Below, one piece after another: positions 1 through 46,180 of a stretch of 46,180 bases of DNA. The stretch covers positions 1 to 46,180 of the IMG/VR virus record IMGVR_UViG_3300031806_000001; one strand, written 5' to 3'. A program made the position numbers and the translations under genes. Below the pieces are notes generated by a model. The model did no database searches. It was not told the DNA's origin and saw only the letters and a list, made by a program, of their open reading frames with translations. The stretch comes from a virus. Each line of letters opens with the position of its first letter. The first letter of the stretch is position 1.

Positions 1-204
1 ATGTCGGCCCCAGGCCCTTCGGGAAGGACCCGTGCCTGCGCAGATGGGACAGGCGGTCAGCCGCGCCCGGTCCTCCCAGCCAGTCCCCTCGCAGGCCGGC
101 CATCGCATCTCCTGAATCCCCAAGCTCTGTGCCGGGTCGCAGAGCATGAGCAACGCGCGTTGGCGCCGTAGCTTCTCCGGCACTGCCCGGGCCACCCCCC
201 TCAA
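1..204 (-). CDS. Partial protein with DnaJ-like zinc-finger pair (3' end off the left edge)
   Basis: An open frame runs off the left edge just downstream of the Gam-like gene. It contains CEGTG and CPICAGTG motifs about 18 residues apart, resembling the cysteine repeats of the DnaJ central domain, a motif seen again at 21935-22510 and 24457-25299. The likely start is TTG at 202-204, or GTG at 193-195, after an AGGGG run. A competing frame starts at ATG 101-103 behind an AGGAG and is also open to the edge, so the assignment is uncertain. No function can be given. Confidence 0.4.
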   Translation of the reverse strand, partial: MRGVARAVPEKLRRQRALLMLCDPAQSLGIQEMRWPACEGTGWEDRARLTACPICAGTGPSRRAWGRH

Positions 205-216
205 CAGCGCCCACCC

Positions 217-747
217 CTACACCTTGCCCACTGCCTCCCGTACGGCCTCGTGGTCAGGCTTGACCCGCCACACTTCGCCCCCAGGCACCCGCCGTATCCC
301 AAGCCGCGCCAGTTCGCGCTCTTTGACCTCACCAGTCTCCAGAGCCTTGCGCAGAGCATCCCGGTCCAGCCGGTGCGCAATCCGCACGAACCCCGCCATG
401 CCGCCCTTCAGCAACCGGATGGCCACGTCTTCCTCGCCCTGACCCTCCGCCACGTCGAGACTGTCCGGGCAGCCGCGGAACGACACCTGGCCGAAGCCCA
501 ACTTGAGAGTCTGGCAGCCGGGCGGGAACAGCACGCTGCGGGCAGCGCGGCACGCCTCCTCCAGCTTGGCCGCCAGCTTACCCCGCCGGGCACGCAGGCC
601 CTGCAAGTCGGGCTCGTGCTCCGCCTTCACGCGGTCCAGGGCCTTCAGCATCCGTGCCCCGACGGCCTCGATTTCGAGGTCGAGAGCCCCCAACTCCCGC
701 AGGCCGCGGTCAACTGCTCCAGCCGTAATCGCCTTGCTCGCGCTCAT
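217..747 (-). CDS. gam: Mu Gam-like host-nuclease inhibitor / DNA-end-binding protein
   Basis: 176 aa. The ATG at 745-747 sits behind GGGAGGG; an upstream in-frame extension runs through the 71-bp repeat array and is not coding. Residues about 20-72 form a charged helix expected to be coiled coil, followed by the Gam-type core with LKLGFGQVSFR (81-91), a segment aligning with the VETLKRLGL region of Mu Gam, and WRVKPDHEAV near the end. In Mu, Gam is a Ku-like dimer that binds double-strand ends and blocks RecBCD-type exonucleases; the same role is inferred here for replicating or injected phage DNA. It has its own promoter at 765-792 and is probably first in a short leftward operon that continues past the window. 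Family assignment is good; the function is by homology. Confidence 0.83.
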   Translation of the reverse strand: MSASKAITAGAVDRGLRELGALDLEIEAVGARMLKALDRVKAEHEPDLQGLRARRGKLAAKLEEACRAARSVLFPPGCQTLKLGFGQVSFRGCPDSLDVAEGQGEEDVAIRLLKGGMAGFVRIAHRLDRDALRKALETGEVKERELARLGIRRVPGGEVWRVKPDHEAVREAVGKV

Positions 748-764
748 CTTGCCCTCCCGCGGCC

Positions 765-792
765 AGCATACTCGTCTTTGCACCTGTGTCAA
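765..792 (-). promoter_or_regulatory. Sigma70-type promoter for the gam operon
   Basis: On the minus strand TTGACA (787-792) is followed by a 16-nt spacer and TATGCT (765-770). The predicted start, about 758, leaves a very short leader holding the GGGAGGG site of the Gam-like gene. The 71-bp repeat array lies immediately upstream, between this promoter and the plus-strand gene at 1249. Confidence 0.7.
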
Positions 793-811
793 GCCTGCCG
801 CGCGAAGACTG

Positions 812-1193
812 TGCGGCCCACATCCCGCCCCACGCCCCGAAGCATCGTGCCGAACACTCCCCGAAGCACGCTCCGAAACCCGTCCGGCCCACGGCCCGCC
901 CCGCGCGGCGAAGCATCGTGCCGAACACTCCCCGAAGCACGCTCCGAAACCCGTCCGGCCCACGGCCCGCCCCGCGCGGCGAAGCATCGTGCCGAACACG
1001 TCCCGGAGCACGCTCCGAAACCGATCCGGCCCACATCCCGCCCCACGCGGCGAAGCATCCTGCGGAACACATCCCGGAGCACGCTGCGAAACCGGTCCGG
1101 CCCACGGCCCGCCCCACGCGGCGAAGCATCCTGCGGAACACATCCCGAAGCACGCTCCGAAACCGGTCTGGCCCACATCCCGCCCCGCCGCTG
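812..1193. repeat. Tandem array of about five 71-bp direct repeats
   Basis: Units begin at 839, 910, 981, 1052 and 1123, exactly 71 bp apart, with a partial unit before the first. Units one to three are almost identical and later ones diverge by a few substitutions. Each unit holds four CGAA motifs spaced 13, 11 and 12 bp, close to one helical turn, followed by a GC block (GGCCCACGGCCCGCCCC). A 71-bp period rotates the reading frame, and none of the long open frames here looks like a protein, so the array is read as non-coding. It occupies most of the gap at 748-1248. Possible roles are an iteron-type origin, a partition centre or a protein-binding array between divergent promoters; the sequence does not decide. 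Confidence 0.9.
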
Positions 1194-1220
1194 GTCGCGT
1201 TCGACCGTAGCAGGTATACT
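1192..1220 (+). promoter_or_regulatory. Possible promoter for the 1249 gene
   Basis: TATACT at 1215-1220 is a near-consensus -10 box, 29 bp before the ATG at 1249. The -35 candidate, TGGTCG at 1192-1197, is weak (3 of 6) with 17-nt spacing, so an activator bound in the adjacent repeat array could be needed. The -10 is good; the rest is inference. Confidence 0.4.
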
Positions 1221-1248
1221 CGCACGGTGGTCCCATAGGGGCAGCGCT

Positions 1249-1944
1249 ATGACCTCCCCGCACGTGCGCTGGTGGCTTCGGGGCCGAATCGGCCCGCTCT
1301 TGGTCTGTGTGTTCCTCGCCGCCCTCGTGCTGACCCCAGTCTGCCTTGCCCCCTTGGCCGCTTCCGCTAGCCAGCCGCCGGCGGATAGCCCGCTGCAGAC
1401 CTCTCAGGAATCCGTCAACCCACCTTCTGAGCCCCGGAGGGAACCTATGGGAACTGGCTGGCCGGTCTTCATCACCGCTTGTGGGATGCTCGGTGCAGCC
1501 TTGATAGCGGCCGCCGCCAGCGTCGTCACGCAACTCGTCATGGCGCGGGCGCAGAACAGACGCGACGACAAGGCCCACGCAAGGGAGCGCAGCAAGCTCG
1601 CCTGCCAAGTTCGCGAAGACTTATTCTGCCGTGGCCATGCCGCCTTGTGCGGCGTCCTCACAGACCCAGGCCAAGCCGATCGGTACGAGCGGGAGATGAT
1701 TGAGGTCTTCGCAAGGATGCAGGTCTTGGGCGAGTTGGATACGGCAAGGCAGTACTTCGACGCGCTGCACAAGTTGCGTCGATCACTCGAGGAGACTCGC
1801 CGAGACCCCCAGTACGTCTGCGATGGCGCACTGACGCAGGCTGGGCGGCAGCACGCGGTCGAACTGTGGGGCGGCGCCCATGCGGACGCTCTCCAGGCCA
1901 TGCTTGACCGAATGCGAGAACTACACGACGAAGCCGACGAGTGA
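1249..1944 (+). CDS. Two-helix membrane protein of unknown function
   Basis: 231 aa. Start at ATG 1249-1251 with AGGGG eight bases upstream; the longer in-frame opening crosses the tandem repeats and is rejected. There is a hydrophobic segment at residues 13-37, a Pro/Ser-rich stretch (42-68), a second hydrophobic segment (72-98), then a soluble, charged, largely helical C-terminal domain of about 130 residues beginning with the basic RAQNRRDDK stretch. The likely topology is N-in with a short external loop and the C-domain in the cytoplasm. It stands in the plus orientation inside a minus-strand operon, followed by a small gene at 2018, which is how phage accessory (moron) cassettes usually sit. 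No family recognised. Confidence 0.65.
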   Translation: MTSPHVRWWLRGRIGPLLVCVFLAALVLTPVCLAPLAASASQPPADSPLQTSQESVNPPSEPRREPMGTGWPVFITACGMLGAALIAAAASVVTQLVMARAQNRRDDKAHARERSKLACQVREDLFCRGHAALCGVLTDPGQADRYEREMIEVFARMQVLGELDTARQYFDALHKLRRSLEETRRDPQYVCDGALTQAGRQHAVELWGGAHADALQAMLDRMRELHDEADE

Positions 1945-2017
1945 CCCGGGCCAGACCCATGCACAGCCCTCCGAACCCGTTGACGCCGCCCCCTCTAGCT
2001 ATCGAAGGAGACGAGCC

Positions 2018-2269
2018 ATGCCAGGACGTTGCCAGGTAGTGCTGGACGATGTGCGCTGCGAAGCCGAAGCCACAGAGGCGATTCGGAACCGTCACAACGA
2101 TGGGTCAGAGGACTTCTTTCTGCACTGCGCAGCACACCGCCATGAGGCTTGGGAGCAGGTGAAGTTCGACCTCGAAGAGGCTGTTCCTGGCCGGGACATC
2201 GCCACCGTCGGAGCGGTTGACATCCGCCTCGTCCCCGCGGACGTCATCCAAGCCAGCCTCGAGAGTTGA
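2018..2269 (+). CDS. Small hypothetical protein, accessory cassette
   Basis: 83 aa. ATG at 2018 follows GAAGGAG at ideal spacing, which decides the start. The N-terminal part has paired Cys and His residues (CQV...RCEAEA...HCAAHRHE) that could hold one metal ion, so a small zinc-binding fold is possible but not certain. It is probably co-transcribed with the membrane protein that ends 73 bp upstream. It converges with the methyltransferase gene only 15 bp away, leaving almost no room for a terminator. No family recognised. Confidence 0.6.
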   Translation: MPGRCQVVLDDVRCEAEATEAIRNRHNDGSEDFFLHCAAHRHEAWEQVKFDLEEAVPGRDIATVGAVDIRLVPADVIQASLES

Positions 2270-2284
2270 CCTCCGCTCGGGAGC

Positions 2285-3022
2285 TTATGGTCTCCTGAGG
2301 AGCGGCTGGAGGCCCAGGCGCTGCTGGGCGTAGGGGATGGCTCTCTGCGCGGCACGCACCCGATCCCGCGCGAGATCCGCGCTGGCCGGCACCAGCTCAA
2401 TCCCCACCGCGTCGAGCCCGAGTTCCGCGCAGGCGACGAGTGAACTGCCGGACCCGCAGGTAGGGTCCAGGACGAGCTTCACGCCCTGGTGCGCCTGCAG
2501 CAGGAGCTTGTAGAGCCGCACCGGCTTCTCGCACACGTGCCAGCGGCCCTGGGGGTGGTTCGACTGCGGGCGCGGGACCTCGATGACGCCGTGATACCAG
2601 GGCATGATGTCCTGTCGCGGCAGCCCATCGCCCTTCCTCGCGTAGACGATGAACTCGTAGAGCGTCGCCCAGATGCGGCCCCCCAGGGGACCGCGCCGCT
2701 TCATCCCGTTCCGCCCCCACCACACCAGCGTCTGGCAGTACTGCCAGCCAGCCTCCCCGATGAGGGCACGATGCACGGGTAGCCCATCGGGGTCGCAGTG
2801 GGCGTAGAGGACGGCGTCATGCGCGCCTGCCGCGTAGCAGACCGCGTAGAACGCCGCCAGCCAAGCGCGGTAGTCTGCCTGCGGGCGGGCGTCATCCACG
2901 CCCGCGCCGAACTCCTTCCCCAGGTTGAACGGCGGGTCGGCCAGTACCAAGTCGTACCGTCCCCGGTGTTCCGCCCGGGCCAGCACCTCCAGGCAGTCCC
3001 CTTGGATGACCTCGACGCTCAA
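2285..3022 (-). CDS. DNA methyltransferase, N6-adenine or N4-cytosine type
   Basis: 245 aa from the TTG at 3020-3022, which has AAGGAG eight bases upstream and a TTGA overlap with the preceding stop; a GTG nine codons earlier (3049) lacks a good site. DPPF (motif IV, residues 29-32) precedes the AdoMet-binding LDPTCGSGS (motif I, 185-193), the order of beta-class amino-methyltransferases. It transfers a methyl group from AdoMet to the exocyclic amine of A or C in DNA. A stand-alone enzyme with no visible restriction partner, it probably protects phage DNA or marks its own regulatory sites. It is the last gene of the long early operon. Target sequence and base cannot be read from the sequence. 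Confidence 0.88.
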   Translation of the reverse strand: MSVEVIQGDCLEVLARAEHRGRYDLVLADPPFNLGKEFGAGVDDARPQADYRAWLAAFYAVCYAAGAHDAVLYAHCDPDGLPVHRALIGEAGWQYCQTLVWWGRNGMKRRGPLGGRIWATLYEFIVYARKGDGLPRQDIMPWYHGVIEVPRPQSNHPQGRWHVCEKPVRLYKLLLQAHQGVKLVLDPTCGSGSSLVACAELGLDAVGIELVPASADLARDRVRAAQRAIPYAQQRLGLQPLLRRP

Positions 3023-3351
3023 CCCTCGCTCTCCTTGCCCGTCGGGCACGCCGTCCGGCCCAGGGCAGGCAACTCAGCCCCTGGTCTGCCTGTTCTGCCG
3101 TCGGCACACTGCGCCTCGGGATTCTGTCTATGTGCAGGATTCCCGGGGTAGCCGGGGTCTGCTGGTCCGCTGATCCCGCGCCGGTACGGGTAGAGCGGGC
3201 AGTCCCCGGTTGGGCAGCCCCGCACGGCAGCATGGCTACCCCCCGAGCACTCGAGGCACTTGCTGCGGATCGCCACCCGAGGCGTCTGGACCACGCCTTC
3301 CGGCCGGCTAGTCATCACTCTCCGCGACTTAGCCGCCATCATTCCGCCCAT
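3019..3351 (-). CDS. Small zinc-finger protein (CLECSGG...CPLYPYR motif)
   Basis: 110 aa. The four cysteines at residues 32, 35, 46 and 51, in the context KCLECSGGS...GCPTGDCPLYPYRRG, match a small metal-binding motif that recurs in phage replication regions. The C-terminal 50 residues are low-complexity and Gly/Pro/Ala-rich. The start overlaps the end of the initiator gene by about 23 bp; ATG codons at 3342 and 3339 are alternatives. Its position between the initiator and a methyltransferase suggests a DNA-metabolism accessory role. Metal binding is likely; a specific function is not known to me. Confidence 0.7.
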   Translation of the reverse strand: MGGMMAAKSRRVMTSRPEGVVQTPRVAIRSKCLECSGGSHAAVRGCPTGDCPLYPYRRGISGPADPGYPGNPAHRQNPEAQCADGRTGRPGAELPALGRTACPTGKESEG

Positions 3352-4426
3352 CTGCCCGTGCCCGCATGACCTTCCGCACTTCCCCGCCCAATCCGAACGC
3401 GCCCAGTGGCTTGGCGCGGGCCTCCGGCGTCAGCCTGATGATCTTGGGTAGCCGTGCCTCCGCTTCAGTCACGATGGCCTCCCGCTCGTCCGGCTGGAGC
3501 CCCTCGAAGGCCGCCTCCAACTCGGCGCGCTCCTGGTCCTCGGCCCGACGTGCGGTGCGCTCCACCTCGGCCCGGCGCGCCCGCTCCTGCTCCGCCGCCT
3601 CCTGACGCAACCGTTCGGCTTCCTCACGCACAGCCCGCTCCCCGACCGCTCGGATCTCCCGTTCGAGACAGGCCCGGACGTACGCCACCGGCGCCCGCCG
3701 GCTCGCCAGCCATGTGCGCGGCTCCAGGGCGTGCGCCCGGGCCCACTGGCTGATCGCTCCCTGCCCATGCCGCAACCCCTGTGCCGTCCGCAGGACGCCA
3801 AGCACCTCCGCTCTGTCCGCCTCATCCAGCGCTTCGAGCCACCCGGCGATCTGCTCGGCTCCGGCCCCGAACAGGCTGCCCTGTACGGCTTCGGCTTGCG
3901 TTGGCGGAGGTCGAAGCGCGCTCTCTCTGCCGTCCTTGCTCCTGGGCATCTGCTCACCGCCGGTGGAGAGAGAGAGTATCTCTGACTGGTTAACTGACGT
4001 ACTTGTGCGCAGTGGTTGCGCTCCCAGAGCGCACTGGTTGCGCTCTCGAGGCGCAATGGCTGCGCACCTCGCAGGCGCGCAGGTGCGCACTGGTTGCGCA
4101 CCTCGAGGGCCGGCAGGCGCGCACTGATCGCCCATGCTGGCTGGCAGATTGAGGCGGTAGATGATCACCCCATGGCGCGTCCGCCCATCGCGCCGCAGCC
4201 ATCCGATCTCCTCGATCACGCGGACTGCCAGTTGAGCCGCCCGACGGCTCAGGCCCGTCTCGGCGGCGATCCGCTCCTGGCTCGGGTAGATGCTAGCGCC
4301 GTCCTCGTCGGCGTACGCCGCCAAGCACATGAGCACAAGCCGTTCGGCGCTCGTCAGGGCCCCCGGACAGCCAGCGCACATGTGGCTGAGCGTCTCCCAT
4401 GACTGCCCGATCAACTTCCAGCTCAC
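3329..4426 (-). CDS. Replication initiator-like winged-helix protein carrying iterons in its gene
   Basis: 365 aa. GTG at 4424-4426 was chosen because GGAGGG lies nine bases upstream and the codon overlaps the preceding stop as GTGA. Residues about 22-95 form a winged-helix domain (LTSAERLVLMCLAAYADEDG, then SQERIAAETGLSRRAAQLAVRVIEEIGWL), typical of phage replication-organiser proteins such as lambda O-type initiators. Residues 100-141 are a Cys/Ala/Arg-rich linker encoded by the repeated 22-bp elements at 4007-4133. The C-terminal half has a DUF-like helical region and a long charged helix (about 255-320). It probably binds the iterons within its own gene and recruits host helicase. It could instead be a transcription factor; the internal iterons favour replication. 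Confidence 0.68.
   Translation of the reverse strand: MSWKLIGQSWETLSHMCAGCPGALTSAERLVLMCLAAYADEDGASIYPSQERIAAETGLSRRAAQLAVRVIEEIGWLRRDGRTRHGVIIYRLNLPASMGDQCAPAGPRGAQPVRTCAPARCAAIAPRERNQCALGAQPLRTSTSVNQSEILSLSTGGEQMPRSKDGRESALRPPPTQAEAVQGSLFGAGAEQIAGWLEALDEADRAEVLGVLRTAQGLRHGQGAISQWARAHALEPRTWLASRRAPVAYVRACLEREIRAVGERAVREEAERLRQEAAEQERARRAEVERTARRAEDQERAELEAAFEGLQPDEREAIVTEAEARLPKIIRLTPEARAKPLGAFGLGGEVRKVMRARADGRNDGG
4007..4133. other. Iteron-like repeats inside the initiator gene; candidate replication origin
   Basis: Near-palindromic repeats of GCGCA(C/G)TGGTTGCGC begin at 4007, 4029, 4051 and 4085, with degenerate copies near 4077 and 4119. The first three are exactly 22 bp apart (two helical turns). 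Immediately left, 3970-4005 is the least GC-rich stretch of the gene and contains GGTTAACTGACG, a possible unwinding element. The arrangement parallels lambda ori, where four iterons lie within gene O next to an AT-rich segment. The repeats and spacing are directly seen; origin function is inferred. Confidence 0.6.
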
Positions 4427-5160
4427 GCCGTTCCGCCCTCCAGGACTATGCGCACCGCGTGGGCCACGGCCCGCCCCATCGGCAGTGGTACGCCATTCCC
4501 GAGCGCTTGCCAGGCGCCTTCCAGCGTGAAGGGCGTGCCCTTGAAGAAGTCTGGCGGCAGCCCCTGGAGCTCGCAGGCTTCGCCCATCGCGCGCCAGGAC
4601 CGATACCCGAACTCCCTGCATCGCATCGCGCCACGCTTATGCCCCGCGCCGAACCTCGCCCCTCCGGATGCTCGGACGCAGCAGCGCCATTCCGGGTGCT
4701 CGAGCGCTGCGAGCTGGATGTGCGCCATCAGGTCCGCCGGTCCCCGGCGCCGCAGCCCGAACCAGAAGCGCCGGCGGCGGTTCTGCTTCTCACCGAGCCA
4801 CCGGTTGTTGAGCACGAAGGAGCTGACGCCGTAGTCCTCCATGACCGGGGCCGGTGCCCGCTCCACGTTCTCCATGACGAACCAGCTTGGGCGGGCGTCC
4901 GCCACGCAGCGCGCGAACTCCGGGATGAGGTTCGCTCCCGGTTTGAGCCCACGCTGACGCACCATCGCAGCCATACTGCTGTGCGCCTGACACGGTGGCC
5001 CGCCGATCACCCCGTCGAAGCGTCCTGCCGGCGGGTGGAAGTGCCGGACGTCCCCACCCCACAGCAAGTCCGGGCCCCGGACCACGCAGAAGCCCTCTTC
5101 CTCGAAGGCCCGGTCCAGCAGCCCGATCCCCGGGAACAGGCTGAGCACGAGTTCGTTCAC
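4423..5160 (-). CDS. C5-cytosine DNA methyltransferase
   Basis: 245 aa. All core motifs are present: FPGIGLLD (9-16, AdoMet binding), GGPPCQ (53-58, catalytic Cys57), ENVE (97-100), QNRRRRFWFG (126-135) and GNGVP (221-225). It is short for the family (usually 320-420 aa) because the target-recognition region between about 140 and 205 is small. The GTG start overlaps the previous stop as GTGA, and its own stop overlaps the initiator start in the same way, so the three genes are translationally coupled. Methylation of C5 of a cytosine in a specific DNA motif, probably for protection from host restriction; specificity unknown. Confidence 0.92.
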   Translation of the reverse strand: MNELVLSLFPGIGLLDRAFEEEGFCVVRGPDLLWGGDVRHFHPPAGRFDGVIGGPPCQAHSSMAAMVRQRGLKPGANLIPEFARCVADARPSWFVMENVERAPAPVMEDYGVSSFVLNNRWLGEKQNRRRRFWFGLRRRGPADLMAHIQLAALEHPEWRCCVRASGGARFGAGHKRGAMRCREFGYRSWRAMGEACELQGLPPDFFKGTPFTLEGAWQALGNGVPLPMGRAVAHAVRIVLEGGTA

Positions 5161-6005
5161 AGCGTTCCGGCCTCCTCCGATCCCGACTCATCAGCCGTGG
5201 TGGCTTCTGATGGCTCGAATGGCCTCAATGCCTCGCGCAGGTAGCAAATCTCGTTACCCGCTCTCACGAGTGTCCCTCGCAGGTGAGTCAGATTGGGCTC
5301 CAGCCGTTGACACAGCGCATCCCTCCCGTAGTTCCACGATGGCGGGTGGTCGGGATCGTAGCCGTGCGCAATGAGCCCGGCGCGGAGTTCCTCGTACTTG
5401 CGCATCGCACTCTTGGCGGTATCCGCTTCGTCTCGCGCGGCGTCCAAGCGCTTCATCAACTTCTCGCTGGCGCGCCATCCGATCTCCCGATCACTCTTCT
5501 CTTCCGCGATGAACTCTGTCCACCATTGTCTCTCCATTTTGTGGAGTCCCTCGTCGCTCTCCAAAGTGCGTGACTCCGGCCTCCGGCAGCGGCAGATGAG
5601 GACATAGCGTGCGACACTCTCCGGGAATGGGATGTCGCGCCAGACTGCCTTCCGCTTCGTGACAACCCGCCCACCATTCGGCGTAACCCACACCAGCCCC
5701 GCGCTCTCCGGCACCTCCTCGGGCGCGATGAGCTTCCACGGGCAGGCGAAGTAGAACTCGTTGCAATTCAGCAGGTATCCCGTCCATTTCCGATCGCGTA
5801 GGAAGTCGCCGCGATGCACCTTCACCTCGTAGGCCGTGTACTGCGGATGTGCCCAGGAGCGGGCCATCACCCAGGCGTCCATCTGCTGATAGTCGCGGAG
5901 CGTCGGGCCATCCTTACATGCCGGTACGAACAGATCCTTGCTGTGTTTCCGCGCGAGCGCGGCGATGATCTCTTCCGCGCTCATCTGCCGTATAGTAGTC
6001 GTCAT
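5157..6005 (-). CDS. MmcB-like PD-(D/E)XK nuclease-fold protein
   Basis: 282 aa. Residues 40-90 carry the restriction-endonuclease-like core: an Asp at 43 (MDAWVMARSW), then YEVKVHRGDFLRDRKW with Glu60 and Lys62, followed by YL..CNEFYFACP. This is the signature of the MmcB family of DNA-repair nucleases. The second half (about 155-235) is helical with coiled-coil character and is not part of the usual 150-aa MmcB core, so it may mediate oligomerisation or partner binding. Coupled with the C5 methyltransferase by a GTGA overlap. Likely a metal-dependent nuclease in phage recombination or replication; activity not shown. Confidence 0.72.
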   Translation of the reverse strand: MTTTIRQMSAEEIIAALARKHSKDLFVPACKDGPTLRDYQQMDAWVMARSWAHPQYTAYEVKVHRGDFLRDRKWTGYLLNCNEFYFACPWKLIAPEEVPESAGLVWVTPNGGRVVTKRKAVWRDIPFPESVARYVLICRCRRPESRTLESDEGLHKMERQWWTEFIAEEKSDREIGWRASEKLMKRLDAARDEADTAKSAMRKYEELRAGLIAHGYDPDHPPSWNYGRDALCQRLEPNLTHLRGTLVRAGNEICYLREALRPFEPSEATTADESGSEEAGTL

Positions 6006-6032
6006 GTTCTCACCCAGCCATCCTCTCGTTGG

Positions 6033-6386
6033 CTATGCGCGGTCAGCCCGATTGAAGTGCTGATCGAGCGCTCCCTGGAGCACTCGGGCGCAGGGCCGGC
6101 AAAGAAGCGCGAAGTCGTCCGTGCAGCCGCGAGGATGCCCATGCCTATCCAAATCTGCGCGCTGTACGATGAGTTCAGCACGTCCTGCGCAAATAGAGCA
6201 CGACCGGCCTCGTACTGATTCAACGACAATCCCCGGAACTGTTCTGTCCTCGGTCATGGGTCCTTTGGTCTCCTTTCTGCCCGAGGTTTCACTCTCCATC
6301 CGCTCTCGCAGGAACGCGATCCGCTCGCCGTCAACGATGAACTCGTAGTGGATCTCGCCACCGCTACCATCAGGGTTCTGAGTCAT
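6033..6386 (-). CDS. Small protein with a CxxC...CxxC zinc-binding half
   Basis: 117 aa. ATG at 6384-6386 overlaps the preceding stop as ATGA behind GGAGGAG. The N-terminal 45 residues are polar (EIHYEFIVDGERIAFLRERM). The second half has CSIC and LCRPC pairs separated by about 30 residues including DRHGHPRGC, giving a treble-clef-like or HNH-like spacing, but no clear HNH catalytic His-Asn-His set. A nuclease relative or a zinc ribbon are both possible. It ends 27 bp before the MmcB-like gene. Confidence 0.6.
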   Translation of the reverse strand: MTQNPDGSGGEIHYEFIVDGERIAFLRERMESETSGRKETKGPMTEDRTVPGIVVESVRGRSCSICAGRAELIVQRADLDRHGHPRGCTDDFALLCRPCARVLQGALDQHFNRADRA

Positions 6387-6559
6387 GAACTCCTCCACGC
6401 CAGCTCGTCGTGTGTCCGGCCATCCAGCATCCGCCCAGCCGCTTTGCGGCCACCGTTCTGGAAGATGTCGATGGCTATCGCCAAGTCGCCACGCACTTCG
6501 TCGAAGTCCTTCTGCAACCGGACGCAGTTCGCACACTTCGTGCCCTGCTTCGTGGTCAT
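6383..6559 (-). CDS. 58-aa protein: CxxC followed by a DUF5131-type C-terminal tail
   Basis: 58 aa. ATG at 6557-6559 overlaps the stop of the N-glycosidase-like gene (ATGA) and its TGA overlaps the next ATG. A CANC pair (residues 9-12) opens a short helical region. The last 20 residues, centred on GRKAAGRMLDGRTHDELAW, are nearly identical to the C-terminus of the DUF5131 protein at 7147-8163, at DNA as well as protein level. The tail is therefore a shuffled or duplicated module. No function known; the coupling on both sides makes it a real gene. Confidence 0.72.
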   Translation of the reverse strand: MTTKQGTKCANCVRLQKDFDEVRGDLAIAIDIFQNGGRKAAGRMLDGRTHDELAWRSS

Positions 6560-6885
6560 CCCGTGCCCTCCTCCTGGACAAGGGGTTCGTGGTACAGCAC
6601 ATCCTTCCCGTGCGCGATCGCGTACTCGATCTCGCGGCGGGTTGATTCGCCGATGTACCCGCCCACATTGAGGACGTAGATGGAGTCGGCCCGGTCAATC
6701 TTGCGCAGGTGAAGCTCATCGAGGCGCGCCTTCTGTTCATCTGTCAGCGCATGGCCATCGGCGTGGCCAAAGAGCCCGACCGTCAGGACGATGAAGCCTC
6801 CGAGTGTCCAGGCGCGCTCTGCCTCCTCGTACGCCTGCTTGAAACGGGTGCTCCCACACAGACACACGATCTTCGGATCATTCAC
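6556..6885 (-). CDS. Nucleoside 2-deoxyribosyltransferase-like protein
   Basis: 109 aa. CGSTRF (10-15) forms the N-terminal phosphate/ribose loop, and IDRADSIYVLN (63-73) followed by GYIGESTRREIEYA (76-89), with the catalytic-type glutamate in GES, matches the nucleoside 2-deoxyribosyltransferase / deoxynucleotide N-hydrolase fold. Such enzymes cleave or exchange the N-glycosidic bond of (deoxy)nucleotides. In a phage this could adjust nucleotide pools or supply or remove modified bases. GTG start within a GTGA overlap with the preceding gene. The fold is confident; substrate and reaction direction are not. Confidence 0.8.
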   Translation of the reverse strand: MNDPKIVCLCGSTRFKQAYEEAERAWTLGGFIVLTVGLFGHADGHALTDEQKARLDELHLRKIDRADSIYVLNVGGYIGESTRREIEYAIAHGKDVLYHEPLVQEEGTG

Positions 6886-7136
6886 AGCGTGCGCCCTCCT
6901 CCCTGCCCTTCGTAGTCCTGCCCTCGTCCCGCTCGCCTGCGGTGAGCGTCTGTTTCACACATCGTCTGCCACATGCCATCAGCCCGCGTCTGCCCGTCCC
7001 GTGCCGTCAGCCGAGCCAGAGTCCGGGCCGTCCGGTTCCGTATATCCTCGATTCGACACGCCGGACCACGCCAGAACTCGCCTTGCCCGAGCACGGAGGA
7101 CCGATAGCGCACCACAATGATCCGCTGACTGTGCAT
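6882..7136 (-). CDS. Small hypothetical basic protein
   Basis: 84 aa from ATG 7134-7136; an upstream in-frame extension overlaps the DUF5131 gene and is rejected. It is rich in Arg and Gln with no hydrophobic segment, and ends in a Gly/Arg-rich tail that overlaps the next start by GTGA. There is one possible strand-rich motif (RIIVVRYRSSVL). It lies only 10 bp after the DUF5131 stop, so it is co-transcribed. No family recognised. Confidence 0.55.
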   Translation of the reverse strand: MHSQRIIVVRYRSSVLGQGEFWRGPACRIEDIRNRTARTLARLTARDGQTRADGMWQTMCETDAHRRRAGRGQDYEGQGGGRTL

Positions 7137-7146
7137 CGCGCCTGCT

Positions 7147-8163
7147 CTACGCTCCCGCTCTCCACGCCAGCTCGTCGTGTGTCCGCCCGTCCAGCATCCG
7201 CCCCGCCGCCTTGCGGCCAATGCGGACTAGAGGCGGCAAGCCAACTTGTCCTTGCCAGGCCAGATCGCGCTCATATGGGTGGCGTTCATGTCCCGCGACG
7301 CGCAATTCGCGGCGGTCGTACTTGTGTCCCCGAGAGTTCGTCACGTGCTCGCCGACATTGTCCGCCGCAGCCCACTCGCCCCAGCCCTTGAAGTAGAACG
7401 GCACGCCCCCCGCGGCGCAGGCATCCCGGATGGCGCGCACCCACTCCGGCTTCATCGGCCGCGCGCCCGGGCCTGTTTCCCCGCCCACGATAACTTGCCC
7501 GACATGCGGCCCCGCGTCGTAGGCCTTCCCAAGTTCGCTGTATCGTTCGCACGGCTGCCGGCACTTATCCCAGGGCGCTCGCCAACAGCCTTCACACGCT
7601 TTGGTCGGCGGTGGTGGCACGAGTCGTGTCACATCAAGCCCTTCCAGCAGCGGCTCGAAGCTCACGAACGTCCGCCATCCCGCCGCCGAGAGCTGCGCCA
7701 GCGCGGCCCGCGCCGGCTCGATCTCATCCGCCGTGCAGATGCTTGCGCCGAGCCATAGCTTGTCAGCGTACTGTTCCGTCCAATCACGCGGAAGCAAAGC
7801 GGAACAGTACGCTCCCATTCGCTCCGCTCGTTTTGTCAGAACCAGACAAGTATGCGGACCCTTGAGCATGGCGCGGAACGCGTACTCGATGAATCGGTCA
7901 GACACATCGCGATGGAAGAGATCGTTCCAGATGGCCATGACTCGGCCAGTGTGACCAACCGTCAACCGATCTAGACGTAACCACTGCGACACCGTTCGCC
8001 CATTGAACTGACCCTTTGAAGTAGTCAGTGCTCTGGGATGGCCAACTTTCCCCGCGAACCTGTGGGCCATCGCCGCCGACCAGCAGTGGGCGCAGCCCTT
8101 CGAGCAGGGCGTGCAGCCCTCCACGAGCGTCACCCCCTCATCCCAGTACCGGCCCCCCTTCAT
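7147..8163 (-). CDS. DUF5131 (phage Gp37/Gp68) family protein
   Basis: 338 aa. ATG at 8161-8163 with CAGGAG at good spacing. The N-terminus carries four cysteines in CTPCSKGCAHCW (residues 17, 20, 24, 27), the family hallmark. Further conserved blocks are IWNDLFHRDV, FVSFEPLL, QVIVGGETGPGARPM and the tail GRKAAGRMLDGRTHDELAW. A second cysteine cluster (CEGCWRAPWDKCRQPC) lies in the middle. The family is widespread in phages and prophages; the cysteine set resembles an iron-sulfur or radical-SAM-like site, but its reaction is not established to my knowledge. Next to a nucleotide N-glycosidase-like gene, a role in nucleic-acid modification is a reasonable guess. Confidence 0.88.
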   Translation of the reverse strand: MKGGRYWDEGVTLVEGCTPCSKGCAHCWSAAMAHRFAGKVGHPRALTTSKGQFNGRTVSQWLRLDRLTVGHTGRVMAIWNDLFHRDVSDRFIEYAFRAMLKGPHTCLVLTKRAERMGAYCSALLPRDWTEQYADKLWLGASICTADEIEPARAALAQLSAAGWRTFVSFEPLLEGLDVTRLVPPPPTKACEGCWRAPWDKCRQPCERYSELGKAYDAGPHVGQVIVGGETGPGARPMKPEWVRAIRDACAAGGVPFYFKGWGEWAAADNVGEHVTNSRGHKYDRRELRVAGHERHPYERDLAWQGQVGLPPLVRIGRKAAGRMLDGRTHDELAWRAGA

Positions 8164-8212
8164 CGATCGCGCTCCTGCGCAGCAATTGAAATCTAGTGAG
8201 GCCCTCCAGCAC

Positions 8213-8488
8213 TCAAGAGCCGCTCCGTTCCGCTGGCAAGTACCTCAACATCAGGCGAAGTACTGCCACACCAAGGCGCCGTAACTTTCTTGCTGGCTCC
8301 GCAAACTCACCGCTTAGTTGCTTTAGGGCCGTGTTCTCGAGCCAGTTGTCTTCTGGTGCGCGATCACTTGTCGCACTCAAGACCTCGGCAGCCATACGCG
8401 CGTATTCGATGTCCTCGGTTCGCACCATGCGCCCGGCGACCGGTTGAATCCGCACGCCCTGCTCATCATCCACCAGCTCCCATCTCAT
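8213..8488 (-). CDS. Small hypothetical protein
   Basis: 91 aa. ATG at 8486-8488; GAGGAGG lies about 12 bases upstream, slightly far but clear. It begins with strand-like MRWELVDDEQGVRIQPV and continues as a helical, charged domain (EDIEYARMAAEVL...KQLSGEFAEPARKLRRLGVAVLRLMLRYL). No cysteines and no membrane segment. Part of the leftward operon, upstream of the DUF5131 gene. Not recognised. Confidence 0.6.
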   Translation of the reverse strand: MRWELVDDEQGVRIQPVAGRMVRTEDIEYARMAAEVLSATSDRAPEDNWLENTALKQLSGEFAEPARKLRRLGVAVLRLMLRYLPAERSGS

Positions 8489-8505
8489 GGCGCTATTGAT
8501 CCTCC

Positions 8506-8667
8506 TCAGGCCACGCGCGTTCTACGCGGTCTCGCGAACTGCCGGTCGGCATCGTCGAACGCAGCCGCCCACCGCTGGTCGGATATCCTGCGGCGGTTCT
8601 CGTACTGCGTGTGCTGCATCACGTGCTCGATGAGATGGCGAGTCGGCGACTCTTCCTCGTGTGCCAT
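8506..8667 (-). CDS. Very small hypothetical protein
   Basis: 53 aa. The start at ATG 8665-8667 is favoured by GGAG six bases upstream; an in-frame ATG at 8679 is possible. Composition is polar and basic (EEESPTRHLIEHVMQHTQYENRRR), mostly helical. It overlaps the 3' end of the 8619-9065 gene by about 49 bp. Ends 17 bp before the next gene. Not recognised. Confidence 0.45.
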   Translation of the reverse strand: MAHEEESPTRHLIEHVMQHTQYENRRRISDQRWAAAFDDADRQFARPRRTRVA

Positions 8668-9065
8668 GTGCTTCTCCATTGGGTGCGTGAGTGGCAGATC
8701 CGTCCGGCCTTGTGTTGTCTGCGGACCCCGTACGGTGGCCAGAGCGCAGAGCGCAACCACGATGCCCTGCCTCTACGCAGTTCCCTCTTGGCGAGACGAT
8801 GCAGCACGTCGTACGCTTGCTCCTTCGCTGCGATTCGCTGCGGCAGTGGATGCTTGAATCCACTCACCGCAGCCGCCAGCAATTCGATCTCTTCGGCGTC
8901 TGGCGCATGGATCGCGTAGATGTTGCGGACGAGTGCGTCGAAGAAGCTGTCGTGCACCCTGACGTCCACGACTGCGTCCGGGACATTCCAGTGTGGCCGT
9001 GCCATGTATCCGAACTGGACCATCACCAGCAGCATCGCCTTCACATCCGTCTCTCGCCTACGCAT
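8619..9065 (-). CDS. Hypothetical protein
   Basis: 148 aa. ATG at 9063-9065 with AGGAAG eight bases upstream. The first 100 residues look like a folded alpha/beta domain (AMLLVMVQFGYMARPHWNVPDAVVDV, then helices). The last 50 are rich in Arg, Trp and Ser and unlike the rest, which may reflect the overlap with the small gene at 8506-8667 or a frameshift near 8760. No motif recognised. Co-directional with its neighbours. Confidence 0.55.
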   Translation of the reverse strand: MRRRETDVKAMLLVMVQFGYMARPHWNVPDAVVDVRVHDSFFDALVRNIYAIHAPDAEEIELLAAAVSGFKHPLPQRIAAKEQAYDVLHRLAKRELRRGRASWLRSALWPPYGVRRQHKAGRICHSRTQWRSTWHTRKSRRLAISSST

Positions 9066-9145
9066 CCCAGGTTCTTCCTGAGGCGAGGCCCGCTGGCCGG
9101 GGCAGCTACCGGCAGCCTGGCTTCACTCCGCCAATCTTTGCTGAC

Positions 9146-9382
9146 TCACGACTGTCGTGGCGCGCACGCCGCAGCGGGCCTCATTACTTCCTCTGCTTGT
9201 GTCGCCCTATCGAAGCGCACCTTACGTCCGCACCGGAGACAGGACACCATCGTGGATACCCAGATTCGCGTGAACTTCGGACCAAGCGACGGGACGGCAC
9301 CCCATTCGCCGAGGTCAGCGGCGCGCAAGTGCCGGACATGCTCGTAACCCTTGTCCGAGCCACAGTGGGGACATGCCTTCAT
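9146..9382 (-). CDS. Zinc-ribbon protein
   Basis: 78 aa. CPHCG at residues 4-8 and CLRCGRKVRFDR near 48-60 form a two-knuckle zinc ribbon with about 40 residues between knuckles. It is the size of phage zinc-ribbon adaptors that bind nucleic acid or a partner polymerase. The start ATG is followed at once by the first knuckle, as is common for these proteins. Function unknown; zinc binding is likely. Confidence 0.68.
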   Translation of the reverse strand: MKACPHCGSDKGYEHVRHLRAADLGEWGAVPSLGPKFTRIWVSTMVSCLRCGRKVRFDRATQAEEVMRPAAACAPRQS

Positions 9383-9403
9383 CGCCGGAACGAGCCTCGT
9401 CCC

Positions 9404-9667
9404 TCAGTCCTTGTTGACGGGATCGCGGATGACCGTGAACCCGTCGGTGATCTCGCTGGCGAAGCCGTACTCGACGAGCCACCTCGTGAAGCGGAACCTA
9501 GTCTTCCCTTCGCGTCGCTCACGCAAGTAGTAGGCTCGCCATTGGCGGATGTCCCCGTCTGCGGCAATGGACAGCGGACGGAGCCGGATCCAGCCCGTTG
9601 GACTCCGGCGCCAGATGATCAGCAAGCGGCGGTCCTCGATGCGCACGACGCTCGTTTGGATGCCCAT
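9404..9667 (-). CDS. Small hypothetical protein
   Basis: 87 aa. The N-terminus is strand-rich (TSVVRIEDRRLLIIWRRSPT), followed by a helical region (QWRAYYLRERREGKTRFRFTRWLVEYGF) and a short strand (DGFTVIRD). It is Arg- and aromatic-rich and compact, suggesting a small nucleic-acid-binding fold. No cysteine or membrane segment. Spaced 21 bp from the downstream zinc ribbon. Not recognised. Confidence 0.6.
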   Translation of the reverse strand: MGIQTSVVRIEDRRLLIIWRRSPTGWIRLRPLSIAADGDIRQWRAYYLRERREGKTRFRFTRWLVEYGFASEITDGFTVIRDPVNKD

Positions 9668-9712
9668 CTCTTCTCCAGTCGCTGGGGTGACCAGGTCTCG
9701 TGCGGCTCCGTT

Positions 9713-10264
9713 CTAGGCTTGCTGTTCGGCGGGCGCGAACAGCCGCGTCTGGCCGGAACGGGCGTCCTCGAGTGCCTGCTCGAGAGCGGCCTGCGCCTTG
9801 TCCAGGTCATCCCGGCAGGCCTTCCTCTCCTCCGTCGCCTCCTCGAACTCGCGGCGCGCGTTCTTGACGGCATCGAGACGCTCGAAGATTCCGCCCGCCA
9901 AGTCATCCGAGATGTGGCCCGGCGTGCCGGCGGGCTTCGCCTTCTCCGCTGCCTTCCCTTTCGCGGCCTGCTCGGCCTCGGTCTTGCAGCTCCTGCACAG
10001 CTCCCGCACGGTCGTCCCTTCCGGCAGCGTCGCCCCACAGCCAGGACACGTCAACGCCGTCGTCTGTGCCGCCTTCGCCTTCTCCGCCTTCCGCTTCTTG
10101 GCCATTGCTCCTGCCCTCTTGGGGACCTCTTCGATTGCCTTGTTCCAGCACTTCCGGCACAACGGGACCGATTTGCCCATGCCACTCAGTACGACGCAAA
10201 CGGGTCCGCCGCAACGGCGGCACCTCTCCCGGCTAGACTCAGGCTCGCGTTGTTCGTCGGCCAT
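9713..10264 (-). CDS. Double zinc-ribbon protein with C-terminal coiled coil
   Basis: 183 aa. A first pair of knuckles (CRRCGGP at 16-22, LCRKCW near 35-40) is followed by a Lys/Ala-rich basic linker, then a second pair (CPGCGATLP near 73-81, LCRSCK near 89-94). From about 125 to 172 there is a strongly heptad-like helix (ARREFEEATEERKACRDDL...). This looks like a nucleic-acid-binding scaffold that oligomerises through the coiled coil. No enzyme motif. ATG at 10262-10264. Confidence 0.68.
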   Translation of the reverse strand: MADEQREPESSRERCRRCGGPVCVVLSGMGKSVPLCRKCWNKAIEEVPKRAGAMAKKRKAEKAKAAQTTALTCPGCGATLPEGTTVRELCRSCKTEAEQAAKGKAAEKAKPAGTPGHISDDLAGGIFERLDAVKNARREFEEATEERKACRDDLDKAQAALEQALEDARSGQTRLFAPAEQQA

Positions 10265-10276
10265 GAAGGCACTCCA

Positions 10277-10660
10277 CTACGCGGCACAGGTGGCCCGCCG
10301 CCGGTCCACTAGCCGGCGGAACAGCTTCAGCCGCCGTTCGACTGCCCTGACGCCGCGAGTCCCGCGGTACGCGGCGAACGAGGCCCTGAGCTGGTCCATC
10401 AGGAGCTCGCGTCGCTCGATCTCTGCGTGCCAGCTCGGCGCCACATCCACAGTCCGGTCGCCGAGGACCGGATCCCGCACTACCACGATCTTCGGCTCGG
10501 CGAGCCACACCGGCAGGCCTTCAGCATCAAGGTAGGCGTGCCAGCCGCACCGCCGACAGATGAGCATGCACACACTGCCCGGCGGGCGCCGCCCCTGGCG
10601 GTGGGGGAACCCCCGCCTGTGCATGACTCCGCAGCCCTTGGGACACTCCGGTGCAGTCAC
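10277..10660 (-). CDS. Zinc-ribbon protein with basic helical tail
   Basis: 127 aa from GTG 10658-10660, which has GAGG upstream. ECPKGCGVMHRRGF and CMLICRRCGWHAYLDAEGLPVW make a zinc-ribbon-like fold in the first 55 residues. The final 35 residues form a very basic helix (RRLKLFRRLVDRRR), suited to nucleic-acid contact. Lies 12 bp upstream of the double zinc-ribbon gene. Not assigned to a family. Confidence 0.62.
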   Translation of the reverse strand: MTAPECPKGCGVMHRRGFPHRQGRRPPGSVCMLICRRCGWHAYLDAEGLPVWLAEPKIVVVRDPVLGDRTVDVAPSWHAEIERRELLMDQLRASFAAYRGTRGVRAVERRLKLFRRLVDRRRATCAA

Positions 10661-10673
10661 GACGTCCTCGCGG

Positions 10674-10892
10674 TCAGAACGCCCGAAGCGCTATGGCCGT
10701 GATTGATGAGCAAAGCGGCAGGCATTCCTGGAGTTCCTGGTCGAACTGGTTCGTGTCGTCATCGGAACGGACGGCGAGCCGGTGCACGAACACGAGGCAC
10801 TCGATGCCGCGCTCGGTCTTGCCATTCCAGACCCGGCACTTCACTCCGTCAAGGTCCACTATCCGGTCCGTCGCCTCGATCTGGATCTTCAC
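10674..10892 (-). CDS. Small hypothetical protein
   Basis: 72 aa from GTG 10890-10892 behind GGAGG. It has a strand-rich start (KIQIEATDRIVDLDGVKCRVWNG) that reads like a small beta-barrel or cofactor-binding pocket, common in short phage proteins, followed by EVLVFVHRL-type strands and a helical C-terminus containing two further Cys residues. Not recognised. Confidence 0.58.
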   Translation of the reverse strand: MKIQIEATDRIVDLDGVKCRVWNGKTERGIECLVFVHRLAVRSDDDTNQFDQELQECLPLCSSITAIALRAF

Positions 10893-10970
10893 TTCGCGCC
10901 TCCACTCTTCGCGGTAGCAGAGGAGCCCGCTGCACGCTTTCTCACCCCGAACCTGGTAGCGCGCGCTGGA

Positions 10971-11072
10971 TCACCAGCCGCGGCATCCCTGTGCCAGAAT
11001 CCGTTGGCCGGCGTTGATTCGGTTATGCCCGTGGCACACTGGAGCGGGCTCCCCTTCGACTCTGTCTATCAA
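10971..11072 (-). CDS. Possible 33-aa peptide
   Basis: The gap of 180 bp between the 11073 and 10892 genes contains one short frame starting TTG at 11070-11072 directly after the upstream TGA, ending in TGA at 10971. There is no convincing ribosome site, so it is only a candidate. The remaining bases hold nothing else I can support. Confidence 0.2.
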   Translation of the reverse strand: MIDRVEGEPAPVCHGHNRINAGQRILAQGCRGW

Positions 11073-11462
11073 TCAGCGTCCGAGCACGACGTCGCACCCA
11101 TTCGCGAGCGCCAGGAACTCGCACAGCGCGCTAGGCGCTATGCGCCCGCGCGGCGCGCGGAGTGAGGCGAGCCTGACGCACTGGCCGCCGACCCGGACCC
11201 CCCGCGCGATCCAGCCCCGCACCGTCGCCTCCGCGACGCCGGCCAGCGCGGCGACGTCGCGGGCCGTGTACGTCGCGCCCTGGCTCGGCGGCGGGATCGT
11301 CCAGACGGACCGTGCCGGGCCAAGCGGGGCTTGACCCGGCCGGTCCATCCCCTCCGGCGGTGCGACAGGGTCCTCCGGCCCAGTCGCGCTTGCCAGCGCA
11401 AGCGTCGTTCGCGCTGCCAGCCGGTCCAGTTCCTCGCGCGTCGTGATGGTGCGTCTGCTCAT
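11073..11462 (-). CDS. MerR/excisionase-like helix-turn-helix protein
   Basis: 129 aa. ATG at 11460-11462 overlaps the previous stop by ATGA. The C-terminal half holds a winged HTH (TYTARDVAALAGVAEATVRG, then WIARGVRVGGQCVRLASLRA and ALCEFLA), the layout of excisionase/MerR-type small DNA-binding proteins. The N-terminal 60 residues are a helix plus Pro-rich linker. It could be the recombination directionality factor for one of the two tyrosine recombinases, or an early regulator. The HTH call is good; the role is inference. Confidence 0.68.
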   Translation of the reverse strand: MSRRTITTREELDRLAARTTLALASATGPEDPVAPPEGMDRPGQAPLGPARSVWTIPPPSQGATYTARDVAALAGVAEATVRGWIARGVRVGGQCVRLASLRAPRGRIAPSALCEFLALANGCDVVLGR

Positions 11463-11674
11463 CCCCAGTGCATGGGGACCTTGCGGACCCCGTGTCCTCT
11501 GATCTGCACGCGGCCATCCCTGACCTCGAGCTCGTCGCACTCGACCACCGTGCCGTCCCGCTCGGTGATCATGCGCCAAGCTCGCGTCCCCTCCGGCAGG
11601 TTCCTGAGTTGCCGGACGCCCCTCGTGCACAGGCGTTGCCCGTCCGGCCACTCGACCTCGTAGTAGCGCGCCAT
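11459..11674 (-). CDS. Small beta-rich hypothetical protein
   Basis: 71 aa. Sequence such as YYEVEWPDGQRLCTRGVRQL and WRMITERDGTVVECDELEV predicts five or six strands, an SH3- or OB-like barrel of the kind found in small phage nucleic-acid-binding or inhibitor proteins. The stop overlaps the start of the HTH gene (ATGA), so they are coupled. The gap upstream is filled by three short hairpins. No family name can be given. Confidence 0.62.
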   Translation of the reverse strand: MARYYEVEWPDGQRLCTRGVRQLRNLPEGTRAWRMITERDGTVVECDELEVRDGRVQIRGHGVRKVPMHWG

Positions 11675-11690
11675 CCTGGCGTCCTCTCTG

Positions 11691-11753
11691 TCCGCCTCTG
11701 GCGGATTAGGGGGCGGGCTCCGCCAAAGGCGGATCCGGTCGCCTCTGGCGACC
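11691..11753. repeat. Cluster of three short hairpins (GCC-NNN-GGC family)
   Basis: Three perfect short palindromes fill the intergenic gap: TCCGCC-TCT-GGCGGA (11691-11705), TCCGCC-AAA-GGCGGA (11719-11733) and GGTCGCC-TCT-GGCGACC (11737-11753). The same pair occurs at 14039-14073. They may be transcript-processing or attenuation structures, or small dispersed repeats. Structure is seen; function is inferred. Confidence 0.75.
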
Positions 11754-12152
11754 TCACTCGCCCCCCTGCGGCTTCGGCCACGTCTGCCCCGGCGGCAGGA
11801 CGATGAACTGGTAGGGGCCCGCCACGACCGAGTAGAGCTTCCCGTCGATGCTCACCAGCGCGACGAACCCACCCACGGGCCGCCACACCGGCGCCGTCGT
11901 CTCGGGCATCGTCACGCCTGGCGGCGACACGTAGATCTCGCCCGGGCCGGGCAGCCAGTCCGGGGCCTGAGCTGGCGCGGGTGCCTCAGCTGGCACGGGT
12001 GCCGGCTCTGCGGTGGCCACCGCCGCGGCCTCTGCAGCAGGCCGTGTCTCCTCTGCGTCGCCCAGGCACAACAGTCCCCATGCGCACACTCCCGCGCAGA
12101 GAGCCGACAGGACAGTCAGCGCTATCGGTAGCCACCACAATCGTCGCTTCAT
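11754..12152 (-). CDS. Membrane-anchored small protein with Ala/Pro linker
   Basis: 132 aa from ATG 12150-12152 (ATGA overlap with the upstream gene); a longer frame is rejected. A basic start (MKRRLWW) and a hydrophobic segment at about 6-30 make a signal anchor. A Pro/Ala-rich tether (about 40-72) leads to a small strand-rich domain (VWRPVGGFVALVSIDGKLYSVVAGPYQFIVLPPG). Expected to face the periplasm or outside. No lipobox. Possible superinfection-exclusion or envelope protein; not recognised. Confidence 0.62.
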   Translation of the reverse strand: MKRRLWWLPIALTVLSALCAGVCAWGLLCLGDAEETRPAAEAAAVATAEPAPVPAEAPAPAQAPDWLPGPGEIYVSPPGVTMPETTAPVWRPVGGFVALVSIDGKLYSVVAGPYQFIVLPPGQTWPKPQGGE

Positions 12153-12631
12153 CGTGAACCCTCCTCGGAGAACAGCGCCTCTTGACCTGCACTTGCGCTT
12201 GCGGCGGACGGGACAGGCTCGGCGTAGTAGACCCTCGGGCCATCCGGACTCCACGCGCCCGGCTGTGCCGTCGCCGCCTCCAACAGCCACGCCCGGTGCA
12301 ACTCAACTTGCCGGCGGCTGGCGAGCCAGTCGAAGCTCCCGAACCTGCGCAAGCGCCGCATCATGAGGCAGACGTTGCCCCGCAGGCTGTAGCGGCTCAC
12401 CATGGTGCCGTCCGCGGTCCGCCCGCAGTCTTTCCACTCCACCCCGCCATCTGGGAGTCCGATCTCGGCCAGGATGTGCCGGGCACTCGCGGCCCCGTTG
12501 TTGACATGGAGCCGCCGGCGGCCATGCGCCGCCGTCCAGGGCGTGTAGTCGGGACCGTAGCCCACGCCGCAGGTGGGCGAGGACATGAGCCAGCGCAGGA
12601 AGTCGCGCCCCTCGGGGTGGCTCCAGTGCAT
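12149..12631 (-). CDS. Hypothetical protein
   Basis: 160 aa. Starts MHWSHPEGRDFLRWLMSSPTCGVGYG at ATG 12629-12631, only three bases after the preceding stop. It is aromatic- and Arg-rich with a central strand region (LHVNNGAAS...GVEWKDCGRTADGTMV) and a helical Met/Arg region (VCLMMRRLRRFGSFDWLASRR). The last 30 residues are low-complexity. Translationally coupled to the membrane-anchored gene. No motif recognised. Confidence 0.6.
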   Translation of the reverse strand: MHWSHPEGRDFLRWLMSSPTCGVGYGPDYTPWTAAHGRRRLHVNNGAASARHILAEIGLPDGGVEWKDCGRTADGTMVSRYSLRGNVCLMMRRLRRFGSFDWLASRRQVELHRAWLLEAATAQPGAWSPDGPRVYYAEPVPSAASASAGQEALFSEEGSR

Positions 12632-12634
12632 GGC

Positions 12635-13180
12635 TCAGCCCTCCGCGTCCTCATGCGCGAGCGCGCGAGGCGCACACTCGCGGCAATAGGCCTTGCGAGG
12701 GTTCCGCGCGGACCAGCGCCAGCCATCCGCCTCGGCCAGGGCGACGACTTCCGCCCCCGACTCGTGGCGGTAGCGGGCGAGGCGCTTGCACCGCGCGCAG
12801 CGCACCGCGAGCGTGATCATCGGCGGCGGGTCCGGGCTACCAGCGAGAATGGCGTCCGCGCCGGGGGGAAGGTCCATGCCCCGCAGTGCTAGCACCGCAG
12901 TGGCGACAAGTTGGCTGAGACCGGACCCAGCCTTGTCGCCCTGGCTACCGGAGGGGACTGTCGCCCCCGTCCCCGGCGGACACCGCCCCGGCGCGGAATC
13001 GTCCTGCTCATGGGGAGGCCGCGCGGCGGGCGGGGCAGCCGGGAGCTGCCCCGCCTCCCGCTTCTGCGGGACCGCACGGCGCGTGGAAGGAGGCGATGAA
13101 GGGTCGCCAGCTGGCCCGCCTTTGGTCCGCCCCTGGCGGAGCGGTGGCCAAAGCGTTCCCTGGTCTGTTGCTGCGCTCAT
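12635..13180 (-). CDS. Protein with disordered N-terminus and C-terminal zinc knuckles
   Basis: 181 aa. ATG at 13178-13180 has GGAGG nine bases upstream; the TTG three codons before it does not. Residues 1-110 are Pro/Gly/Ser-rich and likely disordered. Residues 120-175 contain CARCKRLARYRHESGAE and YCRECAP, two knuckles of a zinc ribbon separated by about 40 residues with a WRWSARNP strand between. Fits the pattern of small zinc-binding proteins throughout this operon. Function unknown. Confidence 0.58.
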   Translation of the reverse strand: MSAATDQGTLWPPLRQGRTKGGPAGDPSSPPSTRRAVPQKREAGQLPAAPPAARPPHEQDDSAPGRCPPGTGATVPSGSQGDKAGSGLSQLVATAVLALRGMDLPPGADAILAGSPDPPPMITLAVRCARCKRLARYRHESGAEVVALAEADGWRWSARNPRKAYCRECAPRALAHEDAEG

Positions 13181-13315
13181 CCGCTCCAACCTCCCTGCAA
13201 CCCGCGAGCCGATGTGTTGGAGAAGGGCGGGGACTGCCGTATTTCGAAGTCGCGGCGCTTAGCGCCGGGCGTCATCGGCGGTTTTCGTCGCGCTTACTCA
13301 CCGCCGACTATCCTC

Positions 13316-13519
13316 TCAGTCCGCGGCCTTCTCCCACTTCTCAAGGAACTTCACGAGCCCGCCGGACTTGCCTTCCTTACCCGACTCCGGCCAGTCGTCC
13401 TCGTCGGCTTCTCCTTCGCCCTCATCCGCTCCTCTTGACCCGGTACGTCTGCTGGTACCCCTCGGCGGTGTGACGCAGAGCGTCGCACACATCGGCGAAT
13501 GCCACGCTCGCGCGCACAT
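13316..13519 (-). CDS. Possible small acidic protein or -1 frame extension
   Basis: A frame overlapping the 3' end of the 13422 gene continues for about 37 codons past its stop and reads ADEGEGEADEDDWPESGK then LVKFLEKWEKAAD, which is protein-like and acidic. The ATG starts available (13519 and 13492) lack ribosome sites and lie deep in the upstream gene. It could be produced by a -1 shift near the upstream stop, or not at all. The gap 13190-13421 holds nothing else. Confidence 0.25.
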   Translation of the reverse strand: MCARAWHSPMCATLCVTPPRGTSRRTGSRGADEGEGEADEDDWPESGKEGKSGGLVKFLEKWEKAAD

Positions 13520-14015
13520 TACTGAAGACCGTCTCGAACTCCGCCCGTTGAGGGTAGAGCGCGACCTCCCGGCCCAGGATGAGCGCCGGTGGTTGCACGC
13601 AAGGACTGCCTGGCCAGCACAGCCAGAGGATGCCCACGGACCAGCGGCGGCGATAGACGAGCGCCTGGAACAGGATGCCGTCGCTCCCCGGGCAGTCCGG
13701 GTCCTGCGCCGTGATGACCTTCGCCTCGTCGTACTGGGCGCGGATGGCCTCCTGCATCAGCCACTCCTCGCGGAAGGCCGTCGGCTCGTCCAGCGCCCAC
13801 ACGACGGAGGTAGGGATGCGCGGGTCCTCAGGTTCGCGCGGACTCGTCTCGGACTGCCCGCGTTCGGCCTGCCTCTGGCGGGTCTCAGCCTCGTCGCAGG
13901 CCTGTTGCAGCGCAGGCCGCAGTGCCTCGAGGCGCTCGCTCACCTCGAGCAGCCCGAGGGCTTGGTCAGCCGTCAGCTCCACCGTCAGCGTCCCGCCCTT
14001 GGCAGAGTCGTCCAT
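13422..14015 (-). CDS. Hypothetical protein with N-terminal coiled coil
   Basis: 197 aa. ATG at 14013-14015 sits five bases after GAGGAGG; a GTG two codons earlier would place the site too close. Residues 8-60 form a heptad-rich helix (TADQALGLLEVSERLEALRP...). The C-terminal 130 residues look like a folded alpha/beta domain with hydrophobic strands (DGILFQALVYRRRWSVGILW) and a final helix (FSNVRASVAFADVCDALR). Early operon, second gene after the main leftward promoter. No family recognised. Confidence 0.58.
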   Translation of the reverse strand: MDDSAKGGTLTVELTADQALGLLEVSERLEALRPALQQACDEAETRQRQAERGQSETSPREPEDPRIPTSVVWALDEPTAFREEWLMQEAIRAQYDEAKVITAQDPDCPGSDGILFQALVYRRRWSVGILWLCWPGSPCVQPPALILGREVALYPQRAEFETVFSNVRASVAFADVCDALRHTAEGYQQTYRVKRSG

Positions 14016-14038
14016 CGCCACCTCCTCTAGCCTGCGTA

Positions 14039-14087
14039 GTCCGCCTGTGGCGGACAGGTCGCCTCTGGCGACCCATCCGCCGTGCGG
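14039..14087. repeat. Second cluster of short GCC-NNN-GGC hairpins
   Basis: GTCCGCC-TGT-GGCGGAC (14039-14055), GGTCGCC-TCT-GGCGACC (14057-14073) and CCGC-CGT-GCGG (14077-14087) fill the gap between two early genes. The second is identical to the 17-mer at 11737-11753. Together with the first cluster this shows a repeated intergenic module in the early operon. Confidence 0.7.
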
Positions 14088-14091
14088 CAGA

Positions 14092-14346
14092 TCAGGCGCG
14101 CCGCTCGGCCTCAGCCAGCACCCGGTCCAGCATCGCGCGGAACCAAGCCGGCGCGGGGTCCTTGCGCGCGAGCCACTTCGTCACGCACTGGCGCCGAACG
14201 GGCCGACGGCTCGGACGGAACCGCGCGGTCATCAGGGCCAGGCGCTCATGCGTGAGCCGCCGCCCTCGCGGCAGCCGGTTGTTCACCTCACGCCGGCGCA
14301 CCTCGTACGACGCGGGTAGCAGCGTCTCGTCGTTGACAGCCATCAT
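14092..14346 (-). CDS. First early gene: Cro-like or other small DNA-binding protein
   Basis: 84 aa from ATG 14344-14346 (a second ATG follows directly). An upstream ATG at 14382 falls at or before the predicted transcription start and is rejected. Very basic, with a helical block RLTHERLALMTARFRPSRRP followed by VRRQCVTKWLARKDPAPAWF, which has the spacing of an HTH recognition region. Being the first gene of the leftward early operon, transcribed toward the repressor promoter, it occupies the position of cro. Function is inferred from place and composition. Confidence 0.55.
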   Translation of the reverse strand: MMAVNDETLLPASYEVRRREVNNRLPRGRRLTHERLALMTARFRPSRRPVRRQCVTKWLARKDPAPAWFRAMLDRVLAEAERRA

Positions 14347-14361
14347 GCGCTCTGCTATCCT
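14333..14361 (+). promoter_or_regulatory. Promoter for the putative repressor (rightward)
   Basis: TTGACA (14333-14338), a 17-nt spacer and TATCCT (14356-14361) give a near-consensus sigma70 promoter with a predicted start near 14368, about 45 bases before the repressor ATG. It lies inside the 5' end of the leftward gene and fires toward the opposing promoter. Confidence 0.7.
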
Positions 14362-14390
14362 CACAGGGGTTCGTGCCTTCATGCCCGCAC

Positions 14391-14419
14391 ATTCTACAGG
14401 ACTGAATCCCATATGTCAA
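14391..14419 (-). promoter_or_regulatory. Main leftward early promoter
   Basis: On the minus strand TTGACA (14414-14419), a 17-nt spacer and TAGAAT (14391-14396). The predicted start is near 14384. The -35 overlaps the first codons of the repressor gene at 14413, so transcription or binding at one gene would affect the other. It faces the rightward promoter at 14333-14361. Confidence 0.78.
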
Positions 14420-14874
14420 GGCCTGTGGCCAAGCGAAAATCGGCTTCTGTCCAACTTGCGCGTGAGCGGATTACCCAGGTTCTAGAGCGGAAAGGGGTTA
14501 CGTATGCCGTTCTAGAACGGAAGTTCGACTACTCGGCAGGCTATTTCTCAAAAGTTATGACTGGTACAAGGCTTCTGACCCGCCGCCACATCGCCGAGAT
14601 CGCGTTGCTCACAGGAGTTGACCCACACTGGCTCGAGACGGGGGAGGGGTCCCCGCGTCTCGCCGAGGATTCCGCGTCGTATGACCTCACCCGTCGTCCC
14701 GCCCCCGCCTCTGGCGGGCCGTGCTCGCCTGGTATCGTCCCCACCGTCGTCTACGTATGCGCTTCGTGCCGGGGGCAAGTCGCACCGGAAGCGTTGGTCT
14801 GCCCTCACTGTCGCACTGATCTGTCACGGAAGCGATCCGCCGCGAGTGCGGAGCAGGTGGAAGAAGCCGGTTAG
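14413..14874 (+). CDS. Putative lysogeny repressor: HTH domain plus C-terminal zinc ribbon
   Basis: 153 aa. ATG at 14413 with a weak AGGA upstream. Residues 15-78 form a XRE-type HTH (ARERITQVLERKGVTYAVLE, then YFSKVMTGTRLLTRRHIAEI and DPHWLETGEGSPRL), the fold of phage CI-like proteins. In place of a LexA/S24 peptidase domain, residues 113-136 are a zinc ribbon (CASC...CPHC; Cys 116, 119, 130, 133). It could sense redox or metal or bind a partner, so induction by RecA-driven self-cleavage is not expected. It is the first gene of the rightward lysogeny-type block and shares its promoter region with the early operon. Repressor role inferred from domain and place. Confidence 0.68.
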   Translation: MSRPVAKRKSASVQLARERITQVLERKGVTYAVLERKFDYSAGYFSKVMTGTRLLTRRHIAEIALLTGVDPHWLETGEGSPRLAEDSASYDLTRRPAPASGGPCSPGIVPTVVYVCASCRGQVAPEALVCPHCRTDLSRKRSAASAEQVEEAG

Positions 14875-15000
14875 CCTTGCGGCGTCCGACCGTGGGAGCG
14901 GACGCCACTGGAAGGTGAGGTCGGCGCAGCGGCGGGCTCAGCCGGGAGTAAGATCATCCAGCTCGTGTTCCGCCGACCCTATTGAACGGGGGGGATACCG

Positions 15001-16032
15001 ATGGGCTTGGTCAAGTGCCGTGACTGTGGCCAGCGGGTGTCGAGCCGCGCGGGGCTCTGCCCCGAATGTGGTGGGCCAGTCCAAAGGAAACACCCAGTCC
15101 TGTCCGTGTTGCTCGGCTGCCTCATTTGGATTGCGGCCGGGATCGCCGTTCTCGCGTGGGTGGGCAGTCGCACCGAGACGAAGCGGACTCCATGGCCCGG
15201 GCCCATGGCTTCCGCGCCGCGCCCTCCCGGCATCAGATCGGCTCGAGCTGTTCGCGCGAATCCTGATCGGACTTCAACCATGCCATCGGAACCTGGGGCA
15301 ACTTCAGCTCCTTCTGAACAGCCGGAGACACTGGGCACGGAGCCCGCCTCTTACTTCATTGAGAGCTTGCCAGCGGCACCGCCTCCCGAGCCCCCTCGAT
15401 ATGCCGAGTCCCTTGCACTCGCCATCGCCTACGCCGAGGCGGCTAGCCGCGCTGGCACCTACCCTAGGATCGGCGAAGATGGGACCTCCATCGGGTACGT
15501 TCGGGGCGCAGCCGAGATCATCCAAGTCATAGATGAGATGACCGTCTTGCTCGTGACGAAGCGCGATATGCCATTGGTGCTGAGCGGAATCAACACCGCT
15601 GGACTTGTTGACGGGAACTGGATCGGACTTGACACTGATCTCCTGCTGTACACTGGCCCGTTCTCCTACACCAGCGTCCTGGGAGCCAAAACGACGGTAA
15701 GGTCGTTCTCTGTCTGCAACCCGGACGATTTGCTCGCCGCGGCACGCTACAGGGTCGAACGGACCCGCACTGAACTTGACACTCTCAAGGCCAGCCGCGT
15801 GGCGCAAGTCGTCGAGGCCCGACGGCAACTCCGCATGTGGGAAGCGGGAGCGGCAAAGCATGAGCAGGCGGCGGAGCCGGCGCGCGTCCTTCGCGAGCGG
15901 CTGAAGGAACTCGGCCCGGTCAGCGACGAAGAAGTCACCCGGTTCGAGAACGACCTGAAGGACTTGAGCGATATCCTGGCGGCAGAGACCGCCACTCTCA
16001 GTTGGTTACGCTTCAAGGGGGAGGGTCGGTAA
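15001..16032 (+). CDS. Membrane-anchored zinc-ribbon protein
   Basis: 343 aa. ATG at 15001 with GGGGGGA upstream. Cys 6, 9, 20 and 23 (CRDCG...CPECGG) make a cytoplasmic zinc ribbon; one membrane helix follows at about 33-54; then comes a Pro/Ser-rich tether (60-135), a strand-rich domain (about 135-240, GTSIGYVRGAAEIIQVIDEM, TVLLVTKRDMPLVLSGI), and a coiled coil (245-330). The stop overlaps the nuclease start (TAATG), so the two exported proteins are coupled and probably work together. Homologous architecture occurs in chromosomal zinc-ribbon membrane proteins of unknown role. Possibly a lysogenic-conversion gene. Confidence 0.68.
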   Translation: MGLVKCRDCGQRVSSRAGLCPECGGPVQRKHPVLSVLLGCLIWIAAGIAVLAWVGSRTETKRTPWPGPMASAPRPPGIRSARAVRANPDRTSTMPSEPGATSAPSEQPETLGTEPASYFIESLPAAPPPEPPRYAESLALAIAYAEAASRAGTYPRIGEDGTSIGYVRGAAEIIQVIDEMTVLLVTKRDMPLVLSGINTAGLVDGNWIGLDTDLLLYTGPFSYTSVLGAKTTVRSFSVCNPDDLLAAARYRVERTRTELDTLKASRVAQVVEARRQLRMWEAGAAKHEQAAEPARVLRERLKELGPVSDEEVTRFENDLKDLSDILAAETATLSWLRFKGEGR

Positions 16033-17075
16033 TGCGTCCGGTCTTCCGATGGGCTGAACTGGTAGTATTCAGTCTCGCGCTTGGCCCTCTTGCCGTGGCC
16101 ATCGCAGTTGGGGCTGCGCCTTCCGACAACCAGGTCTCTGCCGACGTGGCCGGGCAGCCACCCGTCGTCGCGCCAGCCACGGGGGCAGCGTCCTCGCCAG
16201 AGGCGAGCTGGCAGGTGAACGCGCGCGTCATCCGCATCGTGGACGGCGACACCATCGTCGCGGGCTACGGCGGGCGAGAGACGTCCGTCCGCCTGCTCGA
16301 GGTGGACGCGCCCGAACTCCAGGACGCCCATGGCCCCGAGAGCCGCGCAGCCCTCCACAACCTCCTGGCCGGCGAGTCGGTGACCCTCTCCAGCGAAGGC
16401 CCGGAGGGGAAGGACGCCTATGGGCGCGTGCTGGCGTATGTGCAGCGGGCGCCCGACGGCTTGTTCGTGAACGAGGAGCTGGTCCGCCAGGGCTATGCGC
16501 GCGTCTACAAGACGGTCGGCGCGCCGAACCAGGCCGCGTTCACGCAGCTTGAGGCCCGCGCCCGCGCTGCGAAGAAGGGCATGTGGGGCGATCCGCCGCC
16601 TCCCCTGGCACAGGAGCCTAGCTACTGGCTACTGCGCGATGGCCAACTCGACACGGTCCTCACCTTCCGGCCGGACCAGTCCTTTGTCACTGAGAAGAAG
16701 GCCATCCCCCAGTACCGCTGGGAGGTCGCTGACGGGGGCCTTGTGCTGACCTTCTTCAGCGCGCGCTACCTTCTCCAACCGACGACGCACGGGTGCTACT
16801 CGGGAACGTACACTGGGCCTGACAAGGAACGGATCGGCGAGCGGCTGGACCTCTTGCCGATCTGCGGCGCAGGACTCCCGCAGAACACAGGAGGGACTGT
16901 CACCGCCGAGCCTCCGCCGCCCCCTGCTCCAGCCGCCGACATCGTCTACGTGACGCGGACGGGCGAGAAGTACCACCGGGCGGGCTGTCGGTACCTGAGT
17001 AAGAGCCGCATCCCGATGGCGCGGGACGAGGCGATCCGCCGCGGCTACACGCCCTGCAGCGTCTGTCGGCCCTGA
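16032..17075 (+). CDS. Exported thermonuclease (SNase family) with C-terminal Cys/His motif
   Basis: 347 aa. ATG at 16032-16034 within TAATG. Residues 1-30 are a signal peptide or anchor without lipobox. The SNase domain spans about 61-205: VDGDT (70-74), VRLLEVDAPE with Arg87, Asp92 and Glu95, and YGRVLAYV with Arg132, which match the catalytic Arg35/Asp40/Glu43/Arg87 of staphylococcal nuclease. A strand-rich middle domain (205-290) and a Pro linker lead to a C-terminal YHRAGCRYL...CSVC motif of the Ada/SNase-associated metal-binding type. It would cut DNA or RNA outside the cytoplasm, for instance incoming phage DNA or extracellular DNA. Unusual cargo beside an integrase. Confidence 0.85.
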   Translation: MRPVFRWAELVVFSLALGPLAVAIAVGAAPSDNQVSADVAGQPPVVAPATGAASSPEASWQVNARVIRIVDGDTIVAGYGGRETSVRLLEVDAPELQDAHGPESRAALHNLLAGESVTLSSEGPEGKDAYGRVLAYVQRAPDGLFVNEELVRQGYARVYKTVGAPNQAAFTQLEARARAAKKGMWGDPPPPLAQEPSYWLLRDGQLDTVLTFRPDQSFVTEKKAIPQYRWEVADGGLVLTFFSARYLLQPTTHGCYSGTYTGPDKERIGERLDLLPICGAGLPQNTGGTVTAEPPPPPAPAADIVYVTRTGEKYHRAGCRYLSKSRIPMARDEAIRRGYTPCSVCRP

Positions 17076-17095
17076 GCGATGCAGACTGATCCAGG

Positions 17096-18247
17096 ATGAT
17101 GCAGTGTGATGCACAACGTGTCTGGTGTTACCGCGGCCGACGACTCCGCCAGGTGGAGTGGGGCCTCTGGCGCGACCTCGGCCGCCCCGGCTGGTTCTTC
17201 CTCTGCTACCGGCCAGTCGGGCGGGAGGGTCCCGTCGTCCGCCGTTGGGTCTACGCCGATGGCGTGCACCTCCGCCTCGAAGAGATCCAGAACCATGTCC
17301 GCGCCGTGCGCGCCCAGATCAACGCCCGGAAGGTTGGCATCCCCTTGGGCGTGAACTTCGATGGCGCCTGCGCCGAGTACCTCCTCGAACTCCAGCGGCG
17401 GAACCGCACCGCGCATCATGTTGCCCAGACCCGTCTCAGCCTCCAGCGGTTGAGGGACACGCTCCCCATGCGCCATGTTGGCGACCTGCGGACCGCCGCT
17501 GTCGAAAAGTTCCTCGCCACCCTTCAGCGACGGGGCCTCGGACCACGCAGCCTCAACAAGGCGCGGGGGCACCTGTCGGGGTTCTGCACGTGGGCGATCC
17601 GCCGGGGGTACCTGACGGTCAACCCGGCCCTCCAGACGCCGAGGACGCAGGAGACCATCCGCTTGCCATCCTTCCCGAGTCCTGAAGACATGTGCGCACT
17701 CGTCCGCAGATCGGACCTGGCTCAGGCGCGCCTGTGGTGCCTGCTCGCGTTCACAGGTCTGCGCCTCGGCTCGTTCCTGGCTCTCGAGCTGGAGGACTTC
17801 AGGCCGGACGGGATCCTTGTCCGCCACACGAAGCGTGGATGCGAATGGTGGTTGGACTACGACGACGGTTGTCCGCTGTGGGGCCGCGACCTGTCCGACC
17901 TTGGCCAGGTCGCATGGATGGGGGGGCCTCCGAACGAGCTGAGACTCCGCAAGGCACTACGAAGGGCGAGCCGAGATCTGGGGGCTCAACTGACGCCCCA
18001 TGGCTTCCGACATGCGTTCTGTTCCTGGCTGACTATGGCCGGCGAAAGCCTTCAGGACGTAGCGGCTTGGGCGCACCATTCCAGCGCAGGAACCACGGAG
18101 CGCTGGTATGCTCACCTGCGCCCACGCGGGCAGGAGCGCGCCATGGCGAACAGAACGGCAGTACTCACGATGCGTTCACAGTGCATGAAGCTGGCCCTGG
18201 GCAGGGAGGTTGCGTCTGACGCAACCTCTCTAGATTCAAGGAGTTAG
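17096..18247 (+). CDS. int: Tyrosine recombinase (integrase)
   Basis: 383 aa. The N-terminal 85 residues are unusual, Arg/Trp-rich and strand-like, a possible arm-binding domain. A SAM-like core-binding domain follows (about 88-180: ACAEYLLELQ...SLNKARGHLSGFCTWAIRRGYL), then the catalytic domain with Arg223 (FTGLRLG), Lys246, His302-x-x-Arg305 (HGFRH), His328 and the nucleophile Tyr338 (TTERWYAHL). It would integrate and excise the phage at attP. A tRNA-Met-like half lies 12 bp after its stop, the usual place of attP. Starts ATG ATG at 17096 after AGG. Full catalytic set, so probably active. Confidence 0.92.
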   Translation: MMQCDAQRVWCYRGRRLRQVEWGLWRDLGRPGWFFLCYRPVGREGPVVRRWVYADGVHLRLEEIQNHVRAVRAQINARKVGIPLGVNFDGACAEYLLELQRRNRTAHHVAQTRLSLQRLRDTLPMRHVGDLRTAAVEKFLATLQRRGLGPRSLNKARGHLSGFCTWAIRRGYLTVNPALQTPRTQETIRLPSFPSPEDMCALVRRSDLAQARLWCLLAFTGLRLGSFLALELEDFRPDGILVRHTKRGCEWWLDYDDGCPLWGRDLSDLGQVAWMGGPPNELRLRKALRRASRDLGAQLTPHGFRHAFCSWLTMAGESLQDVAAWAHHSSAGTTERWYAHLRPRGQERAMANRTAVLTMRSQCMKLALGREVASDATSLDSRS

Positions 18248-18258
18248 CGAGAGAGGGC

Positions 18259-18340
18259 GGGCCCATAGCTCAACGGCAGAGCAGGGGACTCATAAGCCCA
18301 GAGGGGCATCGGGCGCAAGTCCACGGCCAGTGAGGGCTTA
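18259..18340 (+). other. tRNA-Met(CAT)-like 5' half; candidate attP core
   Basis: From 18259 the sequence reads like a tRNA 5' half: acceptor GGGCCCA, TA, a D-arm (GCTCAACGGCAGAGC) and an anticodon arm GGGGA-CTCATAA-GCCCA with CAT at 18291-18293. After that the variable loop and T-arm are degenerate (CGCAAGTC loop, poor stem), and no 3' acceptor complementary to GGGCCCA follows. It is therefore not a working tRNA. Lying just after the integrase, it is best read as the phage copy of an attachment site derived from a host tRNA gene. The rest of the gap to 18432 shows nothing. Confidence 0.5.
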
Positions 18341-18432
18341 CAGCGCAAGGGCTCGGCGGGCAGGAGGTTATGGCGTGCGCGGGACTGCGGGCGGCTGGCC
18401 AGAGATGTGGCCCGATGATTTGCTGGTGTTCA

Positions 18433-18948
18433 CTATCCGTTCACTGGCATATCGTCGTCCTCGAGGCGGTCCCAGGACGGACCTCCTTGATCGATCCATA
18501 TGACGAGGTCTGCTGCGAGATCCCGGGCATAGAGGTCCTCCTGCCCCTTCACTGGCACAACCTCGTGCTGATCGAGCCATCCGATGATCGAGGACAGAAG
18601 GAGTTCGGCCGCGGCATTGCGGCCGATAGCGACGTGTAGGACCAGCAACTCGAGGGGTGGCCATAAGGTGGTTTCGCCATGTGTCGCCTCTGCCTCGCGC
18701 ACGAGGTCCTCAGGCGGGTCATGCCAACCTTCTTCCGTGGGGAATGGAAGCCACCGCTGGAGCACTTCGCACTTAGCTCTTGCACGGCTGGCGTCGTAAC
18801 TGCGGTCCTCATCGCACCCGTCCTCTCTGACCTGCCGCGCGAGGTCTACCCGGATACGCTCGCAGAGCTCAGCGGCATCCTTGCCATGGACGAACCAGCA
18901 GGGGTATGTCTCCTCATGCTCGATCAGGACATAGTATGGCGTACTCAC
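18433..18948 (-). CDS. Hypothetical protein coupled to the XRE regulator
   Basis: 171 aa. GTG at 18946-18948 overlaps the XRE stop as GTGA, with GGAGG six bases upstream. Begins with MSTPYYVLIEHEETYPCWFVHG, a strand-helix pattern, then long acidic helices rich in Glu, Asp and Leu (LELLVLHVAIGRNAAAELLLSS, LVIWIDQGGPSWDRLEDDD). No cysteine knuckles or membrane segment. The tight pairing with a small HTH protein resembles toxin-antitoxin or regulator-effector pairs, but no toxin family is recognised, so that remains a guess. Confidence 0.6.
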   Translation of the reverse strand: MSTPYYVLIEHEETYPCWFVHGKDAAELCERIRVDLARQVREDGCDEDRSYDASRARAKCEVLQRWLPFPTEEGWHDPPEDLVREAEATHGETTLWPPLELLVLHVAIGRNAAAELLLSSIIGWLDQHEVVPVKGQEDLYARDLAADLVIWIDQGGPSWDRLEDDDMPVNG

Positions 18949-19178
18949 CCTGTTCCTCCTCGCCGGCTGGCCGACGTTCGGCGTCCCCCAGCACGCTTCG
19001 GCTTCTCCTTCGCCCGGTCCGCCAGGGCGCGGATGGCGAAGGCAGCTTCGGGGTCAATGCCGATGACGCCTTGCTCGCGGCGTGCGACGGTGTTCTTCGC
19101 GATCCCTAGGAGATCGGCGAGGCCCCTCTGCGAGAGCCCCATCCGTTTCCGGAGCTTCCTGTACTCTGTCGGTTCCAT
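18945..19178 (-). CDS. XRE-family transcriptional regulator
   Basis: 77 aa. Residues 4-56 are a classic HTH_XRE: EYRKLRKRMGLSQRGLADLL then IAKNTVARREQGVIGIDPEAAFAI, with the recognition helix at about 27-37. The last 20 residues are a basic, probably disordered tail. The predicted transcription start (near 19179) falls at the ATG, so the mRNA is almost leaderless, as for lambda cI from PRM. Its promoter carries a degenerate copy of the operator found perfectly at 22573-22589 and 23282-23298, making this protein the best candidate for the factor that binds all three. Confidence 0.85.
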   Translation of the reverse strand: MEPTEYRKLRKRMGLSQRGLADLLGIAKNTVARREQGVIGIDPEAAFAIRALADRAKEKPKRAGGRRTSASRRGGTG

Positions 19179-19185
19179 GCTGGGC

Positions 19186-19213
19186 AGTATACCGCAGGAC
19201 TACTCGACGTCAA
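19186..19213 (-). promoter_or_regulatory. Promoter of the XRE gene with degenerate operator
   Basis: Minus strand TTGACG (19208-19213), 16-nt spacer, TATACT (19186-19191). At 19187-19203 GTATACC-GCA-GGACTAC matches the operator GTATACC-N3-GGTATAC in 12 of 14 half-site positions and sits at the same offset from the -10 as in the two perfect copies. Suggests weak autoregulation. Confidence 0.7.
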
Positions 19214-19860
19214 GGCTTTCGGCGTTTGCCGTGGACGCGCTGCCGCACGCCCTCCCAGCCTTCGGCCTCGACGAGGCGGGCGAGTTTCCGGTGTGAGGCG
19301 TAGAATCCGGACAGCACGGTGACTGCCGTCCCGGCTGACTTCCCCTCGCGCGTGTGTCCGTCGAGCATGGCCGCCGGGATGCCCTGCCAGGGTGCGAGGT
19401 CCGGTTCGCGACGAATCCCTGGATCATCGGGGGCCAACTGTAGCCACGTGTAGAAGCAGTTGAGCGCACGCTTGGGGAGCCAGAGTCCGAGGCGCTTTGC
19501 CTCCATGTAGAGGGCTTGGGGAGCGTCTGAGGCGGCCGTGACTGCTTCATGCTCGAGTTCGCAGAACCGGTCAGTCCATCCCCGCCCGTGGTGGGTCTCC
19601 CGCCGGGCCAGAGCCCTGTAGTCTTGCTGGTTGACTTCCCGCACTGCGTCTGCCAGTTCGCTCGTCGCGGGGAAGATGTCCTCGAAGAGACCGCACAGCA
19701 GGACCAGCCGCATGTACGACTCGCCGAGGCGCATCCTGGCTTGGTGCAGGCCGGCGGGCCAGCCCAGCCGCAAGGACTTCACGGCGAGGCTGGCCCAGGC
19801 GCTCCGGCTGATCCCGTTGAGCGTGCCGTCCTCCTCCATCCCTGGGAGGTAGGTCTGCAC
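19210..19860 (-). CDS. Conserved-looking protein in the clamp operon, function unknown
   Basis: 216 aa. GTG at 19858-19860 is seven bases after AGGAG and directly follows the clamp stop. The N-terminal part is helical (SAWASLAVKSLRLGWPAGLH, ARMRLGESYMRLVLLCGLFE), the middle has ARRETHHGRGWTDRF, and the end has PAAMLDGHTREGKSAG and VLSGFYASHRKLARL. The His-rich and DGHTREGK motifs look like conserved functional sites. Its place beside a collar-less clamp loader raises the possibility that it supplies a loader C-terminal or RarA-like domain, which is inference only. I do not recognise the family with confidence. Confidence 0.6.
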   Translation of the reverse strand: MQTYLPGMEEDGTLNGISRSAWASLAVKSLRLGWPAGLHQARMRLGESYMRLVLLCGLFEDIFPATSELADAVREVNQQDYRALARRETHHGRGWTDRFCELEHEAVTAASDAPQALYMEAKRLGLWLPKRALNCFYTWLQLAPDDPGIRREPDLAPWQGIPAAMLDGHTREGKSAGTAVTVLSGFYASHRKLARLVEAEGWEGVRQRVHGKRRKP

Positions 19861-19861
19861 A

Positions 19862-21226
19862 TCAGGACTCCTTCTTCACGAGCTGCTTCTTGGCCTTCGG
19901 GTTCGTTTGCTTCCGTGGCCGCCGCTTGGGACTTCGCTTCTTCTCGGTCCCGCCGCCAGGGTTTGGTCCAGCCTCCTTCTCGGCCTTGGGTGCTCCGTCC
20001 GCGGCAGACCCGCCCTCAGCTTGTCGGGCCTTTGGCGGCTCCGGCTGCCCTTCCGCCTCCTCCTTGGTGCATGGCGCGAGGAGATACATCACGGCTGGCC
20101 CCCGTTCGAACACAGCGACATCATGGGCGCCGCCGAACTTCATCTTGAGGAGATGGTCGCCCGCGGCCTTGAGCAGCTCGGCCAGCAGATCGCCCCTGAA
20201 CCCGACGCTACGCTGCTGCCCATCCCAGGTAGCAGACACGTCTACATGAGCCTTGCCGACGTTGGCCGAGTCCACTTCCAGCCGGACGCCGCCCTTGCTG
20301 AACGTAAGCTGAACCATCACGTTCTCCTCGGTGCTCACGCTCATGGCCGCCTTGACGCCGGCAAGGAGCCACGGCGGGTGAAAGGTCGCAGTGTGCTTCG
20401 CTCGCTTCCGCGCGGTGGCCATAACTTCGTCGTACTCGGGGAAGTTCCCGTCCATCACAGCCGCCAGCCATCTGCCCGCCCAACTCTCTGCGACCAAGTA
20501 GCGAGGCTCTGGCGTCTCGTCCTTGCCTTCCTTCGCCGTCTCCGGTGCCTGACCGATGGCTCCCAAGCGGACCCGGCCGGACGAAGCCTCGGCCAGTGCC
20601 TCCAGGTCGCGCACGGCGCGGAGGGGGACGAACCACTCGGCGGTCATACGGCCAGGATTGACCAAGCTGCACTGGACCATCGCGAGACGTGCTGTGTCCG
20701 TTGCGCACGCCCGGCAACCGCCGTCAGCGTTGATCTTCAGGTGGACCCCGTTGATCATGAACCGGCCTCGCTCGGGTGCCGCCGCGAACGCCGTATGCCT
20801 GAGCATGTAGAGCAGGCTATCCGGCTCGACCTCCACGACGCCGTCCCCGGGCATTGCCATGCGCACCGGGAAGTCCCCGGGATTCTCCGTGAACAGGCGT
20901 GCTTCGCCCGTGCTCCACTGAAGGACCGACTCTTCGGCACTTTCGGTCTGCGTGATCGACAGCGTGACCGACTCGTCTCTCGGTAGCCGCGCAACCACGC
21001 CCTGGAGCCGTCTGTAAGGAATGAGCGCGATGCCGGGCTCGTCAACTTGCGCCTCCTCCACCACACGTTCCAGCCAGATCTCCAGGTCCGTCGCGTCCAC
21101 GACCAAGCCTTTCTCACTCGCCGTGACCCGCACGTTCTCGTAGAGCGGGACCATCGGCCCACCAATGGCGTTGTGCAGGGCCCTGAGGGCCTCATCCAAC
21201 GGCCTCACTCTGACTGTGACTCTCAT
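19862..21226 (-). CDS. DNA polymerase III beta-like sliding clamp
   Basis: 454 aa from ATG 21224-21226, with GGAGGGACG before it; a longer frame adds nine residues without a site. Residues 1-386 read as three clamp domains: MRVTVRVRPLDEALRALHNA, then DATDLEIWLERVV, FTENPGDFPVRM, LLYMLRHTAFAAA (domain 2 start), CATDTARLAMVQC, GNFPEYDEVM and the ending HDVAVFERGPAVMYLLAPC, matching the DnaN fold and closing strand. The last 68 residues are a basic Lys/Pro/Gly-rich tail absent from DnaN proteins. It would form a ring on DNA that tethers a polymerase or other clamp-binding enzymes. Clamp genes are rare in phages of this size. Fold call is good; the partner polymerase is not in the window. Confidence 0.82.
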   Translation of the reverse strand: MRVTVRVRPLDEALRALHNAIGGPMVPLYENVRVTASEKGLVVDATDLEIWLERVVEEAQVDEPGIALIPYRRLQGVVARLPRDESVTLSITQTESAEESVLQWSTGEARLFTENPGDFPVRMAMPGDGVVEVEPDSLLYMLRHTAFAAAPERGRFMINGVHLKINADGGCRACATDTARLAMVQCSLVNPGRMTAEWFVPLRAVRDLEALAEASSGRVRLGAIGQAPETAKEGKDETPEPRYLVAESWAGRWLAAVMDGNFPEYDEVMATARKRAKHTATFHPPWLLAGVKAAMSVSTEENVMVQLTFSKGGVRLEVDSANVGKAHVDVSATWDGQQRSVGFRGDLLAELLKAAGDHLLKMKFGGAHDVAVFERGPAVMYLLAPCTKEEAEGQPEPPKARQAEGGSAADGAPKAEKEAGPNPGGGTEKKRSPKRRPRKQTNPKAKKQLVKKES

Positions 21227-21249
21227 CGTCCGTCCCTCCACACAGGAAC

Positions 21250-21903
21250 TCATGTGCCGTCACCCACCATCTCGCCAGATTCCACCGCCTGCAGCATTGC
21301 CCGGAGGTTGCATTGGCACCTCTCTGCCAGTCGGATGTACTCCTCTAGAGGTTGGGCGTTGAGTCCCTCCGCCTCCGCGACGGTCCGGGCGAACCGCGCG
21401 AAGGGTCCAGCCAGTTCCTCCGTCTCGAGTTCGATGCGTATGCAGCGACTCAGGAGTGGGCCGGCGTCCTCATGGTCTTCGCCCAGGCTCTCCTGACCGG
21501 CCTTCGTCGTCGTGAAGACCCACAGCCCGCGCGGCGCGATGGGCTCCAGCGCGGTGAGCAACTGCCGGATCATCCCGGTGTGGAGCCCCTGCGCCTCGTT
21601 CACGATGTACGCCCGGCCACCCGGGGCCCCCATCCCGGCCAAGTAGAGCGTGGCGCGCATCTCCTCGAGGCGCCGGGGGTGCAGCTCGCCGGCGTCCAAC
21701 TCCACGGTCGCCATCGGGTTGGCGACGAAGCCGGCGATGATGCGGGCGAGCGTCGTCTTGCCCGTGCCGCTCGGCCCGCAGACCCAGTAGGCGTGCCCGC
21801 CGAGCCCGCGCTCAGCCAAGAGGCGGATCTTCCGCACCGCTTTGGGCTGGCCCACGACTTCGTCCAGGTTCCGAGGCCGATACCGCTCATACAGTGGCTC
21901 CAT
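21250..21903 (-). CDS. Minimal clamp-loader AAA+ ATPase (DnaX/RFC-small-like)
   Basis: 217 aa. Starts LYERYRPRNLDEVVGQ, the diagnostic opening of clamp-loader ATPases. Walker A GPSGTGKTT (43-51), Walker B-type IVNEAQGLH (100-108, Asn in place of the usual Asp), sensor 1 WVFTTT (128-133) and the SRC arginine-finger motif LLSRC (150-154). The small helical lid follows and the protein ends, lacking the roughly 130-residue collar domain needed to form a pentamer on its own. It is encoded immediately before the clamp, so it probably opens that clamp, either with host loader subunits or with the product at 19210-19860. Confidence 0.87.
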   Translation of the reverse strand: MEPLYERYRPRNLDEVVGQPKAVRKIRLLAERGLGGHAYWVCGPSGTGKTTLARIIAGFVANPMATVELDAGELHPRRLEEMRATLYLAGMGAPGGRAYIVNEAQGLHTGMIRQLLTALEPIAPRGLWVFTTTKAGQESLGEDHEDAGPLLSRCIRIELETEELAGPFARFARTVAEAEGLNAQPLEEYIRLAERCQCNLRAMLQAVESGEMVGDGT

Positions 21904-21934
21904 CCGCGCTCAGCCCTCCGCTCTCTGGGCGCTA

Positions 21935-22510
21935 CTACGCCCGTTCCTCGTTCGCGTCCCACGCGCCGTCAACCCGGTAACCGTCAACCATCCGCGTGAT
22001 GAGCACGTAGTCGCACAGGCGAACCGTTCCATCTGGTTCCTCTCGTGCTACCTTGCAGATCTGCGGGCACCCGCCGTCTCGGACTTCGGCGATGAGTTCC
22101 TCGTCCGACAGCGACCGGTGCTGACCGTAGTCCAACACCGTGTGGATGCCCCCGCCCAAGCAACCCTCGACCCAATGCAGTGCCCGCTGCCTGCTCGTCA
22201 CGCGAAAGGCCAGAGACTCCCAGACCGCGCGCGGCAGCCCGTCGTAGACCGTCGCCTCCTCAGCTATCGCGGAATCGACTCCCTGACAGCCCGGGCAGAC
22301 TGTCCGCTTGTCCTGGTTCCATCGGTACTTGCCGCCCTGGCACTCCTTGCACCCGCCACGCCCCCCACGTCGCCCCCGACCTGTCCCTCTGCATGCGGGG
22401 CACGGCTCCCGCGTTGCTACTGTGCCTTGCCCCCAGCAGTGCTTGCATGCGACCCGCCCCAGCACCAACTTGTCGCCTTCTCGCCGCGCTGCCGTCGCTT
22501 GTCCTTCCAT
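21935..22510 (-). CDS. DnaJ-type zinc-finger protein
   Basis: 191 aa. Four CxxC pairs at residues 22/25 (CKHCWGQG), 37/40 (CPACRGTG), 54/57 (CKECQGG) and 72/75 (CPGCQGV) reproduce the cysteine-rich domain of DnaJ with two zinc sites, but there is no J domain. The C-terminal 110 residues form an unrecognised domain (GLPRAVWESLAFRVTSRQRA, then SLSDEELIAEVRDGGCPQIC). ATG follows GGAGGCGAGGG. First gene of the clamp operon behind the operator-bearing promoter at 22572-22600. It may act as a chaperone-like or nucleic-acid-binding cofactor. Confidence 0.75.
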   Translation of the reverse strand: MEGQATAARREGDKLVLGRVACKHCWGQGTVATREPCPACRGTGRGRRGGRGGCKECQGGKYRWNQDKRTVCPGCQGVDSAIAEEATVYDGLPRAVWESLAFRVTSRQRALHWVEGCLGGGIHTVLDYGQHRSLSDEELIAEVRDGGCPQICKVAREEPDGTVRLCDYVLITRMVDGYRVDGAWDANEERA

Positions 22511-22571
22511 CCCTCGCCTCCTTCCCTTGTACCCGTTCTCCGGCCTTCTTGGCTGCCTTCTTGTTTATGGG

Positions 22572-22600
22572 AGTATACCGTTGGTATACCCCCGTGTCAA
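22572..22600 (-). promoter_or_regulatory. Clamp-operon promoter with perfect palindromic operator
   Basis: Minus strand TTGACA (22595-22600), 17-nt spacer, TATACT (22572-22577), a close match to consensus. GTATACC-GTT-GGTATAC (22573-22589) is a perfect 7+7 palindrome lying on the spacer and the -10. A protein bound there would block RNA polymerase. The same element controls the gene at 22645-23205. Confidence 0.85.
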
Positions 22601-22644
22601 TGAGTTGGCATCGGTGTTGCTTCGTCTATGGAACTTCTGGAAAC

Positions 22645-23205
22645 TCAGGAGACCATCTGTGGGGCTTGCGCCTCAGAATCCTGCCAGAGAAGCCATTGCG
22701 TTGGGCCCCTGCGCGGCTGTGTCTGCATCGGGCGCTCTGCCCAAGCTGGCCAACGCCTCTTGACGCTGAGCTTCCGGCGGAGTTGCGCCAGCAACTCCTC
22801 TACGGCGCCGGTATAGGTCTCGCTGAGGGGACTCTCGCCAGTCCTGTAGCTCGTGTGCTTGATCATCAGGCACTCGTACAGAGCCGCGGCGTCTTGGCGC
22901 AGAGGGTGTTCGAGGCTGAGCGCCGACAGGACCGCCAGCACTTCGCCGTCCGTCGCCGGGCGCAGATCCTCGCCAGCGGCGACCCGGTCGAGCAGGCAAC
23001 GTAGGTGGATCCGGTAGGCAAGTTCGGGCGCTTCCCTGAGGACGCGTGAGCGCTGGCAGACGGGGAACGCGTCCCAGATCGCCGCCGCATGGGACGGGTG
23101 CCGCTTCTGCGCGGCCGCGATCTCCTCCTCTGCGGCCTCAACATCAGCGAAGACGTCGCCGACGTAAGCCATCAGCTTCGAGAACCTTCCCATCAAGTCG
23201 TCCAT
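22645..23205 (-). CDS. Hypothetical helical protein under operator control
   Basis: 186 aa. ATG at 23203-23205 five bases after GGGAGG; the longer frame crosses the promoter and is rejected. Mostly helical: MDDLMGRFSKLMAYVGDVFA, a Glu/Ala-rich helix, then LAYRIHLRCLLDRVAAGEDL and VLAVLSALSLEHPLRQDAAA. No catalytic motif or zinc site. It has its own strong promoter carrying the same perfect operator as the clamp operon, so it belongs to the same regulon. Not recognised. Confidence 0.62.
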   Translation of the reverse strand: MDDLMGRFSKLMAYVGDVFADVEAAEEEIAAAQKRHPSHAAAIWDAFPVCQRSRVLREAPELAYRIHLRCLLDRVAAGEDLRPATDGEVLAVLSALSLEHPLRQDAAALYECLMIKHTSYRTGESPLSETYTGAVEELLAQLRRKLSVKRRWPAWAERPMQTQPRRGPTQWLLWQDSEAQAPQMVS

Positions 23206-23280
23206 CGCAGCCTCCCACTCGTCCACTTGGCACTTGGCGTCGTTCTTGTTCCGCCATGCTGCCTCTGAGCCCTTAAGAGG

Positions 23281-23309
23281 AGTATACCAAAGGTATACAG
23301 CAAGGTCAA
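23281..23309 (-). promoter_or_regulatory. Second operator-bearing promoter
   Basis: Minus strand TTGACC (23304-23309), 17-nt spacer, TATACT (23281-23286). GTATACC-AAA-GGTATAC (23282-23298) is a perfect palindrome, identical in half-sites and position to the clamp-operon operator and differing only in the three central bases. Confidence 0.83.
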
Positions 23310-23398
23310 GCACGGGGAGGCATCATCCAGTCTGCTTCGGTCGGACCGCGACCGAGAAAGTCGTTGGGTCTGCTAGGTGCGGGTGGGCTCTAACGGTG

Positions 23399-24091
23399 TC
23401 AGCGTTCGTTGCTGGCCGGCAGGGGAGGGCCAGGTAGGTCGGGGGTGCGCGCGGCCATGAAGTCCCGTAGCGCTTGCGGCCGCGCGTGGAGGTATACGCC
23501 TGTGGTCGCGATGCTCGAGTGGCCAAGCTGCTGCTGAACTGCGGGCAGTGGCACGCCGTCCTCGATCAGTTCCGTCGCGTGCGCGTGCCGGAGTTTGTGC
23601 GGCGTGAACATCGGCGCCCGGTCTGGAGCGACCTTACCGCGGCGCACCGCGCGCAAGGCCAGGCGCTTCACGAGCTGCTGCAGGTATCGCGGCGATACGG
23701 ACTCGCCCTTGAGCGTCGAGAAGAAGGTCTGCGCGCGCGGCCGGCGCCCGTCCCATGCCCGGAGCCAGGCGACCGTCGCCGGGTCAACCGTGACCGTTCG
23801 GTCACGGCCCCCCTTGCCGTTGCGCACTTCGATCTGGTTCAGGTCCCACAGAACGTCGCGCCGCCGGAGGTCGCAGATCTCCGAGACTCGCAGGCCGCCC
23901 CGGTGCATCAGCTCAAGGATGGCCCGGTTTCGGAGACCGGTCGGGCAGCGGGTGTTGGGCATGGTCTTCAGCGCCGCGCATTCCTCGCGAGACAGTATCA
24001 CGGGGAGGCCCCGGCGCCGCCTTCTCAGTGCCCGCTGCTCAGAGTTCGCTTTTGCAGGTTCCGGGCTCGACGGCTCGGCCGAAGCGGTCAT
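23399..24091 (-). CDS. Second tyrosine recombinase, catalytic domain only
   Basis: 230 aa. ATG at 24089-24091 has GAGGA seven bases upstream; a longer frame starting near 24148 has no site. After a 30-residue basic leader the XerC/D-type catalytic domain is complete: Arg68 (HRGGLRVSEI), Lys93 (NGKGGRDR), His165-x-x-Arg168 (HKLRHAHAT), His191 (LGHSSIATT) and Tyr200. The N-terminal core-binding domain of about 90 residues is missing, so DNA clamping would have to come from elsewhere, or the protein acts as a small invertase/resolvase-type enzyme. Its leader contains nested inverted repeats that may be its site. Confidence 0.87.
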   Translation of the reverse strand: MTASAEPSSPEPAKANSEQRALRRRRRGLPVILSREECAALKTMPNTRCPTGLRNRAILELMHRGGLRVSEICDLRRRDVLWDLNQIEVRNGKGGRDRTVTVDPATVAWLRAWDGRRPRAQTFFSTLKGESVSPRYLQQLVKRLALRAVRRGKVAPDRAPMFTPHKLRHAHATELIEDGVPLPAVQQQLGHSSIATTGVYLHARPQALRDFMAARTPDLPGPPLPASNER

Positions 24092-24144
24092 AACTTGTCC
24101 TCTGCAATGGCTTTGCGGGCCTTCACGAGCCCCGCGACGGGCTC

Positions 24145-24225
24145 GCATACAGTACGGCTTCCCTACCTAATGCGTAGCGTATCACGCTCGTTGCAGCCCG
24201 GCGGAAGCGAAAGCGTACTGTATGC
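24145..24225. other. Nested inverted repeats upstream of the second recombinase
   Basis: GCATACAGTACG at 24145-24156 is exactly inverted at 24214-24225. Nearly at the centre lies a smaller dyad AGCGT-ATC-ACGCT (24176-24188). This symmetric layout of arms around a core resembles a recombination site; in RNA it could also form a long-loop hairpin in the recombinase leader. Nothing else is visible in the 24092-24456 gap besides the two promoters. Confidence 0.6.
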
Positions 24226-24240
24226 ACACTTCCGATGCCC

Positions 24241-24268
24241 ATTCTAGCCCTCGACGCAACTGTGTCAA
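24241..24268 (-). promoter_or_regulatory. Promoter of the second recombinase
   Basis: Minus strand TTGACA (24263-24268), 16-nt spacer, TAGAAT (24241-24246). Predicted start near 24234, giving a leader of about 140 bases that contains the nested inverted repeats. Confidence 0.72.
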
Positions 24269-24389
24269 TGCATCCGTCAGAAGTCACGTGAGGCGCTGGA
24301 GTTGCGGCGGGACCAGAAGCGCGGGTCTGCGGTCTGCGTATCTATCCTGCGCGCCGGACGGGAGCAGTCTGCTCTACTGCAGTGCAGTG

Positions 24390-24419
24390 TAGACAGCCTG
24401 AGCGGTCACGTGGTAGAAT
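24390..24419 (+). promoter_or_regulatory. Promoter for the 24457 gene
   Basis: TAGACA (24390-24395), 18-nt spacer, TAGAAT (24414-24419), predicted start near 24427. This puts the ATG at 24418 before the transcript start and supports the TTG at 24457. A small dyad CTGCAGTGCAG overlaps the region just before the -35. Confidence 0.55.
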
Positions 24420-24456
24420 GAGCGCATATCCTAGGCGCATCAGGGGGAGACCGGTA

Positions 24457-25299
24457 TTGGCTCAACCACCCAAAGCGAACATGTCTCGGACTCCGTCTAG
24501 ACTCGCCAGCGAGCGAAGCGCGGCACGTGGCATCCCCGCCTTGGTTCTCCTAGGCGGGGTCATAGGGCTTGTGTGGTACACTGGCTATGCTTCGCGCCAC
24601 ATTCCGGGCGCGGACCATAACGCTCCGCAGAAGCTAGCTGTTCGCTCACCCGCCGGTGGGACATCAGTTCCTCCGCCTGTTCATTCGGTGGTTTGGGCCG
24701 ATTCCATCTGGCCCGTGGATGAGGGTCTATGCGAACCAGCGCGCGGCACTGGAGTCGGGAGAGTAGTTGGCAGGCAGGCCCAGCATACATGGCCTGTGGC
24801 TAGGCCGGACCTCGCCGAGGGCGCGCCATCGGCATCGGCACAAGTCACCGGGGAAGCAAGCCCGGACGCGCCCTTACCGGCAAGTCCTCCTGGTGCTCCA
24901 CCCACCGTCCAACAGACCGCGGCAACAACTGGCGCTGAGCGTGCGGACTCCCCCTCGACGACAGATGTGACTGCTCTGATCCGCCTCATCCTTGCGGCAA
25001 CGTTGGCGCATAGCACGGGCGAAGTCTGCACAGAGTGCTGGGGCACCGGTTTGACGACGTGCGGGAGTTGTCAGGGAACTGGCCATGCGAAGCCGGGCGG
25101 CGGAACAACTAGTACTCTCCTCACCGATCCGGGCCAGGAGTCCGGGCTGATCCTCTCACCAGGCGTTGCGGAGAACGGCTCGTACTACGGCGAGATCAGC
25201 CCAGCCACAGGACGGCCCAAGACGGTCTATGTCAGGGGGTACTACAGGAAGGACGGAACGTACGTCCGGAGCCACTATCGGAGCCGTCCAAGGCACTGA
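24457..25299 (+). CDS. Membrane-anchored protein with external DnaJ-like zinc knuckles
   Basis: 280 aa. Start TTG 24457-24459, seven bases after GGGGGAG; the earlier ATG at 24418 lies on the promoter. One membrane helix at about 25-44, then a long low-complexity Ala/Pro/Ser tether (50-185), then CTECWGTGLTTCGSCQGTG (Cys 191, 194, 202, 205), and a C-terminal RGYYRKDGTYVRSHYRSRP motif seen at the ends of many secreted bacterial proteins. The topology puts the zinc knuckles outside. A lone plus-strand gene with its own promoter between two minus-strand operons fits a lysogenic accessory gene. Function unknown. Confidence 0.65.
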   Translation: MAQPPKANMSRTPSRLASERSAARGIPALVLLGGVIGLVWYTGYASRHIPGADHNAPQKLAVRSPAGGTSVPPPVHSVVWADSIWPVDEGLCEPARGTGVGRVVGRQAQHTWPVARPDLAEGAPSASAQVTGEASPDAPLPASPPGAPPTVQQTAATTGAERADSPSTTDVTALIRLILAATLAHSTGEVCTECWGTGLTTCGSCQGTGHAKPGGGTTSTLLTDPGQESGLILSPGVAENGSYYGEISPATGRPKTVYVRGYYRKDGTYVRSHYRSRPRH

Positions 25300-25370
25300 G
25301 TCCCTGAGTTCCCGCGGAGCCATCGTTCGGGCTGGCGCATGGCCAGCGGCGTTCTGACTATCCACTCCGG

Positions 25371-27863
25371 CTAAATAAGGCCAACCGTCAGTTCAGGCGA
25401 CGCGGGTTGGTCGGAGTCGGCGGTGGCACTGTGCTCATCTGTGTTGCTCGTCTCGAGCCCTGCCGGCCAGGCGGCGGTCGCCACACGCACCACGAACCGA
25501 TACTCCTGCTCGTTCGTCAGTGGCCCGCTTGTCCAGTCGTAGCGCGTGGCCGAACTCGGCCCGCCCATGCTGAGCACGGCGTAGGGCGCCGCGTAGCTGA
25601 CGGTGCCGGTCCCGGCGTCCCAGTAGACGCGCGCCTCCTGTCCGGCCCCTGGGCCGTTCTCCTCGTCGTGCGGCTCGTAGAGCCAGTCAACGCAGATCCG
25701 CCCGTCCTCGACGGCCGTCGCGTCCACGAGCCGCGGGACCGCCGGACGCGCGACCAGGTTGCCACCAACCACGGCCAGGGCCAGCATCCGGGCGATGTTC
25801 GCGTCCTCGTTCCCGTCGCCGTCCACGGCCCGCACGGACCAGATGAACAGCCCCGTCTCGTTCGTGAAGGCCCGCTCGTAGTAGAGCGCAACCGACTCCT
25901 GGACCGGGGCGCTCGCGGGGTCGAGGGGCCCACTGCCCCCGTTACTCCGCACTCGATAGCTGACGACGTCCGCACTCGGCGAGGCACTCCAGGAGATCCG
26001 GAGCGTCTTGGTAGCGGGCGTCCAAGTGTAACTCAGGCTCGCCGGCGGTTCGGGCGCGCTCGAGACGATGGCGGTGCGGCCGACGCTCACGCCGATGTCC
26101 CCCTCCTCATCCACCGCATGCACCTGGTAGGTGTAGACGCCGTCCGGGAGGGGTCCGTCATCGTAGAGCTGGGTTGGCAGCGTCGTGATCAGCTCGTACG
26201 CGCCACCCCCGAGCTTCCGGTAGACGCGATACTCTACTGCGTCAGCGACCGCCGTCCATGCACAGCGGACGACGTCGCGGGGCGTGCGGAGCCACGCCAG
26301 CAATTCCGATTCGGTGAGGCCGGGCTCGGCGATGACCTGGAGGTACTGGCGGACTTCCAGGTCCGCGGTCAAGCGGCACACGCGGTCCGTCGTGTGATGA
26401 ACGATCCGACCATCGGCGACAACCCAGAAGGCCGTCCCCTCTGTCAGCAACGGGGCGCTCCATGTCAGCTCGCGCGACTCCGCGTCCGGGACGGCGATGC
26501 CATACGGGATGATGTGGAGGCCGACGGCAGCCGTGACTGCCTTCGCGACTGTCCCCCGGGCCTCATCGGCAGCCATCCCGTCGAGAACGCCCGACAGCGC
26601 GTGGGCCAAGGTCCCGCAGCCTAGCTCCTTGTAGCGCGCGTCATCCGAGACCTCCGTGAGCAGGATGGCGACCGTCCCCACATGGTCGGCCCGCCGCCAG
26701 GCATCGCTGACATCGCTGATGGCGAGCGCGATGGTGCCGACCGGCTCGGCGGAGTAGGTCGCTTGGTCGAGCACATCGTTGAGCGTCTCGAGCATCGTGC
26801 CGACGTGGTCGGTCCGCGTCCAGTGCTCCGTCTCGATTCCGGTGAGAGCGAGCGCGATGGTGCCCTGGCACTCGACCACCGTGTCGCTCTCGCCGGTGAG
26901 CGCAAGAGCCATCCCGCCGACCGCCTCCGCGACCCACTCCTTCTCGGCCGCGATCCCCGTCAAGACCAGCGCTGGCATGCCCAGGTCCAGGTGCAGGTAG
27001 TGCTGCCACGCTGATACGTTCCCAACGACGCGGGCAGACGTCCCGACCTGGTCGGCGTAGTGCAGCAGATCGGAGACGCCCCCGACTGCCTCGACCAGAC
27101 CGCCCCGCTGCAGCTCGTGGTAGTGCTGCTGCTCGGCAGCCCCAGTGAGGGCAAGGGCGAGCCCGCCGACCGTCTCGGCGACCCACTCCTTCTCAACGGC
27201 GATCCCCGTGAGTGCCGAGGCCATCGTCCCGACGTGGTCGTCGTACCTCTGCAGGTCAATCAAGCCACTCAGCGCCAGGACCAGCGTCGCCAGCGCCAGC
27301 TCGCAGTACCGCTGCATATCGGTCCGCCCAGTCACTGCCTTCGCAATCGTCCCGACGTTCTCCGTGGCCTGGTAGGTGACGGTGAGCTTGAGCTGGTCGA
27401 GGCGGACGGAGGCCCCCGCGGTGCTGGTGTAGACGAGCACACGGACGAGGTTGCCCGCGCTCCGGTAATCCCCTGGGGTCGAGGTGATGGACCGCGTCAG
27501 GTTGTACTCGCCAGCCGCACCGCCCGTGTGCGACTGCACGACCTCCCAGGAGGATGTGTTCCAGTTCCAGACCTGCGCGGTCGTACTCTCGCCGCCGGCG
27601 TCGTACATGTTCAGGAACACGTCGAGTTGCGTCAGCGGCTGGGCGGTGATCGGGATCTCGAAGATCAGGCCGCCGTACTGCCAGGGACCGGATGGCGGTG
27701 GGTAGTAGCTGCTGTGGGTGACGTAGGAGCCGTTGTCGGTGGAGGCATTCGTCAACTCGCTCGAGTTGAGCGCGGACTCCTTCCACCCGTCCACGCCGTT
27801 CGGCAGGGATGACTCGCGGCCCCGCCAACCGCTCCCATCGCTGGGGTACCGGTACTGGATCAC
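25371..27863 (-). CDS. Fibre-like tail protein with about 14 short repeats and FN3 domains
   Basis: 830 aa, GTG start at 27861-27863. Residues 1-165 look like a beta-sandwich (FEIPITAQPLTQLDVFLNMY, VRVLVYTSTAGASVRLDQLKLTVTY). Residues about 168-460 are some 14 tandem repeats of 20-22 aa with the pattern GT-x-ALALTG-x5-8-RY-x-DHV. Residues about 500-830 contain fibronectin-III-like domains (VEYRVYRKLGGGAYELITTL; LRISWSASPSADVVSYRVRS) and end as a beta domain. Last gene of the late operon, where host-contact proteins usually lie. Likely a receptor-binding or tail-tip decoration protein; repeat folding is unknown. Confidence 0.72.
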   Translation of the reverse strand: MIQYRYPSDGSGWRGRESSLPNGVDGWKESALNSSELTNASTDNGSYVTHSSYYPPPSGPWQYGGLIFEIPITAQPLTQLDVFLNMYDAGGESTTAQVWNWNTSSWEVVQSHTGGAAGEYNLTRSITSTPGDYRSAGNLVRVLVYTSTAGASVRLDQLKLTVTYQATENVGTIAKAVTGRTDMQRYCELALATLVLALSGLIDLQRYDDHVGTMASALTGIAVEKEWVAETVGGLALALTGAAEQQHYHELQRGGLVEAVGGVSDLLHYADQVGTSARVVGNVSAWQHYLHLDLGMPALVLTGIAAEKEWVAEAVGGMALALTGESDTVVECQGTIALALTGIETEHWTRTDHVGTMLETLNDVLDQATYSAEPVGTIALAISDVSDAWRRADHVGTVAILLTEVSDDARYKELGCGTLAHALSGVLDGMAADEARGTVAKAVTAAVGLHIIPYGIAVPDAESRELTWSAPLLTEGTAFWVVADGRIVHHTTDRVCRLTADLEVRQYLQVIAEPGLTESELLAWLRTPRDVVRCAWTAVADAVEYRVYRKLGGGAYELITTLPTQLYDDGPLPDGVYTYQVHAVDEEGDIGVSVGRTAIVSSAPEPPASLSYTWTPATKTLRISWSASPSADVVSYRVRSNGGSGPLDPASAPVQESVALYYERAFTNETGLFIWSVRAVDGDGNEDANIARMLALAVVGGNLVARPAVPRLVDATAVEDGRICVDWLYEPHDEENGPGAGQEARVYWDAGTGTVSYAAPYAVLSMGGPSSATRYDWTSGPLTNEQEYRFVVRVATAAWPAGLETSNTDEHSATADSDQPASPELTVGLI

Positions 27864-27890
27864 GTTCAGCTACCTGCCAGCTTGTGAGAG

Positions 27891-27927
27891 GGCGAGGGCG
27901 GTCCGCTGTGACAGACCGGCCCCCGCC
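27891..27927. terminator. Imperfect GC hairpin between tail genes
   Basis: GGCGAGGGCGGTC (27891-27903) can pair with GACCGGCCCCCGCC (27914-27927) with one bulge and one mismatch. No U-tract follows on the minus strand, so it may attenuate rather than terminate, or stabilise the RNA. Confidence 0.35.
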
Positions 27928-27969
27928 CCTATAGCAGCGTGGGAGGATGTGGCCCGACGCTGCGCTAGC

Positions 27970-28581
27970 TTACTCAGACAGCCCGAGGTACATGTTGACG
28001 TCCAGGCTCTCGCCGCTGGCGAGCGTCCGGCTCTGGCTGAGCGCGTTCGACTGGAGCAGCTTGCCAGCACTACCCGTGGCGACGTTACAGAGGAACGCCT
28101 TGGTGACCGGGCCGATGCTCCCGCCGGAGGCCGTGAACGTCACGGTCTTCGTCGTGACGCGCCAGTCGCCGCTCACCTGCGACAGCGTCATGTCCGTCGC
28201 GTCCGAGTTCACGGCCTTCCGCGAGTAGCCGTTCCCGGTCGGTTCGCCCGAAAGACTGGCGAGGGTATCCTCTTCCGCGAGGCTCGTCCGGTTGTCCAGG
28301 CCGATGTAGTAGGCCGCCGGGATGCTCTGCGTCTCGGGGAAGACGGCCTCCAGGACGAACTTCTCGCCCTCGTCGTGAAGCATGTTGTGGGCGACCTGCG
28401 CCCAGACGAGTCGTCCCCGAGCGTCGCGGTGGCGGATGGTCCACACCGAGTGGTAGGATGCCCGGCGCGGCAGGCCGAGCGCTGAGCGCGCTGCGCGCAG
28501 CAGACGGAGCTTCGCCGCGAGCACCCAGACCTGGAACGCCAGACAGACCTCCCAGTACGCCGACCTCAAAGTCGCTCGCAT
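27970..28581 (-). CDS. Tail-tip / baseplate-type structural protein
   Basis: 203 aa. A basic helical start (RATLRSAYWEVCLAFQVWVL, AAKLRLLRAARSALG) precedes a strand-rich domain with YYIGLDNRTSLAEEDTL, GNGYSRKAVN, WRVTTKTVTFTASGG and SLDVNMYLGLSE. This pattern (GNGYxRxxV then SGDWxVxxKTVTFTAxGG) is common in small proteins at the end of siphophage tail modules. Virion association is inferred. ATG at 28579-28581 behind GGAGG. Confidence 0.68.
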   Translation of the reverse strand: MRATLRSAYWEVCLAFQVWVLAAKLRLLRAARSALGLPRRASYHSVWTIRHRDARGRLVWAQVAHNMLHDEGEKFVLEAVFPETQSIPAAYYIGLDNRTSLAEEDTLASLSGEPTGNGYSRKAVNSDATDMTLSQVSGDWRVTTKTVTFTASGGSIGPVTKAFLCNVATGSAGKLLQSNALSQSRTLASGESLDVNMYLGLSE

Positions 28582-28601
28582 GGTGCACCTCCTCGTACAG
28601 T

Positions 28602-28664
28602 GAGAGGGCCGCGCTGAAGTCGCTGGCCTCCAGCGCGGCCCTCTCTCGTTGCGCCCGTCGGCGC
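28602..28664. repeat. Conserved late-operon hairpin element, copy A
   Basis: A perfect 15-bp stem (GAGAGGGCCGCGCTG at 28602-28616; inverse at 28631-28645) encloses the 14-nt loop AAGTCGCTGGCCTC, followed by a small hairpin GCGCC-CGTC-GGCGC. Copy B at 34381 has the same stem core, loop and trailing hairpin; copy C at 42164 shares the stem length and loop. The loop can alternatively fold CGCTGG-CCT-CCAGCG. Confidence 0.85.
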
Positions 28665-28686
28665 TCAGTTGTCCATCAGCCCCGGA

Positions 28687-29394
28687 TCAGTTCCAGGGCG
28701 TGTGTTTCGCTCCTGCCCAGGTCACTCGGCACTTCGAGCCAACTGGCCCCGAGACCCGCGTATAGACCCCCGTGGGGTCAGAGGGCGTTGCCTGCGCGAG
28801 CACCCACTGGCCGATGTTCGGATACCACAGAGTCATCATGTCAACCTCCCACCGTTTCATCAGATAACTCCAGCGCACGCGAACGTCCACGCCTGAAGGC
28901 GGTTGCCCGGCCGGGAACTTCCGGCAGATGTAGGCGAACAAGTACGGGGACAGTGCTGGCTTGGCCCACACGAGTGGTAGGTTAGCCTCGGCGACCATGG
29001 TGTCGAGCAAGGGAAGCCAACTGCCGGTCAGCGAACTGGCGAGGCCTGTGACTTCGACGCTCAGGAGCGAACCGGCCCAGAAGCCGTCGCCGACGGCATG
29101 TCGCCAGAGCCACACGAGAGGAAGGAGCGCCCGACCGGCCGTGATCAACTTCAGCCGCCATGGGCTCAAGCTCCGATAGCGCTCCCGCCATACTTCTGCC
29201 AACCCTCCGCCCCCCGCCGGGTACCATTCCGGATCGTAGAGGGGAACCGCAGCGACAGAGTTGCCCATCACTCGCAGGTAAGGCTCCTCGACCGCTGCGA
29301 CCGGCAAGCTCACCAGCCCGCGTTGGGGGATGTCGCGCAGACCGTACGGTATGTACCAGACGGGCGTCTGCAGCATGCCAGAGACCGGCGCCAT
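28687..29394 (-). CDS. Tail protein of unknown role
   Basis: 235 aa. ATG at 29392-29394 overlaps the previous stop (TAATG). Aromatic- and Pro-rich with alternating strands and helices (VWYIPYGLRDIPQRGLVSLP; VWLWRHAVGDGFWAGSLLSV; WVLAQATPSDPTGVYTRVSG). No enzyme motif. Lies in the distal tail block between the proteins at 27970 and 29394. Structural role is inferred from position; not recognised. Confidence 0.6.
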   Translation of the reverse strand: MAPVSGMLQTPVWYIPYGLRDIPQRGLVSLPVAAVEEPYLRVMGNSVAAVPLYDPEWYPAGGGGLAEVWRERYRSLSPWRLKLITAGRALLPLVWLWRHAVGDGFWAGSLLSVEVTGLASSLTGSWLPLLDTMVAEANLPLVWAKPALSPYLFAYICRKFPAGQPPSGVDVRVRWSYLMKRWEVDMMTLWYPNIGQWVLAQATPSDPTGVYTRVSGPVGSKCRVTWAGAKHTPWN

Positions 29395-30179
29395 TACATG
29401 AGGTCCGTTCGCACCCAGAGACGGCCAGCCTCCGCGCTGGCGGGGTCGGAACTGCGAGTCTCAACGATGAGCCGATGAGCTGGGTCGTGACGCGCGTGGC
29501 AGGGCACGAACATCGGCGTCCCCGCGCTGTCCACACCCAGGAACCCCGTGTCGCCGTTCAGCACTTTGACGCCGTATGGGCGCTTCACCGAAACGCTGCC
29601 GGCCTCAACGCCGGCCGCCGACAGGTACATGCACGGGTAGAGAGTGTTGTTGGTGGCCATATCGGCCTTCGCCCGGATCATCACCGCTCCGGTGCCACTC
29701 GCCGCGAACACGCACCAGCAAAGCCCTTCCGCGTCCTCGCTCAGCGCCATGAGCGGGCCGTCAACTGCGGCTGCCGCCTGCCAGGTCCCGGACACGGGCG
29801 CGAGGCGGGCCCCGACCTGAACGCTCCCGTTCACGAGGACCTGGTATGCACCGCCGCTCACTGCGACCTGACCGATCTTCCCGCTTCCGATTGGCTCCAG
29901 AAGGACCGCGTACGGTGGCTCCGCGCACTTGGCGAGGATGACGGCGCCGCTCGGCGCGACGCCCGTGATGCTGGCCATTCCATGCCACGGCGCGGTCTCG
30001 GCAGCGTCGTTCCGACCGGGCATCACGCAGATGGCCCGGAGTGCCGGGGTTGCCGCCGCTCCGAAGACCACGCCGCCCATCTGGTGGGCGCGCAGCGCGT
30101 CGAGGAGGGCGTTCCAGGTCCGCGCGGGGATGCGGAGCCGGTCACCTGCCTGGACCCGCTTGAACTCGTCGCCGTTCAT
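29394..30179 (-). CDS. Distal tail / fibre-attached protein
   Basis: 261 aa. Opens with DEFKRVQAGDRLRIPARTWN and ALLDALRAH, a start seen in phage and prophage proteins encoded beside tail-tip genes, then a mostly beta domain (ASITGVAPSGAVILAKCAEP, GAYQVLVNGSVQVGARLAPV, LCWCVFAASGTGAVMIRAKA). Translationally coupled to the next gene by TAATG. Likely a virion component that carries or precedes the fibre. No catalytic motif. Confidence 0.62.
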   Translation of the reverse strand: MNGDEFKRVQAGDRLRIPARTWNALLDALRAHQMGGVVFGAAATPALRAICVMPGRNDAAETAPWHGMASITGVAPSGAVILAKCAEPPYAVLLEPIGSGKIGQVAVSGGAYQVLVNGSVQVGARLAPVSGTWQAAAAVDGPLMALSEDAEGLCWCVFAASGTGAVMIRAKADMATNNTLYPCMYLSAAGVEAGSVSVKRPYGVKVLNGDTGFLGVDSAGTPMFVPCHARHDPAHRLIVETRSSDPASAEAGRLWVRTDLM

Positions 30180-30209
30180 CCTATCCCCCGAAGCCTTTGG
30201 GAACGGAGA

Positions 30210-31013
30210 TCAGACGCCTATCCCGAGCTTCCGGAAGTCGCCGTACTCATAGACCCGTTCGACGTAGACGGCATAGGGCTTCTTGACGAGTGCGTCGCCA
30301 ACCTGCTCATCACGGTACCGGACCCATAGGTATTCCCAGCCCCGTTTGCGGATGCCCGTGATGTCGCCTACGACGCGATCCCACTTGTTCGGGCTTGCAG
30401 CGAACTTGAAGCTGATCTCATAATCGGTCTGCCCGCGTGGCGCACCAGCGGCACCAACAAGGATGACCTCCCCGCGCTCAAAGTCACGGAACGTCGCGTC
30501 ATTGACGCTCCCCACGAGGTGGAAGAGGTTGGCCTTATACCTGCCTGTCACGTACGATGCACCGAAGTAGTGCGGCTCCATCCAGTTGTAGACGGGCACC
30601 ACGATGTCAACGCCTTCGACGCTGCTATCCGTCACACCAATGGCGCCACCATAGTCGAGGGCAGTCTCACCCGGCGCCGCGTACTTCCCCATGGTCTCGA
30701 GGCTCTGCGTGATGTGCTGCGTGCCGCCGCCCATCTCGAAGCTGAAACCCGCATCGCCCGTCTGCGCACGCGCGCGGAGGCCGTAGGGCACGTGGGCGAT
30801 CCAGGCTGAGGCTTCCGGATGGTTCGGGTCAACAACTGCCTCGTCCAGGCTCACATCCTGCCGGACCAGGCCCGCGAATGTGACGGGCGTCTGCGCGAGT
30901 ACGGCAGCCAGGGCCTCGGCTCGATCGGCCGTCCCGATGACGTTGTACACGTCCTCGGCGGAAGCTGTGCCGAAGCGGCACTCAGGCCGCGGTGTGATGA
31001 TGATGCCCATCAT
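30210..31013 (-). CDS. Distal tail protein
   Basis: 267 aa. Immediately follows the tape measure gene with an ATGA overlap, the position of the distal tail protein in siphophages. Strand-rich with PYGLRARAQTGDAGFSFEMG, VDIVVPVYNWMEPHYFGASY and a C-terminal domain containing YEISFKFAASPNKWD and YEYLWVRYRD-like strands. Starts ATG ATG at about 31013. Assignment as Dit-equivalent is by position and composition. Confidence 0.63.
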   Translation of the reverse strand: MMGIIITPRPECRFGTASAEDVYNVIGTADRAEALAAVLAQTPVTFAGLVRQDVSLDEAVVDPNHPEASAWIAHVPYGLRARAQTGDAGFSFEMGGGTQHITQSLETMGKYAAPGETALDYGGAIGVTDSSVEGVDIVVPVYNWMEPHYFGASYVTGRYKANLFHLVGSVNDATFRDFERGEVILVGAAGAPRGQTDYEISFKFAASPNKWDRVVGDITGIRKRGWEYLWVRYRDEQVGDALVKKPYAVYVERVYEYGDFRKLGIGV

Positions 31014-32908
31014 CCGAACTCCAACCCGAGGTCGATCAATTCGTCGAGCATCTCGTCCGTGTTCTTCGCCGTCTGCTCTGTCGCCTTGGCTGTGCGTTCC
31101 ATCGCGCTGCCGGCGCCGAGGCCCCAGACTGCGGTGGCCTGGAACGTGCCCGCCACGGAGATCGCCCGGTTGATCATGCCCGGGAAGTCAAACCGTCTGG
31201 AGTCATCCAGTACTGGAAGAGCGGCCTCCGCTGCTTCGCGCTTGGCCTCGGCGAGGGCCGCCGTCCATTCCGCTCGCGCTTCCTCCAGTTCCGCTTGGGC
31301 GGCAGCGATCTCCGCATCGGCCTCTGCGCGGTTCACTGTCAGTTCCTTCGTGAGCCGGTCGGCCTCGTGCGGATGTTCAGCCCAGAACTGTTCCCACCGT
31401 TTGACTTGTTCTTCCCCTACACAGTCAACGAGGTCCTCCAGACTGTGCGTCAGCAGTGGCACGATGTAATTAGCGAAGAACTCCGCGTCCTGCTGGATGC
31501 GCGAGCGGAAGACTATATCGAACAGGCCTGCGATGGCACATAGGCCTCCCGAGAAGACGCTGATAACCTGTTCCATGACCCAGATGGCTGATTTTGGGAT
31601 CTCCAAGATCACATCGTTGATCAGTGTCAACATGCCCATCCAGCCACCGCGCCAGACAGAGGCCATAGTATCCATGGTGTCTTGCCAGAAGTTGCCGAGT
31701 TTCGCCCAGATCTCCTTGAGCGGGACCACTCCCCTGAGCCATTCGACCTTCAGCGTTAGCCACAAGATCTTCGCGGCCAGAGCCAGGTCGCCTGCGACGA
31801 GCGCGTCCTTGATGCCATCGAAGGCCGCGAGCGCGTCAGCCTTCAGCCACTTCCAGACCCCGCTCAGCCATGAGACGATCTTGCCGGCCGAGTTCCCGAA
31901 GAAGGCGAGCGCGGCGACAGCAGCAAGCACCCGCGCATGAAGACTCAGCAGGCCAGCAACGGCGACCTTCAGGACCGTGGCGAACCCCAAGATGACTTTG
32001 ACGGGCAGCGCAACGGCGGTCGCCAATGCGCCGAACACCCACCCCAGCATGGTGATGATGGTCCCGAGTGCGACGAGGGCCACACCCGTCAGGAACACGA
32101 TCCCCGCGAGCTTGGCGAAGGTCACCACCGCTTGCTTGTGCTCGCGGATCCAGCGGGACACGCTCTTGATGCCGTCAGTGATGACCTTGAGCACCTTCAG
32201 CAACTCGGGCGTGAGCGCCTCGCCGATGGCGACCGCCAGGAACTTGGTCACCCACTTGACGTCCTGCCACGCGCGATAGAGTTGCCTGGCAAGCTCTAAC
32301 TGTTCCGGCGTCATGATGATGCCGAGTTCCTGCGCCCGGGCTCGCAAAGCCGCCAACTGCTCGATCATCGGGAGCAACTGCATGGCGTTGCGGCCGAAGA
32401 GTTGGATCGCGGCAGCCGCACGGAGAGCCGGATCTGGCACTTGTGCTATGGCGTTCGCAACCGCCAGCAAGATCTGGTCGGAGTTCAGCCCGCTAAGACC
32501 CTCGACGCTAAGGCCCAAGGCCTGGAGAAGCTGGACCACTTCCTTCGAAGGGCCACCAGTCGCAAAGAGATTCCGGATGAGATTCGCAAAGTTCGTGGTG
32601 ACCGCCTCAATGGTTGTCCCCGTGACATCGGCCGCATAGGCGAGTTCGGCCATGAGCTGCGCGCTGAGCCCGGTCCTCTTCGACATCACGTCGAGTTCCT
32701 GGCCCGTCTGTGCGAAGACGCGCGCCGCCCAGAGCATGGCGACCTTCGCGCCGCCCAAGGCCATGAGCTTCAACCCGGCGTGGCGGACGCTCCGCCCGAA
32801 TTCCTCAAGCTTGAACTCGGCGGCCTTCAGGCCTTGCACAAGTTTGGAGTTCTCGGCGTACAGTTCGACGTACGCCCGCCCAGCGCGAATGGCAGGTTGC
32901 GTCCGCAC
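31010..32908 (-). CDS. Tail tape measure protein
   Basis: 632 aa. The N-terminus (AYVELYAENSKLVQGLKAAE, KLEEFGRSVRHAG) and the motif FAQTGQELDVMSKRTGLSAQ followed by AELAYAADVTG are typical of tape measure proteins. Hydrophobic helices at about 265-345 (FAKLAGIVFLTGVALVALGT and following) fit membrane insertion at DNA ejection. A coiled coil at about 505-570 precedes a polar tail. Its length would predict a tail of roughly 95 nm using the usual 1.5 angstrom per residue. No lytic transglycosylase motif. Ends in an ATGA overlap with the distal tail gene. Confidence 0.9.
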   Translation of the reverse strand: MRTQPAIRAGRAYVELYAENSKLVQGLKAAEFKLEEFGRSVRHAGLKLMALGGAKVAMLWAARVFAQTGQELDVMSKRTGLSAQLMAELAYAADVTGTTIEAVTTNFANLIRNLFATGGPSKEVVQLLQALGLSVEGLSGLNSDQILLAVANAIAQVPDPALRAAAAIQLFGRNAMQLLPMIEQLAALRARAQELGIIMTPEQLELARQLYRAWQDVKWVTKFLAVAIGEALTPELLKVLKVITDGIKSVSRWIREHKQAVVTFAKLAGIVFLTGVALVALGTIITMLGWVFGALATAVALPVKVILGFATVLKVAVAGLLSLHARVLAAVAALAFFGNSAGKIVSWLSGVWKWLKADALAAFDGIKDALVAGDLALAAKILWLTLKVEWLRGVVPLKEIWAKLGNFWQDTMDTMASVWRGGWMGMLTLINDVILEIPKSAIWVMEQVISVFSGGLCAIAGLFDIVFRSRIQQDAEFFANYIVPLLTHSLEDLVDCVGEEQVKRWEQFWAEHPHEADRLTKELTVNRAEADAEIAAAQAELEEARAEWTAALAEAKREAAEAALPVLDDSRRFDFPGMINRAISVAGTFQATAVWGLGAGSAMERTAKATEQTAKNTDEMLDELIDLGLEFG

Positions 32909-32912
32909 TCCC

Positions 32913-33140
32913 TCACCCCTTCTTGACGCCGGCCCTCAGGAACCCGAGCCCCAACGCAGCCAGCGCGGCCCACACGTACTCCGGAACCTTGATGCCGGAT
33001 GCGGAGAGGGCACCGCAGATGAGGATGGCCGCGGCGGTCAGATAGGTGCGTCTACCGCGCAGCCATCGAGCGATGGCCCTCGGCGGCTGCCCATCGTCAC
33101 TCGGCGTCCCCGCCTCCCGACTTGGCCTTCGCTTCGGCAT
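32913..33140 (-). CDS. Holin-like small membrane protein
   Basis: 75 aa from ATG 33138-33140; longer frames overlap the upstream gene heavily. A basic N-terminus (PKRRPSREAG...ARWLRGRR) is followed by two hydrophobic helices (about 31-46 and 52-68) separated by a short turn (SGIKVPEYV), and a basic end (RAGVKKG). This is the size and topology of class II holins. It lies 4 bp before the tape measure gene, an odd place for a lysis gene. No endolysin is adjacent, so a virion or structural role is the alternative. Confidence 0.58.
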   Translation of the reverse strand: MPKRRPSREAGTPSDDGQPPRAIARWLRGRRTYLTAAAILICGALSASGIKVPEYVWAALAALGLGFLRAGVKKG

Positions 33141-33297
33141 TAGTCGCCTCCCAGTTGGCATCGGCCGCGTCGGCCCGTGCGGCGGCTTCTGCCAGCCGCT
33201 GGGCCGTGATAGGTTCCTTGCTCCGCGCGGCCTGCAGCAGAAACTCACCCAGGCCCCGCAGGGCCAGCCCGACCACCACCAGTGCGCTTTCCGTCAT
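33097..33297 (-). CDS. Small protein with N-terminal hydrophobic helix
   Basis: 66 aa. ATG at 33295-33297 after GGAGG. Residues 5-21 (ALVVVGLALRGLGEFLL) form a hydrophobic or amphipathic helix; the rest is an Ala-rich charged helix (RLAEAAARADAADANWEATN). It overlaps the lipoprotein gene by 53 bp and the holin-like gene by 44 bp. The nested arrangement resembles spanin/holin cassettes. A spanin inner-membrane subunit is possible but not shown. Confidence 0.5.
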   Translation of the reverse strand: MTESALVVVGLALRGLGEFLLQAARSKEPITAQRLAEAAARADAADANWEATNAEAKAKSGGGDAE

Positions 33298-33628
33298 CTC
33301 GCGCCTCCTCGATCTCGTGTCTCAGCCGTATCAGCACATCCAACGCCCGGCCGAGCTGCTCCATGGCACCGCTGTCAGGCACGCCCTGCTCGCAGGCTGC
33401 TTGGCACTCGTCGAATGCCGCGCGAGCGACCGGCTTCCACTGGTCAATGACGGTGACCTGTTCCTCGCTTAGCAGGCCGGCGCGACGGAGTTCCGCCAGA
33501 GCGTTGACTGTCGTCGGGTACATCTCCATCGCCGTCATGAGTGCCGCGGCTTCGGACGCGCAGCCCACGGCGAGCACCATCGCGACCAGCAGGGCCAGCA
33601 GCATGACCAACCTTCCGCTCGGCTTCAT
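33245..33628 (-). CDS. Small lipoprotein
   Basis: 127 aa. Residues 1-23 form a lipoprotein signal with lipobox LAVGC, cleaved before Cys23. The mature part is helical (ALMTAMEMYPTTVNALAELR, EEQVTVIDQWKPVARAAFDE) with three more cysteines and a Gly-rich end. The start overlaps the tail chaperone stop (ATGA). A phage lipoprotein at this site could be an Rz1-like outer spanin, a superinfection-exclusion lipoprotein, or something new; length and composition are not typical of Rz1. Confidence 0.62.
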   Translation of the reverse strand: MKPSGRLVMLLALLVAMVLAVGCASEAAALMTAMEMYPTTVNALAELRRAGLLSEEQVTVIDQWKPVARAAFDECQAACEQGVPDSGAMEQLGRALDVLIRLRHEIEEARDDGKRTGGGRAGPAGPG

Positions 33629-33912
33629 CTCTTTCTCCTCGGCACGAGGTCCTTCAGTGCCCCGATGTTCTCCGGTGTAATGCGCATCTCGTCTGCCCGC
33701 GACTGCTTCGAGTACGGGTTGAAGTCCGCGGGCTTGAACACGCGGTGTTTAGATGGGTCCCGGTTCGCATTCGCAATCAGCGCCATCACGCTGCTCGTCT
33801 GTGCCCACCCGTGCTTTCCGCGCGCCTCTGCCATCCACACCAGTTCACGCAGAGTGAGCGGCCCCGGGTCTACGCCGACGATCCCGGCGAGTTCATAGAT
33901 GGCCCGCCAGAT
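33625..33912 (-). CDS. Second tail assembly chaperone frame (-1 relative to the first)
   Basis: The frame encodes IWRAIYELAGIVGVDPGPLT then LRELVWMAEARGKHGWAQTS and ends near a basic PRRKR. The segment upstream of the first usable start (GTG 33838-33840) is clearly protein-like and overlaps the end of the 33870-34352 gene in the -1 frame. So it is expressed either by a programmed -1 shift from that gene, as for lambda G/GT, or from a non-ATG start: an ATC at 33910-33912 sits seven bases after AGGAGG. If neither occurs, the 71-aa product from 33840 remains. Shift site not identified. Confidence 0.6.
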   Translation of the reverse strand: MWRAIYELAGIVGVDPGPLTLRELVWMAEARGKHGWAQTSSVMALIANANRDPSKHRVFKPADFNPYSKQSRADEMRITPENIGALKDLVPRRKR

Positions 33913-34352
33913 CCGCTCGCCTCCTGGATGGCCGTCTGGACTATCTGCTCCACCGGGACCGCTGCGATCCTCTTCTCCACTTCCATCACCGCCGTCGCGA
34001 TCAGCTTCCTCTGGGCCGTCAGCGCCGTCGCCATCTCCTGGCGGCCCAGGCTCCGGAAAAAAGCCGTCAGCTCCTCGTAGAAGGCCTCCTGCGCCGCGAA
34101 GATCGCCTCGCCGCCGAGCGCGGCGCCGAAGTCCTCGTCGCTGACATTCGCACCGTCAGCCTGCGGCTTGAGTAGGGCGAAGATGATGTCGCAGAGGAGC
34201 ACGACGTCCGTGCCCAGGCACGTCATCAGCGGGGGTTCGCCTTCGCCCAGGGCGAGGAGGTCAATCCCGAGCAGCCCCTTCACGCGCTTGATGGCGGCGA
34301 TGTTCACGTCGAGCTGCCAGGTACGTCCTCGCGCGTCACTGAACGCCTTCAT
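33870..34352 (-). CDS. Tail assembly chaperone (first frame)
   Basis: 160 aa from ATG 34350-34352; the longer frame enters hairpin element B and is rejected. Begins MKAFSDARGRTWQLDVNIAA then KRVKGLLGIDLLALGEG, helical and acidic in the middle, and ends Ser/Gly-rich. It lies between the tail tube gene and the tape measure gene, exactly where lambda gpG-like chaperones lie, and a second frame follows. It would bind the tape measure during tail assembly and not be in the virion. Confidence 0.75.
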   Translation of the reverse strand: MKAFSDARGRTWQLDVNIAAIKRVKGLLGIDLLALGEGEPPLMTCLGTDVVLLCDIIFALLKPQADGANVSDEDFGAALGGEAIFAAQEAFYEELTAFFRSLGRQEMATALTAQRKLIATAVMEVEKRIAAVPVEQIVQTAIQEASGSGGPSMNSPGSSA

Positions 34353-34380
34353 GCCACATCCTCCGCTGCTCTCAGTAGAA

Positions 34381-34440
34381 GGGCCGCGCTGAAGTCGCTG
34401 GCCTCCAGCGCGGCCCTCGTTCATCGCGCCCGTCGGCGCG
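34381..34440. repeat. Conserved late-operon hairpin element, copy B
   Basis: Stem GGGCCGCGCTG (34381-34391) with its inverse at 34406-34416 around the loop AAGTCGCTGGCCTC, identical to copy A, followed by GCGCC-CGTC-GGCGC. Directly downstream of the tail tube gene on the transcribed strand. Confidence 0.85.
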
Positions 34441-34458
34441 CCACTCGTAATCTCAGGT

Positions 34459-34911
34459 TCAGGTCACCTCGTACCAGTCAGTCTGGTCATCGGCGGGCAC
34501 GGCCTTGATGCTGACGCTCACGCCGTCCTGGAGGGGCTCGCTTGTCGGGAAGCTGGTGATCTGGAAGTTCCCGACCAGCCCCTCGACACCCGTCACAGTG
34601 ATGTCACCCGACATCGCGGCGAGGGCGATCAGCGAGTTGTCCAGGAACTTGTCCTTGAGCACCTGGAGGCCCGCGTTGCCCTCGTCCCAGTACATCTCGA
34701 ACTCGATCCCTGACTTGATCAGCGGGCTCGTGATCTGCTGCACATAGGTGTCACCGCGTGCGGGCAGCTCGACCGTGTCCTTCTCCAGCGGCTTCGTCAA
34801 GTCGCGGACGCCCTTGATCTCCACCCACGTCGCGCTCTCGGGCGGGTTCGTGGCGCTGAGCAGCGTCGCGCAGTAGTACAGCTTGCACTGTGCTCCGGTC
34901 CTGCGGGGCAT
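34459..34911 (-). CDS. Major tail (tube) protein
   Basis: 150 aa. ATG at 34909-34911 behind AAGGAGGGC. Begins MPRRTGAQCKLYYCATLLSA, then WVEIKGVRDLTKPLEKDTVE, YVQQITSPLIKSGIEFEMYW and the ending VSVSIKAVPADDQTDWYEVT. The strand order and the DTVE...ARG turn fit the siphophage tail-tube fold, which stacks as hexamers around the tape measure. Placed between the connector genes and the chaperones as expected. Hairpin copy B after its stop could stabilise this abundant mRNA. Confidence 0.83.
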   Translation of the reverse strand: MPRRTGAQCKLYYCATLLSATNPPESATWVEIKGVRDLTKPLEKDTVELPARGDTYVQQITSPLIKSGIEFEMYWDEGNAGLQVLKDKFLDNSLIALAAMSGDITVTGVEGLVGNFQITSFPTSEPLQDGVSVSIKAVPADDQTDWYEVT

Positions 34912-34923
34912 GTGAAGCCCTCC

Positions 34924-35370
34924 TTATCTCACGGAGTTTGCCCAGACCTCGGGCAGTCGTTTCGTCCACCTGTCGAACGCTGGCCGCATGTACGGCCGCT
35001 CGGGGTAGTCGCGCACCTGAGCCCTGTCGCGCACAGTCGTCTCCACGATCCCGCCGTACTCCAGCACTTCGGGCACTGTCGTCTCGCCGTACGGACTGCC
35101 CTTGCCGATGAGCGTCGGGCCGATGACGACGGAGCGAGCAACGGGCGAGAAGGCGAAGTAGATGAACTTCCTCAGCAGATGCTTATGCGAATGCGGCGGC
35201 GTCCCCGGGCGCGATGGCCCTTTCGCCGTGCGGATGCTCAGCTTCGCGCTGCGCCGCACCTCGAATCCGAACCGCGAGAGCGCGCGCCGCGTTCCCGCAT
35301 CCATGGCGCGCTTCACGCGCTCCCGGTCGAAGAAGAGCTTTTTGACCTCGCTGAGCTTGAACCCGAACAT
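34924..35370 (-). CDS. Head-tail connector / tail completion protein (HK97 gp10-like)
   Basis: 148 aa. An N-terminal helical part (RERVKRAMDAGTRRALSRFG) is followed by SIRTAKGPSRPGTPPHSH and YFAFSPVARSVVIGPTLIGK, PYGETTVPEVLEYGG and ERPYMRPAFDRWTKRLPEVW. The PG-x-PP-HSH and YMRPAF blocks are common to neck proteins encoded before the tail terminator in HK97-like and prophage modules. Spaced 2 bp from the upstream gene. Role inferred from family and order. Confidence 0.75.
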   Translation of the reverse strand: MFGFKLSEVKKLFFDRERVKRAMDAGTRRALSRFGFEVRRSAKLSIRTAKGPSRPGTPPHSHKHLLRKFIYFAFSPVARSVVIGPTLIGKGSPYGETTVPEVLEYGGIVETTVRDRAQVRDYPERPYMRPAFDRWTKRLPEVWANSVR

Positions 35371-35372
35371 CC

Positions 35373-35801
35373 TTACCTCAGAAGTTGGTAGCTGACCGTG
35401 ATGACGCTGGTGAATAGGCTCATCTGCTCCAGGTGCGCGCTCGCATAGATCGCTCCGTTCTCGAGTCCGACCCAGGAAAGCGCGGGCATCGCCGCGAGGC
35501 TCCGGAACCGCAGAAAGTCCGCGATCTCCTCCGCCAGGTCCATCAGTGCATCCACCGCCAGGACATCATCAACCGGCAGGCGCTTCTGCACTCCGATGTC
35601 AATGGCGTACTCGTGGACGCTCTCATCGCGCGTCCCCACTGAGACCTCGATGCCCTTGGGCACCACGGTCAGATGCACGCCCTCCAGGTCCTTCAGGTCA
35701 AAGCGGGGGATGTACGCCCGGGCGACCTGCACCGGCTGGCTGAACATCGCCCCCTGGAGTTCGGCCACGACCGCATCGGCGATCTCGATGATCTGCGACA
35801 T
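35373..35801 (-). CDS. Neck / tail-terminator-like protein
   Basis: 142 aa from ATG 35799-35801; the longer frame runs into the preceding gene. Helix MSQIIEIADAVVAELQGAMF is followed by strands (VQVARAYIPRFDLKDLEGVH, LTVVPKGIEVSVGTRDESVH) and a C-terminal strand (FTSVITVSYQLLR). This helix-then-strands order and its place just before the connector fit the tail-terminator/neck group that caps the tail tube. No sequence-specific signature. Confidence 0.65.
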   Translation of the reverse strand: MSQIIEIADAVVAELQGAMFSQPVQVARAYIPRFDLKDLEGVHLTVVPKGIEVSVGTRDESVHEYAIDIGVQKRLPVDDVLAVDALMDLAEEIADFLRFRSLAAMPALSWVGLENGAIYASAHLEQMSLFTSVITVSYQLLR

Positions 35802-35805
35802 CCGC

Positions 35806-36027
35806 TTAGACCCCCAGCAACTTGATGATGCCCGCACCCGTCACGCCACTGCCGACCATCAGCCCGAGGAGCAGTGCGACGCGGATCTCCAGCCGGCGTA
35901 CACGCGCGCGCACACGGCGCGCGGGGCAGCTCTCGATGTGTTCCTGGATGACCGTCCGGGCCGCCTCGCGTGCAATCTGCTTCACGAACTCGTCCAGGGG
36001 CAACTCCACTGTCTCGCGGGGAGGCAT
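35806..36027 (-). CDS. Small single-span membrane or virion protein
   Basis: 73 aa from ATG 36025-36027, overlapping the previous stop as TGATG. A helical, charged N-terminal part (LPLDEFVKQIAREAARTVIQ, EHIESCPARRVRARVRRLEI) leads to one hydrophobic helix (VALLLGLMVGSGVTGAGIIK). Small proteins of this type with CP motif and C-terminal helix occur in phage neck modules and near lysis genes. Its function is not known. Confidence 0.58.
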   Translation of the reverse strand: MPPRETVELPLDEFVKQIAREAARTVIQEHIESCPARRVRARVRRLEIRVALLLGLMVGSGVTGAGIIKLLGV

Positions 36028-36398
36028 CAGCCGACCTCCTTCGTGTGGACGCGCAGTGTCACATGGTTGGGTCCGGACCATCGCCATTCCGGCTCTCCAC
36101 CGGGCCCCAGCAACTCGTAGACGCGCGTCACGCCGCCATCCGTCTCCTCTATCCGGTCGCCTCGCCTCGGTTCCGTCTGGCTGCCTGCCAGTAGCAGGTC
36201 ATCCGCCGCGATGAGGTAGTCCCGCGTCACGATGCGGACCTCGAACCCTTGCTCATCCGTGAGCCGGAACACCGTCTGCCCGACCGTCGCGCTCAGCTCC
36301 ACGGAGTCGCTGCCACGGCGGTACGTCACCGTCCGCGTCATATGCTCCGCGCGGACGTCGTCAAGCCATGCGGCGGCCTGGCCCAGCATGTCGCTCAC
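36027..36398 (-). CDS. Head-tail joining protein
   Basis: 123 aa. A helix MLGQAAAWLDDVRAEHMTRT is followed by a beta domain: VTYRRGSDSVELSATVGQTV, FEVRIVTRDYLIAADDLLLA, RRGDRIEETDGGVTRVYELL and WRWSGPNHVTLRVHTKEVG. The RRGDRI and RVYELL...WRWS...TLRIHTKE-like blocks are a recurring head-tail joining family in prophages. It would close the portal channel and link the tail. Family match is from memory of conserved blocks, so moderate confidence. Confidence 0.7.
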   Translation of the reverse strand: MSDMLGQAAAWLDDVRAEHMTRTVTYRRGSDSVELSATVGQTVFRLTDEQGFEVRIVTRDYLIAADDLLLAGSQTEPRRGDRIEETDGGVTRVYELLGPGGEPEWRWSGPNHVTLRVHTKEVG

Positions 36399-36422
36399 AG
36401 CCCGCCCTCACCAGCAACGTCC

Positions 36423-36911
36423 TCAGCCGAGGACGACGATCCACTCAGACTCCTCGGTGCCGGTGCCTGTCAGGTCCAGCGTCTTCTCGCCGCTCGCCAC
36501 GTCGGGGGTCTGATCGTTCCCGAACAGCATCAGCTCCATCCCCGCCTTGAGCTGTGCGCTGAACGCGCCGCCGGCGAGGTCGTAGCCGTTCGTCGCGCCG
36601 ACCGCGATGGTCAGCGGATTGGTGCCGAGGTTCTTGACCTTGATGACTTGAACCTTGAGCCCGGTCCCGTCCACGGTCGCGCCGTTCGTCCCGACGAGTG
36701 CCGTCAGGTCAATCGTCTTGGCGCCCGCGACGAGCGCCGCCTTGAACGCCGCCACCTTCGTCACCGGTGGCGTCGTGCTGGCGCTCAAGGCGTGAGAGGA
36801 GTTGAACGCCGTATGCGTGACAGTCCGCTGTCCAGCGACCGCGGAGTGGGGGTTCGCCTCGAGGACTTCGGCTACTGTACAGGCCATGCTCGAGTTCACG
36901 TTGACGCTCAT
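36423..36911 (-). CDS. Virion surface / decoration-like protein
   Basis: 162 aa from ATG 36909-36911, seven bases after GGAGGAG. An N-terminal part (AEVLEANPHSAVAGQRTVTH) leads to a beta-sandwich: VKNLGTNPLTIAVGATNGYD, FSAQLKAGMELMLFGNDQTP, then GTGTEESEWIVVLG. Small beta domains of this kind (strand, N-P-L-x-V-x-VG, Gly turn) are typical of phage head or tail decoration proteins and fibre-base subunits. Strong ribosome site and downstream hairpin suggest high expression. Exact virion location unknown. Confidence 0.6.
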   Translation of the reverse strand: MSVNVNSSMACTVAEVLEANPHSAVAGQRTVTHTAFNSSHALSASTTPPVTKVAAFKAALVAGAKTIDLTALVGTNGATVDGTGLKVQVIKVKNLGTNPLTIAVGATNGYDLAGGAFSAQLKAGMELMLFGNDQTPDVASGEKTLDLTGTGTEESEWIVVLG

Positions 36912-36974
36912 ATTCCGTCTCCTCCGCAATCAGATGCGCCCGAGCCCTTGCGGGTCGGATGAACTTGTGTCAGA

Positions 36975-37017
36975 GCCGCGGCCTGGTCGGGTTCTGCCCG
37001 CCCAGCCAGGCCGCGGC
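36975..37017. terminator. Long GC hairpin between decoration genes
   Basis: A perfect 12-bp stem, GCCGCGGCCTGG (36975-36986) with its inverse at 37006-37017, loop of 19 nt. No U-tract on either strand. It sits in the only sizeable gap between the two capsid-associated genes and may act as an attenuator or 3'-end stabiliser. Confidence 0.55.
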
Positions 37018-37050
37018 CCACTTCCGCACCTCGCTCACATCAGACGCCTA

Positions 37051-37953
37051 TCAGGCGTTCGTCGGGATGTAGCGGATGACCACGCTGAACGCCGGCATGT
37101 CCGCCGTCGCGCCCTGGGTCACCGTCAGCGTCACGTGCTCGCCGGCCTGGAGGACCTTGTGGGTCGCATTCAGCGCGCCCAGGTCCTCGTAGTCATTCGT
37201 CGGCGGCTGCGTCCCTGTGTTGTACGTCTTCGTGACGATGGTGTTGTCCGCATCGTCAGCCACCGTCAGGACCACGGTGTTGCCGTCGTCCACCCCAGCC
37301 GGGGCGCCCTCGGTCAGGATGCCGACCGACACGAGCGTCACTGCTCGGGGATGCACGAACACGGGCCGGTCCGCGATGTCGGCGCCTGCCGCCAGGTTCT
37401 CGACGGCGATGCGCACCGCCTGTTCGGCGTGCGCGTCGTTGAGCGTCACCGCACCGGTCCCGGCGAGCGTTGCGTCGCCGCTGACCGCCTGGTCCTCGTA
37501 CGAGTCGCCGTCCGCCACGAGGATGCGCCCGGCCGTGTAGTCGAGGGCCCCGACGTCGCTCAGGTCGGCGAGCCCCAGGGTCTCCGCGATGGCCGACTCG
37601 ACGGACCGCACGTCCGTGATGACCCGCTCATCCGTGTCCGCCGCCGCCGCGACGGCGAACCCCATGAAGATGTTGCCGGTCCGTGTGGTGGTCGCTGCTC
37701 CGGTGCCTGCCGTTCCGCCGACGGGGTTCCCGTCAGCATCCCAGTACACGGCCACGCCGCCGCCACTGAACGCGACCGCCGCCTTCTGGGCCTTGAAGAT
37801 GCCGCGGGTAGCGAGCGCGCCGAGCGTGTTCGCGGCGATGTCCACCTTCGCCACGGCCACCATCGTCCCCTGGACGATGACGTCGCCGGCGCTGACCGCG
37901 CTGCCCGGCGTGTAGTCCACCGACCCGCCTTCCTGCCAGAAGATTGCCTTCAT
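37051..37953 (-). CDS. Capsid decoration / head fibre protein with DUF2190-like domain
   Basis: 300 aa. Residues 1-110 match the DUF2190 type: an opening KAIFWQEGGSVDYTPGSAVS, DVIVQGTMVAVAKVDIAANT, LATRGIFKAQKAAVAFSGGG, VYWDADGNPV. This domain is found in proteins encoded right after the major capsid protein and likened to capsid cement. Residues about 110-300 are a second, beta-rich domain (VGALDYTAGRILVADGDSYE, TLVSVGILTEGAPAGVDDGN, FSVVIRYIPTNA), perhaps the exposed part. ATG at 37951-37953. Confidence 0.75.
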   Translation of the reverse strand: MKAIFWQEGGSVDYTPGSAVSAGDVIVQGTMVAVAKVDIAANTLGALATRGIFKAQKAAVAFSGGGVAVYWDADGNPVGGTAGTGAATTTRTGNIFMGFAVAAAADTDERVITDVRSVESAIAETLGLADLSDVGALDYTAGRILVADGDSYEDQAVSGDATLAGTGAVTLNDAHAEQAVRIAVENLAAGADIADRPVFVHPRAVTLVSVGILTEGAPAGVDDGNTVVLTVADDADNTIVTKTYNTGTQPPTNDYEDLGALNATHKVLQAGEHVTLTVTQGATADMPAFSVVIRYIPTNA

Positions 37954-38020
37954 CCTTTGGCCTCCTGCTGATGTCTCTCTGTCTGACTGCTCGAGCTGTC
38001 CAACTCACCGGCGAAGGGCT

Positions 38021-38044
38021 GGGAGGCGCCCGGAGGCGCCTCCC
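38021..38044. terminator. Hairpin after the capsid gene
   Basis: A perfect 10-bp stem GGGAGGCGCC (38021-38030) / GGCGCCTCCC (38035-38044) with the tetraloop CGGA, located just downstream of the capsid stop on the minus strand. GC-rich with no U-tract, so partial termination or mRNA protection is more likely than full termination. Confidence 0.6.
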
Positions 38045-38058
38045 CCGTCAGCGCCTCA

Positions 38059-39621
38059 TCAGGCTGTGCCCTTCATCTTGATCGCAGCCACCCACTCGGC
38101 CAACGCGACGCCGAAGTCGTGGTAGCCTCTCACCTGGATGCCCAGGACGTTGAAGTCCGCGTCGGCGCCCTCGACCGTCGGCGTCTGCTTTCCGTCCAGG
38201 AACATCACGACCATCACGGGCACGTCCTGCGGATCGGCGAGCAGATGCCACGCCGTGCTGGACCACCCGGTCAACGTGCTGTCCGACAGATATGCCGAGA
38301 TGACGGGCTTGTACTTCCCCGCGTGGGCGTTGTCGTTCGGCACCTTGGTCTTCGTGGACGCGCCGCCTGTGTTGATGTTCCGGCTGACGTACAACTCGTC
38401 TGCCGTCGTCTCGAGTTCCGGCGGAACGAGCAACTTCCTGGGCGCAACGCCCACGAGCTGCTTGTCCGAGTCCTTGAGTTTCCGGAACATCTCGACGCCC
38501 TTGCTCAGTGAAGCGCTGTCCAGCGCCGTGTCCGCACCCGCGGCGTAGTTGCCGCGGGCCGAGGTGAAGAATGTGGCGTTGTCCAGGAACGCCGCCCAGA
38601 AGAGTTTGTTCAGCTTCAGGGCCCCGCCCCGGCCCACCCGCTGCCGGAGGTCGTCGAAAGCACCGAGGTCATCGTTGATGATGTCCTGCCGCGTGATCAC
38701 GAACATCCGCCCGTATGTGTCGGCCTTGGTCGTGTACTTCTCGTCCGTGGTTGTCCCGTGCTTGAGCTCACCGGTGGGCCCGACCTGCTGGTACTCCATG
38801 TCACCGCACAGGCGATAGTGCGTGTGCGTGTGGAAGTTGTTGGTCGGCTTGACCGCCGCGACCTCTCTCCAGGACGCATCCACGTGCATGAACGCGTCCA
38901 GGAGGACCTTGTTAGCGATGTTCGACAGGATGTCGCTTGCCGCCTGCGTCGAGAACGCAGCCCGCAGGGCCGCACCGACGTTCCCCGAGTGGACGCGCCG
39001 GTCGGTGAAGCCGTTCGCCCAAGCCAATTCGAGCACGAACATGCCCGCGCCGATGGGGCCGCCGTACCGCTTGCGGGTGCTGGTCAGGACCGGCTCGCCG
39101 TACGCCTTGGCGACGCACTCCTCGCTGAGTCCGGTCCCGAGGCAGAGCGCCGCCTCGACGATCTTCGGCCCGCCCTCATCCTGCGCGGTCTTGATGCTCG
39201 GCGCTTTCGGGCGCTCGGCCCGGAGGAGGGCCAGTTCCGTGTCTCGCGTGTCCCAGCCGTCCTCAATGGCTTTCGCCCGGATGCCCGCGAGCGCTTGGGC
39301 CTCGAGCTTGCCGTCGTATGTCGCGCAGAGCTTCTGCACGTCCGCGATGCGGCGCTCCTCAGTCGCGACGGCTTCCCGTGTGGCCTTGACCGCCTTGGCC
39401 TCGCCGCTCTTTGCTGAGTCGCTTGCCTCGGGTTCTGTGTCCCTGGCCCTGCCACGCAGATCCTTGGGCTTCTCGGATTCGTCGGCCTGCTTGCCGTCCG
39501 ACTTGTCCTTCTCCTTGGCCGTGCTTTCGACATCCCACTTCGCCTTCAGAGCTCCCTTCTGCTGGTCACTCAGGTCCTCCAGCCGGAAGCCCATCGCTTC
39601 GAGCCATTTCTCAAACGTCAT
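38059..39621 (-). CDS. Nested in-frame product: scaffold plus major capsid protein
   Basis: The ATG at 39619-39621 (codon 274 of the fusion) is preceded by AGGAGGGGGAACC, the best Shine-Dalgarno in the head module. It would start a 520-aa protein consisting of the scaffold and capsid domains without the protease. This mirrors lambda, where the scaffold Nu3 is made from an internal in-frame start in protease gene C, and would let many capsid subunits be made for each protease-bearing one. The site is seen; use of the start is inferred. Confidence 0.68.
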   Translation of the reverse strand: MTFEKWLEAMGFRLEDLSDQQKGALKAKWDVESTAKEKDKSDGKQADESEKPKDLRGRARDTEPEASDSAKSGEAKAVKATREAVATEERRIADVQKLCATYDGKLEAQALAGIRAKAIEDGWDTRDTELALLRAERPKAPSIKTAQDEGGPKIVEAALCLGTGLSEECVAKAYGEPVLTSTRKRYGGPIGAGMFVLELAWANGFTDRRVHSGNVGAALRAAFSTQAASDILSNIANKVLLDAFMHVDASWREVAAVKPTNNFHTHTHYRLCGDMEYQQVGPTGELKHGTTTDEKYTTKADTYGRMFVITRQDIINDDLGAFDDLRQRVGRGGALKLNKLFWAAFLDNATFFTSARGNYAAGADTALDSASLSKGVEMFRKLKDSDKQLVGVAPRKLLVPPELETTADELYVSRNINTGGASTKTKVPNDNAHAGKYKPVISAYLSDSTLTGWSSTAWHLLADPQDVPVMVVMFLDGKQTPTVEGADADFNVLGIQVRGYHDFGVALAEWVAAIKMKGTA

Positions 39622-40440
39622 GGTTCCCCCTCCTGAAAGGTGAAGCCTTGCGGCTATGCGTAGCGCCGTGGAGCCATCTGCCCCAACAGGCAGGATGGAC
39701 ACCTCGCGCAGTATGGACCTCTTCACGTGGTAGAACGGCGGCTTCTGCACCCGTCCGTTGAGCGTTCGTTCTGCCGTGACTAGCTCGGATTCCAACACCT
39801 CGGCACCTATCGAGAGCTGCCAGTCGGCACCCGCCCGCGCCTGCTCGACCACGCCCTCGGCCACGCCACTCGAGGAGACGATCTCGCCCTCGATGACGAG
39901 AGTGCCGCCCTGTATCCGGGCCCGCACCATGCCCACACGACTTCCGGTGCGATTCTCATGGTTCACGAGCAATGGCACGGCCTCGGGAAGCTGGAGGCCA
40001 GCCAGGTCAACCACGACAGGATGCCGCCAGCCCGGCAGGGCCATCTTTCCCCCCGAGTAGGCGAGCCCCCGCACCCGCGGTCCACCACCTTCGCCCTCCA
40101 CCAGCATCAACTCGCCTGCCGGCGCGCCTTCAGCCTTCTCCGGGCTCGCGGGCTCGAAGAAGATGGGGTGGTGGTCGTGGTCCTTCAGCCAAGCGCGCGC
40201 CTGAGCCTCTGTGAACTTACTCGCATCGAACCGGATGGCCTGCAACTCGACGACTTCCTTGCCACCCTCGTCCTTGATGCCCCAGATAGCGTGAATGCCA
40301 GTCCCGAACTTGTCGTTCTCGCGCCGGAAGCGCTTGTACTGGTCCGGGTCCTTCAGGCGCGCCGCGTGCTCATTCGCGTACGGAGCTTGCAGATACCCCC
40401 CTCCACCAGCACCCGCGCGGATGGCTTCAGATGCGCCCAT
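38059..40440 (-). CDS. Fused prohead protease - scaffold - major capsid protein
   Basis: 793 aa. Residues 20-100 are a domain often found in front of Mu-like/prophage head proteases (YANEHAARLKDPDQYKRFRR; QAIRFDASKFTEAQARAWLK). Residues 125-265 are an HK97-type serine protease with His161 (LLVNHENRTGSRVG), Ser210 (WQLSIGAEV) and Glu246 (ILREVSILPVG). Residues 274-415 are a charged, Lys/Glu-rich scaffold. From about 416 to 793 is the capsid domain (LELAWANGFTDRRVHSGNVG; FMHVDASWREVA; TYGRMFVITRQDIINDDLGA; FWAAFLDNATFFTSARGNYA). A strong ribosome site before Met274 offers a second product. Overlaps the portal gene by 14 bp. Confidence 0.87.
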   Translation of the reverse strand: MGASEAIRAGAGGGGYLQAPYANEHAARLKDPDQYKRFRRENDKFGTGIHAIWGIKDEGGKEVVELQAIRFDASKFTEAQARAWLKDHDHHPIFFEPASPEKAEGAPAGELMLVEGEGGGPRVRGLAYSGGKMALPGWRHPVVVDLAGLQLPEAVPLLVNHENRTGSRVGMVRARIQGGTLVIEGEIVSSSGVAEGVVEQARAGADWQLSIGAEVLESELVTAERTLNGRVQKPPFYHVKRSILREVSILPVGADGSTALRIAARLHLSGGGTMTFEKWLEAMGFRLEDLSDQQKGALKAKWDVESTAKEKDKSDGKQADESEKPKDLRGRARDTEPEASDSAKSGEAKAVKATREAVATEERRIADVQKLCATYDGKLEAQALAGIRAKAIEDGWDTRDTELALLRAERPKAPSIKTAQDEGGPKIVEAALCLGTGLSEECVAKAYGEPVLTSTRKRYGGPIGAGMFVLELAWANGFTDRRVHSGNVGAALRAAFSTQAASDILSNIANKVLLDAFMHVDASWREVAAVKPTNNFHTHTHYRLCGDMEYQQVGPTGELKHGTTTDEKYTTKADTYGRMFVITRQDIINDDLGAFDDLRQRVGRGGALKLNKLFWAAFLDNATFFTSARGNYAAGADTALDSASLSKGVEMFRKLKDSDKQLVGVAPRKLLVPPELETTADELYVSRNINTGGASTKTKVPNDNAHAGKYKPVISAYLSDSTLTGWSSTAWHLLADPQDVPVMVVMFLDGKQTPTVEGADADFNVLGIQVRGYHDFGVALAEWVAAIKMKGTA

Positions 40441-41902
40441 GCCCTACCTCGTTCAGCTCTCTGTCGACTTGACGCTGCCATCGGGCCTCACTCGCCGCCT
40501 CGCCTTCCTCATCTCGCTTCTCGCCGCCCTTTCCCGAGAAGAGCTTCCGGCGGATGAGTCCCTGGTACTCCTCGAGCGATACGCCCAGGGCTTCAGCTCC
40601 CTTCTGGAACTCAGCCCGCCAGTCCTGGCCTCGGGCGGCATAGATCGCAGGATGCGTGGTCGCCCCGCTCGCCAGTCGTTCGGTCTCCGCATTGGCTTCG
40701 CGTGGGTCTATCGGCTCTCGCTGCTGCCAGAGCCACTCATGGTCGGGCTCGTCCTCAAGAACCCAGCCGAATTCCGCCCGGGCCTCCGGCAGCCACTCGG
40801 CCAGGACCGGGTCGAGCACCTGTTCGCCCATGTCGGCCTGGACGACACCGATGCCCCGGAAGTACGTCCCGTGGTCCAGCCGACCGGACGCGAAGTTGTA
40901 GTCACTGGAATCGCCGGCAGCGATGTTCCGCGGCATGGCGAGTGGCCGGCCCATGTCGGTCGTGTTCTCGCGCTTGAACTCCCGGTATGTGCTGGCCGGT
41001 TGCTGCGGCTGGAACTGGGCCATCTTCCAGCCCGCTGGCACGGTGACCATGACGTTCCGCTCGATCTCGACCGTGTCCATCGGTTCGACCTCGGCCGCTT
41101 CGCCCGCCGGCGGTGCATCGGTGTAGAGCAACGCGCTGAGATCGGCCGCCGTCTCGGCCGCCGCGAGCACAGCCAACGTGAACCGCCGCTGATATGCAGC
41201 CAAGGGTAGACAGGCGAGGATGCTGGGCACGCCTCTGTGCTGCTCCGGCCTGAACGGGACAAACCAGTGCAGCACCCACCGGCTGTCATACTCGTGGTAG
41301 CTCTGGAAGGCGGAGTAGCCGACGCCCTCAGGGTGCGAGTCGAGGACCTCGTAGCGGATCGCGTTCCCGTCCTTGTCCAGGATCACCCCGTCAACGTTGT
41401 TCTCATCGAGCATCGCTCGTGGGCTGTGAAACCGGTCGCATTCGAGCAGTCGGATGTCCAACTTCACGGGGTACTTCAGCCGCTCATTCGTCGTGAACAG
41501 GGCGAACCCTTCACCGTCAACGACGCGTGCGCGCGACAGCAGACGGAGCTTCCGGCCGAGTCCGACCTTCGCCCCGTAACGCAGCCATTCGCGTTCCACC
41601 TCCTGGTTCAGCTCCACGTCCGGCGTCAGCAACTGAAGGCGCGGGCCGTGCTGTCCCACGACGTCCCATGTGTAGGTGTCCACGATTCCCAGGAGCGTCG
41701 AGTTGTTCGTCGTCTCGTATCGGGCTCGCTCTCGTAGCCGCTTCCGCACGCCGTAGCTGTTGGCCGCGTCTGCAGACAGCGAGTCCGCAGCCGCCCAATG
41801 GCGCAGGTTGTCGTCTGTGGTCTGGGCAGCGTCGTAGCGCCCTTCCACCGCGGCCCGGCGCACGACAACGCGGGGCCGTGTCTGTCGCCCGCTCAACTCC
41901 AT
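40427..41902 (-). CDS. Portal protein (lambda gpB family)
   Basis: 491 aa. Recognised from NSYGVRKRLRERARYETTNN, STLLGIVDTYTWDVVGQHGP, EREWLRYGAKVGLG, WVLHWFVPFRPEQHRGVPSI, AYQRRFTLAVLAAAETAADL and NFASGRLDHGTYFRGIG, the conserved order in lambda-type portals. It forms the dodecameric ring through which DNA is packaged and ejected. The C-terminus is charged and includes a possible hinge (GLIRRKLFSGKGGEKRDEEG). Short overlap with the downstream capsid fusion gene. Length fits the family (about 480-530 aa). Confidence 0.92.
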   Translation of the reverse strand: MELSGRQTRPRVVVRRAAVEGRYDAAQTTDDNLRHWAAADSLSADAANSYGVRKRLRERARYETTNNSTLLGIVDTYTWDVVGQHGPRLQLLTPDVELNQEVEREWLRYGAKVGLGRKLRLLSRARVVDGEGFALFTTNERLKYPVKLDIRLLECDRFHSPRAMLDENNVDGVILDKDGNAIRYEVLDSHPEGVGYSAFQSYHEYDSRWVLHWFVPFRPEQHRGVPSILACLPLAAYQRRFTLAVLAAAETAADLSALLYTDAPPAGEAAEVEPMDTVEIERNVMVTVPAGWKMAQFQPQQPASTYREFKRENTTDMGRPLAMPRNIAAGDSSDYNFASGRLDHGTYFRGIGVVQADMGEQVLDPVLAEWLPEARAEFGWVLEDEPDHEWLWQQREPIDPREANAETERLASGATTHPAIYAARGQDWRAEFQKGAEALGVSLEEYQGLIRRKLFSGKGGEKRDEEGEAASEARWQRQVDRELNEVGHGRI

Positions 41903-41946
41903 GCGGTAGGTCCGGAAGGGCCGGCCAAACTGGTCCAGGACTTCGC

Positions 41947-42147
41947 CTATGCCGCACCTCCTGGCTGCAACTTGCTCCAGCGGAGGCCGCGTGAGGGGGT
42001 GGCATCCACAGCTTCTTTGCTGGCCAGATACCGGTCCGCCGCGATCTGGTCCGGCAACGGGTGCTGCTCGGCCTCTACACCATCCGCGCTCGCTCTGCGC
42101 GGCTGCTGGGCGTTCTGCTGGATGGTCTGCTGCACGTCCTCAGGCAT
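41947..42147 (-). CDS. Small head protein between terminase and portal
   Basis: 66 aa from ATG 42145-42147; a GTG at 42171 would run into hairpin C and lacks a site. Helical and Gln/Asp-rich, with DQIAADRYLASKEAVDATPS then RGLRWSKLQPGGAA, a motif often seen in the short gene between TerL and the lambda-type portal (position of gpW). Probably a head-completion or portal-associated protein. Ends 44 bp before the portal ATG. Confidence 0.65.
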   Translation of the reverse strand: MPEDVQQTIQQNAQQPRRASADGVEAEQHPLPDQIAADRYLASKEAVDATPSRGLRWSKLQPGGAA

Positions 42148-42163
42148 CTCAGCCCCAACGCAA

Positions 42164-42201
42164 GAGGCCACGCTGGAGTCGCTGGCCTCCAGCGTGGCCT
42201 C
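42164..42201. repeat. Conserved late-operon hairpin element, copy C
   Basis: Stem GAGGCCACGCTG (42164-42175) with inverse at 42190-42201 around the loop GAGTCGCTGGCCTC, one base different from copies A and B. The stem bases differ from A/B but co-vary (CAC/GTG for CGC/GCG), which argues that base-pairing itself is conserved. Confidence 0.8.
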
Positions 42202-42240
42202 GAATCCCGGCGGCGATCCGCCCTCAACGGTACACTGCCG

Positions 42241-42268
42241 ATGCTACTCGGTCGCGCACCGCAGTCAA
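42241..42268 (-). promoter_or_regulatory. Possible internal late promoter before the head genes
   Basis: Minus strand TTGACT (42263-42268), 16-nt spacer, TAGCAT (42241-42246); predicted start near 42234. It lies between the zinc-ribbon gene and the small head gene, with the 28-bp palindrome just upstream and hairpin C just downstream in the leader. Could boost head-gene expression relative to terminase. Confidence 0.5.
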
Positions 42269-42290
42269 GCCCTTTCGCCTCTCCCGCGCA

Positions 42291-42318
42291 AAGATTGTTA
42301 CACCGGTGTAACAATCTT
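42291..42318. promoter_or_regulatory. Perfect 28-bp palindrome
   Basis: AAGATTGTTACACC is followed directly by its exact reverse complement, giving a loopless 28-bp palindrome that is AT-rich in a GC-rich genome. It starts six bases after the zinc-ribbon gene stop. It could be an operator for a dimeric regulator upstream of the promoter at 42241-42268, or a terminator stem ending the terminase transcript. Confidence 0.75.
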
Positions 42319-42323
42319 CGCCG

Positions 42324-42509
42324 TCAGCAGGCTTCCTCATACGTCGGAACCCGCCGTCCGCAGTTCCGGCACTCCCGCATCCGCATGATCCGCTGTCGTG
42401 AAGCGGGCCGTGTGTAGACGACCCAGAAGTGCCTGCAGCCGCAGCGCGTGCATACCAGGCCCCGCTCCTCCTCTGGCGGCTTGGCCTCGTTCGGGGGCTC
42501 CTTCCTCAT
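42324..42509 (-). CDS. NrdR-like zinc-ribbon protein
   Basis: 61 aa. ATG at 42507-42509 overlaps the terminase stop (ATGA). CTRCGC (about 18-23) and ECRNCGRRVPTYE (about 45-57) form a zinc ribbon whose second half closely resembles the NrdR N-terminal ribbon (RRRECRNCGRRFTTYE type). Stand-alone ribbons of this kind occur next to terminase genes in several phages. NrdR itself binds palindromic boxes upstream of ribonucleotide-reductase genes; whether this protein binds the palindrome six bases past its own stop is an open question. Confidence 0.75.
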   Translation of the reverse strand: MRKEPPNEAKPPEEERGLVCTRCGCRHFWVVYTRPASRQRIMRMRECRNCGRRVPTYEEAC

Positions 42510-44698
42510 CGCCACCCTCGCTTCTGCCGCTGTAACTCGGACAGCCGTCTGCGCTGCTTCGGTTGTTGCGGCCGCGCGCCTACCATACCCCCGACGTCCA
42601 GGCCGCAGTAAGACGCGCCTGCCGCGCACCCGACAAGGCAGTCGAACAGGTGGTTGTCAGGCTGATGCGGGGGCAACCGCCACTCATCCACATGCCGCCC
42701 GCGGCCTTCGGTCGCCACCCGGTACTCAGCCGTCACGTGTGCCGCAAGCATCTTGTGCAGCGTGCCCTGCCGACCATACAGTGAGAGGCATCCGCGGTCG
42801 CCCATGGGTGTCGCCAGACGGTCGTAGACGAACGACTTCCAGTAGTTCACATCAACTTCGAGGTGCCGCAACACGCGTCTCCCCTTGGTAGCAGGGACCC
42901 ACCAGTGATGTCCGATCCGCTCGCCAGTCCCCCGCCGATACTCCGAGACCGGCACCTGGCTCGCGCCGATGGGCTGCCCCCGGCTCGGCATGACCAGAGC
43001 GCCGTGCTCCGACTGCCGGCAGAACAGATGGACGGTATCCGGCTGCCATCCTTGGTCCACGAACAGTTGGTTGATCCGCATGACGGCCCCGTTCTCACTC
43101 ACCCATTCGCGGCCAGTTAGGTTACCGATGAGCTTCTCGAGGCCAGCGTAGAGCGCCCCTTCGATGCCTGCGCCCGGGTGCGCTCGACAAAGGGTGCGGC
43201 GTGCTTGCCGCATCGTGAAGTACCTTAGTCCCTGCTCGGGGTACGTGCCATAATCTATGACGTAGCCTGTGAATCCGGCTTCCCAGGCGCAGACAGCGTA
43301 GTAGAGCAACCGTTGGCCAGGGTCCACGAACGCCGTCAGGAAGTGCGTGCCCGCTGGCGGCTGGTACCGTGCGCGGCCGTTCACCTTCGCGGCGACGGCA
43401 CTCGCGTCCAGCTTCGCCGCGTTCGCGTCGCGCGGAAGCGGGTCGTTTTGATACTCGGACCAGAAGGCACGCTCATCCCTCAACTTCAGGTTCATCGCGT
43501 GCTGGATGGCACTCGCCTCATCCGCGTCGTGCCAGTGCTGCCACACGACAGCGGCACCTTCGTCCATTGCGTCGCGGTGTTCCCTGTAGAAGGCCGTCGC
43601 ACTGGCCAGCCCACGCTCATCCCTCAAGTCCTCACTCCGGATGCGCGCATACTGCTCCCACAGCTCCTCGTTCGACGGCAGGGAAGCCATCAGCTTGATC
43701 CGGTCGCCCTGCCATTCGGGGTGGAGTTCGCGATCAATCATCCGGTCCGACAGGTCCCCTGGGACGATGACTGTGCAGAGCATGAACGCCGCCACCTTCT
43801 GGGCTGGCCCAGCCATGCCGAGAACTGCCCCATCAACCAGGGCTTCGCGGCTCTCAGTCTGCGTCTCGCTCCGGGCTGTCGCATCGGTCTGTGGGTCGTC
43901 GAGCAGGATCAACGACGGCCGCACGACTTTCGTCTCCCCGCTCGGCGTCGTCAGCGTATGTTTCATGCCCCGGATACCGGCACCGGTCAGGCCTGCCGTC
44001 TGGAGGATAGCCCCACTTGCGAGGCTGCTGGGGATGCTTGCCAGGACAAGCTTCTGTTCGGTGATGGTCATGGCTGTAGGCTGGCCATTGACGAGTTGAC
44101 CGCGAGCGCGCTGCGTGATGCCGTCGAGTTCACGGATCGGGAAGCAGACCTCCGGGAAGTCCTCGGCGAGCAGGTCATTCTCGGCAAGTTCGACGCGCAG
44201 GCTCTCCAGGATCTCGACGGATCGCGCCTTCGTCGCCGCCACGATGGCGACGTAATTCCGGCGTCCGCCGAGCACAGCCCATAGGCCACCTGTCTCGCTC
44301 GTGCTCGTCTTGCCGAATCCCCGTGGCGCTGCTAGCGCGTACAAGCCACCTTGCGTGACGACGATCTCTTGCTTCGCGAGGATAGCAAGGTGGGCTGGTG
44401 ACCAGGGGAGGTAGAACCTGCCGGGGAAGTACTGCTCGCAGAACACTCGGTAGGACGCCAGCGCGGCCTGTCGCCGTTCGGGGTTCTTGGGGTGTGGTAT
44501 CGGCCCGATCTCACGTCCGGCCCGGGAGATCCGCCGTGCGCGCGCGCCTGCTGCTTCTCTGTGCCGCTCGTAGGCCTCAGCCTCGGGCGCCTGCTTGCGC
44601 AGACGCTTCAGCATGCGCCACTCATCGGGCCTCAGTTCTAGTGGGTCGTTGCGGGCAAGTCGGAGCAACTCGCGGAGGGTCCGCTCCTGGCTCGACAT
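42506..44698 (-). CDS. terL: Terminase large subunit (gpA-like)
   Basis: 730 aa. ATPase domain with Walker A APRGFGKTS (124-132) and Walker B SLILLDDPQ (262-270), coupling region near VAAFMLCTVIVPGDLSDRM, and an RNase-H-fold nuclease with Asp459 (FLTAFVDPGQ) and Asp681/Asp686 (DNHLFDCLVG). The length and the GFGKTS form fit the large terminases of lambda-type packaging modules. It translocates DNA into the prohead and cuts it to length. The small subunit is not recognised in the window; it may lie past the right edge. ATG at 44696-44698. Confidence 0.92.
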   Translation of the reverse strand: MSSQERTLRELLRLARNDPLELRPDEWRMLKRLRKQAPEAEAYERHREAAGARARRISRAGREIGPIPHPKNPERRQAALASYRVFCEQYFPGRFYLPWSPAHLAILAKQEIVVTQGGLYALAAPRGFGKTSTSETGGLWAVLGGRRNYVAIVAATKARSVEILESLRVELAENDLLAEDFPEVCFPIRELDGITQRARGQLVNGQPTAMTITEQKLVLASIPSSLASGAILQTAGLTGAGIRGMKHTLTTPSGETKVVRPSLILLDDPQTDATARSETQTESREALVDGAVLGMAGPAQKVAAFMLCTVIVPGDLSDRMIDRELHPEWQGDRIKLMASLPSNEELWEQYARIRSEDLRDERGLASATAFYREHRDAMDEGAAVVWQHWHDADEASAIQHAMNLKLRDERAFWSEYQNDPLPRDANAAKLDASAVAAKVNGRARYQPPAGTHFLTAFVDPGQRLLYYAVCAWEAGFTGYVIDYGTYPEQGLRYFTMRQARRTLCRAHPGAGIEGALYAGLEKLIGNLTGREWVSENGAVMRINQLFVDQGWQPDTVHLFCRQSEHGALVMPSRGQPIGASQVPVSEYRRGTGERIGHHWWVPATKGRRVLRHLEVDVNYWKSFVYDRLATPMGDRGCLSLYGRQGTLHKMLAAHVTAEYRVATEGRGRHVDEWRLPPHQPDNHLFDCLVGCAAGASYCGLDVGGMVGARPQQPKQRRRLSELQRQKRGWR

Positions 44699-44708
44699 CG
44701 GCTCTCAC

Positions 44709-45482
44709 CTACGCCCTCCATGGAAGCTGTATGCGCCGTGGTGAGGTGTTGAACTCCCGGCGCGTCACCGATGTCGGCGTCCACTTGTGTACGACAACCT
44801 CGCCTCCGAAGTGCCGGATGAGATACGCCGTCGCCTCCTCCTCGGCACCCTGGTGGCGGAACTCCGCCATCCCTCCCTGACGGCGGTAGGTCTCGGCGAA
44901 ACTCCATGCGAATCGCCGGTCGTAATACGCGTACCGGTGGTAGTAAGCGTTCAGCAGGCAGACCCACCAGTCATCAACCGGCAGCGTGCAGTCCTCCGGC
45001 CACCAGAGTTTCGAGCCGGCCAGAACGCCGACTGATCCACCGGGAGTGTAGCCACCGAACGAGAAGGGGCGGCCCGGGTAGTAGGTCACCGGGTTGCAGT
45101 GGGCTCCGAAGCCGAAGAGGAATGCCCCGAGCCGTCGTGCCGTCTCGGCGACCGCTTGAACGATCTCGGCCGCACGGGTCGGCGAGCACCTCGTCCGTCG
45201 CGCCCTGTAGATCGTCGCATCTCGCGGTCTGTACAGCCGGTACAGGCCATTCGAGTCATCGTCCAACATCATCACATCGCCACACCGCTCACAGACCCAT
45301 TGTCGCTTCGCACAGAGCCCAACGACGGTATCTGGGTGCACCAGGAGGGTCTCCGGCGCATGGAACCTGGCATAGTCTTCGGCTTGCCCCTCGGGCACGC
45401 ATACCTTCGCGCCCTTCACATGCTCGTGCGTCGTGACCCGGCCAGCGCGCTTGTGGCTCAGGATCACTATCGGGACTTCCAT
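44709..45482 (-). CDS. GT-A-like glycosyltransferase-type protein
   Basis: 257 aa from ATG 45480-45482; the longer frame lies inside the ParB-like gene. Opens VPIVILSHKRAGRVTTHEHV, then KVCVPEGQAEDY, LCAKRQWVCERCGDVMM and LDDD (73-76), the nucleotide-sugar fold and acidic metal-binding motif of GT-A enzymes. A C-terminal domain with LFGFGAHCNPVTYYPGRPFS, DDWWVCLLNAYYHRYAYYDR and REFNTSPRRIQLPW follows. In phages, such proteins near ParB-like and terminase genes have been linked to DNA base hypermodification (TET/JBP-associated glycosyltransferases), but no base-oxidising enzyme is seen here. Transfer of a sugar to DNA or virion protein is a hypothesis. Confidence 0.62.
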   Translation of the reverse strand: MEVPIVILSHKRAGRVTTHEHVKGAKVCVPEGQAEDYARFHAPETLLVHPDTVVGLCAKRQWVCERCGDVMMLDDDSNGLYRLYRPRDATIYRARRTRCSPTRAAEIVQAVAETARRLGAFLFGFGAHCNPVTYYPGRPFSFGGYTPGGSVGVLAGSKLWWPEDCTLPVDDWWVCLLNAYYHRYAYYDRRFAWSFAETYRRQGGMAEFRHQGAEEEATAYLIRHFGGEVVVHKWTPTSVTRREFNTSPRRIQLPWRA

Positions 45483-46090
45483 CGCTGCATGAACTCCTGT
45501 TCGGTGAGGACATGCGTTACCCCGATCCGGCCTTTGCCGTCGTCCTTCTCGGGAAGCGCGAGCGCAGTTGCCAACTCCGCCCACTCCCGCTCCGTTCGGC
45601 AGAAGACCAGCAGCGCGTCGTAGCGCTCATCGAAGGTCGGCACGATGTCGAACACGGGCTTCGCCTTCTCCGCCTCATCGCGCACTTGCCGCGCCATGTC
45701 GTCCATGTGCCGAAACAGCTCAGCCAGTTCCCCATCGCCCTGCACTTCCGCAACCAGGGCCTGGTATGCCTCCTCGACCTCCTCCGCCATGCCCACGAGC
45801 GGATCAGCAAGCGCCAGCAGGGCCCGGGCCTCGGCGTCGTTCAGGTCGAGCACCAGTATGGGCACCTTAGCCTCATCAGACAGAAGCTCACGCCGGAGGT
45901 GTCCGTCTATCAGCGTCAGGCGGCCAGTCTGCTCAGACCGGTAGGCTACTAGCGCATCGGCGATGCCGATCCGCTCGAGCACTTGCGCCAGGATCTCTCT
46001 CTGTTCCGTCGGGTGCCGCCGGTAGTTCAGCGGATGGTCGTCCACCTCAGATGGCCGCACGTACTCCAACGCCGTTATGCGGCTACGCAT
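45467..46090 (-). CDS. ParB-like nuclease-domain protein
   Basis: 207 aa. ATG at 46088-46090 after AGGAGG. YVRPSEVDDHPLNYRRHPTE, EILAQVLERIGIADALVAYR and LTLIDGHLRRELL (IDGHLRRE at 61-68) form the ParB/Srx nucleotide-binding fold; PILVLDLNDAEARALLALAD follows. A helical middle (about 95-145) leads to a C-terminal domain with DIVPTFDERYDALLVFCRTE. Phage proteins of this kind act as CTP/ATP-dependent or nuclease adaptors upstream of terminase. Overlaps the glycosyltransferase-like gene by 16 bp. It may be part of packaging or of a DNA-modification step. Confidence 0.78.
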   Translation of the reverse strand: MRSRITALEYVRPSEVDDHPLNYRRHPTEQREILAQVLERIGIADALVAYRSEQTGRLTLIDGHLRRELLSDEAKVPILVLDLNDAEARALLALADPLVGMAEEVEEAYQALVAEVQGDGELAELFRHMDDMARQVRDEAEKAKPVFDIVPTFDERYDALLVFCRTEREWAELATALALPEKDDGKGRIGVTHVLTEQEFMQRWKSR

Positions 46091-46180
46091 TCAGGTCCTC
46101 CTGCTGTCTGCGGCGTGCGCGCTTGCGCTCGCCAGAGCCTCTTGGTGCCGCACGAAAGAAAGTGTGTTCCCCCCTGTGGT
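46083..46180 (-). CDS. C-terminal end of a gene running off the right edge
   Basis: One minus-strand frame enters from the right edge and ends at TAG 46083-46085, overlapping the ParB-like start by 8 bp. It reads EHTFFRAAPRGSGERKRARR then RQQEDLNA, a charged protein-like tail. Another open frame ends at TGA 46091-46093, directly before the ParB ATG; the reading is not certain. By position it could be a terminase small subunit or another packaging gene. Confidence 0.4.
   Translation of the reverse strand, partial: HRGEHTFFRAAPRGSGERKRARRRQQEDLNA

Follow-up and report, generated by a model that had tools for sequence, protein, structure and literature searches.

The window analysed here, a 46,180-nucleotide stretch of viral DNA, carries a 793-codon gene in which a protease, a scaffold and the major capsid protein are fused. 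We propose that ribosomes initiate on this gene at two in-frame sites, giving a 793-aa chain with the protease and a 520-aa chain without it, the short one being the bulk product; we place the probability of this reading at roughly 0.84. There are no protein data, and the production of both chains, the dominance of the short one, their co-assembly and their cleavage are all inferred. Initiation at codon 1 would yield the protease-scaffold-capsid chain, and independent initiation at codon 274 the scaffold-capsid chain, the expected bulk subunit. Because the scaffold and capsid domains are common to both, the long and short chains could co-assemble into one procapsid that encloses protease domains as a minority component; once the shell is built, the protease would remove the scaffold and itself, leaving mature capsid subunits. 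That translation sets the protease:capsid ratio is likewise an inference, made without protein or ribosome data. The nested start was first proposed in a sequence-only reading of this DNA, an interpretation that the comparisons below support. The sequence-level evidence comprises the domains of the gene, a conserved ATG or GTG with a Shine-Dalgarno (SD) motif and unstructured mRNA at the protease/scaffold junction, and an unbroken reading frame.

A single gene for protease, scaffold and capsid

The gene, its parts and its neighbours all lie on the minus strand:

38059..40440 (-), fused protease-scaffold-major capsid gene, 793 codons (PHROG 4523 'major head and protease protein', 6.3e-69; NF045541, 1.4e-80)
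39655..40077 (-), HK97/assemblin-type (S78-like) prohead protease domain, about residues 122-262 (catalytic triad, AlphaFold, Foldseek, Pfam)
39960-39958, 39813-39811 and 39705-39703 (-), catalytic residues His161, Ser210 and Glu246
39629..39634 (-), internal Shine-Dalgarno motif AGGAGG, with 7 nt between it and the internal ATG
39619..39621 (-), codon 274, the in-frame ATG of the proposed internal start (ATG or GTG in 157/163 aligned sequences)
38059..39621 (-), nested ORF for a 520-aa scaffold-capsid product, frame and stop common to the full gene
39031..39621 (-), scaffold (delta-like) region, about residues 274-470, bounds approximate (charged, long helices, disordered stretch)
38077..38958 (-), HK97-fold capsid domain, Pfam Phage_capsid_4, residues 495-788 (1.7e-44; Foldseek to HK97-type capsids)
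42506..44698 (-), terminase large subunit, upstream (GpA_nuclease 4.5e-18, PHROG 38/15)
40427..41902 (-), portal gene, with a 14-nt overlap onto the 5' end of the fused gene (Phage_portal_2 2.3e-40)
37051..37953 (-), head decoration/cement gene, downstream (Phage_cement_2 4e-16, PHROG 122)

The 793-codon ORF was confirmed. It begins at ATG 40440, and an in-frame stop two codons 5' of this ATG leaves no earlier usable start. Protease and HK97-fold capsid within a single 793-aa ORF satisfied our test for a tripartite architecture, and the PHROG 4523 match spans residues 152-791. The NF045541 score (271.6 bits) fell below the curated cutoff of 525 bits; since the cutoff is missed and the architecture is the same, we regard the gene as a divergent relative and do not file it as a member.

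The sequence-only reading had assigned the N-terminal part to an HK97-type protease with His161, Ser210 and Glu246 as catalytic residues. These positions were right, and among 48 homologues at ≤70% identity the triad was near-invariant (His161 48/48, Ser210 48/48, Glu246 47/48). An AlphaFold model of the region (pLDDT 88) found its best Foldseek matches in herpesvirus assemblins, with probabilities of 0.99-1.00, E values of 4e-3 or weaker and a TM score of about 0.45. On this model the domain meets the expectation of an assemblin fold; its proteolytic activity is inferred. Pfam Peptidase_S78 matched only weakly (18.2 bits against a gathering score of 21; E 0.003), and 21/41 members of the window family matched it at E≤0.01.

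The charged scaffold and capsid domain of the same reading were also borne out. In the AlphaFold model of the nested product, helices are predicted at nested residues 19-41 and 73-101, with a low-pLDDT stretch at residues 44-71 between them; the first ~130 residues are helical and include a charged, disordered stretch, as expected of a scaffold. Overall the 520-aa model (pLDDT 85) has HK97-type capsids as its best matches (probability 1.00) and is thus predicted to carry the HK97 fold; the nested frame runs through this domain and, as claimed, includes the capsid protein. All Foldseek comparisons were limited to the PDB.

The order of the head module is normal: terminase, portal, fused gene, cement/decoration gene. 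Elsewhere in the window, a TET-associated glycosyltransferase-like gene (44709-45584, -; Pfam TAGT 1.7e-8, PHROG 842) suggests modified bases in the phage DNA. A sliding clamp (DNA polymerase processivity factor, PHROG 947) adjoins a clamp-loader-like gene (PHROG 5846) at 19862-21903 (-), a phage-encoded pair that is unusual at a phage size of 46 kb. Integrase-family matches (PHROG 1/216) occur in two genes on opposite strands (17096-18247, +; 23399-24148, -), and an 830-aa ORF downstream of the tape measure gene (25371-27863, -) had no Pfam or PHROG match.

A probable internal start at codon 274

The ribosome site and 520-aa nested frame proposed for codon 274 proved exact: the sequence directly 5' of this codon is CAGGAGGGGGAACC-ATG, with AGGAGG at 7 nt. 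Its predicted duplex with the anti-SD (-11.2 kcal/mol) is the best among all in-frame ATG, GTG and TTG codons of the gene, ahead of codon 133 (-9.4 kcal/mol) and of the primary start (-7.2 kcal/mol). The anti-SD in these calculations is that of E. coli; which host the window phage really has is unknown. The mRNA folding energy of the window gene by itself has no distinct minimum at codon 274; the clear minimum is that of the family mean.

A strong internal SD does not by itself fix how much of each chain is made, and it might be that the short product is minor and that the bulk of the capsid derives from full-length chains cut after assembly. Sequence alone does not allow an excess of the short product to be predicted, because primary SDs are sometimes as strong as internal ones: the internal SD is the stronger in the window and in phage mEp460, about equal in Gifsy-2 (-8.8 vs -8.6) and weaker in F10 (-6.9 vs -9.3). 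A few relatives (8/163) also manage without a clear internal site. We nevertheless consider a minor short form unlikely, since the internal site has the SD and the open mRNA structure expected of an efficient start, and in the window the internal SD outdoes the primary one (-11.2 vs -7.2).

Conservation of the junction start in the window family

Relatives of the window gene had to be gathered with alignments, as a single-protein scan of viral contigs returned only 3 whereas an alignment query returned more than 560. Four-sequence alignment scans yielded 80 viral contigs and 80 bacterial-genome loci, the latter mostly in Planctomycetota assemblies. The resulting window-type family comprised 163 aligned sequences, with 48 representatives at ≤70% identity and 14 at ≤50%. 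Relatives were ranked by match length, which may bias the set toward intact fusions. As one scan pattern was [TKE]MTFEKW, we also checked for sampling bias; most of the retrieved sequences lack this motif and were found through protease-domain patterns.

An alignment of homologous fused genes had been named in the sequence-only reading as a check on the internal site, with homologues lacking the site as grounds for refutation; it came out in favour of conservation. The column of Met274 holds ATG in 134 of the 163 sequences, GTG in 23, another codon in 5 and a gap in 1. Where the residue is Val, the codon is GTG in 23/23 cases, although GTG makes up 41% of the Val codons in those genes. Mean SD energy at the junction is -8.4 kcal/mol across the 48 representatives, against -2.5 kcal/mol for 561 other in-frame ATGs, and -6 is reached by 98% of junction sites compared with 7% of those other ATGs and 9% of out-of-frame ATGs. 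The junction is also the strongest anti-SD column of the whole alignment (-8.1; mean -2.75, s.d. 1.28). An ATG or GTG with an SD (≤-5 kcal/mol) lies within 8 codons of the junction in 46/48 representatives and in 14/14 at ≤50% identity, compared with 13-17% in control windows.

We wondered how much of this signal could come from the encoded peptide, for it is conceivable that only the full-length chain is made, that each subunit's protease is cut off in the procapsid, and that a linker rich in Lys, Glu and Gly merely yields the SD-like motif incidentally. This account has some support. The published description of MD8 gp5 presents one three-domain gene and mentions no internal start (PMC8508860), and the linker peptides alone, written with synonymous codons, already give an expected SD of -6.2 kcal/mol, so the peptide supplies part of the signal. 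However, the junction SD is 2.2 kcal/mol stronger than synonymous codons for the same peptide would provide (Wilcoxon 1.6e-12), an effect not seen at other Met sites. The upstream hexapeptides differ in all 48 representatives, and the GGAG core is found in two reading phases, its end lying 6, 8 or 9 nt from the start codon; the nucleotide signal is therefore kept while the peptide changes. Folding energies in 60-nt windows point the same way: the family mean has a narrow minimum of structure at the start codon (-11.8 vs about -18 to -20 on either side), and synonymous shuffles at the junction fold 2.1 kcal/mol tighter (s.e. 0.44), with control sites going in the opposite direction. Such an open mRNA window is a usual mark of a used start and is independent of the SD measure. 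A linker by-product thus fails to explain the ATG/GTG-only column, the invariable GTG for Val, the fixed spacing, the SD beyond synonymous expectation or the mRNA structure minimum, a pattern that recurs in three families, and we think it quite improbable. The representatives are not fully independent, and the p-values are indicative only.

A clear SD and start are missing in 8/163 genes of the window family. Two of these (L094 and L161) keep the ATG with a weaker SD; in the others (L075/L079/L119, L152, L159 and L080) the fused ORF is kept and the internal start is seemingly absent. Judging by these exceptions, the arrangement can be dispensed with, or something else has taken its place in those lineages. 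We also looked at a second column with high anti-SD pairing, in the scaffold (column 1148, IxEGWD), and rejected it as a start: it has no start codon, and its pairing reflects the peptide.

The same signature in other fused genes

Fused capsid genes outside the window family carry an ATG with an SD at the protease/scaffold junction as well: codon 188 in mEp460, 220 in F10, 215 in RcKemmy, 223 in Psul1, 204 in Pd_22F and 221 in Gifsy-2, where the SD is GAGGAG (-8.8 kcal/mol). A junction start with SD was found in 17/20 representatives with a ClpP-related protease (Gifsy-2, mEp460 and F10 included) and in 30/37 other S78-fused representatives, against 7-12% in controls. In both sets the junction is the most conserved start-plus-SD position of the whole gene, and the structure minimum is present there too. 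The junction start thus appears to persist while the type of protease, ClpP or S78, changes. At ≤50% identity the ClpP type is reduced to 4 representatives, of which 2 have the site, a sample too small for a test. By eye only, a candidate junction start can be made out in fused genes of Synechococcus and Vibrio; no junction start was found in Achromobacter phage Mano, where a protease is fused to a PF05065 capsid. A second start within the ClpP domain (KEETW-M; Gifsy-2 codon 186, F10 codon 185) was considered as a general feature and discarded, as 12/20 representatives have a start there but no more than 4/20 an SD, and a conserved peptide accounts for the motif.

The reading frame from protease to capsid is a single uninterrupted ORF in 162/162 complete genes of the window family and in 85/85 of the ClpP type. 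The absence of linker stops in these 162 and 85 genes suggests, subject to the possible bias toward intact fusions, that the full-length product is also needed, and the retention of the internal site suggests that the full-length chain is not alone in mattering; both products are probably under selection. In two S78-type loci (L271, 2124-2140; L309, 2073-2098), the junction has a stop codon and then an SD-ATG; protease and scaffold-capsid are separate genes there, which shows that the nested unit can exist independently.

Such splits raise the prospect that the internal site is an unused relic, the start of a once-separate scaffold-capsid gene that has since been fused. The junction would then be a natural gene boundary, at which two relatives are indeed split and different proteases (ClpP or S78) have been joined at the same place. 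A relic would decay, however, whereas the site is intact in 46/48 representatives and in 14/14 at ≤50% identity, with codon-level selection, and we find this explanation very hard to sustain. Hardest of all to credit is a role of the SD-like motif in pausing ribosomes to let the protease domain fold ahead of scaffold synthesis, which would suit a site exactly between two domains but needs no start codon, ATG/GTG alternation or open mRNA, all of which are conserved.

Taken beyond the window, dual initiation may well be a general rule for tripartite capsid genes, whether ClpP-like or assemblin-like, in which a conserved start gives the protease-less bulk subunit and the full-length chain doses the protease. 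We think this generalization likely, though we hold it less firmly than the reading of the window gene itself.

Novelty and implications

The fusion of protease, scaffold and capsid is already known from Gifsy-2, MD8 gp5, PHROG 4523/133 and NCBIfam NF045540/NF045541. What appears to be new is the comparative case for an internal start. In the literature examined, which did not cover the original Gifsy-2 paper, we found no statement that fused genes use a nested start, and the main texts of the bacterial N-terminomics papers examined made no mention of phage or Gifsy. With the capsid protein included in its nested product, the gene would represent a new variant of the lambda device, for which priority cannot be claimed with the original Gifsy-2 paper outside the literature examined.

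Fused genes pose a puzzle of stoichiometry: if every subunit came with its own protease, the procapsid would be crowded and cleavage might set in too soon. The conserved internal start would be a simple answer, with the lambda C/Nu3 device applied not just to a scaffold but to the capsid protein as well. If true, dual initiation would be a translational counterpart of the retroviral Gag/Gag-Pro logic. It would also imply that thousands of sequenced genomes encode a protein missing from their annotation, and that annotation pipelines give the main capsid subunit the wrong N-terminus. The ClpP-type fused gene is present in 2,104 of 5,426 complete E. coli genomes (about 39%); the internal site is present in two of the more divergent E. 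coli matches examined, and the nested product is not annotated in the records that we examined.

Comparison with known systems

The tripartite capsid gene of Gifsy-2 was reportedly described by Effantin et al. (2010, Virology 402:355). Gifsy-2, mEp460, cdtI, F10 and MD8 (NCBIfam NF045540) resemble the window in combining protease, scaffold and HK97-fold capsid in a single gene; unlike the S78/assemblin-type enzyme of the window, their protease is ClpP-related, and the part common with the window is only about 27% identical. Closer in architecture are the genes of NF045541 / PHROG 4523 (RcKemmy (Rhodobacter), Shewanella phage 1/44), which join an S78-type protease, a scaffold and a Phage_capsid_4 domain and have an internal SD and ATG at the junction, as in the window.

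HK97 itself (gp4 and gp5) shares with the window the type of protease, a scaffold fused to the capsid (the delta domain) and the HK97 fold, but its protease is a separate gene. Herpesviruses, whose protease has the same fold as the window protease domain according to Foldseek, make a nested, protease-less scaffold product (UL26/UL26.5) from a separate transcript, and their capsid protein is a separate gene.

Lambda had been cited in the sequence-only reading as making its scaffold Nu3 from such a start in gene C. This holds as annotated, with an in-frame nested start in the protease gene and a common stop. In lambda gene C (L341, NC_001416), however, the annotated Nu3 start at codon 239 pairs only weakly (SD -2.7) and lacks a structure minimum; the strong nested start is the ATG at codon 309 (CTCAGGAGGGCGA-ATG, MTKETQ), with an SD of -10.8 and a folding minimum. 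N-terminal sequencing of purified lambda Nu3 reportedly pointed to a later start. The hallmark of the C/Nu3 type, an internal in-frame start with an SD and the same stop, is met in the window gene at the sequence level. The lambda protease is of the S49 type, unlike the S78-like one of the window, and its nested product is scaffold only, with the capsid protein encoded by a separate gene, E. As the nested frame of the window runs on through the capsid domain, the gene would work like C/Nu3 without being a member of that type.
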